From assembly GCF_026686735.1 (NCBI RefSeq), contig NZ_CP113432.1, positions 3,399,001 through 3,463,000 on the forward strand: a DNA stretch of 64,000 bases, in the 5' to 3' direction. This DNA comes from Pseudomonas triclosanedens (lineage in GTDB: Bacteria > Pseudomonadota > Gammaproteobacteria > Pseudomonadales > Pseudomonadaceae). This document shows, piece after piece, positions 1 through 64,000 of this stretch. The position numbers and the translations under genes were made by a program. Under the pieces are notes generated by a model. It was not told the origin of the DNA. It was given only the letters and a program-made list of their open reading frames with translations, and searched no databases. Position 1 is the stretch's first letter. Every line of letters begins with the position of its first letter.

Positions 1-2
1 GG

Positions 3-92
3 CCGGGGGATTCCTTCGTGGTGGCGGCGGGCTTCAAGGGCACCTGGGAGAACCTCACGCCGGTGCGCAAGGTGTACTTCATTCTGGGCTGA
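3..92 (+). CDS. Cupin-domain protein, C-terminal fragment
   Basis: The window opens inside a gene. Frame 3 reads PGDSFVVAAGFKGTWE and continues to a TGA at 90-92. The pattern GDSFVV-x-AGFKGTWE with a following VRKVYFI strand matches the last beta-strands of the small cupin_3 (DUF861) family. Those are single-domain beta-barrel proteins, often encoded beside amine or amino-acid catabolic genes. Only 29 residues are visible, so function and metal ligands cannot be judged. It runs away from the deacetylase gene downstream and need not share its function. Confidence 0.6.
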   Translation, partial: PGDSFVVAAGFKGTWENLTPVRKVYFILG

Positions 93-400
93 AGACTGCG
101 CCTGGGCAGGCTCACGCCTACAGGCAACGGGTGCGCCATGAGCGGATTCATCCGCGAGTTGCCCACGGCGGACGCAGTCCGCTCCCACGCAACGGCGGCC
201 CATCGGAAGCGCCGTCCGCCCGGCCCACCATGACGCCCGCAAGCCGTACGTCTGCGCACGCTCCACGGTGAAATGAAACGGCTATAACTAGCGGAACGAA
301 ACGGCGGGCCGCCGGGTTCTTGCCGGCAACGCCCGCTCCTATTGGCCTTTTCCCCAGCCCAGTTCAGGCGTGCCCAGCCTGATCGGCGCGGAGCGCTGCG
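93..400. other. Intergenic stretch, no gene seen
   Basis: 308 bases between the cupin stop and the transglycosylase start. I see no convincing reading frame. A TATAAC hexamer at 283-288 could be a -10 element for the downstream gene, but no good -35 lies at the right spacing. Confidence 0.4.
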
Positions 401-1201
401 ATGAGTTACAGAGCTTGGCGATGGGCCCGCAAGTGCATACCCGGATGCTTCGGTCTGGCCTTGCTGAGCGCTCCGCTCTTCGCCAACGCCCAGTTCACCT
501 GCCACGCCCGCGACGGCACCACCAGCCACAGCAGCCATGCCGTCCCCGGCGCGCGCTGCACCCAGCACAACAGCAAGGCCGGCCAGGGCGCCAAGGCAAA
601 GGCCGCGGCGCCACTGGCGCGCGGCAGCGCTTCGGGCGCGGAGCGAATCCGCGTGTACACCTTCGTCCATAATGGCGTGCGCCAGTATGTGAGCCGCCGC
701 CCGGTCGGCATCACCGCGCGGGTCGATGTGCTCGACGTCTACTACATCAAGGGCTGCTACCTGTGCATGGCGCCGAAGGATTTCAACGTCGCAGCCCTGC
801 GCCTGGACACCCGTTCCTATCGGCGGGAAATCGAATCGGCATCGACGCGCTATGGCGTCGACCAGGCGCTGGTGCGGGCGGTGATCCACGCCGAATCGGC
901 GTTTCAACCCAACGCCGTCTCCATCGCCGGCGCCCAGGGGCTGATGCAATTGATGCCAGACACCGCCGTGCGCTTCAACGTAACCAACCCGTTTGATGCG
1001 CGGCAGAACATCCGTGGCGGCGTGCGCTACCTGGCCTGGCTGCTCAAGCGCTTCAACGGCAACCAGAGGCTGGCGCTGGCCAGCTACAACGCCGGTGAAA
1101 TGACCGTCGACAAGTACAACGGCATCCCGCCCTACAGCGAGACGCAAACCTACGTCGCCCGCGTGCAGTCCCTGACCGAGCGCTATCGCAACCATCGCTG
1201 A
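401..1201 (+). CDS. Secreted lytic transglycosylase (SLT domain)
   Basis: This 266-residue protein probably cleaves peptidoglycan glycan strands in the periplasm. A basic N-terminus and hydrophobic stretch ending in ANA at residue 30 look like a Sec signal peptide. Residues 31-115 form a low-complexity region with a DUF4124-like start (FTCHARDG). The SLT fold begins near 145, with the family signature AESAF (catalytic Glu about 165), GLMQLMP (180-186) and a later AYNAG-type motif (LASYNAG). The ATG at 401 was chosen because the signal peptide starts there. It stands alone on the plus strand, followed by REP-like repeats. Target specificity cannot be read from sequence. Confidence 0.85.
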
Positions 1202-1218
1202 CGGGGTGGTTCGGTGAG

Positions 1219-1242
1219 GGTTCGCGAGCTTGCTCGCGAACC
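1219..1242. repeat. REP-like palindrome
   Basis: Perfect inverted repeat with 11-base arms (1219-1229 and 1232-1242) around a TT loop. It resembles the 'GCGAGC..GCTCGC' extragenic palindromes of pseudomonads. It lies 3' of the transglycosylase gene and may serve as its terminator or mRNA stabiliser. Confidence 0.7.
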
Positions 1243-1256
1243 ACATGTGAAGCGAC

Positions 1257-1305
1257 GTAGGGCGCATAACCTGGAACAGGTTATCCGCCGGGCCATCCGC
1301 CCTAC
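1257..1305. repeat. GTAGGGCG-type extragenic repeat
   Basis: A repeat bounded by GTAGGGCG and CGCCCTAC with an internal hairpin (ATAACCTG/CAGGTTAT, 1266-1284). This architecture recurs in P. aeruginosa-group intergenic regions. It lies in the convergent gap between the transglycosylase and the deacetylase. Confidence 0.65.
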
Positions 1306-1335
1306 GAGGCTAGCGCGAACCGGGCACGCCGGGGC

Positions 1336-2442
1336 TCAGGCGAACCTCCACCCCGCCGCCGCCAGCCGCGTATCCAGCGCGGCCAGGTCGGCTTCCACGC
1401 GCGCAGCCGGTTCGGGCATGTACGCCAACGGATCGGTCAGCGTCGATGGCTGGCCGAGGAAGCCTTCCGTCGCGGCATGCAGGCAATAGGCGCTGTAGGC
1501 CGGGTTGTAGCCGCCCTCCTGCACCACCAGCAGCCGCCCGTCGCAGAGTTCGTCGGCAAGCGCGCGGGCACGGCGGGCCAGGTGGTTGAAGCCCTGCATG
1601 GTCACCAGTTGGCGGCCATTGGGGTCGAACTGCGAGGCGTCCAGGCCATTGGCGATGATCAGCAGGTCCGGCTTGAACGCTCGCAGCGCCGGCTCCACGA
1701 AGCGGCTGAAGACCATTTCGTAGAGCTGGTCGCCCGAGCCCATCGGCAGCGGCAGGTTGAGGTTGCTGCCCAGACCCGCGCCATGACCGCGCTCGTCCGC
1801 CGCGCCAGTCTGCGGGTGGCTCGGCCCCCAGGCGCCGTGGTCCATGTGCAGCGACACGGTGAACACCGATGGATCGTCGTAGAAGCCTTCCTGGGTGCCA
1901 TTGCCGTGGTGCACGTCCCAGTCGACGATGGCCACCCGCTCAAGCCCCGCCGCCTGCGCAGCCCGCGCGGCGATCCCGACGTTGTTGAAGAAGCAGTAAC
2001 CGTCGGCCATCGCCGGCGCCGCGTGGTGGCCCGGCGGGCGCACCAGGGCCATCGCCGGGTTGCCGGTGGCCAGTACGCTTTGCAGCGCCTGCACGCTGGT
2101 GCCGGCGGCGGCCAGAAGCCCGGCCAGGCTGCCGGGGGACATCAGCGTGGTACTGCTGAAACGCTTGCCCTGCGCGTCCGCTGCGAAGATTCCACGCAGA
2201 TAGCCGGCATCGTGGAAGCTCAGCAGTTCTTGCTCGCTGGCATGACGGCCCTCATGCCAGCGCAGCGAGCCCGCAACCGGCCCGCGCTGGAGAATGGCGC
2301 GCATGTTGAGCAACCGGGGATTGCTCTCCGGGTGTTGCAGTTGTTCGGCCAGCAGTTCGCTGGGCGGCGCCTCGAAGACGCCGGCGGCGGTGTCGTGGCG
2401 CAGCACGTCGTCGTGCCAGAAAACATCCATCGTGTGACTCAT
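1336..2442 (-). CDS. Class II histone deacetylase-family amidohydrolase (acetylpolyamine deacetylase type)
   Basis: A 368-residue zinc amidohydrolase of the HDAC superfamily; bacterial members such as HDAH and acetylpolyamine amidohydrolases remove acetyl groups from polyamines or similar amides. Visible signatures are PPGHHA (residues 136-141), the metal-binding DWDVHHGNGT (174-183, with D176 and H178 as expected zinc ligands), NGLDAS (D268) and EGGYNP near the C-terminus. I chose the ATG at 2442 because a GAGGG Shine-Dalgarno precedes it and family homology begins there; an upstream extension to 2583 lacks support. It is the last gene downstream of an M24 hydrolase and a polyamine-type ABC importer, suggesting an acetylated amine substrate. 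The natural substrate is unproven. Confidence 0.85.
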   Translation of the reverse strand: MSHTMDVFWHDDVLRHDTAAGVFEAPPSELLAEQLQHPESNPRLLNMRAILQRGPVAGSLRWHEGRHASEQELLSFHDAGYLRGIFAADAQGKRFSSTTLMSPGSLAGLLAAAGTSVQALQSVLATGNPAMALVRPPGHHAAPAMADGYCFFNNVGIAARAAQAAGLERVAIVDWDVHHGNGTQEGFYDDPSVFTVSLHMDHGAWGPSHPQTGAADERGHGAGLGSNLNLPLPMGSGDQLYEMVFSRFVEPALRAFKPDLLIIANGLDASQFDPNGRQLVTMQGFNHLARRARALADELCDGRLLVVQEGGYNPAYSAYCLHAATEGFLGQPSTLTDPLAYMPEPAARVEADLAALDTRLAAAGWRFA

Positions 2443-2604
2443 CGGAAACCCTCGGATTCCATCACTGCGCCCGCAAACGCAGGCACGCTTCAAACAGGTT
2501 GATACGGGTTTGCATTGGGCCAGAGAACTCGGCGGGCGGCCGAAGACAGTGCTTAGCACGGTGAGGCCGCCCAACGAGGTCATGCGGCTGAAGGCGAGCC
2601 TGTG

Positions 2605-3756
2605 TCAGTCGATGACCGTCAGCTCCGGCGGCAGCTCTGACAGGCTTGCCGAACCCTTCTCGCCACACAGCACGGTGTCGCCGAGCTTGATACCGAAGCC
2701 TTCGTTGTACAACGACAGGTTGGGCTCGATGGAGAACGACATGTTCGGCTGGAACACGTGATCATCGGCCTCGTCCACCATCATCGCTTCCAGCCAGGTC
2801 GGCGGGTACGCGAGGCCGAGGCTGTAGCCGATGCGGTGCACGCGGGTGCGCGAGAGGTCGATGCGGTCGAGGATCTGGTTGCACACGCGGTTGGCCTCGC
2901 CCACTGGCGTGCCGGGTCGGGCGATATCGATGGCGGCGTTGAAGGCCTCGGTGAGCAGGGTCGCCACTTCTTTCACCCGCGGGCTGGGTTTGCCGATCAC
3001 GGCGGTGCGCATGAGGATGGCGTGGTAGCGGTTGCACACGCCGGCGTGTTCGAGGATCACCACGTCGCCGTGGCTGATGGTCTGGCGGTGCGGCATGGCG
3101 TGGGTCATGGTGCTGCGGCGGCCGGTGGCACACATCGGGCTGATCGCCGAATACTCGCTGCCGGCACGGCCCAGGGCGTTGGCCACGATACCGGCCACTT
3201 CCACCTCGGAGATACCCGGGCGCAGTGCTTCGAAGGCGGCCAGCATGCCCTGGTCGGCCATGCGCGCGGCGCTGCGCTGGTACTCGATTTCCTCGGCGGT
3301 CTTGATCAGGCGGTTCTCGGCGACCAGGGGGCCGGCATCTTCGAAACGGGCCTCGGGCATATAGCCCAGCAGTGCGTTGTACTGTGCCGGGGAGAAGGTC
3401 GAGGCGGTCATTTCCAGGCCTATGCGCGCTTGGGAGAGGCCCGCCTGGGCGAGCACGTCGGCGACGATCTTCAGCGGGTCCTGCCTGGCGATGTCATAGA
3501 AGATCGCCTCGTCGATGCACGACAGCTCCCAGGTGCAGGGCTCCTCGCTGGTGCGGGTGAGGAACACCGGCTCCGCCAGCTTCGGCGAGATGATCAGCGC
3601 CTGGTACCAGAGGAAGCCCAGGCTGTCGAAGCCGCTCAGGTAGTTGATGTTGTCCGGGTAGTTGACCACCAGGGCATCCAGGCCACGATCGGCCATGCGG
3701 CGTTTGACGGCTTCGACGCGTTGACGGTAGGTGCGCGCGGGAAAAGCGGTAAGCAT
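2605..3756 (-). CDS. M24-family (creatinase/ectoine hydrolase-like) hydrolase
   Basis: 383 residues with an N-terminal creatinase domain (about 12-140) and a C-terminal pita-bread M24 domain. Metal aminopeptidases of this fold use Asp, Asp, His, Glu, Glu. Here the two Asp positions read ILEHAG and YHAILMRT, and the His motif reads RIGYSLGLAYPP, so the usual metal ligands appear replaced. That pattern is shared with creatinase and DoeA/EutD-type ectoine hydrolases, which open C-N bonds without a metal. The gene lies between the deacetylase and the ABC permease genes, all on the minus strand, so it probably hydrolyses the imported amine or amide. Exact substrate unknown. Confidence 0.75.
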   Translation of the reverse strand: MLTAFPARTYRQRVEAVKRRMADRGLDALVVNYPDNINYLSGFDSLGFLWYQALIISPKLAEPVFLTRTSEEPCTWELSCIDEAIFYDIARQDPLKIVADVLAQAGLSQARIGLEMTASTFSPAQYNALLGYMPEARFEDAGPLVAENRLIKTAEEIEYQRSAARMADQGMLAAFEALRPGISEVEVAGIVANALGRAGSEYSAISPMCATGRRSTMTHAMPHRQTISHGDVVILEHAGVCNRYHAILMRTAVIGKPSPRVKEVATLLTEAFNAAIDIARPGTPVGEANRVCNQILDRIDLSRTRVHRIGYSLGLAYPPTWLEAMMVDEADDHVFQPNMSFSIEPNLSLYNEGFGIKLGDTVLCGEKGSASLSELPPELTVID

Positions 3757-3846
3757 GGGGATTCCCTCCTCAGGGACAAGGTGCGTTCGACAGACAGGTT
3801 GTGCGGCCGCCAGCCAGCGGCCCGGTGTGGAGCGGATGAAGCGCGG

Positions 3847-4686
3847 TCAGGCAGGCGGTCGGCGCCGTTCGAAGTACATGCGCAGCAGCATCACCGCCAG
3901 GGTGAGGACGATCATCAGGGTGGACACGGCGGCAATCGCCGGGTCGAGGTTGTAGCGCAGGCCGTCCCAGATGCGCTTGGGCAGCGTCACCACGCTCAGG
4001 CCGCTGGTGAACAGCGTCACCACCACCTCCTCCCAGGACATCACGAAGCCCATGAAAAAGCTGCCCAGCAGGCCGCCGCGCACGTTCGGCAGCAGCACGC
4101 TCCACAGCGTCGGCCAGAGCCCGGCGCCGAGCGAGCGCGATGCCTTGTACAAGCTCAGGTCGAGCCGTGCATAGGCCACCAGCATGGCGATCACCGAGTA
4201 CGGCAGCGCCATCAGCAGATGGCCGAAGCCAACGCCCAGCAGGCTGTCGAGAATGCCCAGGCGTGCATCGAGGTAGTAGATCGACATGGCCGAGACCACC
4301 TGCGGCACGATCATCGGCAGCAGCACGATGGCGGTCAGCAGCGTGCGGTAGCGGCGTTGCAGCCAGATGCCGGTGGCGAACAGGAACGCCAGCGCCGTGG
4401 CCAGCGCGCCGACCAGCAGTGCCAGCCCCAGGCTCTGCAGGATCGACAGCAGCCAGGCGCCATCGAACAGCGTCGCGTAGTGGCGCAGCGACCAGTCGCC
4501 ATCCGGGAAGGCCAGGTAGCGCTGGTTGCCGAACGACAGCGGCACGATCACCAGGATCGGCAGCATGAGGAACAGCGCGGCCAGTACCAGGCCGAACCAG
4601 GATAGCCAGCGCCCCAGCGGCAGGCGCGGCGGCTGCGGTTTGTCTCGCTTGGGCATGGCGCAGACGAAGGTTCCCTGCGGCGTCAC
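3847..4686 (-). CDS. ABC importer permease, PotC/YdcV-like
   Basis: A 279-residue inner-membrane permease of the spermidine/putrescine type, with about six hydrophobic segments and a cytoplasmic EAA loop near ASRSLGAGLWPTL. It should pair with the upstream permease to form the channel. The start is a GTG at 4686 overlapping the stop of the preceding gene by four bases (GTGA), the classic arrangement for translational coupling. An internal ATG at 4656 (MPKRDK) is an alternative start. The gene is the fourth transport component of the operon read from 7761. Confidence 0.85.
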   Translation of the reverse strand: MTPQGTFVCAMPKRDKPQPPRLPLGRWLSWFGLVLAALFLMLPILVIVPLSFGNQRYLAFPDGDWSLRHYATLFDGAWLLSILQSLGLALLVGALATALAFLFATGIWLQRRYRTLLTAIVLLPMIVPQVVSAMSIYYLDARLGILDSLLGVGFGHLLMALPYSVIAMLVAYARLDLSLYKASRSLGAGLWPTLWSVLLPNVRGGLLGSFFMGFVMSWEEVVVTLFTSGLSVVTLPKRIWDGLRYNLDPAIAAVSTLMIVLTLAVMLLRMYFERRRPPA

Positions 4687-5534
4687 AGCTCATTCCTCCC
4701 CAGCAGGCGGCGGAAGCCGACCAGTTGTCCGAACAGCAGTGCGCAGCCGACCACCAGCAGCATCAGCACGATGCTCAGCGCCGCGCCCAGGCCCCAGTTG
4801 GAAAGCTGGAACATCTGCACGTAGATGTACTCGGCGAGCATGGCCGCCTTGCCGCCGCCCAGCAGCGCCGGGGTGACGAAGCAACCCAGGCTGAACACGA
4901 AGACGATGGCGGACGCGGCGACCACGCCCGGCAGGGTAAGCGGGACGAAAATATCGCGCAGCGTCTGCCAGCGGCTCGCGCCGAGGCTGCTGGCGGCACG
5001 CAGCAGGCTGTCATCGACCTGACGCAGCGACGACAGCAGTGGCAGCACCGCGTACGGCACCATGAAATGCACCATGCCGATCAGCGCACCCAGCTCGTTG
5101 CGCACCAGCGGCGGCGGCGCATCGAACCAGCCGGTGGCCATCAGCCCCTGGCTGACCAGCCCGCCATTGCGCAGCAGCACCAGCCAGGCGAATGCGCGGA
5201 TCAGCATCGACAGCCAGAACGGCAGCAGCACGAACAGCTCGATCAGTTGCCGGCCGCGCGGCGTCGCGAAACGCCAGCGGTAGGCGATCAGGTAGGCGAT
5301 GCCGACGCTGATCGCAGTCGTCAGCAGGCAGATGCGCAGCGTGCGCCAGATAACCGTCTGCAGGTTGGCGTTGTCGGCGATGGCCATGTAATTCTGCGTG
5401 CCCCACTCCGGCAGGCTGAAGCTCCAGCCCAGCACGCCGAGGGTCGGTAGCAGGTAGCCGACCACAACCAGCAGCGGCAAGGGCAGGATCAGCAGGCCGT
5501 AGACCGGCAGCACGCCAGGTGCCAGGCGTCGCAT
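4683..5534 (-). CDS. ABC importer permease, PotB/YdcU-like
   Basis: A 283-residue integral membrane protein with six predicted hydrophobic segments and the permease EAA-type loop (AASSLGASRWQTLRDIFVP). It begins with a basic MRRLAP and a membrane segment typical of PotB. It starts one base after the stop of the binding-protein gene and ends overlapping the second permease, so all four transport genes look co-translated. Homology to PotB/YdcU suggests a polyamine-like or other cationic amine substrate. Confidence 0.85.
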   Translation of the reverse strand: MRRLAPGVLPVYGLLILPLPLLVVVGYLLPTLGVLGWSFSLPEWGTQNYMAIADNANLQTVIWRTLRICLLTTAISVGIAYLIAYRWRFATPRGRQLIELFVLLPFWLSMLIRAFAWLVLLRNGGLVSQGLMATGWFDAPPPLVRNELGALIGMVHFMVPYAVLPLLSSLRQVDDSLLRAASSLGASRWQTLRDIFVPLTLPGVVAASAIVFVFSLGCFVTPALLGGGKAAMLAEYIYVQMFQLSNWGLGAALSIVLMLLVVGCALLFGQLVGFRRLLGRNEL

Positions 5535-5535
5535 C

Positions 5536-6654
5536 TCAGCCTCCGATCAGCGCCAGGTAGCGCTCCAGGGTTTCGCCGTAATGCTCGGCGTGCCACTTGT
5601 TGTTGAGCGATACCTGCTTCTTCAGGTTGTCCGGCGCGGTGGGGTTGATCGCCTGCAGCTGCGGGCTGAGCAGCTCGTTGGCCGCCAGGTTCACCGGCCC
5701 CATGTTGTAGACCTCCATGAGCCTGGCCTGGACCTCCGGGCGTAGTGCGTAGGCGATGAACTGCATCGCGGCCTTGGCGCCGGCGGGATTGTTCTTCGGC
5801 ACCATCCACACCGACGGCGAGACGATGCCGCCATCGAAACTCCAGTCGATCCTGCCGCCGGTATCGTTCTTCACCAGCTCCGCGCGGGTGTGCCACAACT
5901 GCGCCATGCTCACCTCGCCGTCGCGGATCAGTTGCTGCGACTCGGCGCCGGTAGACCAGTGAGTGGCGATGTGCGGCAGCAGTTCCTCGATCTTGCGCAG
6001 CGCGCGGTCGACATCCAGCGGATAGAGCTGCTCGGGCGGCACACCGTCGGCCAGCAGCGCGCACTCGAGGTTGGCGCTCATCCACTTGTAGAGAGTGCGC
6101 TTGCCCGGGTACTTCTTCACATCCCAGAAGTCCGCCCAGGACTTGGGTGGGTTCTTGCCGAACTGCTCGTGGTCGTAGCCGATCACGTAGCTGTAGCTGT
6201 AGTTGGCGAGACCGAAATCGTGCACATCGCCGTAGCCGATCAGCGACCTGTCGACGATGCCGAAATCGATCGGCGCAAGGAACTTGTCCCGGCCCAGCCG
6301 GTAGGACGAATACATCTCTCCATCGCACACGTCCCAGCGCACCGCACCGCTGTTCACCTGGGTCTTCAGCGCGCCCTCGGTCGGCCCGCTGCCATCGATC
6401 TTCAGGGCCAGCCCCGCTACCTGGCCGAAGCCGCCGAAGCTCTTCTCGAAGGCCGGCACCGCATCGCCGCCCCAGTTGGCGACGACCAGGTTGCCGGCGG
6501 CGAAGGCGCGACCGCCCATGCCGAACGGCAAGACGCTGGCGGCGGCGAGCAGCAGCAGATTGCGGTTGAAGTGGCGGCGGCTGATGCCGGCCCGCTCGGC
6601 GCGCTCGGCGGCGACCTCCAGTGCATCTTCGATGAAGCCTTGGCGTTCGTTCAT
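5536..6654 (-). CDS. Periplasmic polyamine-type binding protein, Tat signal
   Basis: A 372-residue extracellular solute-binding protein of the PotD/PotF class, which captures substrate and delivers it to the permeases. The N-terminus is unusual: about 24 charged residues precede SRRHFNRN (25-32) and a hydrophobic stretch ending in AFA. This looks like a twin-arginine signal rather than the Sec signal of PotD. The mature part shows the family pattern (NLVVANWGGDA, WADFWDVKKYPGKR). A second paralogue lies at 60505-61533. Upstream, a one-mismatch version of the AANAANAA motif lies at 6673-6680. The ligand cannot be read directly. Confidence 0.85.
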   Translation of the reverse strand: MNERQGFIEDALEVAAERAERAGISRRHFNRNLLLLAAASVLPFGMGGRAFAAGNLVVANWGGDAVPAFEKSFGGFGQVAGLALKIDGSGPTEGALKTQVNSGAVRWDVCDGEMYSSYRLGRDKFLAPIDFGIVDRSLIGYGDVHDFGLANYSYSYVIGYDHEQFGKNPPKSWADFWDVKKYPGKRTLYKWMSANLECALLADGVPPEQLYPLDVDRALRKIEELLPHIATHWSTGAESQQLIRDGEVSMAQLWHTRAELVKNDTGGRIDWSFDGGIVSPSVWMVPKNNPAGAKAAMQFIAYALRPEVQARLMEVYNMGPVNLAANELLSPQLQAINPTAPDNLKKQVSLNNKWHAEHYGETLERYLALIGG

Positions 6655-6681
6655 GTGATTGCTCCCCGATCGTTGTTTTCG

Positions 6682-7761
6682 TTATGCGGACAACAGGTGG
6701 CAGTTCTGCGGCGACCAACTGCACCAATAGCGCTGGCCGCTGCGCAGGCTGCCCAGCATTGGGTGCGAAACCGGCAGGCGCAGGTCGATACGCTCGCCCT
6801 GCTCCAGCATCAGTTCGAGATTGACGTGGGCGCCCTGGTAGGTGGCGTTGCCCGCGGTGGCGCACAGGCCGTTGTCGCGGCCGGCGTCATGCAGCGGGCG
6901 CAGGTCGATGTGCTCCGGGCGCACGGCCAGCCACTGCCGCGCGCCGTCGCCGGGCTGCGCCGCCTGGGCCACGCGCAGATGCTGGCCCCGGTAGTCGCAT
7001 AGCGTGGCTTCGGCTTCGCGACCGAGCACGCCGACCTCCAGCAGGTTGGTGTCGCCGAGGAAATTGGCGACGAAGCGGCTGGCCGGACGCTCGTAGACCT
7101 CACGCGGGGTGCCGACCTGCTCCAGGCGCCCCTTGTTGAACACTGCGATGCGATCCGACAGGGCCAGGGCTTCTTCCTGGTCGTGGGTGACGAAGACGAA
7201 GGTGGTGCCGAAGTCCTTGTGCATGCGAGCCAGCTCGCCCTGCATTTCCTGGCGCAGGCGGCGGTCCAGCGCGGACAGCGGCTCATCGAGCAACAGCAGC
7301 CTGGGCTTGAACACCAGCGCACGGGCCAGCGCCACGCGCTGTTGCTGGCCGCCGGAAAGCTGGCTGATGCCCCGCCCGCCCATCCCGGCCAGGCCGACGC
7401 GCTCCAGCACCTCGGCGACGCGGCGCTCGATCTCGGCGCCCGGCACCTTGCGGATGCGCAGCGGGTAGGCAACGTTCTGCGCCACGCTCATGTGCGGAAA
7501 CAGCGCATAGCCCTGAAACACCACGCCGAACTCGCGCTGGTCCGGCGGCAGCCGGGTGATATCGCGGCCACCCTGCTCGATGCGCCCCTCGCTGGGCTCG
7601 ACGAAGCCGGCGAGCATCATCAGCGTGGTGCTCTTGCCCGAGCCCGAAGGCCCCAGCAGGGTGAGGAACTCGCCCTGGCGGATGCTCAAGCTGAGGTCGC
7701 TCAGGACCTGCAGATTGCCATAGCGCTTGCCCAGTCCGAGCAAGTCGACGAAATGCTGCAT
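6682..7761 (-). CDS. ABC importer ATPase, PotA-like
   Basis: 359 residues with all nucleotide-binding motifs: Walker A GPSGSGKST (37-45), Q-loop Q83, signature LSGGQ (135-139) and Walker B LLLLDE (155-160). A C-terminal TOBE-type regulatory domain follows from about 240. The ATG at 7761 has a GGAG ribosome site; upstream extension in frame to 7869 is not supported by homology. It is the first gene of the operon PotA-D-B-C-M24-deacetylase as read on the minus strand. A perfect AANAANAA motif lies 17 bases upstream of the start, suggesting Crc/Hfq control of uptake. Confidence 0.9.
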   Translation of the reverse strand: MQHFVDLLGLGKRYGNLQVLSDLSLSIRQGEFLTLLGPSGSGKSTTLMMLAGFVEPSEGRIEQGGRDITRLPPDQREFGVVFQGYALFPHMSVAQNVAYPLRIRKVPGAEIERRVAEVLERVGLAGMGGRGISQLSGGQQQRVALARALVFKPRLLLLDEPLSALDRRLRQEMQGELARMHKDFGTTFVFVTHDQEEALALSDRIAVFNKGRLEQVGTPREVYERPASRFVANFLGDTNLLEVGVLGREAEATLCDYRGQHLRVAQAAQPGDGARQWLAVRPEHIDLRPLHDAGRDNGLCATAGNATYQGAHVNLELMLEQGERIDLRLPVSHPMLGSLRSGQRYWCSWSPQNCHLLSA

Positions 7762-7778
7762 GGCGGGTCTCCAGCCGT

Positions 7779-7786
7779 TTGTTCTT
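7779..7786 (-). promoter_or_regulatory. Crc/Hfq-type CA motif before the ABC ATPase gene
   Basis: The mRNA reads AAGAACAA, a perfect AANAANAA, 17 bases upstream of the ATG and just ahead of the Shine-Dalgarno. This motif is the established binding site for Hfq with Crc in pseudomonads. Confidence 0.6.
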
Positions 7787-7860
7787 GTAGGTGCTGTTCG
7801 CCGGCCCGCGTGACGGGACTTCGGCGTTCGACTTGGGGCGATCATCTCCAGTAATTTAAG

Positions 7861-7896
7861 TAACGACAATTCAATAGTTTTCCGGCTGAATCGTTA
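7861..7896. promoter_or_regulatory. Candidate LysR operator, imperfect dyad
   Basis: In the divergent gap between the ABC operon and the LysR gene, ATTCA (7869-7873) and TGAAT (7887-7891) are separated by 13 bases. The dyad extends outward to TAACGA on the left and TCGTTA on the right, with a short bulge. The region is AT-rich compared with its surroundings. The position and T-N11-A-like form fit a LysR-type site controlling both genes. No binding data. Confidence 0.45.
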
Positions 7897-7922
7897 GTCA
7901 AATTCACAGAAAAGAGGCTCCC

Positions 7923-8816
7923 ATGCGTCAGAACAGTGCGTTTCGCATGCCATCCCTGATCGCCCTGCGCGCTTTCGAGGCATTGGTCAGGCAAGGCAGC
8001 ATCGGCCGCGCCGCGCTGGAGCTGCACGTCACCCACGGCGCGGTCAGCCACCAGGTGAAGAAGCTGGAAGAAGAACTTGGCGTGGCGCTGGTGGAGCGCC
8101 AGGGCAAAGGCGTCAAGCTGACTCCGGCCGGGCGCCAGTTGAGCCAGCAGATCAGCAGCGCCTTCGACCAGTTGCGCGATATCCGCCGTGCCTTGCCCAA
8201 CGAGGAACCGGCCGGCGAACTGCGCATCGCCTGCGCGCCGGCGCTGCTGGCACGGGTGTCATCGCTGCTGGAGAAATTCCTGCGCAACTACCAGGAAGTG
8301 GCCCTGCACCTGTTGCCGATGAGCAGCGACCTGGGCGACGTGGACATGGTGATTTCCTTTGGCGAAACCCATATCGAGGGCCAGCGCTTCGCCGCCCTGG
8401 GCGACATCCGCTACTTCCCCGTATGCAGCCCGCGCCTGCTCAACACCCAGGACCATCTGCGCAAACCCCGCGACCTGGCGCGCCAGGTGCTGCTGCACGA
8501 AGACGACGGCTTCGACTGGAGCCGCTACTTCCTCGCCGCCGGCATTCCGGGGTTGCAGGCGCGGCAGAACGTCTTCCTGCCTGACGCCTACCTGACCATC
8601 CGCGCGGCGATCGCCGGTGGCGGCGTGACCATCAGCGACCACATCCTCGCTGGCGAGGAACTGCACCAGGGGCGGCTGGTGCGCCTGTTCGACGTTGACT
8701 TCCCGGCACCCCACCCCTACTTCCTGATCATCCCACCCCACGGCCACCAGGCCCTCGCGCAGGAGTTCGCCGATTGGCTGCTGCGCGAGCTGGAGGCGAT
8801 CCCGGCATTCGATTGA
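7923..8816 (+). CDS. LysR-type regulator, GcvA-like
   Basis: 297 residues with an N-terminal winged helix-turn-helix (residues about 10-70; LHVTHGAVSHQVKKLEEELG is the recognition region) and a C-terminal effector-binding domain. The conserved LIALRAFEALVRQGS start and overall layout match the GcvA/AmpR branch of LysR proteins. Its start lies 161 bases from the divergent ABC importer operon, the classic arrangement for a regulator of the adjacent operon with autoregulation at the shared dyad. The ligand may be the imported amine or a breakdown product; this is inference from context. Confidence 0.85.
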   Translation: MRQNSAFRMPSLIALRAFEALVRQGSIGRAALELHVTHGAVSHQVKKLEEELGVALVERQGKGVKLTPAGRQLSQQISSAFDQLRDIRRALPNEEPAGELRIACAPALLARVSSLLEKFLRNYQEVALHLLPMSSDLGDVDMVISFGETHIEGQRFAALGDIRYFPVCSPRLLNTQDHLRKPRDLARQVLLHEDDGFDWSRYFLAAGIPGLQARQNVFLPDAYLTIRAAIAGGGVTISDHILAGEELHQGRLVRLFDVDFPAPHPYFLIIPPHGHQALAQEFADWLLRELEAIPAFD

Positions 8817-9043
8817 ATGGCACGGCAGGTGCGCTGGCGGCACCGGGAGGACACCGCTGGATTGGTAAACGCAGAATTAACTGGCCTGGTTGGCCCGCAG
8901 GATGACGCCGGCACGCAATAGGTTCGCGCGAGCTGCCGCCCGGGTAGCTCCGCAGGATGGCTGGAGCACAGCGCCACTCCTCCTGCGCAAGGCCGTACCG
9001 GACACTCGGCGCGAGGCAGTCAGAGCTGGATCGCAGATGAAGT

Positions 9044-9063
9044 CCGCTCCTGCACAGGAGCGG
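9044..9063. repeat. GCTCCTG/CAGGAGC extragenic palindrome
   Basis: Perfect inverted repeat with nine-base arms (9044-9052, 9055-9063) in the convergent gap between the LysR and RND genes. The 'GGAGCGG' half-site is common in pseudomonad intergenic DNA. It lacks a T-run, so termination is uncertain. Confidence 0.55.
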
Positions 9064-9090
9064 CCCCTGCCCGGCAATCCTCCCTCTCCC

Positions 9091-11526
9091 TCACCCCTTT
9101 CGGTCGTTCAGCAGGAAGTGCGACAGCGCCGGAATCAGCACCAGCGCGCCAAGCATGTTCCAGAGGAACATGAAGGTCAGCAGGATGCCCATGTCGGCCT
9201 GAAACTTGATCGGCGACCAGACCCAGGTGATCACGCCCGCGGCCAGGGTCACGCCCACCAGTGCCACTACCTTGCCGGTGAAGATCACCGCCTGGCGGTA
9301 CGCCAGCCCCAGCGGGAAGCCCGCGCGCTGCAGTTGCAGTTGTACACTGAGCAGGTACAGCGCGTAGTCCACGCCGATACCGACGCCCAGGGCGATCACC
9401 GGCAGGGTCGCCACCTTCACGCCGATGCCGAGGAACACCATCAGCGCCTCGCAGAGCATCGAGGTCAGTACCAGTGGCAGCATGGCGACGACGGTGGCAC
9501 GCCAGCTACGGAAAGTGATCAGGCAGAACAGGCTGACCGCGCCATAGATGTACAGCAGCATGGTGCGATTGGCCTGGTGCACCACGCTGTTGGTGGCAGC
9601 CTCGATGCCGGCGCTGCCGGCGGCAAGCAGGAACTGGCGGTCGGGCGTGCTGTTGGCCTTGGCGAAGTCCTCGGCGATTGCCGTCACTTCTTCCAGGGTG
9701 CGGGCCTTGTGGTCCTTGAGGAAACCGATCACCGGCATCACCGAGCAGTCGGTGTTGAACAATTCCGGGGTATTCACCGAGGCTTGCTGCGCCGAGTAGT
9801 TGAGCACGTCCTGGTTGCGCTGCAGGCTGGCGAACTTGGGGTTGCCCTCGTAGGTGCCGGCGGTGATCTGGCGTACCGCGTCGGCCAGCGAGACGGTGGC
9901 CTGCACGCCAGGATGCTGTTGCAGCGCCCAGCCCAGGCGGTCGGCGAGGATCAGCGTCTGGTAGTTCAGGCAGCCTTCGGCCGGCGTCTTCACCATCACT
10001 GCGAACAGGTCGCTGGAAAGCGCGTAGTGGCTGGTGATGTAGGCATTGTCACGGTTGTAGCGCGAATCCGCGCGCAGCTCGGGCGCACCGGCATCGAGGT
10101 CGCCGATCTGCAAGTGCTGGCTGACCATGAAGCTGCCGGCGCCAATCAGCGCGGCACAAGCCAGGGCGACGGTCGCCCAGCGACGCTCGGTGAAGCGGTC
10201 GAGCAGGCTCCACAGCCGGCCCAGGCCCTGCTCGCGCGCCTCCTGCTGCTCCTCGCGCAGGGCGCGGGCGGCGGCACGCGGGCTGACACCGACGAAGGAC
10301 AGCGCCACCGGCATCATCAATAGCGAGGTGAAGACCAGTACCGCCACGCCGATGCTGGCGGTGATCGCCAGAGCCTTGATCACCGGGATGTCGATCAGCA
10401 TGAGCACGGCGAAGCCCACGGCATCGCAGAGCAGCGCACTGACGCCAGCGAGGAACAGGCGGCGGAAGGTGTTGCGCGCCGCCACCAGTCGGTGGGTGCC
10501 GCGACCGATGTCCTGCATGATGCCGTTCATCTTCTGCGTCGCATGGGACACACCGATGGCAAAAATCAGGAACGGTACGAGGATCGAGTATGGGTCCAGG
10601 GCATAACCCAACCAGGCGATCAGGCCCAGTTGCCAGACCACCGCCAGCAGTGAGCAGACGATCACCAGCAGGCTGCTGCGCAGGCAGCGGGTGTAGAGCA
10701 GGATGATGACGAACGCCGAGACCACCGCGAGGCCGAAGAACATCATCACTCGCACCAGGCCGTGGATCAGGTCACCCACCAGCTTGGCGAAGCCAATAAC
10801 GTGGATGCGCACCGCGCCCTTGCCCGGCCCGCCGGCGTCGAAGGCACGCTGGTCGCCCAGGTACTCGTATTTCAGGCGCAGCGCGTCCAGCTCGTGGGAG
10901 AACTGCCGGTAGTCGATGCCTTTGCCGGTGGCCGAGTCATGGTCCAGCAGCGGCACTACCAGCATGCTCGACTGGAAGTCATTGGCCACCAGGCTGCCGA
11001 CGATACCGGCGCGGGCGATGTTCTGGCGCAGGCGGGCAATGCTCGCGGCATCGCCAGCATAGCCGTCGGGCATGACCGGCCCGCCCTGGAAGCCTTCCTC
11101 GGTCACTTCGGTCCAGCGTACCGCGGGCGACCACAGCGACTTCATCCAGGCGCGGTCTACGCCGGGGCTGAGGAACAACTGGTCGTTGATCTGCTTGAGG
11201 GTGTCCAGGTAGGCCGGCTCGAAGATGTCGCCGCCGCTGCTTTCCACCACTACCCGCACGGAGTTGCCCAGGCCCCGCAGGGCCCCGCGATTGTCCAGGT
11301 AATTGCGGATATAGGGATGGCTTTGCGGGATCATTTTCTCGAAGCTGGGCTTGATCTCCAGGCGGGTCGCCGCCATCCAGCCGAGCACCAGCGTGACCAC
11401 GGCGATCAGGCTGATGAACAGGATCCGATGGTTGAACACCAGACGCTCCAGCACGCTGCCGCTGTGCACATCGAAATCCCGCATGTCGCGGATGACGGGC
11501 ATCTGCCCTTGCTTGAGGTCGACCAT
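9091..11526 (-). CDS. RND superfamily exporter (MMPL/SSD type)
   Basis: An 811-residue inner-membrane transporter of the RND superfamily, with two repeats. Each has one transmembrane helix, a large periplasmic loop and a block of five further helices. This is the MMPL/HpnN-like branch associated with lipid and hydrophobic cargo rather than the drug-efflux AcrB branch. The N-terminal helix follows FNHRILFISLIAVVTLVLGW. The ATG at 11526 was chosen because MVDLKQGQ begins the family homology. It is the last gene of a minus-strand set with Ycf48-like, DUF1329 and DUF1302 genes, a combination that recurs in pseudomonads. Cargo is unknown. Confidence 0.85.
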   Translation of the reverse strand: MVDLKQGQMPVIRDMRDFDVHSGSVLERLVFNHRILFISLIAVVTLVLGWMAATRLEIKPSFEKMIPQSHPYIRNYLDNRGALRGLGNSVRVVVESSGGDIFEPAYLDTLKQINDQLFLSPGVDRAWMKSLWSPAVRWTEVTEEGFQGGPVMPDGYAGDAASIARLRQNIARAGIVGSLVANDFQSSMLVVPLLDHDSATGKGIDYRQFSHELDALRLKYEYLGDQRAFDAGGPGKGAVRIHVIGFAKLVGDLIHGLVRVMMFFGLAVVSAFVIILLYTRCLRSSLLVIVCSLLAVVWQLGLIAWLGYALDPYSILVPFLIFAIGVSHATQKMNGIMQDIGRGTHRLVAARNTFRRLFLAGVSALLCDAVGFAVLMLIDIPVIKALAITASIGVAVLVFTSLLMMPVALSFVGVSPRAAARALREEQQEAREQGLGRLWSLLDRFTERRWATVALACAALIGAGSFMVSQHLQIGDLDAGAPELRADSRYNRDNAYITSHYALSSDLFAVMVKTPAEGCLNYQTLILADRLGWALQQHPGVQATVSLADAVRQITAGTYEGNPKFASLQRNQDVLNYSAQQASVNTPELFNTDCSVMPVIGFLKDHKARTLEEVTAIAEDFAKANSTPDRQFLLAAGSAGIEAATNSVVHQANRTMLLYIYGAVSLFCLITFRSWRATVVAMLPLVLTSMLCEALMVFLGIGVKVATLPVIALGVGIGVDYALYLLSVQLQLQRAGFPLGLAYRQAVIFTGKVVALVGVTLAAGVITWVWSPIKFQADMGILLTFMFLWNMLGALVLIPALSHFLLNDRKG

Positions 11527-11545
11527 ATGAGGCTGTCTCTTCGTC

Positions 11546-11556
11546 TTGTTCTTATT
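11546..11556 (-). promoter_or_regulatory. Double CA motif before the RND exporter gene
   Basis: On the mRNA strand AATAAGAACAA contains two overlapping perfect AANAANAA matches, 19 bases upstream of the ATG. It lies in the 25-base gap after the Ycf48-like gene, so it could control the RND gene separately within the operon. Confidence 0.55.
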
Positions 11557-12616
11557 GGGAGAGCGGCAACGTGCTGCGCTGCAGACCGCGACCGCCCACC
11601 AGCAACAGGCTGTCGGCACCGACCAGGGCGCCGCTGACGGGCGTGCGCTGGGCGATGTCGAGAGTGGTGAAGGTGGCGCCATCGTCGTGGCTTACCAGCC
11701 CCTGGCCCGCCTGGCTGAACAGATAGAGGCCACCATCGGCGCCCTGGCTGGCGGCGGTAAGGCTGACCGGCACACCGGTGGCCACTTCGCTCCAGCTCGC
11801 GCCGCCATCGACGCTGCGCACTGCGTTTCCGCGCAGGCCATAGGCGAACAGCAGCCCCGGTTTGCCGAACACGCCGAAGAAGGTGCCCTTGTAGGGCGAG
11901 TCGAGCGCGACGAAGCGCTGGCTGGCCGTATCGAGCTTGAGCAGCAGGCCCTGCTCGCCAACGATGAACACCTCGTCGCCTACCGCGGTGATGGCGGTCA
12001 GGTGCAGTGCCTGGGGGTTGTCGATGAGGTGGTTCCAGGGCTGCCAACTGCGCCCGCCGTCGGTCGTGTGCAGGATCAGGTTGAAGGCGCCGATCACGAA
12101 ACCCTCCTGGGCATCGCGGAACCAGAGGTCAAGGAACGGCTTGTCGGCCCCCTCTTCCTTCATGCGCCGCGCCTGTTCCAGCAGGGTTTCGTTATCCGCC
12201 TGGGGATGGGTCGTATAGAAATCCAGCATCAGTTGGCCGATGCCACGGCCGTCGAGCTGACGTGTCCAGCGCTGGCCTCCGTCGGCGCTGTGCAGCACTA
12301 CGCCGTCGTGGCCGACTGCCCAGCCATCGCGCGGTGCAGGGAAGCGTACGGCGGTGAGGTCGGAGCTGACCGGCACATCGGCCTGCTGCCAGTTCCGCCC
12401 GTCGTCGTCCGAATAGAGAATGTGGCCGCGCTGGCCAACCACCACCAGGCGCCCGCCTGCGCGGGCCACGGCGGCCAGCGGGCTGTGCAACGCCAGTCCG
12501 GTGCGCTGGGCCGGCAGGTCGAGCACATCGGCGAACTCAACGGCGGCGGCGTGGCCGGCGAGCAGCGCCAACCCGAGGCTGGCGGAGGCCAGGGCGAATT
12601 TGAAGGAAAACTGCAT
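11552..12616 (-). CDS. Ycf48-like beta-propeller protein, exported
   Basis: 354 residues. A signal peptide of about 25 residues ends in GHAAA, so the protein is probably periplasmic. The mature part is built of BNR/Ycf48-type repeats with the recurring pattern S-x-D-x-G-x-x-W (for example YSDDDGRNW, HSADGGQRW, HTTDGGRSW, RSVDGGASW, SHDDGAT), forming a seven-bladed propeller. In cyanobacteria Ycf48 helps assemble photosystem II, but this homologue must do something else. The cluster suggests a scaffold or assembly role for the RND and envelope components. It lies 25 bases before the RND gene. Confidence 0.8.
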   Translation of the reverse strand: MQFSFKFALASASLGLALLAGHAAAVEFADVLDLPAQRTGLALHSPLAAVARAGGRLVVVGQRGHILYSDDDGRNWQQADVPVSSDLTAVRFPAPRDGWAVGHDGVVLHSADGGQRWTRQLDGRGIGQLMLDFYTTHPQADNETLLEQARRMKEEGADKPFLDLWFRDAQEGFVIGAFNLILHTTDGGRSWQPWNHLIDNPQALHLTAITAVGDEVFIVGEQGLLLKLDTASQRFVALDSPYKGTFFGVFGKPGLLFAYGLRGNAVRSVDGGASWSEVATGVPVSLTAASQGADGGLYLFSQAGQGLVSHDDGATFTTLDIAQRTPVSGALVGADSLLLVGGRGLQRSTLPLSQ

Positions 12617-12739
12617 ACGGCTACCTCGATGGGAATGTCGCGGCGGTGGGTGCCGCCGCGACCGGACTCACCCGCTTGGAACCTGTCCGCCCTCTCGCAC
12701 GCCGGCATGCCTGCGCCGTGCGAGAGGGCCGTCAGGCCC

Positions 12740-14098
12740 TCAGCGAATGCCGCTGCCGGCGAGGGCGTCGGGCGACCACTGGGTGGCGGCCAGCGGGTCG
12801 ATGTAGCTGATGCCGCCGTACGGACCGACGATGCCATTGATGTTGTAGGAGCCGGCGGCCAGGTCGTAGATCATGAACGGCGTGGCATCCGGGATGTGCT
12901 TGTCGTAGCTCTGGCTGAGGAAGGCGAAGGAGCCCCGATAGAGTTGGCCGCGGGCGTCGTACTGGTCGGAGGCCAGGGCCACCCAGCTATCTTCGTCGAG
13001 GTAGAAGCGGCGCTTGGCGTAGATGTGCCGCGCACCGGACTTCAGCGTGCCTTCGACTACCCACACGCGGTGTTTCTCCCAGCGCACGTAGTCGGGCGAC
13101 AGATGATAGGGCGTGACCACCGGCTTGATGTCGCTGGCGTAGGTCAGCCGGTAGGTGTTGTAGGGTACGATCATTTCCTGCTTGCCCACCAGCTTCCAGT
13201 CGTAGCGATCCAGCGCGCCATTGAAGACGAATACGTCGTCGTAGGTGCCGGCGCCGGCCATGCCGGGGTTGGGCGTGTCGTAGGCCAGGTTCGGCGCCAG
13301 CTTCACGCGGCGCTGGCCGGGCAGGTACTGCCAGGCGCGGCGCGGCTGCTGCAGCGGGTTGGCGGCGTCCTTGAGCATCATCGCCTCGCCTGCGCGGCGC
13401 GCCGGGCCGCTGTAGTACAGCTTCATCTGGTAGTAGACCTCGGAGCCCTTCACCGGCTGGGTGAGGTCTTCGTACACCGGGTAGTTGATGAAGGCCTGGC
13501 CGGTGGTGGCGAGATTGGCGCTGCCCGAGGCATCGACGTTCCAGGAGTCGTACTTGGCCTTGATGTTCACGCCCTGGTAGCGCAGCAGGAAGTTCCACAT
13601 CGCCTCGGCGCCGGTCTTCGGAATCGGGAACGGCACGCCCGGCAGCGCGTTGTCGATGACGGTGCCACCTTCCAGGGACTGCGCGGTAACGGCGTTCTTC
13701 TTGCTGTTCTCCAGCACGGTATCCGGCAGCGCGGCGCTGCGGTGGGTCGGGTAGACGTCGACGCGGAAGCTCGGATAACGCTTGGCCAGCTCGAGGGTGG
13801 TGGCAGTCAGCTCGTTCTTGTACTGGTCGACATTCTTGCCATCGATCACCAGCAGCGGCTTGTCGCTGGCGAACGGGTCCGGGCGCATGCTGTCGCCGGC
13901 CTTGAAACCGGCCGGGGCGCTGGTCAGGCCGCCGGTGTAGGCGGGAATTGAACCGTCGCTGCTGGCGGCTTTCTCGGCGCCAACCAGGGTCAGGGTGCTG
14001 CCCAGTTGAGCGGCGTCCTGGGGGGATACGGCGGCCTGGGCCGCGCCACACAGGGCCAGGCCGAGGGCCGTGGCGATCAGGGTAGGCTTGAAGTTCAT
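12740..14098 (-). CDS. DUF1329 exported protein (LolB-like fold family)
   Basis: 452 residues with a clear signal peptide (residues 1-22, ending GAAQA) and the full-length DUF1329 family layout. Family members are periplasmic or outer-membrane associated and are proposed to carry lipid-like molecules; I see no enzyme motif. It lies 40 bases downstream of DUF1302 on the same strand, its almost constant neighbour in pseudomonads. Between this gene and the Ycf48-like gene lie 123 bases without a reading frame. Function is inferred only from family and context. Confidence 0.85.
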   Translation of the reverse strand: MNFKPTLIATALGLALCGAAQAAVSPQDAAQLGSTLTLVGAEKAASSDGSIPAYTGGLTSAPAGFKAGDSMRPDPFASDKPLLVIDGKNVDQYKNELTATTLELAKRYPSFRVDVYPTHRSAALPDTVLENSKKNAVTAQSLEGGTVIDNALPGVPFPIPKTGAEAMWNFLLRYQGVNIKAKYDSWNVDASGSANLATTGQAFINYPVYEDLTQPVKGSEVYYQMKLYYSGPARRAGEAMMLKDAANPLQQPRRAWQYLPGQRRVKLAPNLAYDTPNPGMAGAGTYDDVFVFNGALDRYDWKLVGKQEMIVPYNTYRLTYASDIKPVVTPYHLSPDYVRWEKHRVWVVEGTLKSGARHIYAKRRFYLDEDSWVALASDQYDARGQLYRGSFAFLSQSYDKHIPDATPFMIYDLAAGSYNINGIVGPYGGISYIDPLAATQWSPDALAGSGIR

Positions 14099-14138
14099 GC
14101 TGTGTTTCTCCTGCTCCGGGTAGGAGGCTGGGGTGAAA

Positions 14139-15986
14139 TCAGAAGGTTGCCTTGAGGGAAGCGGTGACCATCCCGCGGTCCTTCAGCAGGGGCGCGAGAC
14201 CACCCTGGGAAGTGATCTGGCCGGGAATGCACTGGTACTGCCCGTTGGCCCCCGGGGTGTTGTTGTCGTGCCCGCTCGAACAGGTGTCGAAGGGACCGAA
14301 GGCATCGACGTACTTCAGGTCGATGCGGTACTTCTGGTGGAAGTCCGCCGCCACGCCGACCGAGTAGCTGCCGGCGTCTTCGTTGCCGCCCAGTTGCACC
14401 GCCGAGTTGCCGTGCAGGCCGACGTTGTAGGCGATGGGCATGGACAGATCGACGCCGGGGAACGCCTGGTACCAGGTCGGGGTGAAGTTGGCGGACATGG
14501 CGTAGGCGTTGGTGCTGACCTTGTCCACGCCGCGGTAGCTGGAGTCGCCCTTGAAGGTCTGCTCGCCCTCGGTGACGTCAATCAGGTGCGTCAGGGTGCC
14601 TTCCACCGCCAGCGACGAGGCGTCCCACAGCGGAGTCGCGCCGAAGGTCACCAGGCCGTTGAGCACGACATGGAAGGTCTTGCCGCGGGCAAGGCCGGTG
14701 TCGCCGTCGCTGGGCAGCTCGCCGATCAGGTTCGCGCCGTTGATCAGCCCGCGCTTGGCTGCCGCGTAGAGCGTCGGGTTGACGGTGGTGAAGTTGCTCG
14801 CCAGCGGCATGTTCTCGCGGTAGTTCAGGTCCATGCCGACGCTCACCCCGCCGATTTCCTTCGACAGGCTGATGCCGTAGATATCGATGTCGTCGGCATA
14901 GGCGGTGAAGTAGTTCATGCCCTTGAGGCCGGCGAGCCCGGGCTTGTGCATGTTGGGCGCGTCGATCAGCACCGCCGGCAGAGTGTCGGAGGTCTTGCGG
15001 TAGTAGAAGCCCAGCGTGCCGTCGAGCCATTCCGGGCTCCACTTGGCCATCAGGCCGAAGTCGCCGGTGTTGCTCGGTTCGCGGTCGTCACCGCGCGGTG
15101 CGCCGTAGAAGGCTTTCTGCGCAGGCAGCGGCAGCCAGAACACGTTGCCGCCATCGTTGAGCATGTCATAGGGCCCCATGTAGGTGCCGCCTTCGGGGAA
15201 GCGCGAGTTCTCGAATTCGAGGAAGTACTGCGCGGCCAGGGTCAGCTCCGGATTGACCGTGAGCGACATCGATAGCTGGCTGCGCGGCATGAACAGCTCT
15301 TTCGCCTCGGTGCCCGGCACGTTGTACAGCTTGCCCAGGTCGAGTGCCGACTGGCCGTAGTTGATGCCGTTGGCGGCGCTGAACAGGGTTTCGCCCCAGT
15401 ACACAGTGTGGCGCCCGAGCTTGCCGCTGAGCTGCATACCGTCGCCGACCTCGTGGTTGGCGAAGATGAAGGCGTCGAGCAGCTCACCGGACGGGCCGTT
15501 GTAGTAGCGGTCGGCGAAGTTGCTCAGGCCGTGGGTAGACGCATGTGCGCCGCGCGGCGCGATCACGTTGCCGTTGAGGCCCACCAGGTGGCCGGCGTTG
15601 CCCGCCTGGCCTGGGAAATTGTTGCTGGAACCGACGTCGTCGTAGGCATGGTCGTACCAGCCGGCGGCGCTGAGGCGGAAGCCCATGCTGTCGCGATAGA
15701 TGAAGTCCAGCTCGCTGAGCAGGTCGAAGCGTTGGGTCACCGGGGTGCCGGCGGAGAAATTGCGGTCACCGTCATTGGTATTGGCGGTGTTGGCGATCTT
15801 GCTGTTGGCGGATTCGACCCGTTGCCCGTAGCTGAGCTTGACGGTGTTGTCGAAACGGATCGAGAGGTCGGGGTTGCCGGTGTTCAGCTCGAAAGCCTGT
15901 GCCGCGTTGCCGCCGAAGGCGCTGAGAATCGCCGTGGCGAGCAGGCAGCGGCGCAGCCGCCGCGGTGGGTTGCTCTGGTAGTGCAT
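14139..15986 (-). CDS. DUF1302 outer-membrane beta-barrel protein
   Basis: 615 residues with a signal peptide of about 31 residues ending AAQA. The mature protein shows alternating hydrophobic and aromatic strands and ends in an aromatic residue (MVTASLKATF), the usual C-terminal signature of an outer-membrane barrel. DUF1302 proteins are thought to form channels working with DUF1329. It is the first gene of the envelope cluster read from 15986. A perfect AANAANAA motif lies 13 bases upstream of its ATG. The proposed assembly is RND pump (inner membrane), Ycf48-like and DUF1329 (periplasm), DUF1302 (outer membrane); direction and cargo are unknown. Confidence 0.85.
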   Translation of the reverse strand: MHYQSNPPRRLRRCLLATAILSAFGGNAAQAFELNTGNPDLSIRFDNTVKLSYGQRVESANSKIANTANTNDGDRNFSAGTPVTQRFDLLSELDFIYRDSMGFRLSAAGWYDHAYDDVGSSNNFPGQAGNAGHLVGLNGNVIAPRGAHASTHGLSNFADRYYNGPSGELLDAFIFANHEVGDGMQLSGKLGRHTVYWGETLFSAANGINYGQSALDLGKLYNVPGTEAKELFMPRSQLSMSLTVNPELTLAAQYFLEFENSRFPEGGTYMGPYDMLNDGGNVFWLPLPAQKAFYGAPRGDDREPSNTGDFGLMAKWSPEWLDGTLGFYYRKTSDTLPAVLIDAPNMHKPGLAGLKGMNYFTAYADDIDIYGISLSKEIGGVSVGMDLNYRENMPLASNFTTVNPTLYAAAKRGLINGANLIGELPSDGDTGLARGKTFHVVLNGLVTFGATPLWDASSLAVEGTLTHLIDVTEGEQTFKGDSSYRGVDKVSTNAYAMSANFTPTWYQAFPGVDLSMPIAYNVGLHGNSAVQLGGNEDAGSYSVGVAADFHQKYRIDLKYVDAFGPFDTCSSGHDNNTPGANGQYQCIPGQITSQGGLAPLLKDRGMVTASLKATF

Positions 15987-15999
15987 GCGTGTGCTCCAT

Positions 16000-16007
16000 T
16001 TCTTGTT
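16000..16007 (-). promoter_or_regulatory. CA motif before DUF1302
   Basis: The mRNA reads AACAAGAA, a perfect AANAANAA, 13 bases from the ATG and directly ahead of the TGGAG ribosome site. Occupancy by Hfq/Crc would block initiation of the whole envelope cluster. Confidence 0.6.
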
Positions 16008-16117
16008 GTGGTCGGGACGCTATCCGGGCCCGTCCCGCGGCCCCGCCCGCGCCGCCACCAGGGCGCACGCAGGCTCGCCCCGGCGTCAGGCGCCGGAACG
16101 CAGAACTTGATCTGGAA

Positions 16118-16678
16118 TCAGTGATCCAGCAGGTGGATCAGGGCATCGACCTCTAGCCAGTCGCCAAATCCGGCGGCCGGATTCAGGTGGCCGACGCAGC
16201 CCAGCTCCACCAGGCTCGCGCCCCAGGTCTGGGCCATGCGCCGCACGGCCTGTGGCGTGGCGAGCGGGTCGTTGTCGCTGGCCGCCACCAGGCTGGGAAA
16301 TGGCAAGGGTTGCTGTGGCAGCGCCCAGCCACGTTCGATGAGGCTGTCCGGGCTGGGATAGTGGTCGGGCCAGGTGCCGTCCAGGTCCGGCGGCGTGGCC
16401 AGCAGCGCGCCCTTGATCGGGCGGTCGTGGCGGGCCGCCCAGTGGGCGACCATCAGGACGCCGGCACTGTGTGCGACCAGGATCACCGGTCCGTCGATAC
16501 GGGCCAGTTCGTTCTGGATGGCAGCCACGCGGGCGTCGAGGTCGAGCTTGTCGCCGGTCAGCGGCGGCACGCTCCGCGCCGTCGGCAGACGCTCCTGGAG
16601 ATGCGTTTGCCAATGCTCGGCGACGTGATCGCGCAGGCCGGGAACGATGAGGACGGTGGTGGAATTGTTATGTTTCAC
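16118..16678 (-). CDS. RBBP9/YdeN-family serine hydrolase
   Basis: A 186-residue alpha/beta hydrolase. The nucleophile elbow is AHSAG with Ser71; the acid and His are probably in the SDNDPLA and VGHLNP segments. Small RBBP9/YdeN proteins act on ester or amide bonds, but physiological substrates are mostly unknown. I prefer the GTG at 16678 because AAGGTGA lies at good spacing upstream and the family begins with the TTVLIVPGL strand; an ATG at 16750 would add 24 atypical residues. It precedes the DUF1302 gene on the same strand with a 131-base gap and lies divergent from the AraC regulator. Confidence 0.75.
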   Translation of the reverse strand: MKHNNSTTVLIVPGLRDHVAEHWQTHLQERLPTARSVPPLTGDKLDLDARVAAIQNELARIDGPVILVAHSAGVLMVAHWAARHDRPIKGALLATPPDLDGTWPDHYPSPDSLIERGWALPQQPLPFPSLVAASDNDPLATPQAVRRMAQTWGASLVELGCVGHLNPAAGFGDWLEVDALIHLLDH

Positions 16679-17026
16679 CGGATCACCTTGCAGCGTTTTC
16701 GAACTTGTTGGAGCAGACAGTAGAGGCAGCCCGGCAACGCTGCTTTGCATAGAACGTCAGGCACTTCGCATTTGGTGACAGCGGTGAATCCATCCGGCGT
16801 GCGGTTGCATGGCCCAACCCCACGGGACACAGAACGTGCGCCCGCTCAAGAACGCCAAAAAGGCGCTGGCCGATAGGTAAAACTTCGTACACGCTTGGAT
16901 GAATACGCCGATAGAATCCTGCGTCATCGACCCAGCCATGAATTCGCTGCTGACGCTCCGGCACCTGTCCATCGACACCTGGCGCCGTCGGCGCGGAGCA
17001 GCCAGAAGAACAAGAAGGCGATAGGC
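16679..17026. promoter_or_regulatory. Divergent control region, hydrolase/AraC
   Basis: 348 bases between the divergent hydrolase and AraC genes. It should hold both promoters and AraC binding sites, but I see no confident -35/-10 pair. A 28-codon arginine-rich frame without a ribosome site runs 16938-17024 and ends two bases before the AraC ATG. Confidence 0.4.
17006..17016 (+). promoter_or_regulatory. CA motif overlapping the AraC ribosome site
   Basis: AAGAACAAGAA contains two overlapping perfect AANAANAA matches and runs into the purine-rich AAGG that must serve as Shine-Dalgarno, ten bases before the ATG at 17027. Hfq/Crc binding here would compete directly with the ribosome. Confidence 0.6.
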
Positions 17027-18040
17027 ATGACACCAATGGTTCGCATCGCGGCCCTTACCAACTACCTGGAAGTGGCCCGCCACCTGGGCCTCAACCCCCA
17101 GCAGCAGCTCAGCCAGGTCGGCCTGAGCCTGTCGATGCTCGAGCATCCCGAGCAGCGCGTCCCCATCACACCGGTGGTCAGCCTGCTGGAAGAGTCCTCG
17201 CGTGCCAGCGGCTGCGAGACGTTCGGCCTGCGCATGGCCGAGTCCCGCCAGCTTGCCGATTTCGGTGTGATCAGCCTGCTGATCACCCACCAGGCGACAC
17301 TGCGCGAAGCCATAGACACCATCGTTCAGTACCGCCACATGATCAACGAATCGCTGGCCCTGTTCGTGGATCAGGAAGGCAAGATGGCAATCCTGCGCGA
17401 AGAAATCATCACCGTGCCGCCCATGCCGATGCGCCAGAGCATCGAGCTGGCCATCGGCACGCTCTACCGTCTCTGCGCCGCCCTCCTCGGCCCGCACTGG
17501 CGGCCGATGAGCGTCAATCTCACCCACGACGCGCCAGCGGACATGCAGGTGCACAAGCGCCTGTTCGGCTGCAAGATCGAATTCGGCAGCGAATTCAACG
17601 GCATCGTGATTCCCGCCGCCGACCTCGATGCCGCCAACCCCATGGCCGACCCGGCGATGGCGCGGCACGCGCGCAGCTTCGTCGACTCACTGCCGGGCGC
17701 CACCGAAGGCAGCACCCTGAACGAAGTCCGCAAGGCCATCTACCTGCTGTTGCCGATGGGCCGTGCGACCATCGAGCAGATCGCCCAGTCGCTGGGGCTG
17801 AATGTCCGCACCCTACAACGCCGGCTGGAGGAAAACGGCGTGACCTTCTCCGACCTGATCAACGAAGTGCGCCGCGAACTGGTGCTGCGCTACATGGAAA
17901 ACCCGCGCTACTCGCTCAGCCGCATAGCCGACCTGCTCGGCTATGCCATGCCCAGCTCCTTCACCCGATGGTTCACGATGCAGTACGGCATGTCGCCGGC
18001 GGCCTGGCGGCGCGAACACATGGGGCGCGAAGGCGACTGA
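17027..18040 (+). CDS. AraC-family regulator with arabinose-binding-like N-domain
   Basis: 337 residues. The N-terminal half is the PF12625-type domain (ALTNYLEVARHLGLNPQQQL, then a ligand-sensing region) seen in OruR/ArgR-like and lipid-responsive AraC proteins. The C-terminal double helix-turn-helix includes IEQIAQSLGLNVRTLQRRL and LSRIADLLGYAMPSSFTRWF. The ATG at 17027 is chosen from homology; the frame is open up to 16895 but that extension looks non-coding. It is divergent from the hydrolase-DUF1302-DUF1329-Ycf48-RND genes and convergent with the YeiH operon, so the envelope cluster is the most likely target. Confidence 0.85.
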   Translation: MTPMVRIAALTNYLEVARHLGLNPQQQLSQVGLSLSMLEHPEQRVPITPVVSLLEESSRASGCETFGLRMAESRQLADFGVISLLITHQATLREAIDTIVQYRHMINESLALFVDQEGKMAILREEIITVPPMPMRQSIELAIGTLYRLCAALLGPHWRPMSVNLTHDAPADMQVHKRLFGCKIEFGSEFNGIVIPAADLDAANPMADPAMARHARSFVDSLPGATEGSTLNEVRKAIYLLLPMGRATIEQIAQSLGLNVRTLQRRLEENGVTFSDLINEVRRELVLRYMENPRYSLSRIADLLGYAMPSSFTRWFTMQYGMSPAAWRREHMGREGD

Positions 18041-18150
18041 CGCCACGCGTCGACTGGCCCCGCTCCACAGGACAGATTCCGCCGGTACACTCGCCGAAGC
18101 GATACCCACCGAACGGCCCGCAGCCCATGTCGATGGTGGAACACAAAGAC

Positions 18151-18186
18151 AAAGCCCGCTCCCACACAGGGCGGGAACGGGCTTTT
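18151..18186. terminator. Bidirectional rho-independent terminator
   Basis: AAAGCCCG (18151-18158) pairs with CGGGCTTT (18178-18185), with a GC-rich inner segment and A/T runs on both sides. It sits between the convergent AraC gene and YeiH operon and can end transcripts from both directions. Confidence 0.8.
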
Positions 18187-18209
18187 CGCCAGAGCGCCTT
18201 TGCCGGGGC

Positions 18210-19220
18210 TCAATCGGCCAGGCGCAGCATTCCCAACACCAGCAACGCCAGGAACAGCGTTTCCCCCACCATCAGCAGGATCGGCTTGATCCCGACCGTG
18301 ACCAGGGCGCGCAACTGAGTCTTCATCCCCAGCGCTGCGATGGCGATCACCAGGCACCATTGCGACAGCTTTCCACCTGCCTGCTGCAGCATCTGCGGCA
18401 GCACGCCGGTACTGTTGATCGCCGCCAGCAGCACGAAGCCCACGGCGAACCAGGGCAACAACGGCGGGCGCTTGTCGCCAGGCTGCACGCCCTGGGCACG
18501 GGTGATCATCGCGGCGCAGAGGATCACCGGCAACAGCATGGCCACGCGCATCAATTTGACTACGGTGGCGCTGTCGCCGACCTCCCGCGACAGGCTGTAG
18601 CCCGCCCCGACGACCTGGGCCACGTCGTGGATAGTGCCACCGAGGAAGATGCCGGCCTGGAGCGGCGGCAGGCCCAACCACCTGACGACCATCGGATAGA
18701 GGATCATCGCCAGGGTCGAGAGCGCGGAAACGCCGAGCACGGTGAACAGCGTGGCTTTCTCCTTCTGCGAATGCGCCGGCAACGCAGCGGCCAGGGCCAA
18801 CGCCGCCGATGCGCCGCAGATCGCCGTGGCACCCCCGGTGAGCAGGCCGAACAGGCTGCTGAAACCCATGACCCTGGCGGCGACGATGGACACCACAATA
18901 GTGACGCTGACCAGCACCACCACTATCGCCACCGGCTGCCAGCCAAGCTCGGCTATCTGCCCGAAGGTGATGCGGATTCCCAGCAGCGCCACACCCAGGC
19001 GCAGCACCTCGCGGGCGGTGAACTCGATGCCGGCCTTGCACACGCTGTCGCTGCCGAGGAAGTTCAGCGCCATGCCCAGCAGCAGCGCGAACAGCATCAC
19101 CGGCGCACCGTAGTGCTCGGAAAGGAAGGTCGCCGCAGCCGCAACCATCGCGCTGACCGACAGCCCCGGCAGCAGCGTCCGGCTGCGGCTGCCGAGATGT
19201 GAGATCACGGCGGCGCTCAT
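18210..19220 (-). CDS. YeiH-family membrane protein, putative anion/sulfate exporter (COG2855)
   Basis: 336 residues with about ten hydrophobic helices and the family motifs GGATAICGASAALAL and GGTIHDVAQVVGAG. COG2855 proteins are poorly characterised. One member, TauZ, was proposed as a sulfate exporter in taurine-degrading bacteria, which is notable because a TauD-type dioxygenase lies in the same operon here. Its ATG overlaps the stop of the Rieske gene (ATGA), so the two are translationally coupled. It is the last gene of the operon, followed by a terminator. Substrate is inference. Confidence 0.8.
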   Translation of the reverse strand: MSAAVISHLGSRSRTLLPGLSVSAMVAAAATFLSEHYGAPVMLFALLLGMALNFLGSDSVCKAGIEFTAREVLRLGVALLGIRITFGQIAELGWQPVAIVVVLVSVTIVVSIVAARVMGFSSLFGLLTGGATAICGASAALALAAALPAHSQKEKATLFTVLGVSALSTLAMILYPMVVRWLGLPPLQAGIFLGGTIHDVAQVVGAGYSLSREVGDSATVVKLMRVAMLLPVILCAAMITRAQGVQPGDKRPPLLPWFAVGFVLLAAINSTGVLPQMLQQAGGKLSQWCLVIAIAALGMKTQLRALVTVGIKPILLMVGETLFLALLVLGMLRLAD

Positions 19221-19552
19221 ACCGGCACCTCTTCCGTGATGGGTTCATCGAGCAACAGGAAACATTCTCCGGCACGCCACTCGACGGGATAGCGGCGCAC
19301 GCCGAAGCCCTTGATGCCCGCGGGGCAACCGCTGGCCAGGTCGAACTTCAGACCGTGCGCCGGGCACTGCAGCCAGCGACCGTCGAGGCGCCCGGTGAAC
19401 AGGGAGGCACCCGCATGGGGACAACGATCGTCGACGGCGTACAGGCAGCCCTCGACGTCGAACAACAGGACAATGCCCTTCTCATGATGGAACAGGCTGC
19501 GGCCTCCTCTGACGGGCAGGCGCTCTGCCGGGACACGCAATGCACCACTCAT
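19217..19552 (-). CDS. Rieske [2Fe-2S] ferredoxin-like protein
   Basis: A 111-residue single-domain Rieske protein. The cluster ligands are intact: C44-x-H46 in CPHAG and C63-xx-H66 in CPAHG, separated by 16 residues. There is no membrane anchor or signal peptide, so it is probably a cytoplasmic electron carrier like the ferredoxins of Rieske oxygenases. No Rieske oxygenase alpha subunit is encoded nearby, so its partner is unclear. It overlaps both neighbours by four bases (ATGA at each end), showing tight coupling with the DsbA-like and YeiH genes. Confidence 0.85.
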   Translation of the reverse strand: MSGALRVPAERLPVRGGRSLFHHEKGIVLLFDVEGCLYAVDDRCPHAGASLFTGRLDGRWLQCPAHGLKFDLASGCPAGIKGFGVRRYPVEWRAGECFLLLDEPITEEVPV

Positions 19553-20208
19553 GCCGACAACGCCTCCTGTCGATCCAGCGTGCGCAGCAGCGACGCGAGC
19601 AATTGTTCCGGGCTTTGCCCGCCCAGGGCAAAGGCCCGGCCATCGGCCAGGAACAAAGGGACGCTGGAGTCGGCCAGGCCGACGCGGCGACCGATGAAGG
19701 CCCGCGCACCGTCGGCCAGCGCTTCGTCGAACTGCTCCGGCAGATAGTCGCAGGAGCGCAGCAGGCGCTTGAGGGTTTCCCGCTGGCCGATGTCCTCGCC
19801 CAGCTGGAAGTGCGCGCGGAACAGCAGCTCCAGCAGGCGCTCCAGTTGGGCCTGGCTGCCCACCTGGGCCGCGCGCTGGAACACACGGTGCGCGTAGGTC
19901 GTGTTGGGCATGGTCTGGATACGCTCCAGTTCGATTTCCACACCCGCGCGCCGCGCCGCGTCGTACACCTCGGCCTGGCGGGCGCGAACAGCACGTTTGC
20001 CGCCGAGCCGGCGCTGGTAGAACTCGGCGAAGGGCTCGCCCTGCATCGGCACCTGGGGCAGCAATTGCAGGCCCAGCCAGTTTACCCGCACGTCCAACTC
20101 CGGACGCTGCCGCGCCAGCAGGCGCAGTGCGGCATCCAGGTTGCGCTTGCCGATCAGGCACCAGGGGCAGATGAAGTCGAAGGTCATTTCCAGGCTCAGG
20201 CTTGGCAT
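19549..20208 (-). CDS. DsbA-family oxidoreductase, FrnE-like
   Basis: 219 residues with a thioredoxin-fold start and CPWC (C14-C17) immediately after the first strand, then an alpha-helical insertion. This is the FrnE/2-hydroxychromene-2-carboxylate isomerase-like branch. There is no signal peptide, so it acts in the cytoplasm and is not a periplasmic disulfide former. In catabolic operons such proteins are sometimes isomerases or glutathione-dependent enzymes. Its start lies inside the end of the MFS gene (13-base overlap) and its stop overlaps the Rieske start. Confidence 0.8.
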   Translation of the reverse strand: MPSLSLEMTFDFICPWCLIGKRNLDAALRLLARQRPELDVRVNWLGLQLLPQVPMQGEPFAEFYQRRLGGKRAVRARQAEVYDAARRAGVEIELERIQTMPNTTYAHRVFQRAAQVGSQAQLERLLELLFRAHFQLGEDIGQRETLKRLLRSCDYLPEQFDEALADGARAFIGRRVGLADSSVPLFLADGRAFALGGQSPEQLLASLLRTLDRQEALSA

Positions 20209-21509
20209 CGCTTACCCTCCTCCATGCCGTCCATTTCGCTGCGCAGGCGATGCATATCGCCGTGGTAGTGGCGCAGCGCATACAGGAATACGAGTGCCGC
20301 CAGCACGCTGATCAGCGGCATCAACTGGAAGGCGCGGTCCAGCCCCAAGGCGTCGGCCATCACGCCAGTGAGCAGCGGGCCGGGCGCCAGTCCGAGCAGA
20401 TTGTTGGCGAGGGTCAGGGTGGCGAAGGCGGTGCCATGCACCAGCGGATGGGTCAGGTTGGCGACCATTGCGCCGGACGGCCCGGATGTACCGGCGGCGA
20501 CCAGCATGCCCAGCGCCACCAGGCTCAGTTGCAGCGCCCCCGGCGCCAGGCGGAAGGCCAGCGACAGCAACACGCAACTGATTGCACAGAAAGCGATGGC
20601 CAGCACGATCTTGCGCGGCGGGCTGGCACGGCCCAGACGGTCGCAGAGAATGCCGCAGAGCACCATGCCGCTGCCGCCGACCAGCACGATAATGGCGGAG
20701 ATCATCCCGGCCTTGTCGGTGGCCAGGTGGTAGTAACGGTTCAGGTAACTGGGGAACCAGACCATCACCGAGGCAGCGACGAACAGTTGCAGGCCGCTGC
20801 CGACGTAGGCGCTGATCACCGAACGGCTGCCGAACAGGCTGCGCAACGAGCGTCCGCCACGCTGGCGTGAGGATTCTGCGGCGGCCACCGGGGCGATGCG
20901 TTTCTCGCTCACCACCAGCGGATAGACCAGCGCCAACAGCAGGCCGAACAGCGCCATGCCGGCGAACGCCCAGCGCCAGCCCAGATGGGCGGCCAGCACC
21001 CCGCCCAGGCCCATGCCGAGCACCGAGCCGAACATGCCGCCGGCCATGAAGGCGCCGGTCAGGGTGGCACGCATGTGTGCCGGGAAGACCGAGATCACCA
21101 CGGCGATACCGACGCTGCCGTAGGCCGCCTCGCCCACGCCAACGAAAAATCGTGCGACGAACATCTCCGGGAAATTCTGTGCCAGCGCGCACCCCAGGGT
21201 CGCAAGGCTCCAGAGCATCGCCATGAGCGTCAGGCTGCGCACCCTGCCCCAGCGGTCAGCCATCAGCGACAGGGGGAAGGTCAGCAGCCCGACCATCACC
21301 GCGACGATGCCGCTGAGCAGGCCGAGCTGCGCATCGGTCAACGCCCACTCGCCCTTGAGCAGCGGGAAGACGGCATTGAGTACCTGGCGCGACATGTAGT
21401 CGGAAATCAGCAGGCCGAAGGTCAGGGCGAAGACCACCCAGGCATAGCGGCGCGGGACGGAAATCGTTGTATCGGCAGCGTCGCCCAGGGCGACTGAGTG
21501 GATGGCCAT
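20196..21509 (-). CDS. MFS transporter, anion:cation symporter-like
   Basis: 437 residues with 12 predicted membrane helices and an MFS motif A (LMADRWGRVR) between helices 2 and 3. The sequence resembles the ACS-type uptake carriers for organic acids. Being inside a catabolic operon, it is the likely importer of the operon's substrate. An exceptional run of five AAN units lies upstream of its ribosome site. It overlaps the DsbA-like gene by 13 bases and follows BKACE after 103 bases. Confidence 0.85.
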   Translation of the reverse strand: MAIHSVALGDAADTTISVPRRYAWVVFALTFGLLISDYMSRQVLNAVFPLLKGEWALTDAQLGLLSGIVAVMVGLLTFPLSLMADRWGRVRSLTLMAMLWSLATLGCALAQNFPEMFVARFFVGVGEAAYGSVGIAVVISVFPAHMRATLTGAFMAGGMFGSVLGMGLGGVLAAHLGWRWAFAGMALFGLLLALVYPLVVSEKRIAPVAAAESSRQRGGRSLRSLFGSRSVISAYVGSGLQLFVAASVMVWFPSYLNRYYHLATDKAGMISAIIVLVGGSGMVLCGILCDRLGRASPPRKIVLAIAFCAISCVLLSLAFRLAPGALQLSLVALGMLVAAGTSGPSGAMVANLTHPLVHGTAFATLTLANNLLGLAPGPLLTGVMADALGLDRAFQLMPLISVLAALVFLYALRHYHGDMHRLRSEMDGMEEGKRCQA

Positions 21510-21541
21510 GACGCACCTCTCCAGACGTATACGGGATTTTT

Positions 21542-21555
21542 TTGTTGTTCTTCTT
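21542..21555 (-). promoter_or_regulatory. Extended CA motif, five AAN units, before the MFS gene
   Basis: The mRNA reads AAGAAGAACAACAA, giving three overlapping perfect AANAANAA matches 32 bases upstream of the ATG, followed by a run of A. It is the longest such motif in the window and a strong Hfq/Crc candidate. Confidence 0.65.
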
Positions 21556-21612
21556 CGAAGCGGCCGGCCCGGCTACTGGCAGAACCCGGACCGGCCAAGG
21601 CACGCAGGCCGA

Positions 21613-22665
21613 TCAGGCGCGCAGGGGAACCGCCCGCTGGCCGGCCTGGCGATTGGGCGCCATGCCGTTCATGCGCAAGGTTTCCTCGACGCTGTCGTAC
21701 TGCACGCCAATCTTGTAGATGGCGCGGGCTTCCTGGCCGCTGGCGATCTCGCGGCCCAGCTCGTGGGCAACGCGCACGCACTGCTGGATCTGCTCCACCG
21801 AACTCATGCGCTGGCCGTGCTGGCCGATGATGGTGTCCTCGATGCCGCAGCGCGGGTGCAGCCCCATCGCCATCGCCATCATGTTGAACGGCAGGACGTT
21901 CTTGAGCAGCGACTCGGCGGTGACCGTGGCGCCGTCCGGCGCGCGGTGCACGAAGTTCATGAAGTTGAACGGGTTGGGGCCGTCGAAACCGCCGCCGATG
22001 CCGATCCAGGTCAGGTTCAGCGGGCCACGGTAGACGCCCTTGCGGACCAGGCGTTCGAGGGTTTCCAGCGCGTGCATGCCGGTGAGCTGGAAGTGCGGCT
22101 GGATGTTGGAAGCCTGCAGGCGCTTGAGGTGCTCCTCGACCCAGGCCGGGCCGGCCGGCACGGTCATCTCGCTGTAGGCCGCCTGGTAGGCCGGATGCTC
22201 CAGGGACGTACCCTTGAGGTATTCCGGATAGAGCAGCTCCATGATGTTCATCTGGGTGGTGTTGATCGCGACCGTCACCTGGTCAGGCTTGGGCGTCAGT
22301 TCGGCCAGCATGTGGCGGGTGTCGTCGGACAGCCACTTGGCGGCCTCGCCCTCGTCTTCGGGAGCGAACGAGATCGAGCCGCCAACCTGGATGATCATAT
22401 CCGGCACCGCTTCGCGCACGCCGGCGATCAGCTCGTTGAACTTGGACAGGCGCTTGGAGCCCTTGCCGTCCAGCTCGCGAACGTGCAGGTGCAGCACGGT
22501 GGCGCCGGCCTCGTAGCAGTCAACGGCCTTCTGGACCTGTTCATCCATCGTCACCGGGATGTCTTCGGGGAAATCCTCGGGCATCCACTCGGGGCCATAG
22601 GGCGCCACGGTGATCACTACCTTGTCCTGGTTTTCCGGGTGCAGGGAATCGTCGAAAAATTGCAT
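21613..22665 (-). CDS. Beta-keto acid cleavage enzyme (BKACE, DUF849)
   Basis: 350 residues of the 3-keto-5-aminohexanoate cleavage family. These zinc enzymes condense a beta-keto acid with acetyl-CoA, releasing acetoacetate and a new CoA ester. Zinc ligands are visible in HLHVR (H59, H61) and the conserved GLHPRCGIEDT region follows near residue 275. It is longer than typical 270-310-residue members, with an N-terminal extension. The family covers many substrates (including dehydrocarnitine); the one used here is not predictable. AAGGAG ribosome site and an AANAANAA motif precede the start. Confidence 0.9.
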   Translation of the reverse strand: MQFFDDSLHPENQDKVVITVAPYGPEWMPEDFPEDIPVTMDEQVQKAVDCYEAGATVLHLHVRELDGKGSKRLSKFNELIAGVREAVPDMIIQVGGSISFAPEDEGEAAKWLSDDTRHMLAELTPKPDQVTVAINTTQMNIMELLYPEYLKGTSLEHPAYQAAYSEMTVPAGPAWVEEHLKRLQASNIQPHFQLTGMHALETLERLVRKGVYRGPLNLTWIGIGGGFDGPNPFNFMNFVHRAPDGATVTAESLLKNVLPFNMMAMAMGLHPRCGIEDTIIGQHGQRMSSVEQIQQCVRVAHELGREIASGQEARAIYKIGVQYDSVEETLRMNGMAPNRQAGQRAVPLRA

Positions 22666-22680
22666 GTCTGTCTCCTTGGA

Positions 22681-22688
22681 TTGTTCTT
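22681..22688 (-). promoter_or_regulatory. CA motif before BKACE
   Basis: The mRNA reads AAGAACAA, a perfect AANAANAA, 15 bases upstream of the ATG and directly in front of the AAGGAG ribosome site. Confidence 0.6.
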
Positions 22689-22711
22689 GTAGGGACTCGT
22701 CTATCCGGGAA

Positions 22712-23560
22712 TCAGAACGGCTTGTCGCCGATGATTCCGGCGCGCTCCATGCGGCGCACGCACGGCGGGTAATCCATCACCGCGTAATGCTGGGTGCAGC
22801 GGTTGTCCCAGATCGCCACGCTGTTTTTCTTCCAGCGCCAGCGCACCTGGTACTCGGGGATGTAGACCTGGCTCACCAGGTAGCGCAGAAGGTCCAGCGC
22901 GCCGGGATTGGCGTCCTGGCCAAAACGCACGTTCTGCGCGGTGTGGTAGTTGGTGAAGTGGGTGGTGAAGGCATTGACGAACAGCACCTTCTCGCCCGTC
23001 TCCGGGTGCGTGCGCACCACAGGGTGCTCGGCGTCGGGGTACATCGCCTTGAGCGCCAGGCGCTTCTCGATCGGCATCGCCGCACCGAAGCTCGCCTCGA
23101 TGCTGTGGCGGGCGCGCAGGCCCTCGATCCGGGCCTTGATCTCCGCCGGCAGCATTTCGTAGGCCAGCGACATGTTGGCCCACATGGTGTCGCCACCTAC
23201 CTGCGGGCACTCCACGCAACGCAGCACACAGCCCATGGGCGGCACCTCGCGCCAGGTGGCGTCGGTATGCCAGGCGTTCTCGTAGCGGTCGTTGGGCAGG
23301 TCCGGGGTCTTGTAGATCCGCACCAGGCCCGGATGCTCCGGGTCGCTGCCAGCCACCGGGTGGTCCTCCAGCTCGCCGAAGCGGCGAGCGAAGGCGACAT
23401 GCTCGGCACGGGTGATGTCCTGATCGCGCAGGAACAGCACCTTGTGCTTGAGCAGCAGGCGTCGGATTTCGTCGAACAGTGCATCGTCACGGGCGGCATC
23501 GCCCAGGTTCACGCCGGAAACTTCAGCGCCGATGCTGCAAGTCAGTTGCTCCACGTGCAT
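22712..23560 (-). CDS. TauD/TfdA-family Fe(II)/2-oxoglutarate dioxygenase
   Basis: 282 residues. The iron triad is intact: H98-x-D100 in AWHTDATW and the distal H258 in NRCTQHYAV. R269 or R270 is the expected 2-oxoglutarate-binding arginine. Family members hydroxylate sulfonates (TauD), aryloxyacetates (TfdA) or betaines, often making an unstable product that splits. Here it lies between BKACE and a quinone oxidoreductase, so it probably performs the activating oxidation in the pathway. It starts 11 bases after the oxidoreductase stop and lacks its own CA motif. Confidence 0.9.
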   Translation of the reverse strand: MHVEQLTCSIGAEVSGVNLGDAARDDALFDEIRRLLLKHKVLFLRDQDITRAEHVAFARRFGELEDHPVAGSDPEHPGLVRIYKTPDLPNDRYENAWHTDATWREVPPMGCVLRCVECPQVGGDTMWANMSLAYEMLPAEIKARIEGLRARHSIEASFGAAMPIEKRLALKAMYPDAEHPVVRTHPETGEKVLFVNAFTTHFTNYHTAQNVRFGQDANPGALDLLRYLVSQVYIPEYQVRWRWKKNSVAIWDNRCTQHYAVMDYPPCVRRMERAGIIGDKPF

Positions 23561-23571
23561 GACGAGTCACC

Positions 23572-24552
23572 TCAGATGACGAAGATCGACGAGCCGGTGG
23601 TTTTGCGAGACTCCAGGTCGCGGTGCGCCTGGACTGCGTCTTCCAGGGCGTAGTGCTGGTTGATCTCGATGCGGATATCACCGTTGCCCACGTGGGTGAA
23701 CAGCTCATCGAGCAGCGCGGCCTTTTCCTGCGGATCTGCGATGTAGTCCGCCAGCGCCGGGCGCGTGAGGAACACCGAGCCCTTCATCGCCAGCAGCACC
23801 GGGTCGAACGGCGGGATCGGCCCGGACGCAGTACCGACGCAGACCATCAGGCCGCGCCGCTTGAGCGAATCGAGGGAGGACATGAAGGTGTCCTTGCCGA
23901 CGCTGTCGAACACCACATCCACGCCACGGCCATCGGTCAGCGCGCGAACGCGCTCGGCGACGTTTTCCTCGCTGTAGTTGATGACGTGCTCGCAACCGTG
24001 GGCCTTGGCGATTTCCGCCTTGGCACCGCTGGAAACGGTGCCGATCACCCGCAGCCCGAGCAGGCGTGCCCACTGCGAGACGATCAGCCCCACGCCGCCG
24101 GCCGCCGCGTGCAGCAGGATGCTGTCGCCGGGCTTGAAGTCGTGGATGCGGCGCAGCAGGTACGCCGAGGTGAGGCCGCGCATGGTCATGGCGGCAGCGG
24201 TTTCGAAGGCGATGCTTTCCGGGAGGCGGATCAGCGGTGCGGCGGGAACCAGGCGCTCGGTGCTGTAAGCGCCCAGGGTATTGATGAAGCCGGTGTAGGT
24301 GACGCGGTCGCCCGGTACCACGTTCTCGACGCCCTCGCCCACCGCCACCACCACGCCGGCGGCCTCGACACCCATGCCGCTGGGTAGCGGAACCGCGTAG
24401 GTGCCATTGCGGAAGTAGGTGTCGGCGTAGTTGAGCCCCACTGCGACGTGGCGCAGACGCACTTGCCCCGGGCCGGGGTCGCCGACCTCCACATCCTCGT
24501 AACGCAGGACTTCGGGACCTCCTGTCTCATAGAAACGAACGGCTTTGGCCAT
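23572..24552 (-). CDS. Zinc-free quinone oxidoreductase (QOR-like)
   Basis: 326 residues of the medium-chain dehydrogenase/reductase superfamily, quinone oxidoreductase branch. A GroES-like N-domain (DTYFRNGTYAVPLPSGMGVEAAG) is followed by a Rossmann domain with AAAGGVGLIVSQWA. The structural-zinc Cys cluster is absent, as in QOR. It reduces quinones or enones with NADPH. It is the first gene of the seven-gene operon and is preceded by an AACAACAA motif and an AGGAG ribosome site. In this operon it may process a conjugated intermediate rather than a quinone. Confidence 0.85.
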   Translation of the reverse strand: MAKAVRFYETGGPEVLRYEDVEVGDPGPGQVRLRHVAVGLNYADTYFRNGTYAVPLPSGMGVEAAGVVVAVGEGVENVVPGDRVTYTGFINTLGAYSTERLVPAAPLIRLPESIAFETAAAMTMRGLTSAYLLRRIHDFKPGDSILLHAAAGGVGLIVSQWARLLGLRVIGTVSSGAKAEIAKAHGCEHVINYSEENVAERVRALTDGRGVDVVFDSVGKDTFMSSLDSLKRRGLMVCVGTASGPIPPFDPVLLAMKGSVFLTRPALADYIADPQEKAALLDELFTHVGNGDIRIEINQHYALEDAVQAHRDLESRKTTGSSIFVI

Positions 24553-24572
24553 GCCGGTAACTCCTGTCAGTC

Positions 24573-24580
24573 TTGTTGTT
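24573..24580 (-). promoter_or_regulatory. CA motif before the quinone oxidoreductase gene
   Basis: The mRNA reads AACAACAA, a perfect AANAANAA, 20 bases upstream of the ATG. Being at the head of the operon, it could repress the first step of a seven-gene message. Confidence 0.6.
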
Positions 24581-24764
24581 TTTACTTGGGCGATTGCCCA
24601 TGAACCGGACTCTAGGGAGGGGCCTTGCGGACCGCTTCACATCGAACGACAGGGGCTTTTCATTTCATGACAGGGATGCGCCACCGTTCGTCAGGCGGGC
24701 GCCGGGAGGCAGACGTTCTCGGGTTCACTGGGTGAAACGCGGGGGCTTGCGGGAGGCAGCAGCG

Positions 24765-24947
24765 ATGAGCAGATTCGTACCGGTGCTCCTGGCGGGCGCG
24801 CTGGCCGTCGTCCTGGGCGGCTCGTCCTGCAACAGCCACAACGACGCGCCACCGCCGCCGCCAATGGGGGACAGCGGCCAGATCGGCTACAAAGGCATCC
24901 CGCAGCAACAGATACAACCACGGGTGCAGTCCATCGTCCCGCGCTGA
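24765..24947 (+). CDS. Small exported proline-rich protein
   Basis: 60 residues: a short hydrophobic segment (FVPVLLAGALAVVLGGSSC), then a hydrophilic stretch with five consecutive prolines. GSSC resembles a lipobox but lacks the usual Leu at -3, so lipidation is uncertain. A GGGAGG ribosome site lies at good spacing. It is divergent from the catabolic operon and convergent with the next small gene. No function can be assigned. Confidence 0.55.
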   Translation: MSRFVPVLLAGALAVVLGGSSCNSHNDAPPPPPMGDSGQIGYKGIPQQQIQPRVQSIVPR

Positions 24948-24957
24948 AGCAACGGCG

Positions 24958-25221
24958 CTACGGGTGGCGCACCCGCCCCCTCTGCTCCGGGTTCATCAGG
25001 TACCGGGCGAGGATCAAGCGCGCCGGCACCAGCGCCAGCAGGCCGAGCATGGCGAAGATGGCGATGGTCGCGATGCCTTCGCGGCGGTCCATGAAGTCGG
25101 TCAGCGCGGCCAGGCCGATGGCCAGCACGAACATCACCAGGCCGAACCACTGCATCAGTTGTGCGCGGCGGAGCCAGGGGGATCGCCTGACCGCCTGCAG
25201 ATTCTCCACGTCGTCGTTCAT
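24958..25221 (-). CDS. Small membrane protein, two helices, unknown function
   Basis: 87 residues with two hydrophobic helices (around LMQWFGLVMFVLAIGLAAL and IATIAIFAMLGLLALVPARL) joined by a charged loop DFMDRREG, and a basic C-terminus. The ATG at 25221 has a GGGAG ribosome site; an ATG at 25239 would add six residues. It lies alone on the minus strand ahead of the efflux operon. I do not recognise the family. Confidence 0.6.
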   Translation of the reverse strand: MNDDVENLQAVRRSPWLRRAQLMQWFGLVMFVLAIGLAALTDFMDRREGIATIAIFAMLGLLALVPARLILARYLMNPEQRGRVRHP

Positions 25222-25433
25222 GACGGTGCTCCCGTCCAATGCTTCACTCCACGCTAACAGGCAACGCCAGGCCCTGGCCGGGCACCTGACAAAGGGTCCG
25301 TCACGGCGGCGGCGGACGCTCTGGAATGCCGCCTGGCGGCCAGTCGGGATACCGGGCTATTGATACAGATCCCCATCAGCGGCGCGGAACTGTCTATCCT
25401 TCACCGGGCTGTCACGAAACAGGGAAGGTCTTC

Positions 25434-26434
25434 ATGCCGAAGAAGCTGTTGCTGGTCGCCGTAGTGGTGGTGTTGCTGGGGGGCGGACTGTGGTGGTACC
25501 TGCAGTCCCGCGGAAGTGCGGAAAAGGGCCTGGTGCTCTACGGCAACGTGGACATCCGCCAGGTATCGCTGGCCTTCACCGGCAGCGAGCGCATCGCGAA
25601 AATGAACGTCGAGGAAGGCGACACCGTGAAGACCGGTGACGTGCTGGCCAGCCTCGACACCCGCGCGCTGCGCCTGCAGATCGACAAGGCACAGGCGCAG
25701 ATCGCCGCGCAGGAGCAGAACCTGCTGCGCCTGAAGAACGGCTCGCGCCCCGAGGACATCGACAGAGCCCGCGCCCAGGACCAGGCCGCCCGCGCACAGC
25801 TCGACCTCGCCAATACCCAGTTGCGCCGCCTGCAGAACATCCGCGCCAGCAGCCCTGGCGGCCGCGCCGTCAGCCAGCAGGACATCGATACCGCCACCTC
25901 GCAGCAGAAGGTGGCGCAGGCCGAACTGGAAGACCGCCAGAAGTCCCTGCGCCTGGCGCAGATCGGCCCGCGTGCGGAAGACGTCGCCCAGGCGGCGGCA
26001 CAGCTCGAAGGCGCCCGCGCCGACCTCGCCCTGCTCCGCCACAATCTCGACGAGGCCGAACTCAAGGCCCCGCAGAACGCCGTAGTACGCTCGCGTCTGC
26101 TGGAGCCGGGCGACATGGCCTCGCCGCAGCGCCCGGTTTACTCGCTGGCTCTGACCGATCCCAAGTGGATCCGCGCCTACGTCAGCGAGGCCAATCTCGG
26201 CCGTATCAAGCCCGGCATGAAGGCGCAGGTCTTCACCGACAGCCACCCGGAACGCCCGGTGGACGGCCATGTCGGCTTCATCTCCTCGGTCGCCGAATTC
26301 ACGCCCAAGTCAGTGCAGACCGAAGAACTGCGCACCAGCCTCGTCTATGAAGTACGGATTATCGTCGCCGACCCGGACAACCGCCTGCGCCTGGGCATGC
26401 CGGCCACGGTGCGCTTCGCCGACGAGCCTAACTG

Positions 26435-26435
<1 letters not shown>
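25434..26435 (+). CDS. HlyD-family periplasmic adaptor (YhiI/YbhG-like)
   Basis: 333 residues anchored by one N-terminal helix (LLLVAVVVVLLGGGLWWYL), followed by a half-lipoyl motif, a long Gln/Ala-rich coiled-coil hairpin (about 75-220) and the second lipoyl and beta-barrel domains. It bridges inner-membrane ABC permeases to an outer-membrane channel. GGGAAGG precedes the ATG at 25434. Its TGA overlaps the next ATG (TGATG). It is the first gene of the tripartite efflux operon ending with the NodT-like gene. Confidence 0.9.
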
Positions 26436-28197
<1,762 letters not shown>

Positions 28198-28201
<4 letters not shown>

Positions 28202-29325
28202 GCGCGGCCGGATTCTGGCGGCGCCTGCTGTCGCTGACCCGCAAGGAGGTCCGCCAACTGGTGCGCGACCGCAGCAACCTGCTGATCGGCATCGGCCTGC
28301 CCATCGCGCTGATCCTCATCTTCGGCTACGGCCTGTCGCTGGACGTCAAGCGCGCGATCATCGCCATCGTCCTCGAAGACCCTTCCCCCGTGGCGCGGGA
28401 CGTAGCCGCCAGCATCAGCCGCACCGAGTACCTGGAGCCGCACCTGGTGCGCTCGTTCGCCGAGGGCGAAGCGCTGATGAAGCGCCGCGAGGTGGATGCG
28501 CTGGTGCAGGTGCCGCCGGACTTCACCCGCCAGTTGAACGACGGCAACGCGCAGATCATGGTACTGGTGCAAGGCTCGGACGCCACCCGCGCCGCCAGCG
28601 TCTCCACCTACGTCAGCAGCGCCCTGGCCGGCTGGGGCGCCAAGCAGGCCGACCGCAACGCCGGGCAGGCCCAGGGTGGCGCGGTCACCATCGTCCAGCG
28701 CATGTGGTTCAACGCCGCCAACACCAGCACCTGGTACCTGGTTCCGGGGCTGATCGTGCTGATCATGACCCTGGTGGGCGCCTTCCTCACCGCCCTGGTG
28801 ATGGCGCGCGAATGGGAGCGCGGCACCCTGGAGGCGCTGTTCGTCACCCCCGTGCGACCCGTGGAAATCCTGCTGGCGAAGATCATTCCCTGCTTCGCCG
28901 TCGGCATGATCGGCCTGGCGTTGTGCCTGATCGCCGCGCGCGTCCTGTTCGACGTGCCGCTGTATGGCTCCTTCGTGGTGCTGGTGATCGCCTCGATGCT
29001 CTACATGCTGGTGGCCCTCGGCATCGGCCTGCTGATCTCGGCGGTGACCAAGAACCAGTTCCTCGCCAGCCAGATCGCCCTGCTCGCCAGCTTCCTGCCG
29101 GCGATGATGCTCTCGGGCTTCATCTTCGACCTGCGCAACGTGCCGACCGCCATCCGGATCATCGGCAACCTGCTGCCGGCGACTTACTTCATGGAGCTGG
29201 TGAAGTCGCTATTCCTGGCCGGCGACTTCTGGCCGATGATCTTCAAGAACTGCGCGATCCTCGCCGGCTACGCGGTAGCCTTGCTCGGACTGGCGCGGGC
29301 AGTGACCCGCAAGCGGCTGGACTAG
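28198..29325 (+). CDS. ABC-2 permease, first
   Basis: 375 residues with the ABC-2 layout: one N-terminal helix after a positively charged RKEVRQLVRDRSN, a large extracytoplasmic domain (about 45-170), then five helices towards the C-terminus. It is probably one half of the export channel, paired with the permease at 29470. The ATGA overlap with the ATPase gene indicates coupled translation. Related YbhS/YhhJ systems export drugs or hydrophobic compounds; the cargo here is unknown. Confidence 0.9.
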
Positions 29326-29469
29326 AACATGTCCAAGGTCTCGCCGAGCACAGCCCGGCCAACGCGCAAACGGGCGAAGAACCGCAGTTCGCACTCTGTA
29401 GATGGGCATTCCGGGCCTGGTCCCACCCTATGGGCAGGCACAGGCAGACATTGAGCAGGTTCTGACGAC

Positions 29470-30573
29470 ATGGAATTTCTCTGGCGCATCCTCAACCTCT
29501 GGCGCAAGGAACTGCTGGTGATCCTCAAGGACCCGGCCAACCGCATCGTGCTGGTGGCACCGGTGCTGATGCAGAGCGTGCTGTTCGGCTACGCGGTGAC
29601 CTTCGACCTCAACGACGCGCCCTACGCCCTGCTCGACCTGAGCCGCGGCGAAGCGTCCACCGAGCTGGCCTCGCGCCTGGATGGCAGCGGCATCTTCCAC
29701 CGGGTCGCGACCCTGACACGGGTCGAGGAAATCCAGACGCTGATCGATGAACAGAAAGCCCTGCTGGTGATCCACATTCCCGCCGACTTCCAGACCCGCC
29801 TGGCCCAGGGCGACGCCGCGCCGATCCAGGTGATCCTCGACGGGCGCAACTCCAACACCGCCGGATCGGCGGCTGCCGGCCTCGCCGAAGTGGTGGGCAC
29901 CTTCAACCGCGACATGGGCCTGGCGACGCCGCCGGTCAGCGTGGTGAGCCGCTCCTGGTACAACCCCAACCTGGAAACCCGCTGGCCGCTGATCCCCGCG
30001 CTGATCGCCACCCTGAGCATGATGCAGACACTCATGCTCACCGCCCTGTCGGTGGCCCGCGAACGCGAGCAAGGCACCTTCGACCAGCTTCTGGTGACAC
30101 CTTACACACCGCTGGAAATCATGCTCGGCAAGGCGATTCCACCGACCCTGATCGGGCTCGCCCAGGCCACCCTGGTCCTGCTCATGGCGCTGTTCTGGTT
30201 CGACATCCCGATGGCCGGCTCGCTGCTGAACCTCTACGGCGGCCTCGCGGTATTCACCATCGCCTGCGTCGGCCTGGGCATGTCGATCTCCGCCATCTCG
30301 CTGAACATGCAGCAGGCGATGCTCTACACCTTCGTGCTGATCATGCCGCTGACGCTGCTCTCAGGCCTCGCCACGCCCGTGCGCAACATGCCCGAGTTCC
30401 TGCAGATCGTGACCTACGCGAACCCACTGCGCTTCGGTATCGACCTGATCCAGCGCGTCTACCTGGAAGGCGCGAGCCTCACCGACGTGGGGCTCAACCT
30501 GATACCCATGCTGGTGGTCGCCGCCGTCACCCTGCCGCTCGCCTCGTGGCTGTTCCGCCACCGGCTTGCGTAA
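29470..30573 (+). CDS. ABC-2 permease, second
   Basis: 367 residues with the same architecture as its neighbour (charged N-terminus LWRKELLVILKDPANR, one helix, large periplasmic domain, five helices), matching YbhR-like partners. A 144-base gap without a reading frame separates it from the first permease; the other genes overlap, so the gap is atypical. The operon order is adaptor, ATPase, permease, permease, outer-membrane factor. Confidence 0.9.
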   Translation: MEFLWRILNLWRKELLVILKDPANRIVLVAPVLMQSVLFGYAVTFDLNDAPYALLDLSRGEASTELASRLDGSGIFHRVATLTRVEEIQTLIDEQKALLVIHIPADFQTRLAQGDAAPIQVILDGRNSNTAGSAAAGLAEVVGTFNRDMGLATPPVSVVSRSWYNPNLETRWPLIPALIATLSMMQTLMLTALSVAREREQGTFDQLLVTPYTPLEIMLGKAIPPTLIGLAQATLVLLMALFWFDIPMAGSLLNLYGGLAVFTIACVGLGMSISAISLNMQQAMLYTFVLIMPLTLLSGLATPVRNMPEFLQIVTYANPLRFGIDLIQRVYLEGASLTDVGLNLIPMLVVAAVTLPLASWLFRHRLA

Positions 30574-30638
30574 CGGATAACCCGGCATGATCGAGCAACC
30601 CACGACCCTGGGCGAGCCACCCTCGGAAGCCAACAGAC

Positions 30639-30887
30639 ATGGACGACAGCGGCCACTCCATCGTATTTCTCGTCACCCAGCTCCTGCTGCCGTTCGGGCT
30701 GGGATACCTGTATTGCCGGAAAAAGGGCACTCCCACGCGTCGTGGCAGGCGGGCGGCATCTTCCTGATCGCGCTGTCGCTGGCGATGGGCTTTCCGCCCG
30801 GCGATTCGAGGAGTCCTCGGATGACGATGACCGGCACCGTTGACACTGGTATTCGTGCTTGCGCCGCTGCCGCGCCGGCAAACCTGA
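30639..30887 (+). pseudogene. Possible frameshifted small membrane protein
   Basis: An ATG at 30639 opens a frame with a strong membrane segment (SIVFLVTQLLLPFGLGYLYC) that stops at 30765-30767. After a run of five A at 30720-30724, the -1 frame continues with a second membrane-like segment (AGGIFLIALSLAMGF). A third hydrophobic stretch, LTLVFVLAPL, lies in yet another frame before a TGA at 30885-30887. The pattern suggests a decayed or mis-sequenced small two- or three-helix protein between the permease and NodT-like genes. The rest of the 327-base gap holds nothing else I can identify. Confidence 0.3.
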
Positions 30888-30900
30888 GAGGGTGTAACCC

Positions 30901-32397
30901 ATGAACCGCACCTCCCGCCTCGCCTCCTTCGCCCTGCTCGGCGCCAGCCTGGCCGGCTGCGCCGTCGGCCCCGACTACGAGGCGCCCAAGGCCCAGGCGC
31001 CGGCCAGTTGGCAGGCCGCGCATTCCGGCAATGGGCAACTGCCCCCGGCCGAGGGGAGTGTCCGCCTCACCGAGGACTGGTGGACGCTGTTCAACGACCC
31101 GGTGCTGAACAACCTGCAACGACGCGCCGACAAGGCCAGCCCGGACCTCAACACCGCCGTGCTGCGCTTCGCCCAGAGCCGCATGCAGCGGCAGATGGTG
31201 GCCGCCCAGCGCGGCGTCGACGTCAACGCATCCGGCGCGGTGAATCGCCAGCGCATGAGCGAAAACGGCGCCAACGCCCTGATGATCCAGCGCATCGCCC
31301 CCGGCGCCGACAGTGACGAAATCAGCAAGGTGCTGGCACAGCCCTTCACGCTCTACCAGGCCGGCTTCGACGCCTCCTGGGAGCCCGACCTCTGGGGCCG
31401 CATCCGCCGCTCCATCGAAGCAGCCGACGCCAGCGTGGCGGCGCAGCAGGCGATGTTCTACGAGACCCGCCTGGGCGTCTCGGCCGAACTGGCGCGGGCC
31501 TACTTCGAACTGCGCGGCGTGCAGCAGCAGATCGCCGTTGCCAGGCAGGACATCGCCGCCACCGAGGAGTCCCTGCAACTGATCCAGGTACGCGCCGACG
31601 GCGGGCTGGTGGACGACTTCGACGTGGAGCGCCAGCGCGGCCAGCTCGCCGAGCTGCGCGCCAGCCTGCCGCAATTGCAGGCCAGCGAAAGCGCAGCGAT
31701 CAACCAGATCGGCGTGCTGATCGGCGCTGAGCCCGGCAGCCTGCGCGACGACCTCAAGCCCGTTGCACAACCTGCACCGCAAACGCCAGACCTCAGCCTC
31801 GGCGTACCCTCCGAACTGGCCCGCCGGCGCCCGGATATCCGCGCCGCAGAAGCCCAACTGCACGCCGCCACGGCCAATATCGGCGTCGCCGTCGCCGACC
31901 TCTACCCAGCCATCCGCCTGGGCGCCAGCTTCGGCTACGAATCGGCGGACGATGGCAAGTTCAGCGACTGGGGCAGCCGCACCTGGAGCGTCGGGCCGAG
32001 CCTGTCCCTGCCGATCTTCGACAACGGCCGCCGCCGCTCGCAGATCAATCTGCGCAAGCTCGAACAGCAGGAAGCCGCCGTGTCCTACCAGCAAACCGTG
32101 CTCAGGGCCTGGCAGGAAGTCGACGACGCCCTGAGCCAGTACGGCGCCGAACGACAGCGCAACCAGCGGCTGCAGGAGAAGCTGAGCAGCAGCGGCGCCG
32201 CCTACGGCATGGCCAAGGCCCGCTACGCAGGCGGCATGACCGACTTCCTGGTGGAACTGGACGCCCAGCGCGCCTACCTGCAATCACGCCGTGACGTGGT
32301 GGACAGCGACACGCAGCTGCGACTGACCCTGATCGCCCTGTGCAAGGCCCTGGGCGGCGGGACACCCGTGACGGAGGGGGCGGCCAGCCGCTCCTGA
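30901..32397 (+). CDS. NodT/OprM-family outer-membrane efflux lipoprotein
   Basis: 498 residues. A signal peptide ends in the lipobox LAGC (C20), followed by AVGPDYEAP, typical of OprM-like outer-membrane factors. Two repeated OEP domains contain the long alpha-helical coiled coils (for example around QQIAVARQDIAATEESLQ). As a trimer it should form the outer-membrane and periplasmic duct for the upstream ABC-2 pump. A GAGAGGG ribosome site precedes the ATG. It ends in a 32-base convergent gap with the next gene. Confidence 0.9.
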   Translation: MNRTSRLASFALLGASLAGCAVGPDYEAPKAQAPASWQAAHSGNGQLPPAEGSVRLTEDWWTLFNDPVLNNLQRRADKASPDLNTAVLRFAQSRMQRQMVAAQRGVDVNASGAVNRQRMSENGANALMIQRIAPGADSDEISKVLAQPFTLYQAGFDASWEPDLWGRIRRSIEAADASVAAQQAMFYETRLGVSAELARAYFELRGVQQQIAVARQDIAATEESLQLIQVRADGGLVDDFDVERQRGQLAELRASLPQLQASESAAINQIGVLIGAEPGSLRDDLKPVAQPAPQTPDLSLGVPSELARRRPDIRAAEAQLHAATANIGVAVADLYPAIRLGASFGYESADDGKFSDWGSRTWSVGPSLSLPIFDNGRRRSQINLRKLEQQEAAVSYQQTVLRAWQEVDDALSQYGAERQRNQRLQEKLSSSGAAYGMAKARYAGGMTDFLVELDAQRAYLQSRRDVVDSDTQLRLTLIALCKALGGGTPVTEGAASRS

Positions 32398-32429
32398 CCC
32401 AGCCTCGCAGCGGGACTCCCGGCGCGCGT

Positions 32430-33059
32430 CTATCGATCGCCGCCGGATCGATCCGGCGACGCCAGCCTGCCATCGCGCAGATCCTTGGCCACACGCCGCT
32501 GTATCTCGTAGGCCGGCGCTTCCACGGCGTCGTAGTCCTGGGTGTAGCGGGTGGCGAAGCCCTGTACGCCCCACTCCCGGTACTGCTGGACATGGAACAG
32601 CTCGTGCGCCCATAGCGCGACGTTCTTCTGCGCATCTTCCTCGCTGCGGAACACCACTACGTCAACCAGGGTGACGGCCTCGGTATCGGGGTTCTGCATG
32701 ATCGCCTGGGCGGCGTTGAGTTCATCCAGGGCGCCGGTGGAGTAGCGCGCCGTCATCAGCACTTCGTCCGGGAAGTACGCCTGCAACTGCGCCCGGATAT
32801 CCAGCGGCATGGGCTGGGTGCCGCTCTGCTCGGCCTGGTCGCGGGACTGTTGCAGCCACACCGCCAGCGCCTGGGCAGCCATCTTCCGGCCGTCGGCGAG
32901 CACCGGGCCGAGAACCGTGGCGAGATCGGGAATGCAAACGCAGGTCTGCTCGCATATCTGCCGCTGGCCTTCCGGGCAGGCGAGCACGGCGACGGAGGCG
33001 GCCAACCCGGCAAGCAGCGCCAGCCGGCGCAGGAAGCGGGTCGGAACGAGGGATGGCAT
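32430..33059 (-). CDS. DUF4157-like exported metalloprotease-type protein
   Basis: 209 residues with a signal peptide (FLRRLALLAGLAASVAVLA). A Cys-rich segment follows (CPEGQRQICEQTCVC). The zinc motif HELFH (152-156) lies in ALWAHELFHVQQY, with E180 a possible third ligand. This matches the DUF4157 type often found in toxin-linked or envelope proteins, but here it stands alone. The ATG at 33059 was chosen at the signal peptide; a frame extension to 33107 looks non-coding. Activity and target are unknown. Confidence 0.7.
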   Translation of the reverse strand: MPSLVPTRFLRRLALLAGLAASVAVLACPEGQRQICEQTCVCIPDLATVLGPVLADGRKMAAQALAVWLQQSRDQAEQSGTQPMPLDIRAQLQAYFPDEVLMTARYSTGALDELNAAQAIMQNPDTEAVTLVDVVVFRSEEDAQKNVALWAHELFHVQQYREWGVQGFATRYTQDYDAVEAPAYEIQRRVAKDLRDGRLASPDRSGGDR

Positions 33060-33184
33060 GGGGGCTCCGGAGCGACGGGAGAAGGTACGGTGGCGGTTGG
33101 ACCACACCGCTGCGCGATCATGCCATGCCGCCGGAAAAAAAGAGTACTGGCACCCGGCAGGAAGTTTCTGCTAGCGTGTGGCCC

Positions 33185-33247
33185 ATGAATGCCGCCAATC
33201 GCACCTTCCAGCAGATTATTACCACCATCACGCCGATGGTGGGTTAG
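33185..33247 (+). CDS. Leader peptide, Thr/Ile-rich, 20 codons
   Basis: MNAANRTFQQIITTITPMVG is encoded just before a terminator hairpin. Codons 11-16 are Ile-Ile-Thr-Thr-Ile-Thr, recalling the ITTT-rich thrL leader of enteric bacteria. No strong Shine-Dalgarno is visible. The Thr/Ile codons overlap one arm of a hairpin that excludes the antiterminator (see the attenuator entry). Genes downstream are not amino-acid biosynthetic, which is unexpected. Confidence 0.6.
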   Translation: MNAANRTFQQIITTITPMVG

Positions 33248-33291
33248 CGCATTTCCGCGAACAACCAAACCCGCCTCCCGGCGGGTTTTTT
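33221..33291 (+). promoter_or_regulatory. Attenuator-like set of alternative hairpins
   Basis: Four segments: 1 at 33222-33229 (in the Thr/Ile codons), 2 at 33235-33245 (end of leader), 3 at 33268-33275 and 4 at 33280-33287, followed by six T. Segments 1 and 2 pair over 8 bases, 2 and 3 over 8 with one G-U, and 3 and 4 over 8. A ribosome stalled on Thr/Ile codons would cover segment 1, free segment 2 to pair with 3 and prevent termination. Confidence 0.6.
33268..33291 (+). terminator. Rho-independent terminator within the leader
   Basis: AACCCGCC (33268-33275), loop TCCC, GGCGGGTT (33280-33287), then T to 33291. It lies 21 bases after the leader-peptide stop and 39 bases before the SnoaL-like start, so it would cut transcription before the operon. 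Confidence 0.8.
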
Positions 33292-33330
33292 AATGCCCGC
33301 CGTCCGAGGCCTTCCCGTGAGGAGACATCG

Positions 33331-33723
33331 ATGGACCAGGCAATCCACCCGTTGCAAGCGCTCATCCAGGCCGCCGACGAGGCTATCGGCCGCGAGGACT
33401 TCGACGCGCTAATCGACTTCTATAGCGACGACGCCCTGCTGGTGGTCAAGCCCGGCCTGCTGGCGCGTGGCAAGGCGCAGATCCGCCAGGCATTCATCGC
33501 CATCGCCGAACACTTCGGCCACGCCCTGCGGGTGCGCCAGGGCCGCCTGGAGATCCTCGAATCCGGCGACACCGCCCTGGTGGTCGCCCAGACCCTGCTG
33601 GACACCACCCACGGCAAGCTGACCCGCCGCGCCACCTACGTCTTCCGCCGCGAGGCCGATGGCGCCTGGCGCTGCGCAGTGGACAATTCCTATGGCACCG
33701 ACCTGCTGGAAGCGACGACATGA
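33331..33723 (+). CDS. SnoaL-like/DUF4440 small protein
   Basis: 130 residues with an NTF2-like cone fold: DEAIGREDFDALIDFYSDDALLVVKPG, a following IRQAFIAIAEHF helix and terminal strands (RRATYVFRREADGAWRCAVDNSYG). Such proteins are small hydrolases, isomerases or binding proteins; no catalytic set can be assigned. A GAGGAG ribosome site precedes the ATG. Its stop overlaps the next start (ATGA). It is the first gene after the Thr/Ile leader. Confidence 0.8.
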   Translation: MDQAIHPLQALIQAADEAIGREDFDALIDFYSDDALLVVKPGLLARGKAQIRQAFIAIAEHFGHALRVRQGRLEILESGDTALVVAQTLLDTTHGKLTRRATYVFRREADGAWRCAVDNSYGTDLLEATT

Positions 33724-34211
33724 CGACACACACAGGCACGCTGCACCTGCTGTGCGGCAAGGCGGCATCGGGCAAGTCCTGCCTGGCGAAGACGCTGGCG
33801 GAAGCGCCGGGCACGGTGCTGCTGGCCGAGGAGCAATGGCTGGTGGAGCTGTTCCCCTGGGGCATCAGCACAGCGGACGACTACCTGCTCTATGCCCGCC
33901 GCGTGCGCAAGGTGATGGGCCCCCATGTGGTGGGCCTGCTGCGCGCCGGCACCAGCGTGGTACTGGACATCCCCGCCAACACCCTGGCCGACCGCCGTTG
34001 GCTGATCGACCTGGCGGAACAGGCAGGTGCCCCGCATTGCCTGCATTTCCTCGATATCGACGCCGCCACCTGCCGCAATCGCCTGCTGGCACGACATGCC
34101 CTGGCACCACTGGCGGCGACGCTGGACCCGGCGGGCTACGAAGCGCTCAATCGCTACTTCGTCGCCCCCCGGCCCGAGGAAAGACTCCAGGTGCAGCGCC
34201 ATTGCGCCTGA
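33720..34211 (+). CDS. P-loop kinase-like protein
   Basis: 163 residues of the AAA_33/zeta-toxin-like kinase group. Walker A is GKAASGKS (13-20), and VVLDIPAN fits a Walker B-like strand. The fold suggests phosphorylation of a small molecule, for example an aminoglycoside-like or amino alcohol substrate; none can be named. It is coupled to the SnoaL-like gene by a four-base overlap, so the two products probably act together. Confidence 0.75.
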   Translation: MTTHTGTLHLLCGKAASGKSCLAKTLAEAPGTVLLAEEQWLVELFPWGISTADDYLLYARRVRKVMGPHVVGLLRAGTSVVLDIPANTLADRRWLIDLAEQAGAPHCLHFLDIDAATCRNRLLARHALAPLAATLDPAGYEALNRYFVAPRPEERLQVQRHCA

Positions 34212-34251
34212 TACGCGTAGAATCGCCGCCCCGACCGGAAAGACCCGAAGC

Positions 34252-35190
34252 ATGAATACCGACGCCATCGCCACCTTGCGCCAGCAACTGATCGACGCTC
34301 TCAACCCCGCTCCCGCGGAAGCCCGCCGCCTGTTCCACGGCCGCGGGCGCCGCTGGCCAGGGCTGGAGCAGTTGACCGCCGACTGGCTGCAAGGGGTGTT
34401 GCTGGTATCGTTGTTCCGCGAACCGGCGGCGGACGAGCTGGCCGCGCTCAAGGCCATGCTGACCGGGCTGACCGACAGCGAAACCTGGCGCGCCGCTGGC
34501 GCCCGCAGCCTGATGTTGCAGCACCGCTACGTACTGGAAAGCACCCTGGAAGTGCTGCACGGCGAAGAGCTGGACGGCTGGCAGATCAGCGAACACGACC
34601 TGCGCTACCAACTGGACCTGGGCCGCAAGCAGAACAGCGGGCTGTTCCTCGACATGCGCTACGGCCGCCAGTGGGTGCAGGCCAACGCCGGTGGCCTGCG
34701 GGTGCTCAACCTGTTCGCCTACACCTGCGGCTTCTCGGTGGCGGCCATCGCCGGCGGCGCGCAGAAAGTCGTCAACCTCGACATGGCCCGCGCCGCCCTT
34801 AGCCGTGGCCGCGACAACCACCGTCTAAATGGTCACGACCTGTCTCGGGTGAGCTTCCTCGACCACGACCTGTTCAAGTCCTGGGGGAAGGTGAAGAAGC
34901 ACGGTCCCTACGACCTGATCATCATCGACCCGCCGAGTTTCCAGAAGGGCAGCTTCGTCCTCGACAAGGACTATGCCCGCGTCCTCCGCCGCCTGCCGGA
35001 GTTACTTGAGGGGCGCGGCACCGTGCTGGCCTGCGTGAACGATCCGGCCGTCGGTGCCGACTTCCTCATCCAGGGTATGGCCACCGAGGCGCCGCAACTG
35101 CGCTTCGTCGAGCGCTTGGCCAACCCGCCGGAGTTCGCCGACATCGATGCGGACAGCGGCTTGAAGGCGCTGGTATTCCGGCTGGATTGA
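34252..35190 (+). CDS. RlmI-like SAM-dependent methyltransferase
   Basis: 312 residues. Motif I is VLNLFAYTCGFSVAA (151-165) and the catalytic DPPSF is at 226-230, the signature of 23S rRNA methyltransferases RlmI and RlmKL. It lacks the N-terminal PUA domain of RlmI, so the target base may differ. The ATG at 34252 follows GAAGC-type purines; the frame is open further upstream but homology starts here. It follows the kinase gene after 40 bases and may share the leader-controlled transcript. Confidence 0.8.
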   Translation: MNTDAIATLRQQLIDALNPAPAEARRLFHGRGRRWPGLEQLTADWLQGVLLVSLFREPAADELAALKAMLTGLTDSETWRAAGARSLMLQHRYVLESTLEVLHGEELDGWQISEHDLRYQLDLGRKQNSGLFLDMRYGRQWVQANAGGLRVLNLFAYTCGFSVAAIAGGAQKVVNLDMARAALSRGRDNHRLNGHDLSRVSFLDHDLFKSWGKVKKHGPYDLIIIDPPSFQKGSFVLDKDYARVLRRLPELLEGRGTVLACVNDPAVGADFLIQGMATEAPQLRFVERLANPPEFADIDADSGLKALVFRLD

Positions 35191-35356
35191 CCGGCTGAAA
35201 TGCCGTGGTGCGAGCCGCCGACAGACCAGATCGGGGATCGCAAGCCGGAACGCCCAGGCCAATGCAGGGCCTGCCCGATGAAAGGCCGGCAGAACCCTTG
35301 CGGCCAGGCCTCCCGCTTGCCATCCTAGGCACTGTATGTAAAACCAGTACCTGCCA

Positions 35357-36997
35357 ATGCCCGCGCCGCTTGCCCCCAGCCTCTACTACCTGAGCAACTT
35401 CCACCGCGCCCTCGACTGGATCGACGAACGCTACGCCGACCTGCTCGACGCCGAAGAGGCAGCCTTCATCGCCGGCTTCCGCGAACTGCCGCTGCCGTCG
35501 CAGGCGCTGCTGGTGCGCCTGGCGATGCGCAAGGGGCCGCACTTTCGCGCCGGCAAGCTGAGCTATGCCGAAATCGGCGACATATCCGAAGCTGCCGCGC
35601 CACTGCTGGAGCTGGGCTGGCTGAGCGACTCTTATCCGCTGGCCCTGGACGAACTGCTGCCGCTGCTGCTCAAGGACGAACTCATCGCCCGCTTCCACGA
35701 TGACCTGCCGCGCGCCTCGCTGAAAAAGGCCGAGCTCTATGAACACCTGCACGCCTATCACGATCAGGTAAAGACCTTCGCCGGCTGGTACCCGGACCTC
35801 GACCGTCTCTACACCCTGATGGCGACACCACTGTGCGACCGCCTACGCCTGCTGTTCTTCGGCAACCTGCAGCAGGACTGGTCCGAATTCGTCCTCGCCG
35901 ATCTCGGCATCTTCCGTTACGAAAGCGTGCCCTTCACTGCCGACTCCCGCGCCTTCCGCTGCCGCGACGACCTGGAAACCTACATCCATCTGTGGAATGG
36001 CGCCGTGCGCTTCGAAGCGGGCGAACCCATCGCCGAACTGCTGGCCGAGCTGGGCGACTTGCGTACCGACAACCCCTACCTGCAAGCCCGCCACGGCCGT
36101 CTGCTGTACCGCATGGCCTACCAGTTGGAACGTGAGGGCGAGCTGGACGCCGCGCTGGCTCTGTATCGACGCACTGCCGCCGAGGGCTCGCGGCAGCGGC
36201 AGATTCGCGTACTGGAACGCCTGCAACGCTTCGACGAAGCCCACGCGCTGGTGCTGGCCGCGCTGGCCGCACCGGAAAGCGACGGCGAGCTGCAACTGGT
36301 GGAACGCGCGCGTACCCGGCTGGTCCGCCAGCTCGGCTTGCCAAAGGACAAACCCGGCAAGCCCACACCACCACTGCGCATCGACCTGGAACTGCCCCGC
36401 CCGGACTTCAACGTGGAGTTCGCGGTGCAGGCCGTGCTCCATGAAGACGCCGCGCCGGTCTACTACGTGGAGAACGCGCTCATCTGCAGCCTGTTCGGGC
36501 TGCTCTGCTGGGAAGTGATCTTCGCCCCGCTTCCCGGCGCCTTCTTCCACCCCTTCCAGGCCGGGCCGAGCGACCTCAACCGTGCCGACTTCGTCACCCG
36601 CCGCGCGGAAGGCTTCGCCGCGCGCCTAGCCCTGCTCGACGGCAACACCTATCGCGCGGCGATCCGTGACACCTATACCGCCAAGTCCGGCATTCTCTCG
36701 CCCTTCGTGCACTGGGAACTGCTCGATGAGAACCTGCTGGAGCAGGCCCTGCAGTGCCTGCCGGCAGCGCACCTGAAACTGTGGTTCGAACGCCTTCTGG
36801 CCGACCCGAAGGCCAACCGCGCCGGCATGCCCGACCTGATCCAGTTCTGGCCCGATGAGGCGCGTTACCGGATGATCGAGGTGAAAGGCCCCGGCGACCG
36901 CCTGCAGGACAACCAGAAGCGCTGGCTGGACTTCTGCGCCAAGCACGGCATGCCCGTGGAAGTCTGCTACGTGCGCTGGCAGGAGGAGCCCGCTTGA
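35357..36997 (+). CDS. FAN1-like VRR-NUC structure-specific nuclease
   Basis: 546 residues. The C-terminal VRR-NUC domain carries the PD-(D/E)xK triad: D493 in GMPDLIQF, E508 and K510 in IEVKGP, with the following QxxW (NQKRW). The N-terminal part contains a SAP-like and TPR-like helical region as in FAN1. FAN1 enzymes cut branched DNA and repair interstrand crosslinks; a P. aeruginosa homologue has been studied structurally. Its TGA overlaps the TTG start of a helicase-nuclease gene (TTGA), so both are co-translated. Confidence 0.9.
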   Translation: MPAPLAPSLYYLSNFHRALDWIDERYADLLDAEEAAFIAGFRELPLPSQALLVRLAMRKGPHFRAGKLSYAEIGDISEAAAPLLELGWLSDSYPLALDELLPLLLKDELIARFHDDLPRASLKKAELYEHLHAYHDQVKTFAGWYPDLDRLYTLMATPLCDRLRLLFFGNLQQDWSEFVLADLGIFRYESVPFTADSRAFRCRDDLETYIHLWNGAVRFEAGEPIAELLAELGDLRTDNPYLQARHGRLLYRMAYQLEREGELDAALALYRRTAAEGSRQRQIRVLERLQRFDEAHALVLAALAAPESDGELQLVERARTRLVRQLGLPKDKPGKPTPPLRIDLELPRPDFNVEFAVQAVLHEDAAPVYYVENALICSLFGLLCWEVIFAPLPGAFFHPFQAGPSDLNRADFVTRRAEGFAARLALLDGNTYRAAIRDTYTAKSGILSPFVHWELLDENLLEQALQCLPAAHLKLWFERLLADPKANRAGMPDLIQFWPDEARYRMIEVKGPGDRLQDNQKRWLDFCAKHGMPVEVCYVRWQEEPA

Positions 36998-39309
36998 GCT
37001 ACGCCATCGCCGTGCGCGCGCTATGCGAATTCACCGCCAAGGAAGGTGACCTCGACCTGCGCTTCACCCCCGCGCCCACCGCCCAGGAGGGCATGGCCGG
37101 GCACGCCACCGTGGTCTCCCGTCGTGGTCTGGGCTACATCGCCGAACTGCCGCTGCGTGGCGAGTATCCCGGGCTGGTGGTCAGCGGCCGCGCCGACGGC
37201 TACGACCCGAACGCCAACCTGCTGGAAGAGATCAAGACCCACCGCGGCGACGTCGCGCGCATCCCGCAGAACCACCGACTGCTGCACTGGGCGCAGGTGA
37301 AGGTATACGGCTGGCTGCTGTGCCAGACCCTGGAGATCGACGCCATCGACCTGGCCGTCGTCTACTTCAACGTCATCACCCAGAAGGAAACCGCGTTCCG
37401 CGAGCGTTTCGCCGCCGATGAGTTGCGGGCCTTCTTCGAGCTGCAATGCCAGCGCTTCGTGCAGTGGGCCGAGCAGGAAAGCGCCCATCGCGTCGAGCGC
37501 GACCAGGGCCTGGAAGCACTGCGCTTCCCCTATGCCGATTTCCGCCAGGGCCAGCGCATGCTCGCCGAGTCGGTGTACCGCGCCGCCCGCGACGGGCAGA
37601 CACTGATGGCCCAGGCCACCACCGGCATCGGCAAGACCCTCGGCACCCTGTTTCCGCAACTCAAGGCCTTCCCCAGCCAGGGCCTGGACCGATTGTTCTT
37701 CCTCACCGCCAAGACGCCTGGCCGGCGCCTGGCCCTGGACGCCTTGGCGACCCTGCGCCAGCAGCACGCCGCCCAGCCTCTGCGGGTGCTGGAGCACGTC
37801 GCCCGCGACAAGGCCTGCGAACACCCCGACAAAGCCTGCCACGGCGAATCCTGCCCTCTCGCCAAGGGCTTCTACGACCGCCTGCCCGCCGCCCGCGAGG
37901 CCGCGCTCAAGCAGCGCTGGCTGACCCAGGAAGCGGTGCGCAACGTGGCGCTGGAGCACCAGGTCTGCCCTTACTACCTGAGCCAGGAACTGTGCCGCTG
38001 GGCCGATGTGGTGGTGGGCGACTACAACTACTACTTCGACATGACCGCCCTGCTCTACGGACTCACCGTGCTCAACGACTGGAAGGTCACACTGCTGGTG
38101 GACGAAGCGCACAACCTCATCGAGCGAGCCCGTGGCATGTACAGCGCCGAGCTGGACCAGGGCGAGTTCAACGCGCTGCGCAAGGTCGCCCCGGCCAAGC
38201 TGAAAAGCGCGCTGGAACGCGTCGGCCGCCACTGGAACCAACTGCACCAGGACCAGGACACGCAGTACCAGATCTACCCGACCATTCCAGACCTGTTCAT
38301 CGCCGCATTGCAGAAGGCCGTCAGCGCCATCACCGACCACCTCACCGACCAGCCCACCGGCAACGAGGCCGAGTTGCTGCGCTTCTACCTCGACGCCATG
38401 CTGTTCTGCCGGCTGGCCGAGGCCTACGGGCCGCACTCGCTGTTCGACATCACCCGCCACGACGTCAGCGCGCGTCGCGTACTCTCGACCCTGTGCCTGC
38501 GCAACGTGGTGCCAGCGCCGTTCCTCGCCGAGCGCTTCAAGGTGGCGCACAGCACCACGCTGTTCTCCGCCACCCTGACTCCGGCACACTACTACGCCGA
38601 CCTGCTCGGCCTGCCGGAAGGCACAGCCTGGCGCGAGGTGGAGTCACCGTTCCACGCCGAGCAACTGAACGTCCACGCGCTGAGCAACCTGTCCACCCGC
38701 TACCAGCACCGGGAAGCCAGCCTCACACCGATCAGCACCCTCATGGCCCGGCAGTTCCGCGCCCGCCCCGGCAACTACCTGGCCTTCTTCAGCAGCTACG
38801 CCTACCTGCAGCAGGCGCTGGAGCGTTTCCTCGCCGAGCACCCGGACATCCCGCACTGGGCGCAGTCGCGCAGCATGAACGAACTGGAGCGCCAGGCTTT
38901 CCTCGACCGCTTCACCCCGAACTCGCGCGGCATCGGTTTCGCCGTGCTCGGCGGCGCCTTCGGCGAAGGCATCGACCTGCCCGGCGACCGCCTGATCGGC
39001 GCCTTCATCGCCACGCTCGGGCTGCCGCAGGTGAACGAGGTCAACGAGGAGATCAAGCAACGCATGCAGGCGATGTTCGGCGACGGCTACGACTACACCT
39101 ACCTGTTCCCCGGCCTGCAGAAGGTCGTCCAGGCGGCCGGACGGGTGATCCGCACGCCAACCGACCAGGGGGTGATCTACCTGCTTGACGACCGTTTCAA
39201 CCAGCCGGCCGTACGCCGCTTGCTACCGGGATGGTGGCAGCCGGAACGGCTGAAGTTCATCGCCGACCCACCGGGAGCGAAGGCGCCGCAGGGATATTTG
39301 CTGTTGTAG
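36994..39309 (+). CDS. XPD/DinG-like iron-sulfur helicase with N-terminal nuclease domain
   Basis: 771 residues. The N-terminus holds a Cas4/PDDEXK-like site (GRADGYD 65-71, EIKT 79-82). The helicase shows Walker A TTGIGKT (209-215), four conserved Cys (275, 287, 325, 334; C282 is extra) for a 4Fe-4S cluster as in XPD, and DEAH (370-373). The start is a TTG at 36994 with a strong AGGAGG ribosome site, overlapping the FAN1 stop. XPD-family helicases unwind 5'-3'. The pairing with FAN1 suggests crosslink repair. Confidence 0.85.
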   Translation: MSYAIAVRALCEFTAKEGDLDLRFTPAPTAQEGMAGHATVVSRRGLGYIAELPLRGEYPGLVVSGRADGYDPNANLLEEIKTHRGDVARIPQNHRLLHWAQVKVYGWLLCQTLEIDAIDLAVVYFNVITQKETAFRERFAADELRAFFELQCQRFVQWAEQESAHRVERDQGLEALRFPYADFRQGQRMLAESVYRAARDGQTLMAQATTGIGKTLGTLFPQLKAFPSQGLDRLFFLTAKTPGRRLALDALATLRQQHAAQPLRVLEHVARDKACEHPDKACHGESCPLAKGFYDRLPAAREAALKQRWLTQEAVRNVALEHQVCPYYLSQELCRWADVVVGDYNYYFDMTALLYGLTVLNDWKVTLLVDEAHNLIERARGMYSAELDQGEFNALRKVAPAKLKSALERVGRHWNQLHQDQDTQYQIYPTIPDLFIAALQKAVSAITDHLTDQPTGNEAELLRFYLDAMLFCRLAEAYGPHSLFDITRHDVSARRVLSTLCLRNVVPAPFLAERFKVAHSTTLFSATLTPAHYYADLLGLPEGTAWREVESPFHAEQLNVHALSNLSTRYQHREASLTPISTLMARQFRARPGNYLAFFSSYAYLQQALERFLAEHPDIPHWAQSRSMNELERQAFLDRFTPNSRGIGFAVLGGAFGEGIDLPGDRLIGAFIATLGLPQVNEVNEEIKQRMQAMFGDGYDYTYLFPGLQKVVQAAGRVIRTPTDQGVIYLLDDRFNQPAVRRLLPGWWQPERLKFIADPPGAKAPQGYLLL

Positions 39310-39839
39310 GTCCGCTCCTGCGGAGGCTGCTCCCACTGCCGGCCCTTCGGTTGGCATCCTGCCGCAAGCCCCTGACGTGGCCACGCAGCCCAACGCGGGC
39401 AGTTCGGGATTGGCCCAGCAGGGCTCCTCGCATGGCAGTGCCCGCTCTATGGGGGCCGTGCAGGGCATCTTCGGATGCGCCGGCCGCTGGCAGCCGGTAT
39501 GCCAGCCTGTACGGTCCACCCACCCTGCTCCCCCGGCCGGCACCGCAAGCCGCCAGGCCGTGCTCGACGCCGCCAGCCCCCTGGCCCTGCGCAACATGCT
39601 CCGCTTTCTCGTCGTCATTACCGACCACGGCGCGCTCTCGGCGCAAGGCATGGCCGGCACCTTCGCCGGCCTGAAACGCCTCGCCAGCGATACATCCGGG
39701 CGCCCTGAGACAATTTGATACAGTAACCCTCTGATTAATATGTCTTTTCTATACAACCAGGCCCCCCAAGGCCATAAACTGGACTGTCACCCTGCGGGAA
39801 CACCCCCAGGTCGTTGACACCGGTTATATGGAGCAACAC
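39310..39839. other. Intergenic stretch without a supported gene
   Basis: 530 bases. The start carries a short inverted GCTCCTGCGGAG-type repeat like those in other gaps. A frame at 39377-39718 has weak protein-like features (LRNMLRFLVVITDHGALS) but I cannot support it. Near 39715-39741 TTGATA and TAATAT are 15 bases apart, a possible promoter for the DUF1508 gene, with a short spacer. Confidence 0.4.
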
Positions 39840-40172
39840 ATGCCCGGTTGGTATGAAATCAAGGAACTCAGCAGCGGCAACCGCCGTTTTCTTCTCAAGA
39901 ACACCGCCCACGGCACCCTGCTGGAAAGTCTCGCCTACCCGACACAGGAGGCAGCCGAGCAGGCCATCAACAGCCTCCGCAGCTCCTGTGGCGCCATCGA
40001 GCGCTACAAGCGCCAGATGGCACCGGGTGGCAAGAATTTCTTCGTGCTCCGCGATAGCACCGGTGCAGAACTGCTGAAAAGCAAGCTGTACGACTCCGAG
40101 GCCGCACGTGACCAGGCGATTGCAACGATCGCCCAGGCCGGCCTCAGCACCGAGCTGCGCAAGCACGCTTGA
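39840..40172 (+). CDS. YegP-like protein, two DUF1508 repeats
   Basis: 110 residues made of two tandem DUF1508 units (residues about 2-50 and 60-105). The core pattern is GWYEIKELSSGNRRFLLKN in the first and KNFFVLRDSTGAELLKSKLY in the second, each followed by a helix with EAAxxQAI. The family is a small beta-alpha fold of unknown function. The ATG at 39840 is preferred because GGAG lies seven bases upstream; an in-frame ATG at 39828 lacks a ribosome site. A strong terminator follows. Confidence 0.8.
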   Translation: MPGWYEIKELSSGNRRFLLKNTAHGTLLESLAYPTQEAAEQAINSLRSSCGAIERYKRQMAPGGKNFFVLRDSTGAELLKSKLYDSEAARDQAIATIAQAGLSTELRKHA

Positions 40173-40182
40173 GCGCCGAATG

Positions 40183-40212
40183 AAAAAGCCCCGCGCAATG
40201 CGGGGCTTTTTT
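40183..40212 (+). terminator. Rho-independent terminator after DUF1508
   Basis: AAAAAGCCCCGC (40183-40194) pairs with GCGGGGCTTTTT (40200-40211) around a five-base loop, and a T-run follows. The reverse strand also ends in T, so it may serve the convergent GFA gene. Confidence 0.85.
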
Positions 40213-40228
40213 GTGCCCGACGGCTAGC

Positions 40229-40594
40229 TTACGGAACAGCCCCCGCGACGACGCTCATGCTCTTGCCGTCTACCCGCCGCAACGGCAGCGCCTCGGTATC
40301 GAAGCCGTCGATGCAGCAGGCGTTCACGCTCAGCAGCGCCGGGTTGCTGCGCCGCTGGTGGTAAACGTAGATGCCGCACGTTGCGCAAAAGTAATGCAGC
40401 GCCACGCCGCTGTTCCAGCGGTACAGGCGCAGAGCCTGCTCACCCCGGACGATACGGAAGCGGTCCTTCGCCACGGTGGCCATCAGTGCATTGCGCTTGC
40501 CGCAGAGCGAGCAGTCGCAGCGCACCAGTTCATCGAGCTGCGCCTCGAAGGCAAAGGCCACCGCGCCGCAGTGGCAGGTGCCGGTGTAGTGCAT
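40229..40594 (-). CDS. GFA/CENP-V-family zinc protein
   Basis: 121 residues with the complete Cys set of the glutathione-dependent formaldehyde-activating fold: C7, C9, C26, C28, C31, C70 and C73, binding two zinc ions. The family has few proven activities besides S-hydroxymethylglutathione synthesis; most members are uncharacterised. It stands alone on the minus strand between a terminator and the divergent MFS gene. Confidence 0.85.
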   Translation of the reverse strand: MHYTGTCHCGAVAFAFEAQLDELVRCDCSLCGKRNALMATVAKDRFRIVRGEQALRLYRWNSGVALHYFCATCGIYVYHQRRSNPALLSVNACCIDGFDTEALPLRRVDGKSMSVVAGAVP

Positions 40595-40746
40595 GGGGAA
40601 GCCCTCCGTTCGGCTCGTTCCAGCATAGCCGGCCTATCAATTCGTGAATCCAGATCAACTATCCTTTGCCGTTCACCGCGTTTTTCACAAGGGACTATCC
40701 CGGGACAATGTGCCCATCGCATTGCATTCGGACCGGAGCATCCCAC

Positions 40747-41946
40747 ATGCCTCTCGCACTCCTGGCGCTGACCCTGAGCGCCTTCGCCATCGGAACGACG
40801 GAGTTCGTCATCGTCGGCCTGATCCCCACCATCGCCAGCGATCTTGGCGTCGCCCTGCCCTCCGCCGGCCTGCTGGTCAGCCTCTACGCCCTGAGCGTGG
40901 CCATCGGTGCGCCGCTGCTCACCGCGCTGACCGGTCGCGTGCCGCGCAAGGCACTGCTGGTCGGGCTGATGGCGCTGTTCACCCTCGGCAACCTGGTGGC
41001 CTGGCAGGCGCCAGGCTATGAGTCGCTGATCATCGCGCGCATTCTCACCGGCCTGGCCCACGGTGTGTTCTTCTCGGTCGGCTCGATCATCGCCACCAAC
41101 CTGGTGAGCAAGGACAAGGCAGCCAGCGCCATCGCCACCATGTTCAGCGGCATGACCGTGGCCTTCGTCACCGGCATCCCGCTGGGCACCTTCATTGGCC
41201 AGCACCTGGGCTGGCGCGTGACCTTCCTGGTCGTCGCCGCCTTCGGCGTGGTCGCCCTGCTCGGCAGCCTGCTGTTCGTGCCGAAGAACATCCAGCACAC
41301 CCCACCGGCACCGCTGCTGCGCCAGGCCCGCGTGCTGCTGCAGCCGCGCCTGCTGCTGGTCTACGCAATGACTGCGGTGGGCTACGGCGGCTCGTTGATC
41401 GCGTTCACCTTCCTCGCACCGATCCTGCAGGAACTCGCAGGTTTCAGCCCCAACATGGTCGGCGCGGTACTCCTGGCCTACGGTATCTCGGTGGCCATCG
41501 GCAATATCTGGGGCGGCCGTCTCGCCGACAAGCGCGGCCCGGTATCGGCGCTGAAGATCATCTTCGGCCTGCTGGCAGCGGTGCTGCTGGTGCTGACCTT
41601 CACCGCCGGCAATCCGTGGCTGGTGGTGCTGACCGTGCTGGCCTGGGGCGCCGTGGCTTTCGGCAATGTGCCTGGCCTGCAGGTGTACGTGGTGCAGCAG
41701 GCCGAGCAGGTAGCAGCGGATGCGGTGGATGTCGCCGCCGGCTTCAACATCGCCGCGTTCAACCTCGGCGTGGCCGGCGGCTCCTGGGCCGGCGGCCTGG
41801 TGGTGAGTCACCTGGGCCTGGCTCACACCCCCTGGATCGCCGCGCTGGTGACCCTCGCCGCATTCGGCCTGACCGCCCTGAGCGGTCGCCTGGATCGACG
41901 CAACTCCGTGGAACCCGCCGCCAATGGCGCGGTTCCCACACACTGA
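40747..41946 (+). CDS. MFS efflux transporter, AraJ/YdhP-like
   Basis: 399 residues with 12 membrane helices. The N-terminus ([29 protein letters not shown]) is the hallmark of the sugar-efflux/chloramphenicol-type DHA1 subfamily. The ATG at 40747 is taken from homology; the frame extends to 40666. It is followed 20 bases later by dkgB on the same strand, so the two probably share a transcript. The cargo, perhaps an arabinose-like sugar or drug, is not known. Confidence 0.85.
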
Positions 41947-41966
41947 CCGACCACAAGGAGATTCCC

Positions 41967-42770
41967 ATGAGTGTTCCCGCTTTCGGCCTCGGCACTTTCC
42001 GCCTCAAGGGCCAGACCGTCATCGACTCGATTCGCACCGCCCTCGACCTGGGCTACCGCGCCATCGACACCGCCCAGATCTACGGCAACGAGGCCGATGT
42101 CGGCGAAGCCATCGCTGGCGCCAGGGTGAAGCGCGACGAGCTGTACCTGACCACCAAGATCTGGACCGCGAACTACGCCGCCGACAAGCTGATCCCCAGC
42201 CTCAAGGACAGCCTGCACAAACTGCGCACCGACCGTGTGGAGCTGACCCTGATCCACTGGCCGTCGCCTAACGGCGAAGTGCCGGTAGCCGAGTTCATGG
42301 GAGCGCTGGCCGAAGCCAAGGCCCAGGGCCTGACCGGCGAAATCGGCGTTTCCAACTTCACCATCGCGTTGATGCAGGAAGCCATCGCCGCCGTCGGCGC
42401 CGGGCAGATCGCCACCAACCAGGTGGAATTGCACCCCTACCTGCAAAACCGCAAGGTCGCCGAGTTCGCCAGGAGCCAGGGCATCCACATCACCTCTTAC
42501 ATGACCCTGGGCTACGGCAAGGTGCTCAATGACCCGGTTATCGGCGAGATCGCCCGCCGCCACAACGCCAGCCCGGCACAGGTGGCGCTGGCCTGGGCGA
42601 TGCAGTTGGGCTACTCGGTGATCCCCTCGTCCACCCGCCGCGAGAACCTCGAAGGCAACCTGCGTGCCGTGGACCTGCGCCTGACCGAGGCCGACCTGGC
42701 TGCCATCGCCGCGCTCGATCGCAACGAACGCATCACCAGCCCGGATGGCCTGGCACCGGCCTGGGACTGA
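41967..42770 (+). CDS. dkgB: 2,5-diketo-D-gluconate/methylglyoxal reductase-like aldo-keto reductase
   Basis: 267 residues, the same length as E. coli DkgB. The AKR tetrad is intact: D34 and Y39 ([11 protein letters not shown]), K64 (TTKIW), H97 (LIHWPSP), plus the C-terminal [14 protein letters not shown] cofactor site. These enzymes reduce 2,5-diketogluconate, methylglyoxal and related carbonyls with NADPH. AAGGAG precedes the ATG. In enteric bacteria dkgB lies beside the LysR gene yafC; here a LysR gene lies three genes downstream. Confidence 0.85.
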
Positions 42771-42786
42771 ACCACCGCCATACGAC

Positions 42787-42814
42787 AGCCGCCCCTCGTG
42801 GGCGGCTCCGTGTT
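42787..42814 (+). terminator. Weak hairpin between dkgB and the next gene
   Basis: AGCCGCCC (42787-42794) and GGGCGGCT (42800-42807) pair around CTCGT. Four T follow only after six bases, so it may attenuate rather than end transcription. Confidence 0.4.
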
Positions 42815-42825
42815 TTCAAGGAGCC

Positions 42826-43836
42826 ATGATGAACGCAACCGATTACGCCGCCTGGACCTGGACTCCCGGCGCCAGCCTCGACGGCCTGCGCCTCGCCCGC
42901 CTGCCACGGCCTGCCCCCGGTACGCACGAAGTGCTGGTGGCCAACACGGCCATCGCCCTCAACCCGGTGGACTGGAAGATGATCGACTGGGGCCGCGACG
43001 ATTGGCGCGAGGGCCAGGTGCCTGGCGTCGACGGCGCCGGCATCGTGGTCGCAGCCGGCAGCGCCAGCGGCCTGCGCGTCGGCACCCGGGTTGCCTATCA
43101 CCAGGCGCTTTCCGCTGGCGGCAGCTTCGCCGAGTGCACCCTGCTGCCGGCCCATGCGGTGTATCCGCTGCCCGATTCGCTGGATGACGCGGTGGCCGCC
43201 AGCCTGCCGTGCCCCGGCCTGACCGCCTGGCAGGCACTGGAAAAACTCCCCGCCAGCGGCAACCAAGACGTGCTGGTCACCGGTGCCGGCGGCGCCGTGG
43301 GCTTGCTCCTGGCACAACTGGCAGTGCAGCGCGGCCTGCGGGTCTGGGTGACGGCATCGCCACGGCATCGTGACGCGCTGTTGCGGCTGGGCATCGCTGG
43401 CGTCTTCGATTACCGCGATACGCAATGGCCGCAACGGCTGCGCGACGTCCTCGGCCCACGCCGCCTGTTCGCGGCGTTCGATACCGTCAGCGGCGCGCAC
43501 GCTGCCAGCCTCGCGCCGTTGCTGGGCTACAACGGCCATCTGGTGTGCATTCAGGATCGCCAGGAAAACGCCCCGCTGCCGGCCTTCAGTACCGCCATCT
43601 CGTTGCACGAAGTGGCGCTCAACAGCATTCACGCCCACGGCGACACGCTGGACTGGCAGACGCTGCGCCACGCCGCCGCGAGCCTGATGCAGGCTGTCGC
43701 CGACGGACAATTGCAGGCGCCGGCCAGACAGTTCTTCGACTTCGCCGAACTGCCCGATGCACTGCGCCGCTTGAAGTCCGGCGACGGTGGCGGTAAATGG
43801 ATCAGTCGCCTGCCGGCACCGATGGTCGTTGCCTGA
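42826..43836 (+). CDS. Alcohol dehydrogenase-like MDR protein
   Basis: 336 residues of the zinc-less medium-chain reductase group: GroES-like part (NPVDWKMIDWGRD), then a Rossmann domain with VTGAGGAVGLLLAQLA. Many catalytic zinc ligands of true ADHs are missing, so reductase activity on quinones or enones is likelier. Two ATGs occur at 42826 and 42829 after AAGGAG; the first is used. It sits between dkgB and the repeat-flanked SDR and may help detoxify carbonyls. Confidence 0.75.
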   Translation: MMNATDYAAWTWTPGASLDGLRLARLPRPAPGTHEVLVANTAIALNPVDWKMIDWGRDDWREGQVPGVDGAGIVVAAGSASGLRVGTRVAYHQALSAGGSFAECTLLPAHAVYPLPDSLDDAVAASLPCPGLTAWQALEKLPASGNQDVLVTGAGGAVGLLLAQLAVQRGLRVWVTASPRHRDALLRLGIAGVFDYRDTQWPQRLRDVLGPRRLFAAFDTVSGAHAASLAPLLGYNGHLVCIQDRQENAPLPAFSTAISLHEVALNSIHAHGDTLDWQTLRHAAASLMQAVADGQLQAPARQFFDFAELPDALRRLKSGDGGGKWISRLPAPMVVA

Positions 43837-43870
43837 CCGGCAGGCCCCCATTTCGCAGGACGAACACGTC

Positions 43871-43951
43871 GTAGGATGGCGTGGAGCGCAGTGATATCCA
43901 TCGATGCCGTGTACCCGCCGCATGGGTATCGCTGCGCTCCACCCATCCTAC
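43871..43951. repeat. GTAGGATGG...CCATCCTAC inverted repeat
   Basis: Long imperfect palindrome: GTAGGATGGCGTGGAGCGCA and its complement-like right arm ending CCATCCTAC. Further degenerate copies lie downstream of the SDR. The pattern 'GGTGGAGCG..TACCCATC' is a common extragenic element in P. aeruginosa-group genomes. Confidence 0.7.
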
Positions 43952-43996
43952 AAAAGCGCTCCCCGGACAAATCGGCAGAGCAAACAGGAGAACATC

Positions 43997-44779
43997 ATGG
44001 ATCTGGGCATCAAGGGCCGCTGGGCCGTGGTCTGCGCCGCCAGCAAAGGTCTGGGCAAGGGGTGCGCACAGGCGCTGGCCCGCGAGGGCGTGAACCTGGC
44101 AATCAACGCCCGCGACGTCGACACCCTCGCCGCCACAGCCGCCGAGCTGCGCCAGTTGGGCGTGGAAGTGCGCGAGGTGGCCGGCGACATCAGCGCACCG
44201 GAGGTTCGTGCCGCCCTGCTGGCCGCCTGCCCGCAGGTGGACATCCTGGTCAACAACGCTGGCGGCCCGCCGCCAGGTGACTTCCGCGACTGGGAGCGCG
44301 AGGACTGGCTGCGCGCCCTCGACCTGAACATGCTCACCCCCATCGAGCTGATCAAAGCCACCGTGGACGGCATGGCCGAGCGCGGCTTCGGACGCATCGT
44401 CAACATCACATCTGGCACGGTGAAAGCGCCGATCGACGTACTCGGCCTGTCCAACGGCGCGCGAAGCGGCCTGACTGGCTTCGTCGCCGGCCTCGCCCGC
44501 CAGCCGCGCGTGGCCGGCAGCAACGTCACGATCAACGGCCTGCTGCCCGGCTCTTTCGATACCGACCGCCTGCGCAGCGGCTTCCGCCGCGCCGCAGGGC
44601 TCAGCGGGCGCGACGAAGGCGAACTGGTGGATGCCGGCAAGCGGGAAATCCCCGCCGGGCGTTTCGGCAGCGCCGAGGAGTTCGGCGCGTTCTGTGCGTT
44701 TCTCTGCAGCGTGCATGCGGGCTACCTCACCGGGCAGAACCTGCTGCTGGACGGCGGCGCGTATCCGGGGACGTTCTGA
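43997..44779 (+). CDS. Short-chain dehydrogenase-like protein with altered active site
   Basis: 260 residues with the Rossmann motifs ASKGLGKG (15-22) and NNAGG (86-90). The catalytic Ser is present (S139 in ITSG), but where YxxxK is expected the sequence reads LSNGAR (151-156), so the usual Tyr and Lys are absent. Such a subgroup exists among SDRs but its chemistry is uncertain. AGGAG precedes the ATG. Extragenic repeats flank the gene on both sides. Confidence 0.8.
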   Translation: MDLGIKGRWAVVCAASKGLGKGCAQALAREGVNLAINARDVDTLAATAAELRQLGVEVREVAGDISAPEVRAALLAACPQVDILVNNAGGPPPGDFRDWEREDWLRALDLNMLTPIELIKATVDGMAERGFGRIVNITSGTVKAPIDVLGLSNGARSGLTGFVAGLARQPRVAGSNVTINGLLPGSFDTDRLRSGFRRAAGLSGRDEGELVDAGKREIPAGRFGSAEEFGAFCAFLCSVHAGYLTGQNLLLDGGAYPGTF

Positions 44780-44839
44780 CCCGGCGCTACATGAGCGACT
44801 GTCTGGCAGGTGTGGAGCGATCGCGTCGAGCGCCGCGTG

Positions 44840-44999
44840 GCGTTGTCGATGGGTATCGCATCGCTCCACCCATCCTACGGCTGGCTTCAGTGCCAGCACG
44901 CGATACGCTTCCGGCTGCATGGCCGAGGCAGCGATTAAAGCGCGGCGTTGTCCGAGAGTATCGCTTCGCGGCACCCATCCTGCGGCTGGCTTCAGTGCC
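44840..44999. repeat. Pair of degenerate direct repeats
   Basis: Copy one (44840-44895) and copy two (44945-44999) share GCGTTGTC, TATCGC, CACCCATCCT and GGCTGGCTTCAGTGCC in order, about 105 bases apart. Both derive from the right half of the 43871-43951 element, so the array grew by local duplication. The 311-base gap (44780-45090) before the LysR gene holds nothing else that I can see. Confidence 0.65.
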
Positions 45000-45090
45000 G
45001 GTGCCGGCCCGCAAGCAACGTCCAGGCGTCAAGACAACCTGGTCACGCCGCCCCTACAATCACCCCCGCAGCTCCCGAACAGGCCCGCCG

Positions 45091-45996
45091 ATGAAAGCGC
45101 ATTCCGACGAACTAAAGACCTTCGCCACGGTGATCGACTGCGGCTCCATCACCGCCGCCGCCGAGCAACTGGGGCTGACGCCTTCGGCGGTCAGCCGGGC
45201 GCTGTCGAAGCTGGAGGAAAAGCTCGGCACCACGCTGCTCAACCGCACCACGCGGCGCATGAAGCTGACCGAGGAAGGCGAGTTCTTCCTCGAACACGCG
45301 CGGCACATCCTCGAACAGATGGATGCCCTGGAAGAGCGCCTGGCGCTGCGCCAGCAGTCACCCGCCGGCCGCCTGCGCATCAACGCCGCCTCGCCGTTCA
45401 TGCTGCACGCGGTGGTTCCGCATATCGGCGCCTTTCGCGAGCGCTATCCGGACATCGAGCTGCAACTCAACACCAACGACCTGAACATCGACCTGCTGGA
45501 ACAGAGCACCGACATCGCCATCCGCATCGGCCACCTGGCCGACTCCAGCCTGCACGCCCGCCCGCTGGGCAGCAGCCGGCTGAACCTGCTGGCCGCTCCC
45601 GAATACCTGGAGCGCCACGGCACCCCGGCCAACCTGGAGGCGCTGCTCGGCCACTCGCTGCTGGGCTTTACCCAGCCCGAAGCGCTTAACGTCTGGCCGA
45701 TCCGCCATGCCGGCGGCGATACCCTGGCGATCACGCCGTCGCTCTCCGCTTCCAGCGGCGAAACCCTGCGCCAGCTCGCCCTGAGCGGCCAGGGCATCGC
45801 CTGCCTGGCGAGCTTCATGACCTGCGCCGACATCCAGACCGGGGGCCTGGTACGGGTGCTGCCGGAGCTGACCAGCGAACGCCGCCAACCGATCCACGCG
45901 GTGTACTACCGCAACTCGCAACTGGCGTTGCGCATCCAGTGCTTCCTCGACTTCATCCAGGAACGCCTGGCGCAATCGCTGCACGCCACCGGCTGA
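45091..45996 (+). CDS. LysR-type regulator, CrgA/YafC-like
   Basis: 301 residues with an N-terminal wHTH (SITAAAEQLGLTPSAVSRALSKLEEKLG, about 15-42) and an effector domain containing the CrgA-branch pattern. E. coli YafC, a close type, lies beside dkgB, and here dkgB is three genes upstream, so the dkgB-ADH-SDR block may be its target. The start ATG at 45091 is set by homology; the open frame continues far upstream through repeats. A terminator follows. Confidence 0.8.
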   Translation: MKAHSDELKTFATVIDCGSITAAAEQLGLTPSAVSRALSKLEEKLGTTLLNRTTRRMKLTEEGEFFLEHARHILEQMDALEERLALRQQSPAGRLRINAASPFMLHAVVPHIGAFRERYPDIELQLNTNDLNIDLLEQSTDIAIRIGHLADSSLHARPLGSSRLNLLAAPEYLERHGTPANLEALLGHSLLGFTQPEALNVWPIRHAGGDTLAITPSLSASSGETLRQLALSGQGIACLASFMTCADIQTGGLVRVLPELTSERRQPIHAVYYRNSQLALRIQCFLDFIQERLAQSLHATG

Positions 45997-46050
45997 GCCG
46001 CGAAGAAATCCCGCAGCCCCGGCAATCCTCGACCACACTGTCCTGACCAG

Positions 46051-46073
46051 CCCCGGCCGTGCGCCGGGGTTTT
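46051..46073 (+). terminator. Rho-independent terminator after LysR
   Basis: CCCCGGC (46051-46057) and GCCGGGG (46063-46069) around a five-base loop, followed by TTTT. It separates the LysR gene from the FUSC efflux operon. Confidence 0.8.
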
Positions 46074-46100
46074 CGTCAGGCCGACATCGAGGGGGCCGGC

Positions 46101-48266
46101 ATGCCATCGCTGCTGCTGTATCTGCGCGCTGTCATCCATCCTGGCAGGGACACTCTGCTGTTCGCTCTGCGCACTGTGCTGGCCGGGTTGCTGACGCTCT
46201 ACCTGGCATTCCTGCTGGATCTCGAGCAGCCCAAGTGGGCGACCATGACGGTGGTGATCATCAGCACGCCGCTGGCGGGCATGACGCTGCAGAAGAGTTT
46301 CGCCCAGGTAATCGGCACCACCATCGGCGCAATCGTGGCGGTGGCGGTGATGGCGCTTTTCCCGCAGGCACCGCTGCCTTTCATCATCACCCTGGCGCTA
46401 TGGCTGGCGATCTGCACTGCTGGCGGTACCCTGCTGCGCTTCACCCATGCCCATGCCTTCGTGCTCAGCGGGTTCACTGCGGTGATCGTCGCGCTGCTGG
46501 CCCAGCCGGACCCCGAATCCACCTATACGCTGGCCATCACCCGGGTGACCGAAACACTGCTGGGGGTCGCCTGTGTCACCCTCGTCAGCCTGTTCTTCGC
46601 CCGTCCGCAGAGCGTGGCGCGGGGCTACTTCGCCAAGGTCGATCAGTTGATCCGGCTGATCGCGGTGCACGCCGCGGCGGTGATCCGCGGCGAGGAGCCG
46701 GAGGAGGACTTCCAGCAACGGCAGATGCAGTTGCTGGGGGAAATATCGGCGCTGGAGATGCTCCGCCGCCACCTGTATTTCGATGCCCCCAGGCTGCGCG
46801 GCGCGGACGAGCTGGTGCAGTTGCTGGCCAATCAGATGGTGCTGATGACCTCGCGGCTGGCCATCCTGCGGCGCCAGCGCAAGCTGATCGAGGCACGCAT
46901 GAGCGGCCCGCTGCCGGAGTCAGTGCAGCGCTTGCGCGAGGACGAGCTGGCCTGCCTGGAAGAACTGGCCGAGTACGGCCGCGCCCTGCCGACACCAGTG
47001 CGCAAGCGCATCACCCGCCTGCGCCAGCGCTTCGACGCCGCCGCCCGGCAGGCCGAGGAACTGGCCGACGGTCTGCCGGCCTCGCTGCGCTCGCTGGCCT
47101 GGGCGCTGCGCTTCGAACAGGCGCGGCTGATGCAGCAACTGGACGAAATGATCGAGCTGAGCGAGGCGATCCAGGACGGCCGCCCCGGCAGTTGCACCTT
47201 CAAGCAGAGCCAGGCCCATGCGTTGCACCTGGACTTCCACCTCGCGGCCATGAACGCCTCCCGCGCCTTCATCGCGCTGTGCTGCGCCGGCTGGATCTGG
47301 GTGGAAACGGCATGGGACGGCGCCCGCGCCGGGATGATCCTGATCGGCATCCTCTGCTCGATGCTGGCAACCTTCCCGCGCCCGCTCCTGGCCAGCCAGG
47401 CGTACCTGCGCGGGCTGGCCCTGGCACTGGTGGCAGCGGCGCTGCTGCAGTTCCTCCTGCTGCCGGGCGTTTCCGACTTCGAGATGCTGGCGCTGTATCT
47501 CACGCCACTGCTCTACGTCATTGCTGTCGGCCTGGCCAACCCGCAGACCGCCGGGATCGGCATCGGCCTGGGGCTGTCGACCTTCCTGCTGGTAGGGCCG
47601 CAGAACCAGGGTAGCTGGACCAACAGCGCACTGCAGTGGTTCGAGTTTGCCGGCGGCTATATCTGCGCCGGCGTGCTGGCGCTGCTGGTGTATGCCTGGG
47701 TGTTCCCCTTCGACGCCGACGCGCGCCTGCGCCGCCAGTCGCGCCGTACCCGCGCGGAGGTGCGCGCGGTGCTGCTGTCGAGACCCAGCGAGGCACGCCG
47801 CTTCCTGTTCGAGAGCCGTATGGTCGACCGCCTGGCGATCATGCTCGGCCTGCTGCCGGCCGCGCGCGACGGCCAGTCCGTCGAACGTTTCCAGTGCAGC
47901 CTGGCGAGCATGACCCTCGGCGTGGTGCTGCATCAGTTGCGGCGCGAGAGCCTGAATGCCGAGGGTCTGCCCGATGCGCTGCGCGAGCGTCTTTCGCTGG
48001 TGCTCGACGAGTTGGCCGCCTGCCTTGACCAGCCACCGGCGGCACGCCTGGAACGCGTACTGTCGGCGATGCGCGAACTGGGCGTGGAGCTGGACGACCT
48101 GCACAGTCACGACAACCCCGTCACCGGCGAGGCGATGCGCCCGGTGTTCGTCAGCGGCGTCGCGCTGCTGGTCGCTGCCGACCTGCTGGAGCGCTTCCGC
48201 GACCTGTTCACCGAACCGCGCCAGGTCAACGACTCACCGCGAGGACAAGCGCTCCATGCCCGTTGA
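46101..48266 (+). CDS. FUSC-family efflux protein, AaeB-like
   Basis: 721 residues with two hydrophobic blocks of about five or six helices (residues 30-180 and 395-540) separated by a large cytoplasmic region, the FUSC/AaeB architecture. AaeB works with an HlyD adaptor to export aromatic acids. The ATG at 46101 has GAGGGGG upstream. Its end overlaps the DUF1656 gene by 11 bases, and the HlyD gene follows, giving the order AaeB, AaeX, AaeA. Confidence 0.85.
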   Translation: MPSLLLYLRAVIHPGRDTLLFALRTVLAGLLTLYLAFLLDLEQPKWATMTVVIISTPLAGMTLQKSFAQVIGTTIGAIVAVAVMALFPQAPLPFIITLALWLAICTAGGTLLRFTHAHAFVLSGFTAVIVALLAQPDPESTYTLAITRVTETLLGVACVTLVSLFFARPQSVARGYFAKVDQLIRLIAVHAAAVIRGEEPEEDFQQRQMQLLGEISALEMLRRHLYFDAPRLRGADELVQLLANQMVLMTSRLAILRRQRKLIEARMSGPLPESVQRLREDELACLEELAEYGRALPTPVRKRITRLRQRFDAAARQAEELADGLPASLRSLAWALRFEQARLMQQLDEMIELSEAIQDGRPGSCTFKQSQAHALHLDFHLAAMNASRAFIALCCAGWIWVETAWDGARAGMILIGILCSMLATFPRPLLASQAYLRGLALALVAAALLQFLLLPGVSDFEMLALYLTPLLYVIAVGLANPQTAGIGIGLGLSTFLLVGPQNQGSWTNSALQWFEFAGGYICAGVLALLVYAWVFPFDADARLRRQSRRTRAEVRAVLLSRPSEARRFLFESRMVDRLAIMLGLLPAARDGQSVERFQCSLASMTLGVVLHQLRRESLNAEGLPDALRERLSLVLDELAACLDQPPAARLERVLSAMRELGVELDDLHSHDNPVTGEAMRPVFVSGVALLVAADLLERFRDLFTEPRQVNDSPRGQALHAR

Positions 48267-48462
48267 TATCGAGATCGGCGGCGTCTACCTGCCGCCGCTG
48301 GCCCAGGCGCTGCTGCTGGCGTTGCCGATCTTCCTGCTGCTGGACTGGGCCTTGCGCCGCCTCGGCGTGTTGCGGCTGGTGTGGCACGAGGCTCTGTTCG
48401 AGGGCGCGCTGTACGCCTGCATCTGCTCCAGCCTGATCCTGCTGATGGGGGCGCTGCACTGA
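48256..48462 (+). CDS. DUF1656 small membrane protein, AaeX-like
   Basis: 68 residues with two hydrophobic helices (LPPLAQALLLALPIFLLLDW and LYACICSSLILLMGAL). DUF1656 proteins accompany FUSC/HlyD pairs and correspond to AaeX, whose role is unknown. The ATG lies inside the end of the FUSC gene and the stop lies one base before the HlyD ATG. Confidence 0.85.
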   Translation: MPVDIEIGGVYLPPLAQALLLALPIFLLLDWALRRLGVLRLVWHEALFEGALYACICSSLILLMGALH

Positions 48463-48463
48463 G

Positions 48464-49423
48464 ATGCCCGACTTGCGTAAAGCCATGCCGCCACTGATCA
48501 CCCTCGCGGTGGTCGCTCTCGCCCTGATTCTCGGCAGCTACGCCTGGATCTATTACACCCGCGCGCCGTGGACGCGGGATGCTCGGGTGCGGGCAGACGT
48601 GGTCACGCTGTCGGCAGACGTTTCCGGACGCATCATCGACCTGCGGGTGCGCGACAACCAGCATGTCAGCAAGGGCGACCTGCTGTTGCAGATCGACCCC
48701 GCCCGCTACGAACTGGCCGTGTTGCACGCCGAGCGCGCGGTGGAAGTGGCGCAGGCCGCCCTGGGCCAGTCGCAGGCCGCCATCGCCGCCAACCAGGCGT
48801 TGCTGCGCCAGCGGCAGAGCGAGGAAACCCGCCGGCGGGAGCTCAAGGCACGCTCGGCGATCTCCAACGAGGAATGGGAGAAGGCCCACACCGATGTCAC
48901 CGTGGCCGAGGCGCAGTTGCTGCGCGAGCAGGCCAACCTGGGGCTGGCCCAGGCCAACGTCAACCTCGCCGATACGGCACTGCGCCAGGCTCACCTGGAC
49001 CTGGAGCGCACCCGCGTGCTGGCGCCGGTGAACGGCTACGTGACCAACCTGCTGACCCGCGCCGGCGACTACGCCATCGCCGGCAGCGCGCTGGTCGCAG
49101 TAGTGGACAGCGACTCGTTCCACGTCAGTGGCTACTTCGAGGAAACCAAGCTGCCACGCATTCACGAGGGTGACCGGGTGCGTGTAGAGCTGATGAGCGG
49201 GGAGCGTTTCGACGGCACCGTCGAGAGCATCGCCTTCGCCATCACCGACCGCGAGAACCTGCCCGGCAGCCGACTGCTGGCCAATATCAACCCGACCTAC
49301 ACCTGGGTGAAGCTGGCCCAGCGCATTCCGGTACGCATCGGCATCGATCCGGGCTACGCCGGGCGTGACCGACTGCGCGCCGGCACCACCGCGACGGTGA
49401 GCGTGGTGGAGTCCGACCGCTGA
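48464..49423 (+). CDS. HlyD-family adaptor, AaeA/EmrA-like
   Basis: 319 residues with one N-terminal helix (LITLAVVALALILGSYAWIYY), lipoyl halves (VSGRIIDLRVRDNQHVSKGD) and a coiled coil rich in Gln and Ala (about 85-170). It links the FUSC exporter to an outer-membrane factor not encoded here; the NodT-like protein at 30901 belongs to another system. Probable cargo: aromatic acids or drugs, from family. Confidence 0.85.
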   Translation: MPDLRKAMPPLITLAVVALALILGSYAWIYYTRAPWTRDARVRADVVTLSADVSGRIIDLRVRDNQHVSKGDLLLQIDPARYELAVLHAERAVEVAQAALGQSQAAIAANQALLRQRQSEETRRRELKARSAISNEEWEKAHTDVTVAEAQLLREQANLGLAQANVNLADTALRQAHLDLERTRVLAPVNGYVTNLLTRAGDYAIAGSALVAVVDSDSFHVSGYFEETKLPRIHEGDRVRVELMSGERFDGTVESIAFAITDRENLPGSRLLANINPTYTWVKLAQRIPVRIGIDPGYAGRDRLRAGTTATVSVVESDR

Positions 49424-49547
49424 CACCCGGACGAGGGAACTTCCCCCGCCATCGGTCATCAATCGTTCGCGTGTTTGTCATTAGCGTGATGCAGCATGCC
49501 TCCACCCCGGACGCCCCCGCGCCCGGAACCTGCTCCGCGGAATCGAT

Positions 49548-50189
49548 GTGACTGACATGCCTTCCCTGCCCCACCTCGCCAGACGCCCGACCCTGGCGAT
49601 GCTCCTGCTATGCACCGCACTGACGCTGATCGCCTGGCGCTTCGTCCAGCCCGAATCGCAGGCCCCCCCTAACCCATCCGCCTTTCAGCAGCGCTGGACA
49701 CAGGGCAAGGTGATCCTGCTGGTCCGCCACATGGAGCGCTGCGACCGCTCCAACGCTCCGTGCCTGGGCGCGGCCGATGGCATTACCGCGCGCGCCGGGG
49801 AAATCGCCCGGGTGCTGGGCGATACCATCGCCGGCTACGGGCTGACATCCACCGACATCTACAGCAGCCCGCTGACCCGCACCGCACAGACCGCCGACCT
49901 GATGTTCGACCACACTGTCACCCGTCAGGACTGGCTGTACTCGTGCAAGGACGACGACATGCTGAGCCACATCCGCCAACACAAGGCCGAACACCGCAAC
50001 CTGGTGCTGGTGACTCACAGCGAGTGCTTCGACCGTCTGTTGCAGAATCTCCACCAGGATGAGGGCGAGACACCCGAGTACGGCGAAACGCTGGTGCTGT
50101 TCGACAACGAGGCCCGCGCGCCGCACATTGCCGGCGAGATCGGGACCCACGACTGGGCGGAACTCCGGCACAAGCCGAACGCGAGCTGA
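49548..50189 (+). CDS. Membrane-anchored or exported histidine phosphatase
   Basis: 213 residues. The catalytic core is R60-H61-x-x-R64 (VRHMER), and a second His occurs in VTHSECFD. An N-terminal hydrophobic stretch (LAMLLLCTALTLIAWRF) suggests a signal or anchor, as in Ais/PmrG, the LPS heptose phosphatase. GTG at 49548 with GCGGA upstream is used; an ATG at 49557 is equally possible. It precedes the MscS gene by 61 bases on the same strand. Confidence 0.75.
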   Translation: MTDMPSLPHLARRPTLAMLLLCTALTLIAWRFVQPESQAPPNPSAFQQRWTQGKVILLVRHMERCDRSNAPCLGAADGITARAGEIARVLGDTIAGYGLTSTDIYSSPLTRTAQTADLMFDHTVTRQDWLYSCKDDDMLSHIRQHKAEHRNLVLVTHSECFDRLLQNLHQDEGETPEYGETLVLFDNEARAPHIAGEIGTHDWAELRHKPNAS

Positions 50190-50250
50190 GCGAGCTGCCA
50201 GGGCGGCATTTGTGTGCCATCTTTTTTGCATCGCTCCAAGGAGAGGCACG

Positions 50251-51711
50251 ATGCCCGCCCTGCTCATCCAGCACCCGCTGTACTTCGCGCCCGCCCTGCT
50301 GCTGGTGGACCTGCTGCTCTGGCGGCTCATCGGCATCGGCCATCCACACTGGCGGCTGGCGGCACGCGTCACCTGCTTCCTGCTGTTCAGCCTGCTGCTG
50401 TTCAATGCCGGGATGAATCCTCTGCGAGCCGCGCCCTGGCCGGATGACCTTCCCAGCCACATGATCGCCACCGCGGTGCAGATCGCCTGGTGGCTGTTCG
50501 CCGCGCGCTGCCTGACCGTGGTGCTGGGCTTCCTCCTGGTGCAGCGCGTCGGACACGCTGGCCGGCTCCTGCAGGATGTGGTCGGCGCGCTGATCTTCCT
50601 GGTCGCCATCATCGCCTCCGCCGGCTACGTACTGGAGCTGCCGGTGAAGGGGCTGCTGGCCACTTCCGGAGTCGTCGCCATCGTCCTCGGTCTGGCGTTG
50701 CAGAGCACCCTGAGCGACGTGTTCTCCGGCATCGTGCTCAACACCACCAAGCCCTACCAGTTGGAAGACTGGGTCTCCATCGACGGCATCGAAGGCAAGG
50801 TGGTGGAGATCGACTGGCGCTCCACCTACCTGCAAACCGCCCAGGGCACGCTGGCAGTGGTGCCCAACTCACTGGCGGCCAAGGCCAAGGTGCTCAATCT
50901 CAGCCGCCCGGCCAATCTCTACGGGCTCAGCCTGAGTCTGACCGTCAGCCCGCGGGTACGCCCGCGCAAAGTCATCGAGGCGCTGGAGCGAGCCCTCGGC
51001 GGCTGCCGTCCGTTGCTGGGCAGCCCGGCGCCGACGGTGAGCGTGCGCCAGGCCGGTCCCAATGGCGTGGAGTACGAGCTCAGTGGCTTCGTCGCCGCGA
51101 TGGGCGAGAAGCGCGAGGCGCGCAACCAGCTCTACGACCTGGCCTTTCGCCATCTGCAAGCCGCCGGCATCGAACTGCTCAGCGATGCCGACCTGCCGGC
51201 ACGCGAACACGCCTCCCGCGCCCGCGCACTACTGGTGCGCTCCGGCCTGTTCGACGCGCTCACCGACAACGAGCGCGACGAGCTGGCGGCAACCATGCAG
51301 CGCCGGCCATTCAGGTCGGGCGAGGTGTTGCTGGCGGCCGGCGATGTCAGCGACCAGTTGCTGATCATCGATACCGGCGTGGTCAGCGTGACGCTGCCAC
51401 ACGCCGGCCAGACCATCGAAGCCGGCCGCATGGGCCCCGGCGAGGTGATCGGCGAAGCCGGCGTGCTCAGTGGTTCGGCGTGGCAGGCGCAGTTCACCGC
51501 GCTCAGCGATGGCGCGGTCTATCGACTCGACAAGACGGTACTTGCGCCCTGCCTGGAAGCTCGCCAGGAAATCGCCGAAGCCATGAGCCACCTGCTCGAC
51601 TTTCGCCAGAAGGCCAGCGCCGCATTGCTGGTGGAGCAGCCCGCCACGGTACCGCAACGCGGGTTGATGGCCTGGCTCAGGCAGCATGCCGGGCGCCGCT
51701 ACAAGACTTGA
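50251..51711 (+). CDS. MscS channel fused to a cNMP-like domain
   Basis: 486 residues. Four membrane helices lead to the MscS pore (VVAIVLGLALQSTLSDVFSG, about 141-160) and its cytoplasmic cage. From about 325 a cyclic-nucleotide-binding-like domain follows (GEVLLAAGDVSDQL and GEVIGEAGVLSG). The conserved phosphate-binding Arg of the 'PR-A' motif is replaced: the sequence reads SAWQAQ, with Trp411 in that position. This is the bCNG-type arrangement, but the ligand may differ. An AAGGAGAGG ribosome site precedes the ATG. Confidence 0.85.
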   Translation: MPALLIQHPLYFAPALLLVDLLLWRLIGIGHPHWRLAARVTCFLLFSLLLFNAGMNPLRAAPWPDDLPSHMIATAVQIAWWLFAARCLTVVLGFLLVQRVGHAGRLLQDVVGALIFLVAIIASAGYVLELPVKGLLATSGVVAIVLGLALQSTLSDVFSGIVLNTTKPYQLEDWVSIDGIEGKVVEIDWRSTYLQTAQGTLAVVPNSLAAKAKVLNLSRPANLYGLSLSLTVSPRVRPRKVIEALERALGGCRPLLGSPAPTVSVRQAGPNGVEYELSGFVAAMGEKREARNQLYDLAFRHLQAAGIELLSDADLPAREHASRARALLVRSGLFDALTDNERDELAATMQRRPFRSGEVLLAAGDVSDQLLIIDTGVVSVTLPHAGQTIEAGRMGPGEVIGEAGVLSGSAWQAQFTALSDGAVYRLDKTVLAPCLEARQEIAEAMSHLLDFRQKASAALLVEQPATVPQRGLMAWLRQHAGRRYKT

Positions 51712-51777
51712 GTTGACTGGCGCAAGCCACGGCGGACAGCCCAAGATACAACCCCTCCTGCCGTGACGAGGCCAGCC

Positions 51778-52524
51778 ATGACCGATACCCGCTCGCTGTT
51801 CACCGCCCAGTCCGACGCCTACCGCGCCGGCCGTCCGACCTACGACCCGGCGCTCTTCGCCTGGCTCGCCCAGGCTACGCCAGACGCTGGCCTGGCATGG
51901 GATTGCGGCTGCGGCTCCGGGCAGGCCAGCACCGACCTGGCGCGGCATTTCCGCCAGGTGGTGGCCACCGATATCAATGCCAGTCAACTGGCACACGCGC
52001 CGCGTGAATCGAATATCGACTATCGCTGCGAGCCGGCGGAAACCACATCCATCGCGACCGCTAGCGTCGATCTCACCCTGGTCGCCCAGGCACTGCACTG
52101 GTTCGATGTCGAGCGCTTCTATGCCGAGGTCCGACGCGTTTCGCGCCCCGGCGCGCTGCTGGCGGTGATCTCCTACAACCTGCTGAACATCGAACCGGCG
52201 CTGGACACGCTGATCCGCCGCCTCTACCACGACATCGTCGGACCTTACTGGGCAGCGGAGCGCAAGCACGTCGAGACCGGCTACGCCACGCTGCCATTCC
52301 CGTTCGAGACGGTCGCCACGCCGCCGTTCGCCCTCGAAGCGCAGTGGGGTTTCCAGCGGCTGGTGGATTACCTGTACAGCTGGTCGGCTGTGGCCAGCTA
52401 CCGCCAGGCCACCGGCAAAGACCCGGTGCTGGCAATGCGCGACGAACTCCACGCTGCCTGGGGCCAAGCGGAAACCCAGGCAGTGAGCTGGCCGCTGACC
52501 ATCAGGCTGGGACGGGTAGCCTGA
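51778..52524 (+). CDS. Class I SAM methyltransferase, YcgJ-like
   Basis: 248 residues. The SAM-binding motif is AWDCGCGSGQAS (about 40-51), then VVATDIN, and a C-terminal part typical of small-molecule methyltransferases. The ATG at 51778 is chosen for the upstream GAGG; a GTG lies at 51763. It converges with the SH3 gene with no spacer between stops. Confidence 0.75.
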   Translation: MTDTRSLFTAQSDAYRAGRPTYDPALFAWLAQATPDAGLAWDCGCGSGQASTDLARHFRQVVATDINASQLAHAPRESNIDYRCEPAETTSIATASVDLTLVAQALHWFDVERFYAEVRRVSRPGALLAVISYNLLNIEPALDTLIRRLYHDIVGPYWAAERKHVETGYATLPFPFETVATPPFALEAQWGFQRLVDYLYSWSAVASYRQATGKDPVLAMRDELHAAWGQAETQAVSWPLTIRLGRVA

Positions 52525-52878
52525 TCAGGCATCAGCCCGCAGGCACTCCAGGGGAACCCATCCGGACTCCTCGCCTTCCACCCGGCTGCACCATACCCAG
52601 CCGCCGAACTGGCGGGTGCCGAGCAGGCGCTCGCCAATGTCCACGTCCAGCTCGCGGGCAGTGTAGTCCTCCAGGGCCTCGCCGACGCCGTCTCCGGTCA
52701 GCCTGAAGACCTGCGACGGCACCCAGCCGCCCGCCTGCCCTGGCGTGGTGCAGAAGTACCAGTCGTCCCATGCCTCGGCGCCCGTGTAGCGCTCGCCGAC
52801 AGCCAGCGGCGCGCCCCTGGCGAAGGTGATCGGCTGGGGAAACTCGCTGCGGTGCGAATGAATGACTCGGTAGTGCAT
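52525..52878 (-). CDS. Tandem SH3-like domain protein
   Basis: 117 residues containing two SH3-like units, each with a Trp pair and GGW(V) strand: WDDWYFCTTPGQAGGWVPSQVF and FGGWVWCSRVEGEESGWVPLECL, matching variant bacterial SH3 domains. No signal peptide is seen, so it is probably cytoplasmic. Binding partner unknown. It precedes the response regulator gene by 48 bases in the genome but on the same strand it lies downstream of it. Confidence 0.75.
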   Translation of the reverse strand: MHYRVIHSHRSEFPQPITFARGAPLAVGERYTGAEAWDDWYFCTTPGQAGGWVPSQVFRLTGDGVGEALEDYTARELDVDIGERLLGTRQFGGWVWCSRVEGEESGWVPLECLRADA

Positions 52879-52926
52879 ATCGGACTCCTTGCCCTGGATC
52901 AGCCGGTGGCACGCAACCGGGATGCT

Positions 52927-53595
52927 TCAGGGCGCGGCCGCGGGCATCTGCTCCGGGCGCAATTGCAGCGGATCGACCAGCCCGGCGGCAATGGCCATAC
53001 CGACCAGGTCGGACAGCGTACCGGCCTGCATGCGCTTCATTACCCGGGCGCGGTACAGGTCGACGGTCTTCACGCTGATGTCCAGTTGTTCGGCGACTTC
53101 CCGGTTGGTGTAGCCGCGCACCAGCGGCAGGAACACGTCGCGCTCCCGTGGCGTGAGTGCGTCCAGGCGCTCCTTCAGCTCGCCGAGGCTGGCGCGCGAG
53201 GCATGCTGGCGCTCGCGGGAGCTGAGCGCCTGCTGCACACTGTCGAGCAGCAATTGTTCGTTGTAGGGCTTCTCGATGAAATCCACCGCGCCGGCCTTGA
53301 ACGCGCGAATCACGATCGGCACGTCCGCATGGCCGCTGACGAAGATCACCGGCAGCTCGATGCCGCGCCGGCGCATCTCTTCCTGCACGGCCAATCCGCC
53401 CAGGCCCGGCATGCGCACGTCGAGCAGCACGCAGGCATGGCCGTCCGCCGGACAGGCATCGAGGAATTCGCGGCCACTGGTGAACGGCAGTGCCTTCAGC
53501 CCGACCGACTCCAGCAGCCAGAGCGTCGAATCGAGCATGCCCTGATCATCGTCCACCACGTACACCAACGCCCGTTCCATCGCAGTCTCCGTCAT
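52927..53595 (-). CDS. FixJ-family response regulator
   Basis: 222 residues. The receiver has acidic DDD near the start, phosphoacceptor D59 (LLDVRMPG) and K109 (IEKPYN). A LuxR-type HTH (LTPRERDVFLPLVRGYTNREVAEQLDISVKTVDLYR) forms the output. It overlaps the kinase stop by one base (TAATG), with an AAGGG ribosome site, so the pair is translationally coupled. Probable targets include the divergent acyl-CoA ligase and dehydrogenase genes. Confidence 0.9.
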   Translation of the reverse strand: MTETAMERALVYVVDDDQGMLDSTLWLLESVGLKALPFTSGREFLDACPADGHACVLLDVRMPGLGGLAVQEEMRRRGIELPVIFVSGHADVPIVIRAFKAGAVDFIEKPYNEQLLLDSVQQALSSRERQHASRASLGELKERLDALTPRERDVFLPLVRGYTNREVAEQLDISVKTVDLYRARVMKRMQAGTLSDLVGMAIAAGLVDPLQLRPEQMPAAAP

Positions 53596-55847
53596 TACCC
53601 TTTGCCCCCCGCCGGCAGCCGGCACTCCAGGCACAGGCCGCCGGTGTCCGCCGCGCGGGCATCCAGCGTTCCGCCGAACCCCTCGACAATGCCGCGGCTC
53701 ATCGAAAGTCCCAACCCCAGGCCATCCGGCTTGCTGGTGAAGAACGGCGTGAACATCTGTTGCAGCGCATCGCCACTGGCACCCGGCCCTTCGTCCTCGA
53801 CCCACACGCAAAGCTGCCCGTCATCCTCCAGGCGGCTACCGATGAGGATGCGCGAAGGCTCGCCGGCATGGCGCTCGCGGTTGGCCTCGATGGCGTTGCG
53901 CAGAAGGTTCAGGAGCACCTGCTCCAGCAACACCCGGTCGGCATAGATCGGCGGCAGATTCTCCGTCAACGCCTCGACGATGGCTACCTTGCCGCTCGCC
54001 GCTTCCCAGGCGCACAGGCCTTGCGAGGTGCGCACCAGTTCATTGAGATCCAGCGCCTGCATGCGCCGCTGGCCCTTGCGCAGGAAGGCCCGCAGGCGGC
54101 GGATGACTTCCGAGGCACGGGAGGTATGTTCGACGATCTGCTGCAGCCCGCGCTCCACACGCTGCGCGGCATCCGGCTGGGTGTCGAGAGATTGCAGGTA
54201 GCGCAGGCTGGCGCTGGCGTAGTTCATCACGGCGGCCAGCGGCTGGTTCATCTCGTGGGCGATACCCGAGGCCAGTTCGCCCAGGGTGACCAGGCGCGCG
54301 GTATGGGCCAGTTCGTCCTGGTGCCGGCGCTGCTGGTTCTCACGCAGTTCGTGCTCGGTCATGTCGCGGGCCACCAGCGAGTAGTAGCGCTCTCCGCCGA
54401 CGCCACGATGGGCCAGCAATACCAGGGAAACCGGCAGTGGTCGCCGCCCTTCGCCGGCCCGCAGCCGACCGTCCGCGCTCCACACACCATCGCGCCGGGC
54501 GATGTCCCAGCCATCACGCTGCAGGGATGCCAGCAGGCCATCGTCGAGCACCCCGGCTAGGGACTCCGGCAGCGCTTCCTCGCCCAGACCAAGAGCGCAC
54601 CGCGCCGAGGGATTGAGATAGGTGACGCGGCCGGCCGGATCGACGAACAGCACCAGATCGGTATTCGCCTCCACCACCTCGGCGACTCGTCGCAGGTTTT
54701 CCTCGGCCTCGACCCGCGCAGTGATATCGCGGGACACGCTGACCACCTCCATGACACTGCCGGTATAAGTCTCGCGGATCGCACGGCTGGCTGTTTCGAA
54801 CCACAGGTAGTGGCCGTCACGATGGCGCAGGCGGTAGGTCAGGGTCGCGTAGCCATCTTGTATCAGAGCGTCGCGGGTCCGCTCGGCGACACGCTGGCGG
54901 TCCTGCTGATGAAGCATCGGCGCCAGCTCCTTGCCGCGCAGCTCCTCCGGCCAGTAGCCGAGTAGCGTCCAGGATGCGGGGGAAACATCCAGCAGGAGAC
55001 CATCGAGGGTGCGCCGGGAAATCAGGTCGGTGGTGTTCTCGATGATCTGCCGATACAGGCGGCTCGCCCTGGCGGCTTCTCGCTGTTCGCGCAACTGCGC
55101 GGTAATTTCGCGGCCGCGCACCAGCACCTGCCGTTCGGACGGATCGGGAATGAAGCTCCAGAGGAACTGCCGCCCTTCCCGTTCCCCGGTCACTTCGCGT
55201 ACCGAACGCGCCTGCTCCAGGCAAGTACGCACCAGTTGCGCGTGGTTGCTGGGCAGCAGGTCGCTGGCCTGCGCGGCAGGGAACTCGGCGAGCAATTGGC
55301 GCAGTGCGTGATTGCAGTCGTCCAGCACGCCTGCCTCGTTCAGCATTAGCGCTGGCTCGGGATCGGCACTCAGCAGCGGCGCGGTGCGCTTCGCCCGATG
55401 AGCAAGGGCGAAGACCTCCCCAAGCAGCTCGCCGACCCAGCCCAGCCAGATATCCGCATCGCGATTGTGGCATTCGACCAGCAACAGGCCGTGGCCACCA
55501 GCGCCCAGCGGCAGGACCAGCGCCAGCCCCTCGCTCCAGCCCGCGCGCCGCAAGCGCCCGCCGAGCCAGCAGGAGACCCCCATCAGCTCGGCGAGCGGCA
55601 GCACGGTCAGCCCCCGCAGACGCTCCATCAGGGCCTGGTCGTTGGCCTGAAGAGGATCGCCGCTTCCCGGCGGCAGGCGCGAGACTCCGGCCAGCGCTTC
55701 ATAGCTGTGGCTGCGCGGCTGCCAGCCGACATACAGCGCGCGTTCCACGCCTTCGCGTTCGAGGCACAGCCGCTGCAAGGCGTCCGCCTGCACCGCAACG
55801 GGCGCCTGCTCGCGCACCAGGCGCACCAGGGTATTCAGGAGAGACAT
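53595..55847 (-). CDS. FixL-like multi-PAS histidine kinase
   Basis: 750 residues, no clear membrane helix, so it is probably cytoplasmic. A GAF-like N-terminal region is followed by three PAS-like regions (about 158-248, 263-378, 388-498). The H-box H531 lies in AHEMNQPLAAV, and N, G1 and G2 boxes follow (NLLRNAIEA, DEGPGA, GLGLGLSMS). The HExNQPL H-box is the FixL/DctB type. The ATG at 55847 follows homology; upstream extension is low-complexity. The signal is unknown. A CA motif lies upstream. Confidence 0.85.
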   Translation of the reverse strand: MSLLNTLVRLVREQAPVAVQADALQRLCLEREGVERALYVGWQPRSHSYEALAGVSRLPPGSGDPLQANDQALMERLRGLTVLPLAELMGVSCWLGGRLRRAGWSEGLALVLPLGAGGHGLLLVECHNRDADIWLGWVGELLGEVFALAHRAKRTAPLLSADPEPALMLNEAGVLDDCNHALRQLLAEFPAAQASDLLPSNHAQLVRTCLEQARSVREVTGEREGRQFLWSFIPDPSERQVLVRGREITAQLREQREAARASRLYRQIIENTTDLISRRTLDGLLLDVSPASWTLLGYWPEELRGKELAPMLHQQDRQRVAERTRDALIQDGYATLTYRLRHRDGHYLWFETASRAIRETYTGSVMEVVSVSRDITARVEAEENLRRVAEVVEANTDLVLFVDPAGRVTYLNPSARCALGLGEEALPESLAGVLDDGLLASLQRDGWDIARRDGVWSADGRLRAGEGRRPLPVSLVLLAHRGVGGERYYSLVARDMTEHELRENQQRRHQDELAHTARLVTLGELASGIAHEMNQPLAAVMNYASASLRYLQSLDTQPDAAQRVERGLQQIVEHTSRASEVIRRLRAFLRKGQRRMQALDLNELVRTSQGLCAWEAASGKVAIVEALTENLPPIYADRVLLEQVLLNLLRNAIEANRERHAGEPSRILIGSRLEDDGQLCVWVEDEGPGASGDALQQMFTPFFTSKPDGLGLGLSMSRGIVEGFGGTLDARAADTGGLCLECRLPAGGKG

Positions 55848-56053
55848 GGGCAAAGGCTCGACGGTCTTTTTGTTGAATATAGTATTTATACCATACGTCT
55901 TAGGTTGTACTTCCATATCCGGTACGACATTGCTATAAAACGGCCCAACGACCGGGCGGACAACCTGCCGCACCGGTCACGACCCGCCTGCTGCCGAGCG
56001 ATTCACGGGTCAGACCAGAACAATGAGCTAACAATCAGCCACAGGGTGTCCTC
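55848..56053. promoter_or_regulatory. AT-rich divergent control region
   Basis: 206 bases between kinase and acyl-CoA ligase genes. The middle (about 55870-55940) is unusually AT-rich with TTATACCATACG and GCTATAAAACG; it probably holds both promoters and the response regulator's sites. TATAAA near 55936 is a possible -10 for the ligase gene. No defined dyad is claimed. Confidence 0.4.
55867..55874 (-). promoter_or_regulatory. CA motif before the histidine kinase gene
   Basis: The mRNA reads AACAAAAA, a perfect but A-rich AANAANAA, 19 bases upstream of the ATG. It may be an Hfq/Crc site or simply an A-run; weaker than the others. Confidence 0.4.
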
Positions 56054-57676
56054 ATGTCGATCTTCGAACAGGGTCTGCCGCGCGCAGCCGTCAACCACAT
56101 GGCGCTGTCGCCGTTGAGCTTCATCGAACGCACCGCCCACGTCTATCCCGAGCGTACCGCCATCATCCACGGCAACCTCCGCCGTACCTGGAAAGAAACC
56201 TATCAGCGCTGCCGCCGCCTGGCTTCCGCCCTCGCCGCCCGCGGCATCGGCCGTGGCGACACGGTTGCGGTGATGCTGCCCAATACTCCGCAGATGGTCG
56301 AAGCTCACTTCGGCGTGCCGATGATCGGCGCAGTGCTCAATACCCTCAACGTGCGCCTGGACGCCGAAGCTATCGCATTCATGCTCCAGCATGGCGAAGC
56401 GAAGGCGCTGATCACCGACCGCGAGTTCTCGGATGTGATCCATGCCGCCCTGGGCATGCTTGGCCGCCAGTTGCTGGTGGTGGATGTCGACGACCCCGAG
56501 TACGGCGAAGGCAACGCCGTCAGCGACCTGGACTATGAGGCGCTGCTCGCCGAAGGCGATCCGGAATACGACTGGCAGTGGCCGCAGGACGAGTGGGACG
56601 CGATCGCGCTCAACTATACCTCCGGCACTACCGGCAACCCCAAGGGCGTGGTCTACCACCACCGTGGCGCCTACCTGAACTCGCTGGGCAACCAGATGGT
56701 CTGGTCGATGGGCCAGCACCCTGTGTACCTGTGGACGCTGCCGATGTTCCATTGCAACGGCTGGTGCTACCCGTGGATCGTCACCGCGCTGGCCGGCACC
56801 CATGTCTGTCTGCGTCGGGTCGACCCGCAGAAAATCCTCACGCTGATCCGCGAGCAGCGGGTCACACACATGTGCGGCGCCCCCATTGTGCTCAACGCGC
56901 TGATCAACATGCCCGAGTCGGCCAAGGCCGCCATCGACCACCCGGTACACGCGATGGTCGCCGGCGCGGCGCCACCGGCCAAGGTGATCGGCGCGGTGGA
57001 AGAAATGGGCATCCATGTCACCCACGTCTATGGCCTGACCGAGGTGTACGGGCCGGTGACAGTCTGCGCCTGGCACGATGAATGGAACGAGCTGTCGCTG
57101 GACGACCGTGCGCGCATCAAGTCGCGCCAGGGAGTGCGCTACCCGACGCTGGAAGGCGTGATGGTGGCCGATCCGAAGACCCTCGAACCGGTACCGCGCG
57201 ACGGCCTGACCGTCGGCGAGATATTCATGCGCGGCAACACCGTGATGAAGGGCTACCTGAAGAACCCCACGGCGACCGAAGAAGCCTTCGCCGGCGGCTG
57301 GTTCCACACCGGCGACCTGGCCGTATGGCATCCGGACGGCTACATGGAAATTCGTGACCGCCTGAAGGACATCATCATTTCCGGCGGCGAGAACATCTCG
57401 ACCATCGAGGTGGAGGGCGTGCTGTACCGCCATCCTGCCGTACTGGAAGCCGCCGTGGTGGCACGCGCCGACGAACGCTGGGGTGAAACGCCCTGCGCCT
57501 TCGTCACCCTCAAGGGCGAGCATGCCGCCGTAGAGGCACAGGACATCATCGGCTTCTGCCGCGAACACCTGGCCGGCTTCAAGGTGCCGCGCACGGTAGT
57601 GTTCACCGACCTGCCCAAGACCTCAACCGGGAAGATCCAGAAGTTCGTCCTGCGCGAGTGGGCCAACGCCCTCTAA
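56054..57676 (+). CDS. Acyl-CoA ligase (AMP-binding), medium-chain type
   Basis: 540 residues. The adenylation motifs are YTSGTTGNPKGVVYHH, YGLTEVYGP, TGD(LAVW) and the catalytic Lys motif STGKIQK near the C-terminus. The close relatives are LvaE-like and medium-chain acyl-CoA synthetases. It activates a carboxylic acid for the beta-oxidation step carried out by the next gene. It starts the plus-strand pair divergent from the FixL/FixJ-like genes. The chain length preference is not visible. Confidence 0.85.
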   Translation: MSIFEQGLPRAAVNHMALSPLSFIERTAHVYPERTAIIHGNLRRTWKETYQRCRRLASALAARGIGRGDTVAVMLPNTPQMVEAHFGVPMIGAVLNTLNVRLDAEAIAFMLQHGEAKALITDREFSDVIHAALGMLGRQLLVVDVDDPEYGEGNAVSDLDYEALLAEGDPEYDWQWPQDEWDAIALNYTSGTTGNPKGVVYHHRGAYLNSLGNQMVWSMGQHPVYLWTLPMFHCNGWCYPWIVTALAGTHVCLRRVDPQKILTLIREQRVTHMCGAPIVLNALINMPESAKAAIDHPVHAMVAGAAPPAKVIGAVEEMGIHVTHVYGLTEVYGPVTVCAWHDEWNELSLDDRARIKSRQGVRYPTLEGVMVADPKTLEPVPRDGLTVGEIFMRGNTVMKGYLKNPTATEEAFAGGWFHTGDLAVWHPDGYMEIRDRLKDIIISGGENISTIEVEGVLYRHPAVLEAAVVARADERWGETPCAFVTLKGEHAAVEAQDIIGFCREHLAGFKVPRTVVFTDLPKTSTGKIQKFVLREWANAL

Positions 57677-57732
57677 CGCCCTACCGCCCCTTGCCAGGCG
57701 CTCTCTCGCGAGGGAGAGCGCCGGAGTTCCAC

Positions 57733-59508
57733 ATGCCTGAATACAACGCTCCCCTGCGCGACATGCGCTTCCTGCTCACCGAAGTGTTCGACGCTCCCGC
57801 CCTGTGGGCGCGGCTGCCGGCGCTGGCCGAGCGCATCGACGCCGAGACCGCCGACGCCATCCTGGAAGAAGCGGCGAAGATCACCGGCAGCCTGCTTGCC
57901 CCGCTCAACCGCAGCGGCGACGAAGAAGGCGTTCACTTCAGCGACGGCGAAGTGCGCACGCCAGCCGGTTTCCGCGAAGCCTATGCGACCTACGCCGAAG
58001 GCGGCTGGGTCGGCCTGGCAGGCAACCCGGAATATGGCGGCATGGGTATGCCGAAAATGCTCTCGGTGCAGTTCGAGGAAATGATGTACGGCGCCAATGC
58101 CAGCTTCAGCCTCTACTCCACCCTCTCCGCCGGCGCCTGCCTCGCGCTCGACGCCCACGCCAGCGAAGCGCTCAAGTCCGCCTACCTGCCGAAAATGTAT
58201 GCGGGGGAATGGGCCGGTTCGATGTGCCTGACCGAACCCCACGCGGGCACGGACCTCGGGCTGATCCGCACACGCGCCGAGCCACATGCCGATGGCAGCT
58301 ACCGCATCACCGGCACCAAGATCTTCATCACCGGCGGCGAGCAGGACCTCACCGACAACATCATCCACCTGGTGCTGGCCAAGCTGCCCGACGCACCATC
58401 CGGCTCGCGCGGCATCTCGCTGTTTCTGGTGCCCAAGTACCTGGTCGCTGCCGATGGATCGCTCGGCGCACGCAACGCCGTGGCCTGCGGTTCGGTCGAG
58501 CACAAGATGGGGATCAAGGCGTCGGCCACCTGCGTGATGAACTTCGACGGCGCCACCGGCTGGCTGGTCGGCGAGCTGAACAAGGGACTGGCGGCGATGT
58601 TCACCATGATGAACTACGAGCGCCTGTCCATCGGCATCCAGGGCATCGGCTGCGCCGAGATGTCCTACCAGAGTGCCGTGGGCTACGCTCGTGAGCGCCT
58701 GCAAAGCCGCTCAGCGACCGGCCCGCAAGCGAAGGACAAGCCGGCCGATCCGATCATCGTGCACCCCGACGTGCGCCGCATGCTGCTGACCATCAAAGCT
58801 CTGACCGAAGGCGGCCGGGCATTTTCCACGTACGTGGGCCAGCAGCTCGATCTCGCCAAGTACGCCGACGACCCGGCCGAGCGTGATGCCGCGCAGGCTC
58901 TGGTGGCGTTGCTGACGCCCATCGCCAAGGCATTCTTCACCGATACCGGCCTGGAAAGCTGCGTGCATGGCCAGCAGGTATTCGGCGGACACGGCTTCAT
59001 CCGCGAATGGGGCCAGGAGCAACTGGTGCGCGACGTGCGCATCGCGCAGATCTACGAAGGCACCAATGGCATCCAGGCCCTGGACCTGCTGGGGCGCAAG
59101 GTAGTCGCCAACGGCGGCGCGTCCCTGCGCCTGTTCGCCGGCGAAATCCGCGCGTTCGCCGCCAGCGTCGACGACGCAGCCATGCAGCCCTTCCGCGAGC
59201 CGCTGCTGAATGCGCTCGATCTGCTCGAATCGGTCACCGCGCAGGTTCGCGAACAGGCCGCCAGCAGTCCGCAGGAAATCGGAGCGGCATCGGTGGAGTA
59301 CCTGCATCTGTTCGGTTACACCGCCTATGCCTATCTGTGGGCGCGCATGGCGCGGGCCAGCCTGGGCAAGGACGACGATTTCCACGCCGGGAAACTGGCT
59401 ACCGCCCGCTTCTACTTCGCACGCCTGCTGCCGCGCATCGAGTCGCTGGCAAGTGCAATCCGTGCGGGTAGCGATAGTCTGTTCGAGCTTCGCGCCGATC
59501 AGTTCTGA
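57733..59508 (+). CDS. Acyl-CoA dehydrogenase, long form
   Basis: 591 residues, larger than the 380-residue short-chain type, with an N-terminal extension and a C-terminal helical region. Visible are the FAD region CLTEPHAGTDLGLI and FITGGEQ, then the motif VFGGHGFIREWG and YEGTNGIQ, where Glu is the expected catalytic base. It introduces the alpha-beta double bond in the acyl-CoA made by the ligase. The two genes are separated by 56 bases and followed by a terminator. Confidence 0.9.
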   Translation: MPEYNAPLRDMRFLLTEVFDAPALWARLPALAERIDAETADAILEEAAKITGSLLAPLNRSGDEEGVHFSDGEVRTPAGFREAYATYAEGGWVGLAGNPEYGGMGMPKMLSVQFEEMMYGANASFSLYSTLSAGACLALDAHASEALKSAYLPKMYAGEWAGSMCLTEPHAGTDLGLIRTRAEPHADGSYRITGTKIFITGGEQDLTDNIIHLVLAKLPDAPSGSRGISLFLVPKYLVAADGSLGARNAVACGSVEHKMGIKASATCVMNFDGATGWLVGELNKGLAAMFTMMNYERLSIGIQGIGCAEMSYQSAVGYARERLQSRSATGPQAKDKPADPIIVHPDVRRMLLTIKALTEGGRAFSTYVGQQLDLAKYADDPAERDAAQALVALLTPIAKAFFTDTGLESCVHGQQVFGGHGFIREWGQEQLVRDVRIAQIYEGTNGIQALDLLGRKVVANGGASLRLFAGEIRAFAASVDDAAMQPFREPLLNALDLLESVTAQVREQAASSPQEIGAASVEYLHLFGYTAYAYLWARMARASLGKDDDFHAGKLATARFYFARLLPRIESLASAIRAGSDSLFELRADQF

Positions 59509-59528
59509 TTCCTGTTGAGTGTGACTGC

Positions 59529-59564
59529 GCGGCCAGCCCAACCCGGGCTGCGCCGCTTTTTTTT
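59529..59564 (+). terminator. Rho-independent terminator after the acyl-CoA dehydrogenase gene
   Basis: CAGCCC (59534-59539) and GGGCTG (59545-59550) form the inner stem; GCGGC and GCCGC extend it, followed by eight T (59557-59564). Confidence 0.85.
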
Positions 59565-59625
59565 GCCCTGCTATCGGGGCGCTGCGTCGTAGAATGGCGG
59601 GACCGGATCGATCTGCGGACCCACC

Positions 59626-60252
59626 ATGAGCCTCGACGACCAGACCCTGCGCGACATTTCCCGGCTGACCCTGGAGCACTACCAGGCCACCGCCGATGCC
59701 TTCCGCGAAGGCACCTGGGAACATGACGTGAGCCAGAACATCGACGCCCTGCTGCGGCATATTCAAACGCCCCCGCCCCATGCGTTGCTCGATTTCGGCT
59801 GCGGTCCGGGGCGAGACCTCTGCGTCTTCAAATCGATGGGGCACCAGCCGGTCGGCCTGGACGGTTGCCCGAACTTCGTCGCGATGGCCCGCCAGGCCAG
59901 CGGCTGCGAGGTACTGCAACAGGACTTCCTGGCGCTGGAGCTGCCTACGGCGCGCTTCGATGGCATTTATGCCAATGCCAGCCTGTTCCACATCCCACGC
60001 CAGGAGCTGCCCCGGGTGCTGGCGCAGTTGCACCTGGCACTCAGGCCCGGAGGCGTGCTGTTCGCCTCCAACCCACGGGGCGAAAACTCCGAAGGCTGGA
60101 ACGGCCCACGCTATGGGGCATACCACGACTGGGAGCACTGGAAGCAACTGCTGGAAACCGCCGGCTTCGAGGCACTGGAACACTACTACCGCCCCGCCGG
60201 GCTCCCCCGCGAGCAGCAGCCGTGGCTGGCGAGCGTCTGGCGCAAGGCCTGA
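59626..60252 (+). CDS. Class I SAM methyltransferase
   Basis: 208 residues with motif I LLDFGCGPGRDL (about 46-57), then FVAMAR and a motif with FDGIYANASLFHIPR. This is the methyltransferase-11/25 type acting on small molecules. The substrate is unknown. It has its own start 61 bases after the terminator. A 252-base gap without a gene follows. Confidence 0.8.
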   Translation: MSLDDQTLRDISRLTLEHYQATADAFREGTWEHDVSQNIDALLRHIQTPPPHALLDFGCGPGRDLCVFKSMGHQPVGLDGCPNFVAMARQASGCEVLQQDFLALELPTARFDGIYANASLFHIPRQELPRVLAQLHLALRPGGVLFASNPRGENSEGWNGPRYGAYHDWEHWKQLLETAGFEALEHYYRPAGLPREQQPWLASVWRKA

Positions 60253-60504
60253 TCGCGCCGGTCTGGCTGGTGTATCGCAGGGAAGCCCGGTGCCGGCGCA
60301 ACGCGGAATCGTCTGTACGGACTCGCCTTCCGGTGCGATACCCCATCAACACCGGTGAATGCCTCTCACCCACCCCCACGAACCTGCCACTCCGGCACCC
60401 CGGCGAGTCTGGCTTGTACCGGCCTAACCTAGGAGGAACTGGCTTCGTCCACGAGTCTCGATCAAGCCCGGTACGAGCGGAATCGCCCGCACCGTGGCGC
60501 AGGA

Positions 60505-61533
60505 TCAGCTCTTCGCCGCCCAGGCATTGAAGCGCTGTTCCAGGTCTTCGCCGTGGTCGACCCAGAACGAGAAGTCCACCGGCACGGCCTGCCGAAGGTT
60601 CGCTGGCGCGGTGTTCAGGCGCTCCACCAGCGCCGGGTCGAGCAGTTCGGTGGTGCCCAGGTTGACCGAGCCGTAGCCTAGCTTCACGGTATGAATCTTC
60701 TGCTGCCCCGGCTTGAGCGAGAAAGCGATGAAGTCTTCCGCAGCCTGTTTGTTGCGGCTACCCCTGGGGATCGCCCAGGAGTCGATGGCGTAGAGACTGT
60801 CGCTCCACACAACCTTCATCGGCGCACCCTCCTCCTGCGCGGCGAACACTCGGCCGTTGTAGGCGGTGCTCATCACCACATCGCCACTGGCGAGGAACTG
60901 CATGGGCTGCGCGCCGGACTCCCACCACTGGATCGACGACTTGATCTGGTCGAGCTTGCGAAACGCGCGATCCACGCCCTCCGGGGTCGCCAGAACCTTG
61001 TACAGGTCTTGCTTGTTCACGCCGTCGGCCAACAACGCGATCTCCAGCGTGTACTTGGCGCCCTTGCGCAGCGAGCGCTTGCCGGGAAATTTCTGCGTAT
61101 CCCAGAAATCGGCCCAGCCAGTCGGCGCGCTGGACAGACGCCTGGCGTCGTAGGCCATCGCCATCGACCATACCAGCAAGCCCGCGCCACAATCGGAAAG
61201 CGTGCCCGGCACATAGTTCTCGGCCTTGCCCAGGCGGCTGCTGTCGAGTGGTTCGAACAGGCCGTCCTCGCAGCCACGCAGCAACTCCGGCCCCTCCACC
61301 TGCACCACGTCCCAACTGACGCTGCCGGTATCGACCATCGCCTTGATCTTGCCCATCTCTCCGTTGTACTCGCCGGCGATTACCCGGTTACCCGATATTT
61401 TTTCGAAGGGTTTGTAGAAAGCTTCGGTCTGCACATCCTTGCTGGTGCCGCCGAAGGAGATCACGGTCAGGTCGGCGGCCATGACGCCGGATGCGATGCC
61501 CATGAGCAGCGCGCCCAGAATAGGGTTCTTCAT
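60505..61533 (-). CDS. Polyamine-type ABC binding protein without other transporter genes nearby
   Basis: 342 residues with a Sec signal peptide ending near AMA (residue 18-20). The mature part (ISFGGTSKDVQTEAF, WADFWDTQKFPGKR) belongs to the spermidine/putrescine PotD class. The ATG at 61533 has AGAGGTGG upstream; a GTG at 61539 is possible. No permease or ATPase gene is adjacent in this window, so it could share another system, perhaps that at 3847-7761. A CA motif precedes it. Confidence 0.85.
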   Translation of the reverse strand: MKNPILGALLMGIASGVMAADLTVISFGGTSKDVQTEAFYKPFEKISGNRVIAGEYNGEMGKIKAMVDTGSVSWDVVQVEGPELLRGCEDGLFEPLDSSRLGKAENYVPGTLSDCGAGLLVWSMAMAYDARRLSSAPTGWADFWDTQKFPGKRSLRKGAKYTLEIALLADGVNKQDLYKVLATPEGVDRAFRKLDQIKSSIQWWESGAQPMQFLASGDVVMSTAYNGRVFAAQEEGAPMKVVWSDSLYAIDSWAIPRGSRNKQAAEDFIAFSLKPGQQKIHTVKLGYGSVNLGTTELLDPALVERLNTAPANLRQAVPVDFSFWVDHGEDLEQRFNAWAAKS

Positions 61534-61548
61534 TTCCACCTCTTGGCT

Positions 61549-61556
61549 TTGTTGTT
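61549..61556 (-). promoter_or_regulatory. CA motif before the second binding-protein gene
   Basis: The mRNA reads AACAACAA, a perfect AANAANAA, 15 bases upstream of the ATG and directly in front of the ribosome site. Confidence 0.6.
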
Positions 61557-61617
61557 GGCAGATTGTTCAAGCACGCAGGCGCCCGGCCTCTGCGGGCCGG
61601 AGCACGATGACGGAAGA

Positions 61618-62391
61618 TCAGCTGCGGTAGTCGGCCTCGCCCTCGGCGATCAGGCGCAGCGCAGACTCCCAGGCCAGCAGATGCAGGCCGCCGGCGAGCG
61701 CTTCCTCTTCCTGCACGGCAACCCGCTCGCATACCGCTTGCGGCGGGTAGCGCAGTTGGCGACCGCCAGCCAGGGCGTGAACCTGCGCCTGGCAGGCACG
61801 CTCCAGGAAGTAGATCTGGTTGAAGGCTTCGGCGATGCAACCGCCGGCGGCCAGCAGGCCGTGGTTACGCAGGATCATTGCCATGTTCGTGCCCAGGTCG
61901 CGGACCAGGCGCGAGCGCTCGTCCGGGTCCAGGGCGATGCCTTCGTAGTCGTGGTAGCTAAGGCGGTTGTAGAACTTCAGCGCGTGCTGGCTGATCGGCA
62001 GAAGACCGTCTTCCTGGGCTGACACGGCGATGCCGGCGGCGGTATGGGTATGGATCACGCAGGCAACGTCCGGGCGTGCCGCATGTACGGCCGAGTGGAT
62101 GTTGAAGCCGGCGCGGTTGACGCTGTCGGGACCGAAGCGCGGGTCGATGACATCACCCGCATGGTCGACCTTCACCAGATCGGAGGCACGCATTTCGTGG
62201 AACAGCACACCATAGCGGTTGATCAGGTAGTGGCCCGGCTCGCCCGGCACGCGGGCGGAGATGTGCGTGTCGATGTGGTCGGTCCAGCGGAAATGCGCGA
62301 TAAGCCGATACAACGCGGCCAGGTCGCAACGCGCCTGCCACTCCTGAGCGGAAATACGGGAAGGATCGATGTTGTAAGCTGTGTCGCGCAT
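61618..62391 (-). CDS. Class II aldolase/adducin-family protein
   Basis: 257 residues. Zinc ligands in VIHTHTAAG (H114, H116) and a later His in LRNHGLL. The catalytic Glu of fuculose aldolases is not evident (NRAGFNIHSAVH). Family members act as aldolases, decarboxylases or non-catalytic adducin-like proteins. It lies 84 bases before the binding-protein gene on the same strand and is divergent from the MocR regulator. Confidence 0.8.
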   Translation of the reverse strand: MRDTAYNIDPSRISAQEWQARCDLAALYRLIAHFRWTDHIDTHISARVPGEPGHYLINRYGVLFHEMRASDLVKVDHAGDVIDPRFGPDSVNRAGFNIHSAVHAARPDVACVIHTHTAAGIAVSAQEDGLLPISQHALKFYNRLSYHDYEGIALDPDERSRLVRDLGTNMAMILRNHGLLAAGGCIAEAFNQIYFLERACQAQVHALAGGRQLRYPPQAVCERVAVQEEEALAGGLHLLAWESALRLIAEGEADYRS

Positions 62392-62556
62392 GGCAGTTCC
62401 TTGTAATCAGGCTCGTGCGGCTGAACACCGCACCTGGCGACCGATACTGCGTGCGGGCCGCGTCCCGCGCCATGCACAGTGGCGATGGACTGCCTGCAAT
62501 GCTGTTATGGTCGCAAGGCCAGTACAGTTCCCACTTTCCTGTTGCCGGACCTTCGG

Positions 62557-63957
62557 ATGCTGTTGCTCGACCCCACTTCGAACATTCCCCTGGTCACCCA
62601 GATAGTCGATGGCATCGCCCATGCCATCGACGAACAGCGCCTGCGCCCCGGTGCCAAGCTGCCATCGATCCGCAAGTTCGCGCAGACCCACGGTGTCAGC
62701 CACTTCACCGCCGTCGAAGCCTACGACCGCCTGGTGGCGCGCGGTTGCCTGAACGCCGTACCCAACGCCGGGTTCTTCGTGCGCGGCCAGGTACTCGATG
62801 ACAGCCTCGGCGATCAAGCGCCGCCGGAGTTCGACTTCGACGCGCACCTGCTGTTGCACAAGGTGTTCCAGCCGCTGGGCATGGAACTGCGCCCCGGCGT
62901 CGGCCTGTTGCCGGAGCACTGGCTCGATGGCGAAGGCCTGCTGCGTGGGCTGCGCAGCCTGGCGCGGGAAGAACCGAGCCAGTTTGGCAACTACGGCCAC
63001 AGCAAGGGCAACCCCCGCCTGCGCGGCAAGCTCGCCGACCGCCTGGCCGATGCGGGCGTCAGCGCCAGCCCTGAACAGGTTCTGCTGACCAGCGGCGCCA
63101 GCCAGGCGCTGGATCTGGTCAGCCGCTATCTCGTCCAACGCGGCGACCCTGTGCTGGTAGACGAACCGGGCTACCACAACCTGTTCCTCAACCTGCGCCT
63201 GCAAGGCGCACAGTTGCTCGGTGTGCCGCGCAGCTCCGATGGGCTGGACCTGGATCGCCTGGAGCAACTGGCCCGCGAACATCGGCCCAAGGTTTACTTC
63301 ACCCAGGCGCGGTTGCAGAGTCCAACGGGCGGCAGCCTGTCGCTGGCAGCCAGCCACCGCCTGCTGCAACTGGCTGAGAAATACGATTTCCTGATCGTCG
63401 AGAATGACATCTACGCCGACCTCGACCCCGCTGGGCAACTGCTGTTGGCCAACCTCGACCAGCTATCCCGGGTGATCTATATCGGCAGCCTGTCCAAGGT
63501 CATCGCTCCGGCGCTGCGCACCGGCTTTATCGCCGCACATCCGGAACTGATCGAGGAACTGGTGCCGCTGAAGATGGTAAGCGGCCTGACCAGCTCCGAA
63601 CTGACCGAAACCCTGGCCCTGGACATCCTCCTGCAAGGACGTCACCGCAAGCATGTGCGCCAGTTGCGCGACCAGTTGAGCGAAGCCCATGACAGTGTGG
63701 CGCGACGCCTCGAGGCCGTCGGAATGGAGGTTTTCCATGAACCGCGTGCCGGCCTGTTCCTCTGGGCCCGCCACCGCGCGGTGGACGACGCCACCCTGCT
63801 CGCCAGCCGGGCCAAGGAAGCGAAGATCCTGCTGTTTCCCGGTCAGTTGTTCATGCCCGATGGACGCAGCGTCCCGTGGATGCGTTTCAACGTCGCCCAC
63901 TCGCTGGATGAGCGCCTGTACGCCTTCCTTGGCCGGCAGGGTGAAACGTCGGCCTGA
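62557..63957 (+). CDS. MocR/GntR-type regulator with aminotransferase-like domain
   Basis: 466 residues. A GntR winged helix (about 5-75) with KLPSIRKFAQTHGVSHFTAV is joined to a PLP-binding fold I domain whose Lys is K314 in SLSKVIAP. PLP regulators of this type sense amino acids or amines. The ATG at 62557 is set by the HTH start. Divergent from the aldolase and binding-protein genes, so these are likely targets. The window ends 43 bases after its stop. Confidence 0.85.
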   Translation: MLLLDPTSNIPLVTQIVDGIAHAIDEQRLRPGAKLPSIRKFAQTHGVSHFTAVEAYDRLVARGCLNAVPNAGFFVRGQVLDDSLGDQAPPEFDFDAHLLLHKVFQPLGMELRPGVGLLPEHWLDGEGLLRGLRSLAREEPSQFGNYGHSKGNPRLRGKLADRLADAGVSASPEQVLLTSGASQALDLVSRYLVQRGDPVLVDEPGYHNLFLNLRLQGAQLLGVPRSSDGLDLDRLEQLAREHRPKVYFTQARLQSPTGGSLSLAASHRLLQLAEKYDFLIVENDIYADLDPAGQLLLANLDQLSRVIYIGSLSKVIAPALRTGFIAAHPELIEELVPLKMVSGLTSSELTETLALDILLQGRHRKHVRQLRDQLSEAHDSVARRLEAVGMEVFHEPRAGLFLWARHRAVDDATLLASRAKEAKILLFPGQLFMPDGRSVPWMRFNVAHSLDERLYAFLGRQGETSA

Positions 63958-64000
63958 TGCCTCGGCGGTCCGCCAGATATCGCCAGCCGCCGCCCGAGGC

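Follow-up and report, generated by a model that had tools for sequence, protein, structure and literature searches.

An isoleucine-codon leader of the Rfam P9 family as a probable transcription attenuator ahead of a SnoaL-like gene and a P-loop kinase gene in Pseudomonas

The enterobacterial thr and ilv operons are preceded by leaders that combine a short peptide bearing control codons with mutually exclusive RNA helices and a Rho-independent terminator. In Corynebacterium glutamicum, transcription of ilvBNC begins one nucleotide off the leader start codon (PMC11857589). Here we describe a locus in a 64,000-nucleotide stretch of Pseudomonas triclosanedens DNA (the window), in which positions 33185-33291 of the forward strand form what sequence comparison indicates, with a probability of about 85%, to be an isoleucine-responsive transcription attenuator of the P9 family, shared with ilvA and here controlling a SnoaL-like gene and a P-loop kinase gene (kinB). 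The locus resembles the enterobacterial leaders and the ilvBNC leader in its control codons, exclusive helices and putative Rho-independent terminator, and its RNA, as in C. glutamicum, would start next to the leader start codon (PMC11857589). It is unlike all of them in the genes that lie behind it.

The leader frame opens with an ATG at 33185-33187 and runs through 20 codons to a TAG stop at 33245-33247, encoding the peptide MNAANRTFQQIITTITPMVG (33185-33247), with Ile11 and Ile12 as candidate control codons. No Shine-Dalgarno sequence is seen ahead of this ATG. A first-pass annotation of this DNA had drawn attention to the run Ile-Ile-Thr-Thr-Ile-Thr at codons 11-16 and to three alternative pairings, and both are present as described. 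Segment 1, CCACCATC (33222-33229), pairs with segment 2 in the form GATGGTGG (33235-33242) at -12.3 kcal/mol (helix 1:2); the overlapping segment 2 stretch GGTGGGTT (33238-33245) is the antiterminator partner of segment 3, AACCCGCC (33268-33275), in a helix 2:3 with one G-U pair (-13.4 kcal/mol with an inner hairpin); and segment 3 pairs with segment 4, GGCGGGTT (33280-33287), at -14.1 kcal/mol (helix 3:4). Segment 4 and the T run at 33286-33291 would together make up the terminator (33280-33291). The six T said to follow the stem do exist, but the first two sit within it, so that the free U tract is just 3-4 long, and a strict terminator scan of the leader region reported nothing despite the strong 3:4 hairpin. 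The leader folds with a z-score of -2.7, 2 of 200 shuffles being equally or more stable, and a loose DNA pattern of the element matches the window once, against a mean of 0.00 in 100 shuffles.

Comparison with relatives, which the first-pass annotation had suggested as a check, found leader codons and stems conserved, with peptide and stems kept in all 16 genomes of the window's leader class (class B, below), one of which is the window's own, among 25 genomes of the genus. The helices are also covarying, in keeping with the exclusive-helix logic of thr/ilv-type attenuation that had been proposed. Covariation was assessed over 88 distinct leaders, in an alignment fitted to helices 1:2 and 3:4, a choice that favours these two and not 2:3. 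The share of cells in which the helix forms is 93.2% for 1:2 and 98.6% for 3:4, against 38-54% for the two together in slid controls. Changes on both sides occur at four pairs of 1:2 and two of 3:4; one pair of 1:2 is A-U in 51 leaders and G-C in 36, and one of 3:4 is G-C in 72 and A-U in 16. The antiterminator 2:3 forms in 90.8% of cells (slid controls, 39-56%). Five of its inner pairs are invariant and therefore uninformative, its variable inner pair, which shares the columns just mentioned, is paired in 88 of 88 leaders (C-G 36, U-G 36, U-A 16), and its two outer pairs do not form in 49 and 16 of the 88. For 1:2 with 3:4 and for 2:3 alike, the number of cells with both-side changes and the covariation score were reached by none of 500 shuffles. 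Counts of pairs and of pair types for 1:2 with 3:4 were reached by 1 and 13 of 500, and for 2:3 two of the five measures can be reproduced by shuffling (77 and 169 of 500). An alignment of 21 leaders gave the same picture, more weakly.

The position of the control codons was modelled by masking the ribosome footprint codon by codon and folding the RNA only up to segment 3. The antiterminator had a probability of 0.88-0.97 when any of codons 10-13 (Gln, Ile, Ile, Thr) occupied the A site, falling to 0.27 at codon 14, 0.35 at codon 15 and 0 from codon 16 on; in this model, a ribosome at the control codons frees the antiterminator and one at the stop codon does not. When the terminator has been made, helix 3:4 wins in the equilibrium fold at every ribosome position, so the switch requires co-transcriptional timing. 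The Thr/Ile character ascribed to the leader thus survives in part: Ile11 and Ile12 appear to exert control, with Gln10 and Thr13 at the edges of the effective stretch, but Thr14, Ile15 and Thr16 have little or no effect in the model. Codons were counted over 88 of 89 leaders, one without an ATG (L136) being dropped. Of the 785 effective codons 275 encode isoleucine, as do 64 of the 861 others, a 4.7-fold enrichment that is inflated because the search models (R1 and R2, below) and the pattern hold ATT-like columns and so partly select for Ile codons; isoleucine occupies an effective codon in 88 of 88 modelled leaders. The ilvA and isoleucyl-tRNA synthetase (IleRS) genes found behind such leaders point to isoleucine independently of codon counts, and the signal is most likely isoleucine rather than threonine. 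Some leaders are poorer in isoleucine: that of L264 has a single Ile (LMISPLP), and three kinB leaders from another class of the phylum (L237, L254 and L256, family f112; RIFTA.HR.AG) have one Ile plus Phe, His and Arg, and may respond to a different signal.

Translation of the leader peptide probably begins at the extreme 5' end of its RNA. In the window, a promoter-like sequence (33147-33177, forward strand), whose position matches that in relatives, would consist of a weak -35 element CTGGCA (33147-33152) and an extended -10-like element TGCTAGCGT; the -10-like hexamer TAGCGT (33172-33177) lies 7 nt upstream of the leader ATG. A strict promoter scan at the window leader found none, and throughout the window's clade the -35 is degenerate and the promoter weaker than in relatives. 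Relative to the ATG, 61 of 88 leaders have a TTGAC between -50 and -28, with 2.0 expected from composition, and in 60 of those 61 it falls between -41 and -34. Downstream of it, the best -10-like hexamer ends 6-9 bases upstream of the ATG in 56 of the 61, these hexamers having mostly 3 or 4 of 6 matches and a position that partly follows from the fixed -35. Words resembling a Shine-Dalgarno sequence are found in 11 of 88 leaders, a count that carries no chance value. The spacing of TTGAC and the -10-like hexamer to the ATG would place the RNA start at or beside the leader ATG.

From these features we infer leader translation, termination, read-through and the signal in vivo as follows. Transcription would start at or beside the leader ATG. 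With ample charged tRNA-Ile the ribosome would reach the stop codon and cover segment 2, allowing the 3:4 terminator to form and leaving a short transcript that would look like a small RNA. With tRNA-Ile uncharged, the ribosome would stall at Ile11/Ile12 and cover segment 1, 2:3 would pair, and transcription would continue into the SnoaL-like gene and kinB.

The window matches the Rfam family RF00624 (P9) at 33212-33289 on the forward strand with 56.3 bits, against a cut-off of 43. Rfam files P9 as a Pseudomonas sRNA of type 'Gene'; the element is the same, and here a cis-acting isoleucine leader is favoured over a small RNA gene. P9 also passes its curated cut-off in 7 of 10 further loci, ahead of ilvA (L113, L116, L192), kinB (L138), SnoaL-like genes (L182, L185) and a SnoaL-kinB pair (L139), and misses it in Serratia L179, Vibrio L131 and L321, so the leader family is broader than P9. 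The Rfam threonine operon leader was also considered and gave no match in the window, where only RF00624 and RF01695 were reported. P9 goes back to a founding paper, and there is an older survey of proteobacterial attenuators. In the open-access literature, including the available portions of PMC2965389, PMC9239102 and PMC7822408, no paper presenting P9 as an isoleucine leader was found. The suggestion of an amino-acid-responsive operon not yet described holds for an attenuator ahead of genes without a known biosynthetic role, but the element itself already stands in Rfam.

Of 56 relatives, 30 have a match to RF00624, which exceeds the cut-off in 28, and reading the 30 loci gave three classes of leader. 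Class A (..IITAI..; L001-L010) stands before ilvA, directly or after a SnoaL-like gene; class B, the window's kind, MNAANRTFQ[QP]IITTI[TAV]PMVG, before SnoaL and the AAA_33 kinase gene kinB; and class C (RIIIIP and similar) before kinC, which encodes a different P-loop kinase. One match under the Rfam cut-off (L030) is not an Ile leader. Among the 25 genus genomes, 16 have a class-B leader with SnoaL and kinB and one ilvA, with no second ilvA; seven have a class-A leader with ilvA2, hence two ilvA genes, and no kinB; and two have one ilvA and no leader, kinB or SnoaL. Compared with the class-A ilvA2 leader of other Pseudomonas, the window's leader shows no difference in helices or Ile codons; the gene that comes next is SnoaL in five of the seven class-A genomes, and ilvA2 stands there in the place of kinB. 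In one class-A locus (L004) SnoaL and ilvA overlap by ATGA. The window's genome has a single ilvA, far from the leader, near which neither P9 nor R1 gives a match. The leader is not universal in Pseudomonas; in several genomes belonging to the same family the order scan gave no match. In trees, the class-B copies of kinB form one clade and those of SnoaL another, which fits both a replacement of ilvA2 and the acquisition of a ready-made cassette. On the kinB tree the leader label changes 4 times, against a shuffled mean of 10.9 and with none of 500 shuffles as low, a result given little weight because three rows (L138, L179, L315) were included for bearing a leader, close copies favour clustering and the bootstrap is not settled.

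The DNA pattern was run over one genome per species, and the genes behind the leader were identified by translated comparison with reference proteins; the at least 120 stretches obtained are a sample, mostly Pseudomonas. Among the 120 matches listed, the leader is followed by IlvA in at least 74 (70 Pseudomonas, two Achromobacter, Amphritea, Bordetella), by SnoaL and IlvA in at least 2, by kinC in at least 22, by SnoaL alone in at least 5 (Sulfuriferula, Neorhizobium, Peteryoungia, Hankyongella, Rhizobium), by kinB in at least 3 (Achromobacter, Serratia, Duganella) and by SnoaL and kinB in at least 1 (P. nitroreducens); six have fewer than 350 bases left and seven precede other genes. Five of these seven, from phyla outside Proteobacteria, were dismissed as chance matches, three lacking a leader frame and two having an Ile-holding frame unlike that of these leaders. 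The other two, from Marinomonas, have a class-C-like leader before a gene for a 1057-amino-acid IleRS (3800-6973 of L203 and 2485-5658 of L229). These tallies assign 109 of 114 assessable stretches among the matches listed to five gene families. One of the two Marinomonas IleRS was searched and has cytoplasmic IleRS as its best PDB matches; Marinomonas IleRS passes the TIGR00392 cut-off, with the MupA and MupB models far below theirs. The kinC genes that follow RIIIIP-like leaders, among others in Vibrio, Endozoicomonas, Pseudoalteromonas and Nitrincola (for example L027, L131, L134, L166, L170), resemble the 'DNA topology modulation protein' family yet fall below its cut-offs.

A second sample came from search models. 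At E 0.001, R1, built on 21 leaders, gave matches, many of them weak, in 63 of 390 genomes from the order, and R2, built on 89, matched 60 of 398 genomes of the phylum at E 0.0001. The best 32 R2 matches (E 5e-7 or better) precede IlvA in 7 cases, kinC in 8, kinB in 7, SnoaL and kinB in 4, SnoaL in 4, a ThrA-like protein in 1 and an unrelated gene in 1, with L310 and L321 identified by eye from the N-terminal part of the protein; since R2 was partly trained on the same loci, only the gene association is informative there, not detection. In L321 the leader MTIITICSVAG stands before what is, by eye, an aspartokinase/homoserine dehydrogenase-like protein, a link to threonine operon leaders. Weak model matches L093-L098 and the stronger L323 were rejected as Ile leaders. 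In a reverse test, kinB and SnoaL loci from outside the genus were collected through protein similarity and scanned with R1. A leader lies directly upstream of kinB in 6 of 26 loci (E <1e-7; L237, L239, L242, L254, L256, L258), with a weak but plausible one at L248 (E 0.002), and of SnoaL in 5 of 26 (L264, L266, L275, L276, L277), two of the 26 being pieces of one gene. At the thresholds used, no leader was found at 20 of the 26 kinB loci or at 21 of the 26 SnoaL loci, among which are all those of SnoaL family f53, and L271 has a weak match downstream, not upstream, of its gene. Two genomes each hold two leaders, before ilvA and kinB in one (G712; L310, L258) and before ilvA and SnoaL in the other (G242; L050, L266). 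Judged by sequence, the same leader is found before ilvA in many Pseudomonas, before IleRS in two Marinomonas, and before SnoaL, kinB and kinC in alpha-, beta- and gammaproteobacteria.

In the window the leader is followed, on the same strand, by a gene for a SnoaL_3/DUF4440 protein (33331-33723), a relative of YybH that matches 2gxf (B. subtilis YybH) at 7e-40, and its stop codon overlaps (ATGA) the start of kinB (33720-34211), which encodes an AAA_33 P-loop kinase of 163 amino acids. An attenuator ahead of genes not known in biosynthesis, as the first-pass annotation had it, is what was found, and since kin of the element precede ilvA the leader is not foreign to isoleucine synthesis. KinB has 159 relatives, the named ones among 120 listed being mostly predicted kinases or AAA family ATPases, with invariant P-loop, E..W, D..NT and R..R residues. 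Its structure model (pLDDT 90) has a PNKP-, gluconate- and APS-kinase-like fold. A substrate was sought from the fold among the PNKP 5'-kinase domain and the gluconate, APS and O-phosphoseryl-tRNA kinases, which at 11-20% identity are not decisive.

The RlmI-like Methyltrans_SAM gene that follows (34252-35190, forward strand) had been counted in the operon, and this did not hold up: it is an old neighbour and has a -10-like element of its own, so that the attenuated unit is SnoaL-kinB. The probable -10 of the methyltransferase gene, TAGAAT (34218-34223, forward strand), would mark the boundary of the unit. The gene is present in 12 of 12 genus genomes tested and in nine of them lies elsewhere, without SnoaL-kinB; AGAAT is seen by eye upstream of all nine of these copies, and SnoaL, kinB and FAN1 were not found within 1.5 kb on either side of them in these non-class-B genomes. 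It probably has its own promoter. Further downstream, a gene for a FAN1-type nuclease (VRR_NUC, FAN1_HTH; 35357-36997) overlaps one for a DEAD_2/Helicase_C_2 helicase (36994-39309). FAN1 and the DinG-like helicase, considered as further targets of the leader, follow kinB in the window and in Achromobacter L138, but behind the kinase of Serratia L179 and that of Duganella L188 a FAN1 match was lacking. PADLOC, run on six proteins in search of defence genes, returned only a DinG-type and one methyltransferase-domain match. A C4 antisense RNA (RF01695; 39445-39527, forward strand, 58 bits) lies directly behind the helicase gene. Divergent from the leader, on the reverse strand, is a gene for an eCIS core domain protein (PF13699; 32430-33062), present in 4 of 4 class-B relatives compared.

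Other readings of the element deserve weighing. That P9 acts in trans as a small RNA, with an incidental leader frame, is extremely improbable: its Rfam type would suit this, as would a short terminated transcript, expected either way, whereas the covariation supports three mutually exclusive helices, the Ile codons sit at positions at which a stalled ribosome makes a difference, and only a limited set of genes is found behind the element. Class-B genomes lack a second ilvA, and the window's kind has a promoter weaker than that of relatives, as might be expected of a relic of a lost ilvA operon that is now without effect; peptide and stems are nevertheless intact in every class-B genome, and kinB and SnoaL also have Ile leaders in unrelated genera, which leaves a relic very improbable. 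The case for threonine as the signal, alone or jointly with isoleucine, is stronger, and we still consider it improbable. Thr13 lies within the effective stretch of the window leader, Thr fills 101 of 785 effective codons and 74 of 861 others (1.5-fold) and occupies an effective codon in 68 of 88 leaders, and one related match (L321) stands ahead of a ThrA-like protein; yet many class-C control stretches (RIIIIP) are without Thr, the enrichment of Ile is much the larger, and Thr14 and Thr16 fall outside the effective stretch.

An isoleucine-responsive attenuator remains the preferred reading, and its presence before SnoaL-kinB here and before isoleucine genes in relatives ties these uncharacterised genes to isoleucine shortage. 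SnoaL and kinB recur with Ile leaders, ilvA and IleRS, and would thus matter when charged tRNA-Ile is scarce. We tentatively suggest, at somewhat less than even odds, that they serve the threonine-to-isoleucine branch or deal with its side products under isoleucine shortage. We rank this role first and a response to poisoned IleRS second. In the latter, rather unlikely case the RNA mechanism would be the same, the signal would be IleRS poisoned by an inhibitor or by an isoleucine or threonine analogue, and the genes would be protective. Second-type IleRS is often mupirocin-resistant, and the two Marinomonas leaders precede IleRS, the one searched resembling the cytoplasmic type; the fold and profile of KinB are those of small-substrate and polynucleotide kinases, one of its relatives has a weak match, below cut-off, to a chloramphenicol phosphotransferase model, and the distribution is patchy (52 of 398 genomes). 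Against this, ilvA lies behind most leaders (at least 76 of the 120 matches listed), and control of IleRS by its own tRNA is ordinary feedback. In its widest form, which we regard as unlikely, one switch sensing tRNA-Ile charging, masked until now by its filing as a small RNA, would govern a dispersed response made up of ilvA, second-type IleRS, YybH-like SnoaL, kinB and kinC in alpha-, beta- and gammaproteobacteria, and the kinases would modify a small molecule that threatens isoleucine charging or accumulates when isoleucine fails, amounting to an induced response to compounds that poison IleRS or to toxic amino-acid analogues.

With the isoleucine attenuator as the favoured reading, the Rfam entry P9, filed as a small RNA, would gain a testable function, and, if the leader peptides are indeed leaderless, many proteobacterial cases would be added to the description from Corynebacterium. 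In Pseudomonas, the leader may also provide a ready-made reporter of tRNA-Ile charging. Finally, three uncharacterised protein families would be linked to isoleucine shortage by a genetic argument that is independent of homology.
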